DNA from: a virus
Direction: 5' to 3' (one strand)
Length of the DNA stretch: 21,912 nucleotides
IMG/VR virus record: IMGVR_UViG_3300025698_000657
Coordinates: 1-21,912 of that record
This document shows positions 1-21,912 of this stretch, in pieces. The position numbers were made by a program, and so were the translations under genes. Each line of letters begins with the position of its first letter. Position 1 is the first letter of the stretch. A model generated the notes under the pieces. The model was not told where the DNA came from, did no database searches, and saw nothing but the letters and a program-made list of their open reading frames with translations.

Positions 1-90
1 GTGCTGATAATCCCATTGCGCATTGTTCTGTGTGACCGCGCTCCGGCCCAAGGCGACATTGTTGTAAGCGGTTGGCTGGATGTACTGCAT
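1..90 (-). CDS. Partial protein of unknown function, 5' end only
   Basis: The first 30 codons of a leftward gene are visible, beginning ATG at 90 and running off the left edge without a stop. A good ribosome binding site (GAGAGGAAA, about 6 bases before the ATG) supports the start. The visible residues (MQYIQPTAYNNVALGRSAVT...) are polar and show no signal peptide or membrane segment. It lies downstream of the glycosyltransferase in the same late operon, so a virion or tail-associated role is likely from context only. I do not recognise the family from so short a piece. Confidence 0.7.
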   Translation of the reverse strand, partial: MQYIQPTAYNNVALGRSAVTQNNAQWDYQH

Positions 91-142
91 GCTCAGTTTC
101 CTCTCGCTATTCGGTTAGATAATCACTGAAACTCATGTGTGA

Positions 143-748
143 TCAAAGCTCCCGGCACCCGGCACATCTTGGCCCCGCCGCCAAGTCTGGAGTCGTATCC
201 ATATCAATTGACTGGTATTTGTGGATGATGTACGCATCAACTGACGGCCATTCATGAAACCTGTCTGATACTGCACTTTGCGGCAGCATGGCTACTTCTG
301 ACGAAAGGGCCGACCAAGTGGATGCAATGTTGTAATGCCGTTTGCGCGGATAACGCTTTCCCAGGCACAGCTTAAGCGCTTTCTTCCAGACTTGTTCTCC
401 AATCGGAGATCCCGCAAAACAGAAATATGGAGTTCCCGTGTCTGACGAAACAAACGCGCCGTGATCCAACAGCGTGTCGAACGGTCGAAGAGGAATAGTG
501 TCGGCGTCCACGTAGAACCCGCCGAACGTCATCAGCATCCAGTAACGCACAACGTCAGCCAGAAGACGAGACGGCAGGTCAACATCGAGAAGGCCCCCCC
601 AGCCGTCAGCGGAAAAACCTTTAGGCACTTCGTTATATACGCGAACATCATACGACGGCATGATGGACTGATAACGCTTGGCCGTCTCGTTTACGTCAGT
701 CGCGCCATCGCCCCAAAAGTCATGTAGCTGAATCAGTTTCGGTATCAT
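143..748 (-). CDS. Glycosyltransferase with DXD motif (GT32/Gly_transf_sug-like)
   Basis: A 201-residue cytosolic-type protein. The N-terminus IPKLIQLHDFWG matches the usual opening of the sugar-transferase family containing the DXD motif (OCH1/capsular-polysaccharide type). Residues about 61-84 carry the family signature: a DVVRYWML helix, then GGFYVDADT, in which D81-A-D83 is the DXD motif expected to bind the divalent metal and nucleotide sugar. There is no signal peptide or membrane helix. The start ATG at 748 is preceded by AGGGGGG. The protein is short for the family, so it is probably a minimal catalytic domain. It follows the 592-residue adhesin by 17 bases in the late operon. It may glycosylate a virion protein or modify host surface sugar; the acceptor cannot be read from sequence. 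The fold call is firm, the substrate unknown. Confidence 0.85.
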   Translation of the reverse strand: MIPKLIQLHDFWGDGATDVNETAKRYQSIMPSYDVRVYNEVPKGFSADGWGGLLDVDLPSRLLADVVRYWMLMTFGGFYVDADTIPLRPFDTLLDHGAFVSSDTGTPYFCFAGSPIGEQVWKKALKLCLGKRYPRKRHYNIASTWSALSSEVAMLPQSAVSDRFHEWPSVDAYIIHKYQSIDMDTTPDLAAGPRCAGCREL

Positions 749-765
749 GATCGCCCCCCTTAATG

Positions 766-2544
766 CTAGAAGTCCCAGTCCAACAGTGCAAATCGTTGTC
801 CGTCAAGTTTGAAGCCTTGCGTATAGGAATACGACTGGATGCCAAAGTCTTGATACGTGGCGATTCCGCTAATTTGACCACTCGACATGGCGTCGTGGCC
901 AATCCAGTCAAAGACTATATTTGTATTGCTGCCCATGGCCGTTTCCTGTACGCTTCCAAAAGTATCCTTAGCCGGCAGAGACTCACCAAAAGTGCCATAC
1001 GATTTACCTTCGCCCGTAGAGTGATCTATTGGCTTAACGAAGAGTCTGGCCGTCTTCGTTATTCCCGCTGACACAGCGCCGTTCAAAGTGAATTTTGCTT
1101 GACCGGCCGCATGGTGGACGCCCCATAGGGCGGCTTCGCCGCCACAGGTTTCCGATAAGCATCCGACAAAGTTACACTCGTACCACCGCCCGTAGCAGCC
1201 ATAAAAAGATGGAGAAATCGCGTACATTGCCGTATCTAGATTAGCGTAAGCGCTTCCCCAAGTTGCTTCGTGTAAAACCGGATAGCAGTCGTTCTCCTCG
1301 TCATATTCCCCAAGGCTTACGTCTGAACTGCTTGCTCCCAAATCGTTGGTGCCGCGTTCGCTATCCGTGCTCAAGTTGCAGAATGTCGTTGCCATGGCGT
1401 CGACCAGCGTTGCCAGCGCTGAGATATTCGCCGTCCCGTTCGCATACGTTGACGCCAGCATGTCGGGAACAGCCGCGCCACCCGTGTACGTTCCGTCAAG
1501 ATACTCCGGGGCAACCTCGTTCACGTACGCGATTAAGTCGGCAATTTCGTACTCGTAGATATTCCAATCCGTACAGATCAACCTGTCTACTTCAGTCGGG
1601 TTCCCTGCGTCCCACGTACCCGTTATGCTGACGGCTACCTGCCGTTTATAGATCGCGTCCACGAGGCCCTGGTACGTTGTTTCCTCGTTATAAATCTCAG
1701 CAGTGTCAGACCCAGCCGCTTCACCGTCCCGGTTGGCGGTTACTCGCAACTGTTCTCGTTCCTCTTCGCTCGTGATCTTGACGGACCCGGTCCAAACGCC
1801 GTCGACCCAGTTGGCCGCCGGATCTATCGCCGTCCCGTCAGACATCTTTAGAGAGGAGAACGACACCCAGGCCTCGCCGTCATAACCGGCCACGGACAGC
1901 GTCGTAGGCGTCCCGTCATAGGTAGTATCGGTTGTGCCGTCAGACTTCTTGGCAGTCAGCGTCAGGTCGAACGCTTCATCTACCTCAACACTGGCCGGCA
2001 GAGCAACAACGATTTCGGCCGTCTCAAGGATGTCGGCGGTATCGCTACCTGACGTTACCACTCCGTCGACAATCTCTACGGCAACCGTAAGCGTCTCGCC
2101 ATTGTTGGCGGCCGTCACGTCCAGATCGAAGTCGTACGATTTACTCGCCCCGCTCGTGGCACTTATGAATACCCACCACGTAGTAGACCAAATGGCAGAT
2201 CCCGCAGCCTTAACCTCGTGAGAAAACGTGAGCTTGAATTCAAAACTGCGCCAATCAGTTGACGGAGCGCCATCGAGCGTAAACGCCAGCGCAAGATTTG
2301 CGCCTGTCACGGTACTCACCGGATCATCGTCCAGCGTCACAACAACGGCGTAAACGCCAGTGCCGGGCATCTCCTCATCAAACCCCGGAGGGATTGGGGG
2401 CTCGGTATCGCCGATCGGCGGAGGCTCGGGCCAAGTTTCTGGCCAGCCGCCGCCCGTCTCGTCAAAGCCGCCACCGCCGCCGCCAATGCCAATGTTGGCA
2501 TCGGTTATCGCCTTGGCCGTATATGCGTATCCGTAGTGTCCCAT
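766..2544 (-). CDS. Probable tail/virion adhesin with Gly/Pro-rich linker and Ig-like region
   Basis: A 592-residue protein with no family I can name. The N-terminal 60 residues contain a run of six glycines (about 21-26) followed by a proline-rich linker (PEPPPIGD, EPPIPPG), which looks like a flexible arm joining an anchoring segment to the body. Residues about 64-285 are beta-rich, with repeated V/T alternation (TLDDDPVSTVTGANLALAFTL; ALPASVEVDEAFDLTLTAKKSDG) like phage Ig-like folds. The C-terminal 300 residues hold a cysteine-rich patch (FYGCYGRWYECNFVGCLSETC) unusual for a cytoplasmic protein, and end in an aromatic sequence. The ATG at 2544 has only a weak Shine-Dalgarno and lies just past the stop of the preceding gene, suggesting coupled translation. 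Position after the nozzle-like gene suggests a tail fibre or receptor-binding protein; this is inference. Confidence 0.75.
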   Translation of the reverse strand: MGHYGYAYTAKAITDANIGIGGGGGGFDETGGGWPETWPEPPPIGDTEPPIPPGFDEEMPGTGVYAVVVTLDDDPVSTVTGANLALAFTLDGAPSTDWRSFEFKLTFSHEVKAAGSAIWSTTWWVFISATSGASKSYDFDLDVTAANNGETLTVAVEIVDGVVTSGSDTADILETAEIVVALPASVEVDEAFDLTLTAKKSDGTTDTTYDGTPTTLSVAGYDGEAWVSFSSLKMSDGTAIDPAANWVDGVWTGSVKITSEEEREQLRVTANRDGEAAGSDTAEIYNEETTYQGLVDAIYKRQVAVSITGTWDAGNPTEVDRLICTDWNIYEYEIADLIAYVNEVAPEYLDGTYTGGAAVPDMLASTYANGTANISALATLVDAMATTFCNLSTDSERGTNDLGASSSDVSLGEYDEENDCYPVLHEATWGSAYANLDTAMYAISPSFYGCYGRWYECNFVGCLSETCGGEAALWGVHHAAGQAKFTLNGAVSAGITKTARLFVKPIDHSTGEGKSYGTFGESLPAKDTFGSVQETAMGSNTNIVFDWIGHDAMSSGQISGIATYQDFGIQSYSYTQGFKLDGQRFALLDWDF

Positions 2545-2547
2545 GGG

Positions 2548-2775
2548 TCAGCTCGTTGTTACCGGGTTGAAGTCACAGGCCGTGATATCACCATCGTTCG
2601 CGTACAACGTGTTTGCTCCGCCGCTGCGAAGCTGAAAGATCCCGCCGGCCGGGTATCCGACATTGCCGTCCGCCGGAACGGACCCGCCCCAGTCAATCCC
2701 CTTCAGCGCCTCGGCAATAAGCCGAAAGGCCTGCCGGACATCGGGGTCGACTGTGTTGGGTATCCTCAATCTCAT
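2548..2775 (-). CDS. Small virion-module protein, paralogue of the gene at 5141-5362
   Basis: A 75-residue protein. Its start overlaps the stop of the nozzle-like gene (ATGA). The C-terminal 40 residues, from GYPAGGIFQLRSGG to ANDGDITACDFNPV, align with the end of the 73-residue protein at 5141-5362 (GYECGCLFMHTDGG to VNEGSVTSCDFNAI), so the two are paralogues or share a module. The pattern G-[YF]-x-x-G-x-[IL]-F ... LYxNxGxxTxCDFN resembles short beta-strand modules seen in many phage structural gene clusters. The N-terminal half (DPDVRQAFRLIAEALKGID) is predicted helical. Role unknown; a minor virion or tail-tip component is likely from context. Confidence 0.75.
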   Translation of the reverse strand: MRLRIPNTVDPDVRQAFRLIAEALKGIDWGGSVPADGNVGYPAGGIFQLRSGGANTLYANDGDITACDFNPVTTS

Positions 2776-5126
2776 GACGGCAGCCTTATCTTTCCGCCCC
2801 GCTTACGCTGGGCCGTGATTGTTTCGGCTGCCCACTTACGCACGCCGTCGCCCTCAATCTTGAGAGCAAAGGCTTGCCCCCGCGCCGGGGGCCTTGCTGT
2901 CAGGTTGATCCCCTCATGCCAGGTTCCGGTCCCGGTTACGTCTCCCGTACGAACGCCGTGGAACGTCCGGGCTGGAACGAGACTCCACGTCACATCGCCG
3001 CTTTGGTCTGCCAAGATAGCATTGATTTCGGTTATCGTTCCCTCGTATCCGTCCGGAGCCAGCGGGATCGGGCCGTAAAGAACGTAAGAGGCAACGCTTG
3101 ACCCGTCGTCGTTCTCGGCGTCCTCGTGGTAGTACCGGAGGTATCCGTCCCGGCAACCGAGGATAACATCTGATCCGCTTACGGACGCCGATTGATAGGT
3201 GCAAATGGCACACGGGTCATGGTCGGCCTGCAACGTAACAGGCCAGAAGGTTTTCGACGTCCAGTCAAACCACCAATGCACAGTGCCGGCGCTCTCGTCA
3301 TCCTGAGTCACATAGATATGAACGCCACCATGGATAGCATCGAACTGCATAGTCACAATCTTATCTCTCAGCCCGGACCCTCGGAGATCACCGGGCAAGA
3401 CTTCCACCGATAACGCTTCAGGAAAAGCGGCTCCGGCCGCTGGAACCCCATAGAGTCCGTCAACAGCCAGAAACAAGAGAATTCCTTCCGGCGTCACGCA
3501 CCAAGCGTCACGGCCAACTATGCCAACGGACCCGCTCAGAACGCTCAACGATCCGCCGAACGCGGGATCTCCGCGCATCCGCCACATGGAATTTTCGCAG
3601 CCGAAGATCAAGTAATCGTCCGTATGTGGTATCATGGCCACGATCGGCTCCCCCGGAACGCCTGCATCGCTCGATGTACCGGCCACGGCTCGCTGTGCGT
3701 CCGTCTCCGCGTAATCCCAGTCGGCCGGATCGTTCTGCCGGCTCATGTACCACACGTGCGCAGCCAAGTCCGCTCCGCCCAGCACGAGGCGTCCACGATA
3801 ACGACAACAAACGGGATTCCCAACGGGAACTATGCCAGCTGTCGCAGTCAGGATGCTCAAGGTCCCGCCCAATGGATCGTAGGATTTCAAGCCACGCTCG
3901 ATACTGTATCCGCATGTGCCTGCCCCGCCAGCCGTTGATGTAAGGGTCAGCTTGGTCTCGGCAACAGACGCTATTTCGTATGTGCCATCCACTACATCGC
4001 CGGTCGCATCCGATATCGCAACGACATCCGAGGCCGCATCAATGCCGTAGACGGTCCAATCGGACACGCCAGCAACCGTCAATTCCAAGCCGTCTGCGCT
4101 TATGACACCATCCACTATGCCTGACACCCGTTTATCCCCATAGTCCGCTATGTAGAGTTTCTGCCCTGCCTGGGCAGCGCTCAGAGGAACATCGTCCCTT
4201 ACCGTTAAATCAGATGTCACCTCGTCTAGTTTTCCGCTGAACGCTTCCCGGTAGAGTGAGCCCCCGGCGGACCCCACCAACAGCGCTCGACTCCCCTCGA
4301 TAGAGCCCGCAGAATACTGCACGCGAAAAATGTTTGCCAAGCAGACGCCGTTATCCTGCGTACAGTTGAGTCCAAATCCCATGCGCGTACCCGTATGTGC
4401 GTCGACAGTCTGACTCACGAGCTCGGCCCCACGCCAGTAGCACGTCACATCATCCCCGCTGACTACTACCGTAAACCAACCCGCAATAGCTGACCCATCG
4501 TCTCCGGGCGTGAACGCGTACGCCGTAGAGACCTCCCCGTCATAAGACGTCAGAGTCCCGGTAAACGTCCCGTCGCCGTCTTCCATGACCAGCTCTGCCA
4601 CGATACCATCGGTCAAAATAGCCGGGGTAGTGTCGTGCAAGCGAGCGTAGAGCCGATACTTGCCATGAAAGGCGGCCTTCCAGGGAGTAATGAACATCTC
4701 CACAGCGTATGCCTCGCCGACATCGATCGGCAGCACTCCCCGAACCACGGCAGCCTCTTCCACATCATCGCTCACAGCCGAAGACAAAGAAGCGAGCAAC
4801 CCCGGCTCCGCTTCTGCCCAGCTGGCCAGTGACCATACGCTGCCAAGCTCCGGCTCGTCAAACTCGTCTATCCAAGACGCATACCCGTCATCAAGGACTA
4901 GGTTCATCTTGGCCAGCATACGCACAGGACTGCCGGAGCCCATGATATCATCATGAGACTTCAGCAGGCCGGGGCGGCTGCCGCCACGTTCGCGCCTCTC
5001 GATAGAATCGAAAGGACGCACGTTCATGCAGTCCATGGAGGCGTAAGGGGGCTGCTGCCGGTACGAAGCCCGACGATTCAGCCCCCCCAAGGGAAACCCC
5101 AATCTGATTGGTTCCGCCTTACCCAT
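2772..5126 (-). CDS. Tail nozzle / packaged-DNA stabilization-type protein with a lectin-like insertion
   Basis: A 784-residue protein. The N-terminus GGLNRRASYRQQPPYAS, then MNVRPF and the ERRERGGSRPG segment (about residues 14-52), is the opening typical of podovirus stabilization/nozzle proteins (P22 gp10-like). Residues about 440-600 show the matching body: RGRLVLGG, WYMSRQNDPADWD, PIVAMIPHTDDYLIFGCENSMWRM, GIVGRDAW and ILLFLAVDGLYG, a beta-propeller-like series. Between these, residues about 83-275 (starting WIDEFDEPELGSVW and ending with FRVQYSAG) look like a concanavalin/LamG-type insertion. The start ATG at 5126 has a strong site (AGGAGAG). It lies downstream of the head-tail adaptor gene and would bind it in the virion. 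Family assignment is by recognisable pattern; the insertion is inference from the DEF-D-x-x-x-L-G-S-x-W start. Confidence 0.8.
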   Translation of the reverse strand: MGKAEPIRLGFPLGGLNRRASYRQQPPYASMDCMNVRPFDSIERRERGGSRPGLLKSHDDIMGSGSPVRMLAKMNLVLDDGYASWIDEFDEPELGSVWSLASWAEAEPGLLASLSSAVSDDVEEAAVVRGVLPIDVGEAYAVEMFITPWKAAFHGKYRLYARLHDTTPAILTDGIVAELVMEDGDGTFTGTLTSYDGEVSTAYAFTPGDDGSAIAGWFTVVVSGDDVTCYWRGAELVSQTVDAHTGTRMGFGLNCTQDNGVCLANIFRVQYSAGSIEGSRALLVGSAGGSLYREAFSGKLDEVTSDLTVRDDVPLSAAQAGQKLYIADYGDKRVSGIVDGVISADGLELTVAGVSDWTVYGIDAASDVVAISDATGDVVDGTYEIASVAETKLTLTSTAGGAGTCGYSIERGLKSYDPLGGTLSILTATAGIVPVGNPVCCRYRGRLVLGGADLAAHVWYMSRQNDPADWDYAETDAQRAVAGTSSDAGVPGEPIVAMIPHTDDYLIFGCENSMWRMRGDPAFGGSLSVLSGSVGIVGRDAWCVTPEGILLFLAVDGLYGVPAAGAAFPEALSVEVLPGDLRGSGLRDKIVTMQFDAIHGGVHIYVTQDDESAGTVHWWFDWTSKTFWPVTLQADHDPCAICTYQSASVSGSDVILGCRDGYLRYYHEDAENDDGSSVASYVLYGPIPLAPDGYEGTITEINAILADQSGDVTWSLVPARTFHGVRTGDVTGTGTWHEGINLTARPPARGQAFALKIEGDGVRKWAAETITAQRKRGGKIRLPS

Positions 5127-5140
5127 TTTGCCTTTCTCTC

Positions 5141-5362
5141 CTACGCAACCGTGATTGCGTTGAAATCACACGAAGTTACGGACCCTTCGTTCACGTACAG
5201 GGCGGTTCCGTTCCCGCCATCTGTGTGCATGAACAGGCACCCGCACTCATACCCAGCCGTTGCGTCGGTCGGGACCGTGATCCCGTGCGCCCGGAGAAGC
5301 CCAGTGACTTCGTCGGCCTGCGGAGGCTGGACTTTCAGTAAACTTGCGATTCTGCTCAGCAT
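5141..5362 (-). CDS. Small virion-module protein, paralogue of the gene at 2548-2775
   Basis: A 73-residue protein. I place the start at ATG 5362, not further upstream, because upstream starts would lie wholly inside the 58-codon gene at 5364-5540, and because GGAGG stands 9 bases before this ATG. The C-terminal 40 residues share with the protein at 2548-2775 the pattern GY-x-x-G-x-[IL]-F, G-x-ALYVNEG and T-S-CDFNAI. The N-terminus is helical (MLSRIASLLKVQPPQADEVTGLLRAHG). The two paralogues sit on either side of the nozzle-like gene. Function unknown, probably a minor structural component. Confidence 0.75.
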   Translation of the reverse strand: MLSRIASLLKVQPPQADEVTGLLRAHGITVPTDATAGYECGCLFMHTDGGNGTALYVNEGSVTSCDFNAITVA

Positions 5363-5363
5363 C

Positions 5364-5540
5364 TCAACTGTCCTCCCATTCTTGGACAGCGCCGTTGATT
5401 TCCCTCCGCGCTGTCTTGATGTCATCTTCCGTTACGGTCTCGCCATTTTCAACCCGCTTCGCGAGATCGGCGATCTCTACTGCCACGCCCACGCCTTCGG
5501 CGACAAGCCTGACGATCAACATTGCGGCTGCGATGTTCAT
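5364..5540 (-). CDS. 58-residue small protein of unknown function
   Basis: This short gene reads MNIAAAMLIVRLVAEGVGVA at its N-terminus and ends GAVQEWEDS followed by TGA. It fills the gap between the lipoprotein and the 73-residue protein exactly: its ATG overlaps the lipoprotein stop (ATGA), its own stop lies one base before the next ATG, and AGGAGAG stands 8-9 bases before its start. The first 25 residues are moderately hydrophobic; the rest is a charged helix with a TVTEDDIKTARREI segment. Similar small helical proteins occur near lysis genes in phages, but I cannot assign a family. The tight spacing argues strongly that it is translated. Confidence 0.75.
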   Translation of the reverse strand: MNIAAAMLIVRLVAEGVGVAVEIADLAKRVENGETVTEDDIKTARREINGAVQEWEDS

Positions 5541-5884
5541 GGGGCTCTCTCCTGTACTTGCGTCTTCAGTGCTATCAGTTCATCGAGAGCCCGAAATACT
5601 GCTCTGGCGATATGCGGCCGAGCTTCGCCGGCCAGTACTGCGGCCTCCCACTCCTTAAGGTAGTCGTCTACCTGATGGATTCCAGCTGAAACGATCGCGA
5701 CCTCTTCGTTGCTGAAGAGCTTGGCTGCCTTCAGGGACGCGAGGCCCCGGACAACCGAAGAGAAAGACTTCTGCGCTGCAAACAGCTGCGCTTTCGGGTC
5801 ATTCTGAATGACCCTGCACCCGGCAGCCACCATTAGCCCCAGCAGAACCAACATCGTAAACATCGACCATCGAATCTGTTTCAT
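5537..5884 (-). CDS. Lipoprotein, possible outer-membrane spanin or lysis-linked protein
   Basis: A 115-residue protein. I choose ATG 5884 over the GTG at 5905 because AGGAGAG precedes it by 8 bases and because the N-terminus then forms a clean signal: MKQIRW, a hydrophobic stretch (MFTMLVLLGLMV), then AAGC as a lipobox with the lipidated Cys near residue 23. The mature part is a charged, mostly helical domain (SSVVRGLASLKAAKLFSNEEVAIVSAG). It would be exported and anchored by lipid. The upstream gene encodes a small membrane coiled-coil protein, and that pairing is the layout of two-component spanins (inner-membrane i-spanin, lipoprotein o-spanin). It is not proline-rich like classical Rz1 and no endolysin is adjacent, so the spanin role is a hypothesis. 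The lipoprotein call is firmer. Confidence 0.75.
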   Translation of the reverse strand: MKQIRWSMFTMLVLLGLMVAAGCRVIQNDPKAQLFAAQKSFSSVVRGLASLKAAKLFSNEEVAIVSAGIHQVDDYLKEWEAAVLAGEARPHIARAVFRALDELIALKTQVQERAP

Positions 5885-5901
5885 TTTGCTCACTCTCCTT
5901 T

Positions 5902-6141
5902 TCACTTTTCAAGCAACCCCAGGACCCTGCTAACCTTATCGCCGATTTCATTTATCCTCTGGTCAACGCTTCGTATCCATTCCAGCCTGTTCCGACACTC
6001 TTCGCGCATGGCGTCGAGCCGTGCCTTCAGCTCAGCGAGATTGCGCTCTTGTGCTATCACCTTGAGCGCCAGCCATCCCCACGCCGTAGCATGAATTGTG
6101 ACCAACGCCATCATATCGGAATGTGCGGCAAGGAACTTCAC
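5902..6141 (-). CDS. Small membrane protein with coiled coil (i-spanin- or holin-like candidate)
   Basis: A 79-residue protein starting GTG at 6141, with a GGGGGAGAG site about 6 bases upstream; the GTG shares a base with the TAG stop of the adaptor gene. Residues about 11-30 (MALVTIHATAWGWLALKVIA) form one membrane-spanning helix. The rest is a heptad-like, highly charged helix (LAELKARLDAMREECRNRLEWI... INEIGDKVSRVLGLL) suited to a coiled coil. A single N-terminal helix plus a coiled coil, followed by a lipoprotein gene, resembles an i-spanin/o-spanin pair. A holin-like or unrelated membrane role is also possible. ATG codons within the first helix are poorer starts because they would truncate the membrane segment. 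Confidence 0.72.
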   Translation of the reverse strand: MKFLAAHSDMMALVTIHATAWGWLALKVIAQERNLAELKARLDAMREECRNRLEWIRSVDQRINEIGDKVSRVLGLLEK

Positions 6142-6923
6142 TACCAGCTCTCCCCCTTGTAGTCGATTGGGTACGACGATCCCCAGCCCCTACGGGGGGT
6201 CCTTGAGATCATGTTATCGTTTTCGCCCATGGCACCGAAATGCTTGGCTCCCGCCTGCCGATCTCGCTTGACGGCCGCAGCCAGCAAGCGCGTAAACTCG
6301 TCCCAGTACACGCCACGCTCACCGTTCGCTCTCTGCTCTGCTATCGCCACACAACTTGACTCCAGCACCGGGGCGTACTTCATGCCGCCCAGGGGATACG
6401 GAGCAGCAGCAGTCAGCTTCCCGCTGAAGGTCTCATACTTATACGTCAAGGTATAGGCATCGTCAGGAGTAGGGTAGAACATGATTTCTTGCCGTTGCCC
6501 TGTCGTGCCCGTTCCGTCCTTGTACCGTGTGGCAGCCATCTCCGGCCGGCTATTGGTGCTATCGGCCTGAAGGCGAGCGAGGATCAGCCCCTGTCCAACC
6601 AGCGGGATAGGGTAGCAATGGACCTCGGGCTCAAACGTCAAATCACCAATCAACCGGCTGAAGTCGTCCGGTAGATCCACCTCTCCCTCGCCTGAAACTG
6701 TGACCAGGGTCGTGGTCGGCCTCATGAACGACCATTCATAGCCTGATTCGATTCCTTCAACGGCCGGGGGAAAGTAGAACTGACGGACGCCAGCCTGAAT
6801 GTACTCATCGATCTGGCTTGTCTGCGCGGTTGTCCACGCTGAAGAGTCCCGGCCGTAGCCGAGATATCCGCCAACGGTAGCACACAGGTCGTGATAAGCG
6901 ATTGACAGGGTTGACTCTGACAC
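6141..6923 (-). CDS. Head-to-tail adaptor-like protein
   Basis: A 260-residue protein beginning GTG at 6923, with AAGGAG 9 bases upstream. It carries the pattern of a widespread phage connector/adaptor family: IDEYIQAGVRQFYFPP (about 38-53), a Y-EWSFMRPT segment (about 62-70), an EVDLPDDFSRLIG segment (about 81-93), a GQRQEIMFYPTPDD segment (about 141-154), TLTYKYE, and PLGGMKY followed by a helical SSCVAIAEQRANGE. In podoviruses this protein sits between the portal ring and the tail nozzle, like P22 gp4 or T7 gp11. Its place after the capsid genes and before the nozzle-like gene agrees. The exact structural class is inferred. Confidence 0.8.
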   Translation of the reverse strand: MSESTLSIAYHDLCATVGGYLGYGRDSSAWTTAQTSQIDEYIQAGVRQFYFPPAVEGIESGYEWSFMRPTTTLVTVSGEGEVDLPDDFSRLIGDLTFEPEVHCYPIPLVGQGLILARLQADSTNSRPEMAATRYKDGTGTTGQRQEIMFYPTPDDAYTLTYKYETFSGKLTAAAPYPLGGMKYAPVLESSCVAIAEQRANGERGVYWDEFTRLLAAAVKRDRQAGAKHFGAMGENDNMISRTPRRGWGSSYPIDYKGESW

Positions 6924-6944
6924 CTTGACGGACTCCTTGAGAAA

Positions 6945-6976
6945 CCGGGGAAGGTGGGATAGTCCACCCTCCCCGG
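6945..6976 (-). terminator. Terminator-like hairpin after the decoration-like gene
   Basis: On the transcribed (minus) strand two 13-base arms pair completely, with one G-U pair, around a 6-base loop (arms 6964-6976 and 6945-6957). The stem is very GC-rich. It is followed by only TTTC, so the U-tract is weak. It sits between the decoration-like gene and the adaptor gene, where partial termination would lower expression of downstream genes relative to capsid genes. It could also protect the 3' end of the capsid mRNA. Confidence 0.6.
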
Positions 6977-6991
6977 AGTCCTGATATCAGG

Positions 6992-8050
6992 TTACGCGGC
7001 CGTCGCGCCGCTGATAACCAACTCGCGCCAGATGCCGTCCCATTGCAGGATAGCAATCTCGGCGGCCGCATGGAAAACGATATTGGCCAGTGCCGTCGCG
7101 CCATCGGCCTGCATGCCGCCAGTCGCAAGAGTCACCTTGGCGTCATTGGTTCCGAGGGTTCCGAGGCAATAGAAGCCCTTCCTCTCTCCGTACATGGTCC
7201 CGTCCGCCAAGGCCCCATTGGCGTCCGCCGTGGCAACAGTCACACCACCGTTGATGTACGTGAAGCCGCCGACCATATACGTCATGACCGCAGCGCCGCC
7301 GTCCTCGGGGGTCGCTACGATTTCCTGAAGTCCGGACTCTTCTCCATCGAGAAGCCTCGCCAGACATTTGGGGTTGCCGTTCATGACGTAGTACGAGCAC
7401 AGGAGCGCTCCGGCCGGCGTGGTATCCACGCAGGTCTCCGTGAGAACTACGATTGTAGAACTCGTAACGCTGGAGATGACGTACTTGCCGGGAACAATTT
7501 TTCCCGTACCATCGTCTTCGCCGGCAGTGATGACAAGGATGTCACCAGCCGCGGCGGTTGCGAACTGAGCGTTACCGGCCGTGAGAGTCAGACCGGAGGT
7601 CGCCACGGACCCCGTTCCGTCCGTCTCTCCGCCGATCTGTCCGCTGGCGTTGGTCTGCGCCGGGATAGCCGACCCGCGGCCGGGGAAGCCGGCCAGCGTG
7701 AAGCGCCCTGCATCGGCTCCTACCGAACAGGTAATCATGCCAGTACCGACAACGACGTCGACGCCGATGGCGATTTGGCAGATGCTTCCGGGCTCGTTAA
7801 TCTCAATCAGCTGACCGCTGGCATGGGCGGAATAGTCGCGAGCTGCGACACCGGCAAAGTTGCGGTTGTTGGTTGTGGTCGGGCGCTCGACGTGATTGAA
7901 TCGTCGTGCGTCAGCTTCCGTTGCGGTTCCGTAGTCCGAATTGTAGCACACGCCTTCGCCCTGGAGGAGGGCGTCGGTCCCTTCGTACTGCACCCATTGG
8001 GTGAAGGTACGAGAGAGTGCTCTGGGAGCGTTGATGCTTCTGTCAGGCAT
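6992..8050 (-). CDS. Capsid decoration-like / virion structural protein
   Basis: A 352-residue protein directly after the major capsid gene (55-base gap), with an AAGGAAGGA site before its ATG at 8050. The region FAGVAARDYSAHASGQLIEINEPGS (start about residue 65) matches the style of phage head-decoration proteins: a conserved turn into a beta-rich domain. The rest is rich in G, T, A and V (DGTGSVATSGLTLTAGNAQF; ATAAAGDILVITAG), typical of beta-structured virion surface proteins, and has no membrane or signal segment. The hairpin downstream and the location suggest high expression. I recognise the style, not a named family. A second major head protein is an alternative. Confidence 0.72.
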   Translation of the reverse strand: MPDRSINAPRALSRTFTQWVQYEGTDALLQGEGVCYNSDYGTATEADARRFNHVERPTTTNNRNFAGVAARDYSAHASGQLIEINEPGSICQIAIGVDVVVGTGMITCSVGADAGRFTLAGFPGRGSAIPAQTNASGQIGGETDGTGSVATSGLTLTAGNAQFATAAAGDILVITAGEDDGTGKIVPGKYVISSVTSSTIVVLTETCVDTTPAGALLCSYYVMNGNPKCLARLLDGEESGLQEIVATPEDGGAAVMTYMVGGFTYINGGVTVATADANGALADGTMYGERKGFYCLGTLGTNDAKVTLATGGMQADGATALANIVFHAAAEIAILQWDGIWRELVISGATAA

Positions 8051-8087
8051 TGTCAGATTCCTTCCTTGGTTGTTGTCGCCTGTTGAT

Positions 8088-8119
8088 CATGTCGGCGGCT
8101 ATTCTTAGCCGTCGACATG
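8088..8119 (-). other. Hairpin spanning the major capsid gene stop codon
   Basis: Two 13-base arms (8107-8119 and 8088-8100) are complementary except for one A-C mismatch on the transcribed strand, with a 6-base loop. The first arm covers the last four codons (His-Val-Asp-Gly) and the first base of the TAA stop; the rest of the stop is in the loop. There is no following U-tract, so it is not a canonical terminator. It may mark an mRNA processing or stability element between the capsid and decoration genes. Confidence 0.5.
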
Positions 8120-9145
8120 GAATACCGCCTGCCGCCGAGGATCGGTGCAGACCATATTCAGGGTTGCGTCAAGATCCACGCGCCGGACAAGATGCTTGTT
8201 GGGCACCATGTACGGAGCCTGAAGGTTGTTCTCCCAGCCTTCCAAGACGCCGACCGCCAACCACATCCAATCCAGCATGTACACCGGATTCTGAGTGTCG
8301 TTGTCGAGATACGGCGCGTACGAGAGCGGCGTCCCTTTGAACAGGGTCCGGCCGTCTTTCGCGGCCAAGTCGTTTCCGAGACTCATGTTATTGGCCTCAA
8401 GGACCTCTTCCATAAGTCCGATGACGGTATCATTGGTATAGATGCCGTTCTTGGAGCCGCCGACCTTGGGGGTTGCATGGGAGACAGGAGACCGGAATTT
8501 GATCTGACGGGCAGCCCGCCGCATCTTCCGGATCAAGTCTTCCTTGGTGATCTTCGTGTACGCGGCCGTGTAATTCGCATACCGAGCATAGGTTCCGGTC
8601 GAGATCCCGCCACGTCCAGCAGTAAAGCCGGCCGGGTTGGCACCGTAGAATCCTTCGGTTGCGTTCTTCACAATCCAGTACCCAATGCCGTACGGGGTAC
8701 GTTCGTCGGTCGAGTCCGTGGGCTTGCCCCACAGGGTTTCCTCAAGATACTCGAACCACGCAACCATCATGGCCACGTATTTCGTTTGAATCAGGTTCAC
8801 GATTGCGGTTCCACCACGCTGAAACGCCTTCTCGCGCAGATCGTAGATGTAATGCGCGTTGACGTGTCGCGGAGCGACTTCGCCCTTAACCATGGTATCA
8901 CCGATGCTCGACCCGTCGTCCTCATAGAGTCCAACGGCGCGAGCCGAGTGATTATGGTCCATCTGGTACTCGGTTTCCCAGTTTTCCCCGCCAGCGAATT
9001 TCTTCTGACGGGCCTTCCACATCTCGCGGACGGCGACGTGATCTATAAGATCAGTCTGCATGTCCACAAATGCGCCTCTTTTGATCAACGTGTTCTGAGT
9101 CAACAGAACAGCATCATCAATGTCACTGAATGCCAATCCGGGCAT
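8105..9145 (-). CDS. Major capsid protein
   Basis: A 346-residue protein starting ATG 9145 with AGGGAG 8 bases upstream. The order portal, small protein, scaffold, this gene, decoration is the standard head-assembly order, and its length is typical of HK97-fold major capsid proteins. Visible features are an N-terminal helix (DIDDAVLLTQNTLIKRGAF), a YDLREKAFQRGG segment followed by a long spine-like helix (VNLIQTKYVAMMVAWFEYLEETLWG), and a C-terminal WMWLAVGVLEGWENN segment before the PHxL-type end (NKHLVRRVDLDATLNMVCTDPRR). It would form the icosahedral shell around the scaffold. Identity rests on gene order and overall pattern; I cannot name the closest subfamily. Confidence 0.85.
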   Translation of the reverse strand: MPGLAFSDIDDAVLLTQNTLIKRGAFVDMQTDLIDHVAVREMWKARQKKFAGGENWETEYQMDHNHSARAVGLYEDDGSSIGDTMVKGEVAPRHVNAHYIYDLREKAFQRGGTAIVNLIQTKYVAMMVAWFEYLEETLWGKPTDSTDERTPYGIGYWIVKNATEGFYGANPAGFTAGRGGISTGTYARYANYTAAYTKITKEDLIRKMRRAARQIKFRSPVSHATPKVGGSKNGIYTNDTVIGLMEEVLEANNMSLGNDLAAKDGRTLFKGTPLSYAPYLDNDTQNPVYMLDWMWLAVGVLEGWENNLQAPYMVPNKHLVRRVDLDATLNMVCTDPRRQAVFHVDG

Positions 9146-9166
9146 GATAAAGACTCCCTATGGTTT

Positions 9167-10225
9167 TTAGGTCTCGCCGAAGAATTTCTTGTCGATCTCT
9201 TCGGCGGCCTCTTCTTGTGCTGTTTTCGTCGGTTTACTGCCTTGTCTTTTTGTCGGCCTGCTCGTATGCTTTTCGCCCCGCTCGGCCAGCTTCTTTTTCA
9301 CGGGACCAAGAACATCCTTCACGGCCTCTGCGAACAGAACCCCCCTCTCGGGAACGTCCTGCCCGATCGCGTGATACCCGGCAGCCAAGAAACTCATCCG
9401 GTCGGCCAGTTCGCCGCGCTTCTGGAATTCGGCGCTGTCAGGCTTGATATCCTGCCTACCGCCTTTTCCGAGAATCGGCTCAACCTCTTCTCCCAGCTTG
9501 GCGATTTCGCCATCGAACCAGAGCGTACCCTCTTCAACGGCTCGTGCCTGCTCTGCTTGCTTGGTAGCTTCGGTCTCTTTTCCGGCCGCACCCTTGAGTT
9601 CCTTGATTGACTCGTGTTGCGTTCGGATCAGCTCTTTCAAGCCGTTGAACGTATTCACGAGCGCGGGATCAAACTCGTTCGGGTCCAAGTCAGGGATACC
9701 AGCGAGCGGATCTTTCTCGCCCTCTTCGCCCTTCTTTGCGCCCTTCCCTCCTTCTCCTTCTCCGCCCTGGGCCTTTTGCTCCAAGGCAGAAATCGTCTCC
9801 TCAAGCGCCTCCACGCTGGCAAACCCCTTCACTGAGCTCGCGGGCAAGCCAGCCGTGATAGCACGAGAGATCAAAGCGTCGTCAATCGCGTCCAGAGCCA
9901 GGGGCTTAGGGGCGGCGGCTGCCGCGGCCTTGGCCGCTTCGGCTACCTTGACTGCTTCGGCTGCTTCGGCCTCCTTGACCTCCTCAGCCGCCTTGGCCTC
10001 CTCTTCCCCTTCTCCCTCGCCCTCGCCTTCACCCTCTCCGGTTCCTTCGCCCTCTCCGGTTCCCCCGCCCTGTTCGCTTTCGGCCTTGCGGACGGCTTCG
10101 GCGTCACTGGCGATAACGTCGGCCGCTGCGGCGATCTCTTCGCTCAGGCCGCTGTCGACATTCGCGCTCAAGGCGCTGTCGATCTTTTCGATCTCTGGTG
10201 TGGTGGTTTTCTTCTCGGCAGACAT
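9167..10225 (-). CDS. Capsid scaffolding protein
   Basis: A 352-residue, highly acidic, low-complexity protein beginning ATG 10225 after a GGGAG site. Residues about 54-75 are a run of Gly-Glu dipeptides, followed by Ala/Glu/Lys-rich helices (KAAEEVKEAEAAEAVKVAEAAKAAAAAA). The middle has more charged spacers (GGEGEGGKGAKKGEEGEKD). The C-terminal third (GPVKKKLAERGEKHTSRPTKRQGSK) is basic and helical, as in scaffolds whose C-terminus contacts the capsid inner face. Position immediately before the major capsid gene, together with this composition, makes scaffold the best call. No protease motif is visible. Confidence 0.82.
   Translation of the reverse strand: MSAEKKTTTPEIEKIDSALSANVDSGLSEEIAAAADVIASDAEAVRKAESEQGGGTGEGEGTGEGEGEGEGEGEEEAKAAEEVKEAEAAEAVKVAEAAKAAAAAAPKPLALDAIDDALISRAITAGLPASSVKGFASVEALEETISALEQKAQGGEGEGGKGAKKGEEGEKDPLAGIPDLDPNEFDPALVNTFNGLKELIRTQHESIKELKGAAGKETEATKQAEQARAVEEGTLWFDGEIAKLGEEVEPILGKGGRQDIKPDSAEFQKRGELADRMSFLAAGYHAIGQDVPERGVLFAEAVKDVLGPVKKKLAERGEKHTSRPTKRQGSKPTKTAQEEAAEEIDKKFFGET
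10030..10063 (+). repeat. Short tandem repeat inside the scaffold gene
   Basis: Two near-identical 16-base copies (C-A/G-CCCTCTCCGGTTCC at 10030-10045 and 10048-10063) lie 18 bases apart, in a longer stretch of CCCTC/CCTTC units. They encode the Gly-Glu-rich segment of the scaffold. The 18-base period keeps reading frame and could allow length change by slippage. Confidence 0.65.
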
Positions 10226-10236
10226 GTGGATTCTCC

Positions 10237-10584
10237 CTAGATGAAACTTTGTCGATCAATCAGGCCCCGCGCCTTCAATGCTTTCTTACGGTGCGAGGCG
10301 TCTCGGTATACGGGATCTCCGTCAGGCGTTACGTCTGTCGGAACCCCCTTGCGTCTCAGAAGGTCTCGGAGCGCCTGTGCCTGCTCCGGCTCTACCCCTG
10401 AAGCAAAGCACTCGATTGGCCAGCCTTGGCCGTTCTTCGCTCGGTTGTACATCTCAGCGGCGTGGTTTCGCTTTGCTGCCCGGCCGTCTGCAAGTCGTAT
10501 GGTAAGCGGCGCTTCTCCGCATGGAAAGCTGCGCTCCACTATCTCCTGTGCGTCATCGATCGTCTTGTAACAGAATGTTGCCAT
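10237..10584 (-). CDS. FmdB-like small phage protein lacking the zinc cysteines
   Basis: A 115-residue protein whose ATG at 10584 directly abuts the portal stop (TAA-ATG), with GAAGGG upstream. The first 40 residues (ATFCYKTIDDAQEIVERSFP, then APLTIRLADGRAAKRNH) follow the shape of phage FmdB-like zinc-ribbon proteins but lack the paired CxxC knuckles; only C5 and C22 remain. The C-terminal half (GVEPEQAQALRDLLRRKGVPTDVTPDGDPVYRDASHRKKALKARG) matches a pattern common in small phage proteins encoded near the portal, the G-V-x-P-x-Q / T-P-D-G-x-P / HRKKALK series. The function of that family is unknown to me. Identification is by pattern only. Confidence 0.75.
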   Translation of the reverse strand: MATFCYKTIDDAQEIVERSFPCGEAPLTIRLADGRAAKRNHAAEMYNRAKNGQGWPIECFASGVEPEQAQALRDLLRRKGVPTDVTPDGDPVYRDASHRKKALKARGLIDRQSFI

Positions 10585-12336
10585 TTACCCGACCCTTCTG
10601 TTAAGCGTTGCCGCTTCACTGCCTTGGACCGTGCCGCCCATAAGGAGCCTTGACATCACGTCGTCTTTCCCTGCCCTTGTCGCGCCCGGGCGATTGACCC
10701 GCTCATAGGTTCTGGTCGTGTGAGCCGGAGCCTTTACCCGCTCCGGTTGCGCGTTACCTTCCGGCTTCATTTCGCCCTCGGCGGCGATATTGGAGTCAAA
10801 CTCAACAATCTCCGAGACTTCGGGCACGTTTGCGTATTGCGCAATGGTGCTGAACAGCTTGCTCAGGTTGATCCGCCCGCCTTGCTCCTGAATGTTGGGA
10901 AGAAGCGGGATGACGTACCTATCGAAGATAACCCCCAGCTTTTGCAGCTTAGCGCTGGGAGACTCGTCCTGCAAAGAGAACACGTCAATATCGAAGTTGT
11001 AGTCAAGAAAGTCACCCTCTCTCGTTTCGTCGGACCACTGTGACGTAAGCATGATATCACCGGGCGCGGCCTTTTCAAGCATTCGAACCCGGATCGGGTC
11101 CGTCCATTCGTACCAAGCCAACGCACTGAATACGCCCTTGGCAAACTTCCGAACTTGGTCGGCCATGTCGGTCATCCTTGTCCCGGCCGCCTGTGATAGC
11201 AGCTGGTCCTGCCCGACCGTATCAGCTTGCGGAGCGAGCCCTCCAAGCGTATCGAGGTTGCCGCCGAAGTACGAGAACAGATCACGAGTCTGCAAGAAAA
11301 ACGCAAGGTTGAGCTGGTCTACTCCGCCGGCCACTAGATTCTTGGGCTCGCCTCCCGTGTACAGGATGCCTTCTCCGTCCTTGGCGTCCGCAAACCGCTG
11401 AGCGGACTCATCGTTCCCGCCGGCAAAGCCCATGACGTTCTTGGACGCCTGGGCCTGGCGAGCGAGCTTGCGGAAAAGCGCGTTGGACAGCTCGTGCATA
11501 TCACGCCACAGCGCTACCGGCGGCAGCGGCAACAGGTTGCCAGGGACGGAACTGAACCCGAGACGATGATACGGTCCCACTTCGGGACCGTCGAACTCAA
11601 TCGCGCGTACCTGCTTTTTGCCCTTCACTGTATACGTGATCAGCTTGTTCCGATCGGGGAGCCATACGTCCCTGAGCCAAATCTTGTCCTCGTACAGATC
11701 CGCGCCCTCGGACGTCGAGATCCCCTCAGCCCGGGCTTCGCCCTGGTCGCCGGTCACAGTAGGCTCATCAGCCTCGACGCTATCATCGATCTTGAACTGT
11801 CCGGAATTTTTGAAGACGTCAAAGGGTACCCAATAATCGTTTCCCTCAAACTGGATCTTATCATAGCTATTGGCGGACATATCAACGAAATAATCGTCAA
11901 TGCTCACCAAGTCGACGTACGGCTGCCCGTAGTCGTGCCCGAGAGCCGTACCAACGGTGCTTATGCCTACCTTCACGATGCCAAGGCTGAACATCGCTTC
12001 CATCACCACAGCGCGGAGCGTGTCGGCCAGCCCTATCTCTGCCGGAACCTGATTGATCGCCTGAGCCATTTCCTTGGCGGCAATCTTGAGAGTCGGATAC
12101 GGCGTGGTCACAAGGACCCGCGGAGCCTGCGGAGCGAGCTGGCGAGTGTAGATCGTGATAGCAAGCTCCAGCAGATCAACCGGAACACGCTTCTCGGAAT
12201 CGTTGTCAGCGTAATGGCTGCCGACGTATTCCTTGATAGCACTGACCCGTTGCTCACGCGGCTTGGCCAGCTGCGTAATTGACCAGTCAACGGCCGTTTG
12301 AAGGGCCGTGAATTCGCTTGCGGAAAGAAGGCTCAT
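10585..12336 (-). CDS. Portal protein
   Basis: A 583-residue protein starting ATG 12336 with AGAGGGG upstream. Portal hallmarks include the VPVDLLELAITIYTRQLAPQAPRVLV segment near residues 52-77, the VDLVSIDDYFVDMSANSYDKIQFEG wing segment (about 143-167), the LRDVWLPDRNKLITYTVKGKK beta-hairpin, and the helix-rich core around ALWRDMHELSNALFRKLARQAQASKN leading into a long QADTVGQDQLLSQAAGTRMTDMADQVRKF helix. It would form the dodecameric DNA gate that docks TerL during packaging. It sits before the scaffold and capsid genes. The length is typical of podovirus portals. Confidence 0.88.
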   Translation of the reverse strand: MSLLSASEFTALQTAVDWSITQLAKPREQRVSAIKEYVGSHYADNDSEKRVPVDLLELAITIYTRQLAPQAPRVLVTTPYPTLKIAAKEMAQAINQVPAEIGLADTLRAVVMEAMFSLGIVKVGISTVGTALGHDYGQPYVDLVSIDDYFVDMSANSYDKIQFEGNDYWVPFDVFKNSGQFKIDDSVEADEPTVTGDQGEARAEGISTSEGADLYEDKIWLRDVWLPDRNKLITYTVKGKKQVRAIEFDGPEVGPYHRLGFSSVPGNLLPLPPVALWRDMHELSNALFRKLARQAQASKNVMGFAGGNDESAQRFADAKDGEGILYTGGEPKNLVAGGVDQLNLAFFLQTRDLFSYFGGNLDTLGGLAPQADTVGQDQLLSQAAGTRMTDMADQVRKFAKGVFSALAWYEWTDPIRVRMLEKAAPGDIMLTSQWSDETREGDFLDYNFDIDVFSLQDESPSAKLQKLGVIFDRYVIPLLPNIQEQGGRINLSKLFSTIAQYANVPEVSEIVEFDSNIAAEGEMKPEGNAQPERVKAPAHTTRTYERVNRPGATRAGKDDVMSRLLMGGTVQGSEAATLNRRVG

Positions 12337-12357
12337 TCAGATGCCCCTCTTGGTGCG

Positions 12358-12639
12358 CTACAACACATCTTCCATGTCCGAAAACGGCGGTTCGTTCTTC
12401 AGTGCAGCGTACCCGGCCGCGATCAGATTCTCGCGCCGGGACATTTTACCATCCGCCGGCTTATCCAATTCACCTGCCAACTTCCCGCAATGGATACTGT
12501 CTGCTTCAGCCGCACCAAAACGCCGATCTCCACGATCGCTCGCCGCCTTGCTAGCGTACGTCTCGGTCTTCACGCGACCACGTTCGGCGTCAACCGCTAC
12601 AATTCGCGTGTACTCATTGTTCTCCGCTCGCAGTGCCAT
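12358..12639 (-). CDS. Small charged protein of unknown function
   Basis: A protein of 93 residues if translation starts at ATG 12639. GGAGG stands 8 bases before this codon; the ATG at 12645 would be only 2 bases from the same site. The sequence (ALRAENNEYTRIVAVDAERGRVKTETYASKAASDRGDRRFGAAEAD...) is strongly charged with no membrane segment. It lies between the large fibre and the portal gene, 21 bases before the portal start. The preceding gene stops at the Shine-Dalgarno, suggesting coupling. I do not recognise a family. Confidence 0.7.
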   Translation of the reverse strand: MALRAENNEYTRIVAVDAERGRVKTETYASKAASDRGDRRFGAAEADSIHCGKLAGELDKPADGKMSRRENLIAAGYAALKNEPPFSDMEDVL

Positions 12640-12644
12640 GTCCA

Positions 12645-14786
12645 TTACCTCCGTGTGTCTACGAGTTCTGCAACCACTGTGACCGATACTTCAAAATCGT
12701 GAGTGTCTGAGTCGTTGCCGAGAAAGGAGACCTTCAGCGATTCGTTCGTGTCGTCTGCGGCTATCGTCAAATCCCACCCGGCCACGTCTTCGTGATCGGC
12801 CGTGACGGTTGACCATTCCAGCACGGTGTTATTGCTGCCGTCGCGGGAGATCAGCCCGTCGAACGAGTACCGGGCAAAGTTGCCGTTCGCGTCGATAGCG
12901 GAAGCGTGACCGCGGAAAGACACGGCAGAGTTGGCGAGGATCGTACAACGGGACGTGCTGTACGCCATAAGGAAAAGCTCGGTCGCGGCGGGTTCTGCGG
13001 CGGCGGCAACCTTGCCGTACCAGGACACCTCTTCAACGTGAGACTTGCTGGTGGCCAAAGCATCGCCGGACTTCGCTACACCTCCGACACGTTCTGCCTG
13101 TGAATTAAAGCCGTAGGCTTGGGCATACTTTTTGTCGTTGGTGTCAGGGGTATACCCAATCGCAATGCCAAATGAATCCGCGTCCGCCGAGTACCCAATC
13201 GCAATCCCCGACGCCCAAGCCGACGCCCCGACTCCCGCCGCGACACCTCCATTATGGGCGTCAGTATTTTTCCCAATCGCTATCCCCGCATCGTCCGCTC
13301 TTGCCAGAGACCCGAGCGAGACGTTGTAAGAAAGGTCGCTGTAGGTGCTTGCGGCGGTCCGCTTACTCGTCCACCCGTCGCCAAAGCAGGTCCAGGTCTC
13401 GTCTGTAGAGTCATACACAAACTGCGCATGCGCTCCGGCATATAGTCGTGTAAAAAAGTTAGTATCGCCAGACAGCTTGACCTCCAGATAATAGGCAGCG
13501 GTGTAAGCGTCGGCGTTGCTGATAACAAATCGTTCATCTGCCGTCGGGGTCGCGGGCAAAAACACATTCCGATTTGCGCCACCTGGATCGAGCATCTGAT
13601 ACGTCGGATCACCGCTCGCAATCGTCTTGTCAGCGCTCAACGTCTCGACGTTCGCCGCAAAGGCAGCAGCAGCGCCAAGGCTCGTTCTTGCCGTCGCCCC
13701 CGTTTCCGCTACCCAGTTCGTGCCGTCGCCTACGATGACGTTCCCGTCCGTCACGGCCAGACCCGCAATGTCCAGCAAACCGGCGTCATACGCCTGCACG
13801 TCCGTCCCGATCGCAAGGCCCAACGAAGTCCGTAACGTGTCGCCAGTCTCTTCCGCGTACGTGCCGTCACCCGTGGCAACGAGGACTCCGCCGTCCGTTG
13901 TGAACGCGGCGACGGGGAGGAAAGAAGCAGTAGTGTAAGTGGACAGCTTGAACGATGCAGCAAATGCGTAATCAATGTCGTAAAAAGACTGGAGACCATC
14001 GTTCGCCGTCCCCCTGTCACCCACATCCAGAGCCGAATCATAAAGGATAAACTCGCCTAGCTGCCCATACCACTCAATCACATCTGTCTTATACATCCCT
14101 AACACTTCTATGCCTGAGATAGCGTCAGACCCGAGATCACCCGTCCATTTTGAGGTACCGTTTTCGTAGATTGCGCTACTCGCCCCGTTGACGACGACAC
14201 AGTACACCGACCAATCAGCCGGGACTGTCTTCGAATATTTTCCTTGCGTCGGGCTAAAAGCCCATATTTCGTCCTGGGAATCTGCTGTATGAAACCGCAG
14301 ACCAGTATCACCACTTTTACAATCTAGCAAAGTACCACCACCAGCCTCAGCCTTAATTACAAAGAACGCAGTAAAAGGCTGAGACACAGCAAGCTCGGGA
14401 CTCTCATACCGGCAATTGGAAAAGTCGTAAACTGATTTGCCATTCTGAATATTCGTCTTGAACGTCACTTCATTGTCGGAGACCCACGAAAAATCGTTAT
14501 CGTTCCCGCTCCAGTCATTGATGGTTGCGGGGGTGTCGTTGTTCTCGTAGACTTCCTTGTCTGCTCGCAACCATATCTCACACCCGGAGATATCAGTAGC
14601 GTCCCATGCTGACGGGGCAACCGTATTCGCAAACAAAATTTTACCGTGATCGCCTGCGACAAGGTCGTTCACATCGTTGGCGATCAAATGATCGTCAATG
14701 TACGAAGTGGCATCATACGGAATAACGGCGGCAGAGAGCGCCTCGCCATCGGCAAAATCGAGTAAGACGAATCTTTTTTCCAACAT
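12645..14786 (-). CDS. Large tail-fibre-like protein with LamG-type and YadA-head-like domains
   Basis: A 713-residue protein starting ATG 14786 with GAGG 8 bases upstream. Residues about 55-270 (GCEIWLRADK, INDWSGNDNDFSW, FTAFFVIKAEAGGGTLLD, QLGEFILYDSALDVGDR) match a LamG/concanavalin-like fold that binds sugar or protein. Residues about 310-385 hold TARTSLG-type fibre repeats, shared with the protein at 15189-16418 ([16 protein letters not shown]). Residues about 485-570 contain repeated AIAIG/GVGA units with 14-16-residue spacing (AGIAIGKNTDA, GVAAGVGASAWA, SGIAIGYSADA, FGIAIGYTPD), the pattern of YadA-type trimeric beta-roll heads. The C-terminus is beta-rich. It is probably a trimeric adhesive fibre. 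Its position between TerL and portal is unusual for a fibre gene. Confidence 0.82.
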   Translation of the reverse strand: MLEKRFVLLDFADGEALSAAVIPYDATSYIDDHLIANDVNDLVAGDHGKILFANTVAPSAWDATDISGCEIWLRADKEVYENNDTPATINDWSGNDNDFSWVSDNEVTFKTNIQNGKSVYDFSNCRYESPELAVSQPFTAFFVIKAEAGGGTLLDCKSGDTGLRFHTADSQDEIWAFSPTQGKYSKTVPADWSVYCVVVNGASSAIYENGTSKWTGDLGSDAISGIEVLGMYKTDVIEWYGQLGEFILYDSALDVGDRGTANDGLQSFYDIDYAFAASFKLSTYTTASFLPVAAFTTDGGVLVATGDGTYAEETGDTLRTSLGLAIGTDVQAYDAGLLDIAGLAVTDGNVIVGDGTNWVAETGATARTSLGAAAAFAANVETLSADKTIASGDPTYQMLDPGGANRNVFLPATPTADERFVISNADAYTAAYYLEVKLSGDTNFFTRLYAGAHAQFVYDSTDETWTCFGDGWTSKRTAASTYSDLSYNVSLGSLARADDAGIAIGKNTDAHNGGVAAGVGASAWASGIAIGYSADADSFGIAIGYTPDTNDKKYAQAYGFNSQAERVGGVAKSGDALATSKSHVEEVSWYGKVAAAAEPAATELFLMAYSTSRCTILANSAVSFRGHASAIDANGNFARYSFDGLISRDGSNNTVLEWSTVTADHEDVAGWDLTIAADDTNESLKVSFLGNDSDTHDFEVSVTVVAELVDTRR

Positions 14787-14801
14787 TGACTCAACCTCGT
14801 T

Positions 14802-15101
14802 TTACTTGTGGACAATGTCCACAGCGGGCCGGATCTGGTTCCCGACGATGTTCACGATCGGCAACAGCTGACAGTTATACTTTATGAGCGCCGCGCTGAC
14901 TTCGTCGGTACAGGCCTTGATGTCCCGCTGATTGCGGCGGTCGACGGCCTTCTCGGCAGCAGCCTTGATCTCTTCGGGCGTCATATCTTCGACTCGCTTG
15001 AAAGCAGGCTGCTTCTTGCCCGGCTTCTTGGCGGCAGTCGCGGGCTTGGCGGCGATGGGTTTCTTCGGGGCCTTCATTCCCCCTGCGCTTGCTGTGTTCA
15101 T
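14802..15101 (-). CDS. Short basic protein with Lys/Ala/Pro-rich N-terminus
   Basis: A 99-residue protein starting ATG 15101 with AAAGGG upstream. The first 35 residues are a disordered basic tail (MKAPKKPIAAKPATAAKKPGKKQPAF) like histone-H1 or HU-extension tails. It is followed by a helical segment, MTPEEIKAAAEKAVDRRNQRDIKACTDEV, and a hydrophobic end (LLPIVNIVGNQI). The basic tail could bind DNA or acidic virion parts. The partner and function are unknown. It sits between two fibre-type genes, separated from the upstream one by an 87-base spacer containing a hairpin. Confidence 0.68.
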   Translation of the reverse strand: MNTASAGGMKAPKKPIAAKPATAAKKPGKKQPAFKRVEDMTPEEIKAAAEKAVDRRNQRDIKACTDEVSAALIKYNCQLLPIVNIVGNQIRPAVDIVHK

Positions 15102-15138
15102 TTTCGTTACCCTTTCTGTGTGGTGTGGTGTCGAGGCA

Positions 15139-15176
15139 GGGTGCGCTGCCCCCAGTCGTCCGAGGGCAGCGCACCC
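15139..15176 (-). other. Perfect 13-base GC-rich hairpin between fibre genes
   Basis: Arms GGGTGCGCTGCCC (15139-15151) and its exact reverse complement (15164-15176) flank a 12-base loop in the 87-base spacer after the 409-residue fibre gene. There is no U-tract on either strand. It could be a Rho-independent-like attenuator, an RNA-stability stem or a protein-binding site. Confidence 0.6.
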
Positions 15177-15188
15177 GGTTAGAGATCA

Positions 15189-16418
15189 TCAGTCGTAAAT
15201 AACGGTCAGCGTGTCACCGGCTTCGAGCACACCGTCGAGGGTGAGCCCGGCCCATTTCACGTACGCCTCTTCAGCAGCTTCACCAAAGACGAAGTCAGTG
15301 GTGTACGTCTGCGGCGGAGCGCCCGCGATAAGCAGCGTGGTTTCGTCGTCAGTGGTCGGAGCTTGGGCGAGTTCAACGTACTTGTTCGTGATGTCGTCAC
15401 CGTCAAGCACGAACACTTCCCGGTGGCACGTAACGGCAGCGGCGATAGCTTCACGGATACCCTGCTCGGAAACAAGCGTGGTGTCTGCGCCTTCTGCGCC
15501 AACCGTGATCGCCAGGTCAAGCAGTCCGGCAGTCCCGTCACCAGTGAAATGCGGGATTTTGTTGGCGGCCGACGTGAGTCCAGCCAAAGCGGCCAGTTCT
15601 GCGTCGTACGCCTGCACGTTCGTCCCGATTGCCAGCCCGAGGCTTGTCCGCACGGTGTCGCCGGATTCATACGCAAACGCACCCGCGGCGGTCGCGACGA
15701 TGAACTGGCCGTCAGAGGCCGCAGCGCCCAGCGTGTTCAGGTCCTCAAGGACGCCGTTCACGTTGAACGTGGAACCGTCGAGATCGAGACCGTCGCCGCC
15801 GAGGTAGGTAGTGCCGGCAGCCATCTGCACGAACGTCAGGTCATTGGTCCCGACTACATCCGCGCCGGAGTCGTCGGTACACACCCATTTGGTGTCAGCG
15901 TGAAGCGTACCCTCGTTGATCCAGCAAGCAGCGCCGGCCGCAGTGCTGGCAGCAGCCATGTCAGCCGCACGCGCCCATGCGCCGGCTGCCGTGACGTAGA
16001 TACCGTTCTCGGACAAGTCGGTCTGCGCCATGACCAAGATACGCTCGGTACTGGTCAGAACGCCGTCGATGGTTTGCTCACCACTGAGCGTGATGTTCGC
16101 GGTCGTGCGAACCACGCAAGCGTCCTTGTGCTGGATGCCGTTCAGCAGCCCGGAGAGCTGGCTGAAGCGTACGAGCTGGTTCGCGGTGGTTGCGTCGGCG
16201 CTGACAGTCGGAAGGTTCTCGCCGAACCCCCACACCGCCGCGACGGTTTCGGTTTGGTCGAGTCGTGCGATGTTCGCATTGTCGGCCAAGTTGGTGAAGG
16301 CGATCGAGCCCGCGAGCATGGCGTTGGTAACACCGCCCGCCTTCACGATCAGTTGGCCCGTGCCGTCCATTTCGATCGAACTGTCGTCTACTGCGATAAA
16401 TCGTTTATCAACAAACAT
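15189..16418 (-). CDS. Tail-fibre-like protein with shared C-terminal module
   Basis: A 409-residue protein starting ATG 16418 with AAGGA sites upstream. The N-terminus ([34 protein letters not shown]) is typical of phage fibre shaft bases. Residues about 98-180 ([47 protein letters not shown]) match a domain common in phage tail proteins. [22 protein letters not shown] repeat near residue 265 is shared with the 713-residue fibre. The last 75 residues ([23 protein letters not shown] ... [16 protein letters not shown]) match the C-terminus of the preceding gene's product (16435-16830). This suggests a common assembly or trimerisation module. Role as a receptor-binding or accessory fibre is inferred. 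Confidence 0.8.
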
Positions 16419-16434
16419 AATCCTTATTTCCTTC

Positions 16435-16830
16435 TTACGCGGCCACGTACGAATAAATGGCCATGATGACGTCGTTTTCCAACAAGATCCCTTCCAACGC
16501 TGAGCCGGTCCACGTTACACGTTTCACGGCCACAGTGAAGGCCACTCCGTTCTGAAAGGCTGGTGCCGCGTTCATCTGGAGTATCACTGCGTCCGTGTCG
16601 GCTGGCGTTTCGCTCAGGTCGACATAGCCGTTCGTGATATCACCTGCTGACAAGGTGAACTCGTCACTATTCCTCACCTCTCCGGACGCCGCACTGGGAG
16701 CTATGCTGACAACGGACGCACCGTCTCGTTTCAGCAGCTGGCCGTCAGTGATCGCGCCGATGGTGAGAATCGTTCCGTCAGATCCCTTGATCCGGCGGGC
16801 TATTGCGCTTACAAATGCTTGGAAACCCAT
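16435..16830 (-). CDS. Short fibre/virion protein sharing the C-terminal module
   Basis: A 131-residue protein starting ATG 16830 with AGAGG 8 bases upstream. The N-terminus has the [35 protein letters not shown] pattern of phage fibre shafts. The C-terminal 75 residues ([23 protein letters not shown] ... [16 protein letters not shown]) align with the C-terminus of the 409-residue fibre encoded next. It looks like a mini-fibre consisting only of base and end module, possibly arisen by duplication. It may cap or anchor the longer fibre. Confidence 0.75.
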
Positions 16831-16841
16831 CGTGCTTACCT

Positions 16842-17111
16842 CTACAGCTCTTGAAAACCGCCGGCCGCGGATTCGGCTGTGTTACAGATGCCCCGGATCT
16901 CTTGCGTCGCCTCGAACCCCTCCAACATGATCAGGGGTATGTCGCTCGATACCTTGATCCCTTTGTCGACCACACCGGCAGTGCCGATGCCGATAAAGAT
17001 TTCGTCACCTGAATGGTGTTGCAGAATGATCGTTCCCCGATCGGTGTCGGCTGCTACCAGCTGACTGTCAACTGCGGTGCCTGCCCAACTGCCTACGCTT
17101 GGCGATGACAT
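16842..17111 (-). CDS. Small virion-type protein (beta-sandwich-like)
   Basis: An 89-residue protein. I choose ATG 17111 because GGGAG stands about 8 bases before it and because longer versions would overlap the preceding gene. The core (SQLVAADTDRGTIILQHHSGDEIFIGIGTAGVVDKGIKVSSDIPLIM) follows the pattern of small phage surface proteins that begin with a replaced-by-default-value type strand pair (TLILQ-x-x-S-x-x-x-IYL-x-x-G). It is followed by FEATQEIRGICNTAES. It sits 11 bases past the end of the HD-motif gene. Likely a decoration or fibre-tip part; the exact role is unknown. Confidence 0.72.
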   Translation of the reverse strand: MSSPSVGSWAGTAVDSQLVAADTDRGTIILQHHSGDEIFIGIGTAGVVDKGIKVSSDIPLIMLEGFEATQEIRGICNTAESAAGGFQEL

Positions 17112-17122
17112 GATCGATCTCC

Positions 17123-17557
17123 CTACTTGGATAGGCCCCATCTGCGGAGCGTGGTGATAGCACGAGCCCAAAACGGTACGATGCCCGCGGAGTCGCAGCG
17201 TCCGAACCGCCAGACCATGATGAAATACAAGCTGGCCAGTCTCAGGCGCGGCCAGATTTTTCGACGTTCCCAGAACCCAGCGACTTGGTCAGCGCCGAGG
17301 ATCAGGATGATCATGTTCACGAGGAATACGGTGTCCGCTATCATCTTGTCCCGGCGGGTCGTCGCAAAATGGTACATCCAATCGTGGATGTCAGCGGCCG
17401 GCGAGATGCTCAGGCCGAGGAACGCGTCCGGCACGTCAACACCGTCAGTGCCCGCGCCGTCGCACGTGTCAGACAAAGCCTGAAGGCTGGCAGTCAGAAA
17501 GGAGTCAGGAGCCAGTAGGCCGCGATTCGATAGGTGAAGGTTGCGTACGTCTAACAT
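17123..17557 (-). CDS. Phospholipase-A2-like HD-motif phage protein
   Basis: A 144-residue protein if started at ATG 17557, 9 bases after AGGAGG; the in-frame ATG at 17566 abuts that site, so it is the weaker choice. Both starts overlap the TerL stop. It carries a pattern seen in a group of phage proteins: TCDGAGTDG, then VPDAFLGLSISPAADIHDWMY, then DKMIADTVFLVNM, then a basic segment ending RLASLYFIMVWRFG. The HDWMY motif (H about 58, D about 59) corresponds to the catalytic His-Asp of phospholipase-A2-like folds such as the parvovirus VP1 domain. If active it would hydrolyse membrane lipid or a virion-linked ester. The usual Cys before the HD is Ala-Asp-Ile here, so activity is uncertain. 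Confidence 0.72.
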   Translation of the reverse strand: MLDVRNLHLSNRGLLAPDSFLTASLQALSDTCDGAGTDGVDVPDAFLGLSISPAADIHDWMYHFATTRRDKMIADTVFLVNMIILILGADQVAGFWERRKIWPRLRLASLYFIMVWRFGRCDSAGIVPFWARAITTLRRWGLSK

Positions 17558-19488
17558 TCTCCCCATCCTCCTCCAAAACCGTCTATATCGCCTTTGGCCG
17601 CCTTGGCCGCCTGCTGTTCGCGCCGCCAGGCGAGGGAGCCCATGGGTGCCTTGGGCTTCTCAGTCTTCGCCTTCTGCCGTGTCTCGCTCAGCCCGACGTA
17701 TGCAAGGGCGTCGGCTATCACTTCGTCACCGTGCGCGGTCCTCGCGCCGGACGGGTCCTGGGCGTTGGCCTGGGCGGAGTGGGCTATCGTGCCGTCCGAT
17801 TTCCGGATGAACTGTAGACACTCGGACATGCCTTGGTCGGATCTGTTGATGAACGAGTGGTCCGCAAGGGCGGCCCGGTAATCTTCAAGCAACGCTTCTC
17901 GCGCCGTCGGCTGAAGGTAGTACCCGGGCTCTTTGCTGGCAGCGCGGGATGCTAACTTCTCGTTCCGGCGAAAGTAGATGTTGCCGTAACCGTGCTGGAT
18001 CACGCGTTGCGTGTAGATTTTGCCGGTCGGCCCGGTAGCGTCCCAAATCATGTAAGCGTCGTTGAAGAAATGACCCAGCGCAAGACTCAGTCCGGCGAAA
18101 GGGTTGGGTCGAAGGTGAGGAGTCCGCAGACACCCCACCTTCTCCCCAGTCCTGCGGTCCACCACACAGGAAACTGAATTGCTGGCCCCTGTACCAGCAG
18201 ATATGTCTGACCCCAGGACGTACGGTACATCTTTTGGCACGTGGCCCTTGGCGTCAAGCTGTAGCCACAATAAGAGATTGCCGTTCGGACTCTCTACAAA
18301 CCGTTTCGGTTGTAGCGTCTCAGGGTTGAATTCTAGGGTTCCTAGAACCAGCGGGGCGCGACAGTATTTCTTGCGTAGTATGTCGATGAAATCAGGGTCG
18401 AAGAATTGGTAGTCACTGCCCAGGAAGTCGATGTCCAATTCCTGAGCAACCTCCATCGGGTTCACGCAACGAGCGCATTCGCCGTCGTACCACGGACTCC
18501 GGAGTTTGCCGTCGAGGATGAACGGGTAGTCATCAGGGAACATGACGCTACGCCGTTGGGTCTCGCCTTTCCGCCGCACCTCTACTATGCCGCGGAACCC
18601 GTCGAGCAGCTCTACCTTGCCGTCGCGAGTCTTGGTGCTGTACGAGCCGAGACTCTTGATCGGATGATCGGACCAGTGTAACCGGATGATCCGGGCGTTC
18701 GTGCTGTGAACTACCTCGTAGAACCCGTTGTTGCTGCCTTGAGGTGTCGAGTTGAACCCGCGGCAGTTCGTGGTATCACGAGTAGCGCGGAGGACCCGGA
18801 ACCCGTCGTTTAAGTCGAACGCTGCGTGTTCGTCAATGAACATCGCCGTGCGCCGGTCTCCCCTCCCTGCGTCTCCCGTCGTGCTTTCGCCGTCGATGAT
18901 GGAGCCGTTGTCTACGTTGCCAAGGTGAAGGAGTTTCCGGCTCGGGTCGCGATAGCCCAACCAGCGGTCAGTAGGCAGCAGCCAGCGCGGTTGGTGTTCG
19001 TGTAAAAAGTCGATCTTCCAAAAGAGGCTCTTCGGATTCCCGCGTTTGTCGACGTAGTCCTCGTTTCGGCTCACAAGCAGAAAGCTCAGGTTGGGGCGGA
19101 AGTGCCAGAACCATTCGAATGCTGTCAGACCCATCCAGCTCGCGCCCATGTCGCGGCTCTTCGGCATCGCAAAGTCTTCGCCTATCTCTACGCAGTCAGC
19201 TATGCCAAGCATCGCCGCGTCTTGGAACTCTGTGTACGTGATAAACGGAATTACGCTGGCTTTGCTCCGGGGGTCGTACGTCCAACAAAACGTGTTCACA
19301 TAGAACAGCAAGTCTTCCGCGCACATCTGGCGGATCGCAAGAGCCGTCTGCTTGTCGCGGCTGGCCATGTTGATGACGTCGCGGCGGAAAGCCAGGTTGG
19401 CCTTTAGCTCTTTCGGGACGTGGCAGTAGTGGGGGCAAGAGATCGTACCCAGGGTTAAAGCGGCGGCTGTGGCTAGTTCGGCCATCAT
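17551..19488 (-). CDS. terL: Terminase large subunit (packaging ATPase-nuclease)
   Basis: A 645-residue protein. The ATPase half shows a viral Walker A variant, PKSRDMGAS (about 109-117), Walker B AMFIDEH with catalytic Glu at about 220, and the coupling motif NSTPQG (about 246-251). The nuclease half has three acidic clusters of the RNase H-like fold: SD in VLGSDISAGTGASNS (D about 428), D in IWDATGPTG (about 483) and D in HGDEVIADALAY (about 588). It pumps DNA through the portal and cuts it. It starts at tandem ATGs (19488/19485) that overlap the TerS stop (ATGA), after an AGGAGAGG site. Length and motif order are standard for phage TerL. Confidence 0.95.
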   Translation of the reverse strand: MMAELATAAALTLGTISCPHYCHVPKELKANLAFRRDVINMASRDKQTALAIRQMCAEDLLFYVNTFCWTYDPRSKASVIPFITYTEFQDAAMLGIADCVEIGEDFAMPKSRDMGASWMGLTAFEWFWHFRPNLSFLLVSRNEDYVDKRGNPKSLFWKIDFLHEHQPRWLLPTDRWLGYRDPSRKLLHLGNVDNGSIIDGESTTGDAGRGDRRTAMFIDEHAAFDLNDGFRVLRATRDTTNCRGFNSTPQGSNNGFYEVVHSTNARIIRLHWSDHPIKSLGSYSTKTRDGKVELLDGFRGIVEVRRKGETQRRSVMFPDDYPFILDGKLRSPWYDGECARCVNPMEVAQELDIDFLGSDYQFFDPDFIDILRKKYCRAPLVLGTLEFNPETLQPKRFVESPNGNLLLWLQLDAKGHVPKDVPYVLGSDISAGTGASNSVSCVVDRRTGEKVGCLRTPHLRPNPFAGLSLALGHFFNDAYMIWDATGPTGKIYTQRVIQHGYGNIYFRRNEKLASRAASKEPGYYLQPTAREALLEDYRAALADHSFINRSDQGMSECLQFIRKSDGTIAHSAQANAQDPSGARTAHGDEVIADALAYVGLSETRQKAKTEKPKAPMGSLAWRREQQAAKAAKGDIDGFGGGWGEC

Positions 19489-19955
19489 TGTCCGTCCTCT
19501 CCTGGCTCAAAGTCCGCAAAGGCGTTTGAGGGCGGAACCGGGATCTCGCCAATGGGTACAGTTGCCGGCACTGCCGGGCCTACTATCCGGGCGTGGATCG
19601 CTTGGATCTGTTCGATGACGTCGAGAACGTGAGCGCCGTCTACCTTGTCGTCGTCAGGGTCAGCCTCTTCCTGGGCACGGCTCGGCATCAGGCGGGACCA
19701 CAGCTTTTCGATGAAGAAGAAGCGGAACGCCGGGTTGAGACGGCATTCCCTGAGAAGGGTCCACGCAAACGGGTCCGGACAGTCCTTGGCGGAGCAGCTC
19801 GGATTGTCGATGTTGCGGGCTACCCAGCGGATAACTTCGGGTTCGGGAGCAGTGCGGCCGGCGAGGATTCGGGGAGCCAGGGTGAGCGCCGCTATGGTGG
19901 CTTTCTTTGACGGCGCTCGTTTGGCGCGTTTTTGCGTACCGGCAGAGGTGGTCAT
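19485..19955 (-). CDS. Terminase small subunit candidate
   Basis: A 156-residue protein from ATG 19955. The longer reading from TTG 19991 lacks a ribosome site and adds a hydrophobic stub, so I reject it. The N-terminus is basic (KRAKRAPSKKATI) and suited to DNA binding. The middle has CSAKDCPDPFAWTLLREC, and the C-terminus is acidic then proline-rich (PVPATVPIGEIPVPPSNAF). It directly precedes and overlaps terL, the usual place for the DNA-recognition subunit. I do not see a clear helix-turn-helix match, so this assignment rests on position and charge pattern. The gene lacks a Shine-Dalgarno and has a promoter whose start point falls at the ATG. Confidence 0.65.
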   Translation of the reverse strand: MTTSAGTQKRAKRAPSKKATIAALTLAPRILAGRTAPEPEVIRWVARNIDNPSCSAKDCPDPFAWTLLRECRLNPAFRFFFIEKLWSRLMPSRAQEEADPDDDKVDGAHVLDVIEQIQAIHARIVGPAVPATVPIGEIPVPPSNAFADFEPGEDGQ

Positions 19956-20353
19956 AAAGGCAATATACAGCGGGAGGCACAGGGAAGGCAAGCGGGAGCA
20001 GTAGCAATATGTGCTGAAAGTGGTGTCCGGGGGGGAGGGGGTAACTTAACATCCCGCCGGCTGAGAGGCGGGGGGGCTTGGTAAGATTCTCGCAACATGC
20101 CCGGAGTCCCGTTTCCTTTTCGACCCCAATAGCCACCAAAATCAGCCCCAACCCCCATTACTGATCCGCACCCATCAATAACGCATGACATGATATCACG
20201 CTCAAACTGGATTCGATCTGAGCCTGAGACGATGCTGGCCAGGTTGCGTCGTGTTGCGATTTACCTCCGCCCACCCTGAGCCCTCCCCCAGCCTCAAGAG
20301 TAGCGTTTCTGCTACCATTTCCCGGCTACAATCGTGCAAAATGACCGAAAAAG
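19956..20353. other. Non-coding divergent spacer, left part
   Basis: About 400 bases without a convincing gene. Open frames here have no ribosome site and odd composition. The stretch holds G-rich tracts at 20029-20041 and 20070-20076, a small hairpin CCCGCC/GGCGGG (20053-20058 with 20067-20072), a GCATGACA inverted copy of the array unit at 20183-20190, and a TGATATCA palindrome next to it. Its place beside the terminase small subunit gene is where a packaging initiation site (pac or cos) often lies; no cos end can be identified from sequence alone. Confidence 0.55.
19962..19991 (-). promoter_or_regulatory. Candidate late leftward promoter at terminase start
   Basis: On the minus strand, TTGCCT (19991-19986) and TATATT (19967-19962) are separated by 18 bases, and TG directly precedes the -10. 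The predicted start point is about 19955, the A of the terminase ATG. The match to sigma70 is 4/6 for the -35 and 5/6 for the -10. No Shine-Dalgarno follows, which fits a leaderless message. Confidence 0.4.
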
Positions 20354-20369
20354 TGTCATGCAGTATACT
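20341..20369 (+). promoter_or_regulatory. Second candidate rightward promoter before the repeat array
   Basis: ATGACC (20341-20346) and TATACT (20364-20369) are spaced by 17 bases, matching sigma70 at 4/6 and 5/6. A GTCATGC unit (20355-20361) lies between the two boxes, so the repeat-binding factor could occlude it. The transcript would run through the array toward the ATPase genes. Confidence 0.35.
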
Positions 20370-20440
20370 TACTTACTTAATTTACTTACACTGTCATGCA
20401 TTGTCATGCAGTACCCATTTCCCTCCTTTTTCGACATGCA
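20354..20440 (+). repeat. Outlying decamer copies with AT-rich stretch
   Basis: Copies of TGTCATGCA occur at 20354, 20392 and 20402, and a degenerate CGACATGCA at 20432. The last three are in 10-base register with each other. Between 20363 and 20391 lies an AT-rich stretch with repeated ACTT/TTAC, which could be a DNA unwinding element if the array is a replication origin. Confidence 0.6.
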
Positions 20441-20455
20441 AGACACTAGGGTATG

Positions 20456-20474
20456 TGCATGACAATGTTCGACA
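20456..20474 (-). repeat. Inverted copies of two array unit types
   Basis: TGCATGACA (20456-20464) is the reverse complement of the array unit TGTCATGCA. ATGTTCGACA (20465-20474) is the reverse complement of TGTCGAACAT, matching the variant unit at 20518 in all but the first base. The pair is adjacent, in the opposite orientation to the main array. Confidence 0.6.
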
Positions 20475-20497
20475 CCCCCCCACCGTTTAGCCTCAAT

Positions 20498-20661
20498 CGT
20501 CATGCACTGTCATGCGCCGTCGAACATCGTCACGCACCGTCTCGCACTGTCACGCACCGTCATGCGTTGTCGAACGTGTCATGCTATCACGTGCTATCAC
20601 GTCCGTCATGCATCGTCATGCACGTCACCAAAAAACTACACTGTCATGCACCGTCACCCGC
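20498..20661 (+). repeat. Phased decamer array, consensus YGTCATGCAC (operator array or iterons)
   Basis: About 16 imperfect copies follow each other head to tail. Unit starts 20498, 20508, 20518, 20528, 20538, 20548, 20558 and 20568 are exactly 10 bases apart; later ones (20577, 20585, 20595, 20604, 20614, 20642, 20652) drift by a base or skip. Most units are GTCATGC or GTCACGC; two are GTCGAAC. The 10-base step puts each site on nearly the same face of the helix. The array ends one base before the -35 box of the rightward promoter. There are no unique spacers, so it is not CRISPR. Likely roles are cooperative binding of a repressor or activator, or an iteron origin. Confidence 0.85.
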
Positions 20662-20690
20662 TTGCATTATTCATCCCGAGCATGTATACT
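20662..20690 (+). promoter_or_regulatory. Rightward sigma70-like promoter
   Basis: TTGCAT (20662-20667) and TATACT (20685-20690) are separated by 17 bases, with TG just before the -10. The -35 matches 4/6 and the -10 5/6. Predicted start is about 20697, giving a leader of about 57 bases to the ATG at 20754. The decamer array abuts the -35, so a bound protein would be placed to activate or block it. Confidence 0.65.
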
Positions 20691-20753
20691 GCATTGTCTT
20701 TATAACCTAATAAGAAAGAGGCCGAGGCAAAAAAAAATGAGAGGACAGGCATC

Positions 20754-20975
20754 ATGATCACACGCGCTCACACATGTCTCAGGCAAGCACAAGAACGATT
20801 AAACATTCAGTACGTCCGGATGGGGTTCACTCGGTTCTATCTTGGAATCGGCAGCTACTACGGTTTCACGCACAAACAGGCATGGAAAGCCTACAGCCGA
20901 CTGGTTCGCGTTGAGGGTACAGTTCTGCACGGCACGGCCGTTGTTTGGTTCGTGCGCCAAGCATGGGAAGGATAA
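20754..20975 (+). CDS. 73-residue basic protein of unknown function
   Basis: The first gene of the rightward module. ATG 20754 is preceded by GAGAGG, 9 bases upstream. The protein is basic and aromatic-rich (LNIQYVRMGFTRFYLGIGSYYGFTHKQAWKAYSRL), with a SYYGFTHKQAWKAYSRL segment that could be a DNA-contacting helix, though no standard helix-turn-helix is evident. No membrane or signal segment is clear. It stands right after the array and promoter and 6 bases before the ATPase gene, so it may regulate the array or serve early infection; this is inference. I do not recognise the family. Confidence 0.65.
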   Translation: MITRAHTCLRQAQERLNIQYVRMGFTRFYLGIGSYYGFTHKQAWKAYSRLVRVEGTVLHGTAVVWFVRQAWEG

Positions 20976-20981
20976 ATCATC

Positions 20982-21912
20982 ATGCCAACAGCCTATGAGA
21001 ACATGTCAACGCCTGAGCTCCGGAAAGTCTGCCTGAACCGCGGGGCGTTCCGAGGCCGCACCTGGCGGGGCATCCGGAGAACGGATCTTGAAGATTTTCT
21101 TGAGGGACGCGCTACTGAACATGATATCATAGCCAAGGCCGAGGGTACACCATTTGTATCCAAAGAAGCACAACAAGAGCCTCCTGCCGGTGACGATCTT
21201 GTCGACGTGATAGCAAGAGCTCTTGCGGGCAAGGTCAAGGCAGGGCTGGACGAGACGGCCGTACTCGAGCTGCTCAGAAACGAGCTGGACGCGCGTGGCG
21301 TTGATGAGCCCGGGATCAAACAGCTGATAGGCGAGGCTGTAGAGCAGTTCGTTCAGCCTATCACGCACGAGATTCACATGCCTGAAGTGCAAGGGAAAAT
21401 CAGCCTCGCGGGCCAGGCCACGCACTACCAGCTGACACAAGTGCTGGCCTGGTTGCGTGCGGACGTACCTATCTGGTTATGGGGCGCGCCTGGGGCCGGC
21501 AAGACACACATGGGCCGACAGCTGGCTGATTGTCTCTCGGTCAAGTGTTACACGATGTCGATTGACGAGACCACGACAGCAAACAAGCTGCTCGGGTTCC
21601 AGAATCTTGTCAGTGGTGCGTTTGTTGAGGGTTGGCTGTACGAACCGTACAAGGATGGCGGTCTCGTTGTCATTGACGAAATCGACACTGGAAACCCGGG
21701 CATCATAGCCGGACTGAACGCACTGCTCGCCAACGATTACTACATGTTCCCCAACGGCGAAACCCTCAAGCGTCACGACCAATTCAGCGTGATAGCATGC
21801 GCGAACACCAACGGGACGGGCGCGATTGCGGGCTACACAGCCCGACAGCGCCTGGACGCCGCCACCCTGAACCGATTCGCCGTTGTCGAATGTCTCTATG
21901 ATGAGGGGCTCG
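20982..21912 (+). CDS. MoxR/CobS-type AAA+ ATPase, 3' end cut by window edge
   Basis: The frame is open from ATG 20982 to the right edge (310 codons visible), with an AAGGA site 9 bases before the start. The N-terminal 40 residues (MSTPELRKVCLNRGAFRG, then RRTDLEDFLEGR) look like a SAP/LEM-type helix-loop-helix. A linker with helical repeats follows. The AAA+ core then shows Walker A GAPGAGKTH (about residues 168-176), Walker B LVVIDEID (about 231-238), sensor 1 IACANTNGTG, and the ATLNRFAV segment with the likely arginine finger. The order matches phage CobS-like ATPases (AAA_5), which often pair with a von Willebrand-type (CobT-like) partner. Likely a chaperone-type remodelling ATPase, not cobalt insertion. 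Confidence 0.88.
   Translation, partial: MPTAYENMSTPELRKVCLNRGAFRGRTWRGIRRTDLEDFLEGRATEHDIIAKAEGTPFVSKEAQQEPPAGDDLVDVIARALAGKVKAGLDETAVLELLRNELDARGVDEPGIKQLIGEAVEQFVQPITHEIHMPEVQGKISLAGQATHYQLTQVLAWLRADVPIWLWGAPGAGKTHMGRQLADCLSVKCYTMSIDETTTANKLLGFQNLVSGAFVEGWLYEPYKDGGLVVIDEIDTGNPGIIAGLNALLANDYYMFPNGETLKRHDQFSVIACANTNGTGAIAGYTARQRLDAATLNRFAVVECLYDEGL

Follow-up and report, generated by a model that had tools for sequence, protein, structure and literature searches.

A one-turn-spaced array of short repeats beside the terminase genes is a candidate replication origin in a phage family that probably infects Verrucomicrobiota

The window analyzed here, a whole IMG/VR record that consists of a linear fragment of 21,912 bp, carries between two divergent operons an array of short repeats, which we consider to be a short-iteron replication origin (an iteron field) that would work like the origins of PICI and SaPI elements, with a probability of roughly 0.6 as judged from sequence comparisons. 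The original prediction had proposed that the array represents either a new type of operator or a replication origin. The second of these readings is favored and has gained support because the array is found in the same place in related phages, because it adjoins the least stable DNA of the record and because the same unit and period are found beside replication genes elsewhere, while the operator reading has lost ground.

Structure of the array and its flanking genes

The late genes to the left of the array are transcribed leftwards and include genes encoding an SU10-type adaptor, the large terminase subunit TerL (17551–19488, minus strand; phrog_2/phrog_5989) and a TerS-like protein that is conserved in relatives (19488–19958, minus strand). 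To the right, a 73-residue ORF without an assigned family (20754–20975, plus strand) is followed by the first large gene of the rightward operon, which encodes a CobS-like AAA_5 ATPase (phrog_249; 20982–21912, plus strand) and is cut by the end of the record. The N-terminus of this ATPase (encoded at 20982–21120 in the window and also seen in L008 and L012) contains a helix-loop-helix segment that, judged by eye, resembles a SAP/HeH domain and, because of this resemblance, the CobS-like ATPase may bind DNA.

A total of 17 forward units resembling YGTCATGCAN were found within 20354–20661, including 14 units in the main array (20498–20661, plus strand) and three units, TGTCATGCA[GT], further upstream (20354–20411, plus strand; starts at 20354, 20392 and 20402). 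Alignment of these units yielded the pattern [CT]GTC[A>G][T/C]GC[A]N, with GTC invariant in all 17 forward units and GTCATGC present in 10 of them. Eight units of the main array, with their Y base at 20498, 20508, 20518, 20528, 20538, 20548, 20558 and 20568, form an unbroken 10-bp register on the plus strand, and the remaining units of the main array start at 20577, 20604, 20614, 20623, 20642 and 20652 on the same strand. While 10-bp steps also separate the forward units at 20392/20402, 20604/20614 and 20642/20652, the phase is imperfect over the whole array, since unit spacing is 9–10 bp with gaps. Three reverse-strand units are located at 20429–20473 (GTCGAAA at 20429–20435, GTCATGC at 20457–20463 and GTCGAAC at 20467–20473), the last two of which are 10 bp apart and represent one of each unit type.

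The array was also supported statistically. With up to one mismatch allowed, 13 GTCATGC sites were found in 330 bp, whereas 5000 shuffles gave 1.3 such sites on average and never more than 6; self-identity at lag 10 was 0.55, while shuffled sequence did not exceed 0.45 at any lag, and TRF called a period of 10 at 20498–20562. No other repeat cluster of the record is as dense as the array (12 copies versus 7 in the next cluster), and the total count of the unit across the window was not above chance. The approximately 16 head-to-tail decamers of the original prediction, the eight copies at exact 10-base steps, the two unit types (GTCATGC/GTCACGC and GTCGAAC) and the additional copies upstream were therefore all borne out, and the genome-wide scatter of repeats that had been named as speaking against the prediction was not seen. 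Multiple short direct repeats at one locus, as in iteron origins, are thus present in the window. The one-turn period had been described as uncommon, which holds insofar as it is rarer than iteron periods of 20–22 bp, although short iterons have been described (PMC7581432, PMC6092414). The window showed no match to Rfam.

Relatives and probable host

DNA similarity searches of the window against annotated phages yielded no match, and TerL showed only relatives with approximately 22–28% identity among annotated phages. The TerL search did identify 37 related viral contigs (53 with a profile) as well as matches in two bacterial assemblies, a MAG and Cerasicoccus frondis, both of which belong to the Verrucomicrobiota. 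The relative in C. frondis NBRC 105381 is an apparently complete prophage of approximately 43.5 kb (G043 contig 5, approximately 122.4–165.9 kb; L335, L286 and L336; referred to here as the L286 prophage), which encodes an integrase, an XRE repressor, a ResIII helicase, a PrimPol, RusA, a serine recombinase and late genes. Because both bacterial TerL matches are to Verrucomicrobiota and one of them is a prophage, the host of the window virus probably belongs to this clade, and at least some members of the phage family are temperate. A small serine recombinase was found to be common in the early module (G003, G004, G005, G007, G008, G010, G013, G015 and L286). Ribozymes scoring above the Rfam gathering scores (type II hammerhead and twister-P5) were observed in L008 (389–457, minus strand) and L021 (1774–1842, minus strand).

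The place of the array is conserved while its unit is replaced

Contigs that extend across the interval from TerS to the rightward operon were found to carry clusters of short repeats in this spacer. Units of the TGTC[AG]Y type were found in L008, L010, L021, L024 and L029 and partly in L009, while other units were found in L012 (TGTATAAC), L022 (TTGAAACG), L016 (TTTATAAC) and the L286 prophage (GTTAGTA); the clusters in L033 (CTAGCAA) and L035 (GGCGCAC) are less clear-cut, and an L090 cluster was set aside as it is sparse and perhaps located within a coding sequence. The grouping of units as different as those of L286, L016, L022 and L012 by place and period represents a judgement. By strength, the array ranks first among the repeat clusters of the contig in the window, G007, G003, G002 and G008, is tied for this rank in G001 and is second in G005; the array of the L286 prophage is short, did not rank at the top by k-mers and was recognized by eye and by a 7-mer count. 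Across relatives, neighboring units on the same strand are 10 bp apart in 39 of 85 close spacings and 9–11 bp apart in 63 of 85, and runs flip strand.

The same place and build, with TerS and TerL shared, were found regardless of whether CobS or DUF3560 is encoded on the other side; CobS was rejected as a constant partner of the array, since DUF3560 is found instead in some relatives. In more distant CobS phages that have another terminase (G016–G019), TGTCA clusters are likewise located in the interval from CobS to the terminase region. The unit types are intermingled on the TerL tree, with L022 (TTGAAAC) pairing with L024 (TGTC) and L012 (TGTATAAC) pairing with L009. A lack of conservation in relatives with shared flanking genes had been named as refuting the prediction; such conservation was found for the position and build of the array and not for the unit itself, which changes even between sister lineages.

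The relatives also bear on whether the array could consist of half-sites for a small serine recombinase encoded by the phage, which would serve dimer resolution or inversion. Sites of the Tn3/gamma-delta type also begin with TGTC, and a Resolvase-domain gene was found in 9 of the 26 records searched, including most of the longer relatives, as well as in the L286 prophage. However, resolvase sites consist of inverted half-sites of approximately 12 bp; direct 10-bp runs dominate in the array, half-sites of this length would overlap, and inverted half-sites around a crossover were not found. In addition, the same recombinase is encoded by phages with non-TGTC units (G003, G005 and G008), and the TGTCAYGC-array phages G039–G042 carry no Resolvase-domain gene. 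Because of the direct 10-bp runs and the presence of the same recombinase with other units, recombination sites are a highly improbable explanation of the array.

Promoters at the right edge of the array

A phage regulator that coats the DNA and controls the divergent CobS/DUF3560 and late operons as an early/late switch could also account for the array, which would then represent a multi-operator array. The array does lie between divergent operons and touches the rightward promoter region, and its right edge carries sigma-70-like promoters that are strong in L029 and L013 and weaker in L012, G001 and L024. In the window itself, the right edge of the array is followed by a weak promoter-like site, TTGCAT-17-TATACT (20662–20690, plus strand). 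The −35 box originally placed at the end of the array, TTGCAT (20662–20667), turned out to be weak, with 3 of 6 consensus matches, and was not listed by a consensus scan; TATACT, 17 bp downstream, shows 5 of 6 consensus matches. Likewise, nothing backs the 73-residue protein as the binder of the array, as it showed no family match and no homologue among the relatives, and its structure model is helical with low confidence.

Several findings argue against operators. The L286 prophage is complete, and its XRE repressor and early replication operon are located approximately 17 kb away from the array, with no such array in their own spacer; location beside the repressor gene and early promoters, as is expected for immunity operators, was thus not found in this prophage. 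Moreover, the rightward gene differs among relatives, TGTCAYGC arrays in unrelated phages follow replication genes and are in some cases located within the coding sequence of these genes, and an operator does not require the coincidence of the array with the least stable DNA. As the array separates divergent operons and is flanked by promoters in some relatives, an operator array is possible, even if unlikely.

Low-stability DNA beside the array

The 60-bp segment with the lowest stability in the whole record (20337–20396), which includes a (CTTA)n stretch at 20366–20389, is located between the upstream units of the array and represents a candidate unwinding element. Such a record-wide minimum was found in or beside the array not only in the window, but also in G001, G002, L024, G008 and G019 and in the complete L286 prophage, and the array of G003 coincides with the second least stable DNA; in G007, G016, G017 and G018 the least stable DNA is located away from the array. 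AT-rich adjoining DNA, as is typical for iteron origins, was therefore found in the window and in the majority of the relatives, although not in every one. Since spacers tend to be AT-rich, this low stability supports an unwinding element without proving it. Units in the window are found on both sides of 20366–20391, with flipped blocks further on, and this layout varies among relatives.

A conserved element nearer to TerS

Proximity of the array to TerS could indicate a role in packaging, with TerS rings binding the array as a pac site and the phase reflecting DNA wrapped around a ring of HTH domains, or with the array located in a terminal repeat. Direct repeats close to terS are present in the pac site of SPP1 (PMC4737164), and the distant phage phiM5 has a 357-bp terminal repeat, with a few TGACA units, in its analogous CobS-TerL spacer. 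On the other hand, the DNA-binding domains of the SF6 TerS bind pac repeats with little sequence specificity (PMC4737164). In the phages studied here, the unit cannot be predicted from TerS similarity; among phages with known arrays, those whose TerS is closest to the window protein (42% identity for L012 and 39% for L016) carry other units, while TerS identity is 34% for both L008 and L021, which carry TGTC units. TGTCAYGC arrays of unrelated phages furthermore adjoin replication genes rather than terminase genes.

A separate, sequence-conserved element nearer to TerS, which recurs upstream of other terminases, also speaks against the array as the packaging site. This non-coding element (20037–20119, between the array and TerS) consists of GGGGGTAACTTAAC, a GC-rich hairpin, GGGGGGCTTGGTAA and GGAGTCCCGTTTCCTTT. 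It is nearer to TerS than the array in most relatives examined and, with GGAGTCCCGTTTCCTTT at its end, was seen in L286, L022, L029, L306, L308, L304, L300, L024 and L361. Its 17-base core was found in 50 viral stretches, at least 12 of which are located upstream of phrog_38 terminase genes; these copies are on the other strand relative to the terminase, and some adjoin HNH genes. In the L008 contig, three copies of the 17-mer are present within 420 bp. The element, which is distinct from the array, is a candidate packaging site or late leader and is a better candidate for a packaging site than the array; it is also a candidate for a cos/pac signal common to unrelated phages. Literature searches on the array unit and on GGAGTCCCGTTTCC found nothing relevant, and no paper on the TerS-side element was found. 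Overall, packaging is an improbable function of the array.

TGTCAYGC arrays in unrelated phages

When viral contigs were scanned for triplets of GTCAYGC units in 10-bp steps, 102 stretches were identified, as compared to 2 for a scrambled control; as this control was a single pattern with one extra fixed base, the excess is approximately 10-fold once this base is allowed for. ORFs beside the 23 densest arrays included those for AAA_25 (RepA-like) helicases (7), DnaB (2) and PrimPol (2), as well as a replisome organizer, DnaA_N, DnaB_2 and a DnaC-type loader, while ORFs of these contigs at a distance of over 3.5 kb from the array match mostly portal, capsid, terminase and integrase proteins. 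In L158, L211, L230, L204 and L206 the arrays are located inside O-like organizer genes. The unrelated phage L181 shows, at 4760–5090, paired DnaA boxes and AT-rich DNA that are flanked by two TTGTCACGC blocks, adjoining an AAA_25 helicase gene, a layout that looks like a textbook and seemingly complete origin. Scattered units without a dense array were found in phiM5.

The TGTC-type unit is common to phages with unrelated replication proteins, and a single initiator family does not explain this. One could speculate that one-turn-spaced TGTCAYGC serves as an iteron in a wide range of phages, together with unrelated replication machineries (RepA-like helicases, PrimPol fusions, O-like organizers and DnaB operons), as well as in the phage family of the window, but such a generalization is rather unlikely to hold.

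Proposed initiation and comparison with known origins

If the array is an iteron origin, a phage-encoded initiator would bind one unit of approximately 7 bp per helix turn and, as a consequence of this spacing, the bound molecules would line up as neighbors along a single face of the helix, in blocks that run in opposite directions. The filled array would strain and open the adjacent least stable DNA (20337–20396), where helicase and primase would be loaded. The initiator would most likely be a helicase, or a primase-helicase, that carries a small DNA-binding domain of the winged-helix type. Binding of the array by a phage protein, the identity of this protein and a replication start at this site are what we infer from the comparisons described above.

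No replication genes were found in the window. Like the window, its closest TGTC-unit relatives are incomplete records. Relatives of the window encode a PrimPol-DUF3987 protein and a helicase, with PrimPol located several kb from the array in G003, G008, G015 and L286. The C-terminal domain of PrimPol-DUF3987 is modeled as a winged helix (pLDDT approximately 88 over residues 61–110), and its best structural neighbors are winged helices, with weak E values of at least 0.05; the protein represents a candidate initiator. Co-variation of the PrimPol C-terminus with the unit was compared in five cases only. Good DnaA boxes are absent in the phage family of the window and were present only in the unrelated L181. 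While the cumulative GC-skew minimum coincides with the array in G007 and G002, GC skew, which had been suggested for mapping the origin, was discarded as a marker because it follows transcription in G003 and L286 and therefore provides no independent signal.

Among known systems, lambda-type origins, which have four iterons of approximately 18 bp in gene O, share iterons and adjacent AT-rich DNA with the window, and some TGTCAYGC arrays of other phages are also located inside O-like genes; the window array, by comparison, is intergenic and one-turn spaced. The heptads of the omega repressor and the 11-bp repeats of ParR/parC, which are filament-seeding repeat arrays, resemble the window array in having head-to-tail short units, spaced by approximately one helix turn or less, that are able to seed a protein coat, but no partition or omega-type gene was recognized beside the window array in ORF maps.

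In PICI origins, an AT-rich region is surrounded by two sets of iterons (PMC6092414), and PICI/SaPI origins are read by the C-terminal domain of the Rep helicase (PMC6092414, PMC7581432). SaPI Rep and SCCmec Cch2 recognize short iterons, and the helicase Cch2 needs 5-nt iterons, AAGTG (PMC7581432). The window family is similar to PICI/SaPI in that sets of putative short iterons appear to surround an AT-rich region, in a layout that varies among relatives, a primase/helicase is encoded by the element and the unit differs between relatives. By contrast, the window array has many more units, at one-turn spacing, and is located between late genes and an accessory operon; as it is not directly 3' of a rep gene, it is not classified as a member of the PICI/SaPI type. 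The SCCmec Cch2 origin shares very short direct repeats, and Cch2 is a helicase with a C-terminal DNA-binding domain, but this origin has three iterons, compared to approximately 17 in the window, and the Cch2 family was not found in phages of the window family.

Conclusions

The array provides a testable origin for a family of uncultivated phages, and this family is tied to a host clade through a prophage in a named strain. Replacement of the unit between sister lineages, with the place and build of the array retained, represents a natural series for the study of co-change between initiator and iteron. The signature of unit plus period may also be of use in finding the origins of other metagenomic phages. 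If TGTCAYGC at one-turn spacing were a widespread iteron, this would point to one shared binder, perhaps a protein of the host or a small, mobile domain that binds DNA, which would recruit different replisomes to a standard DNA address.
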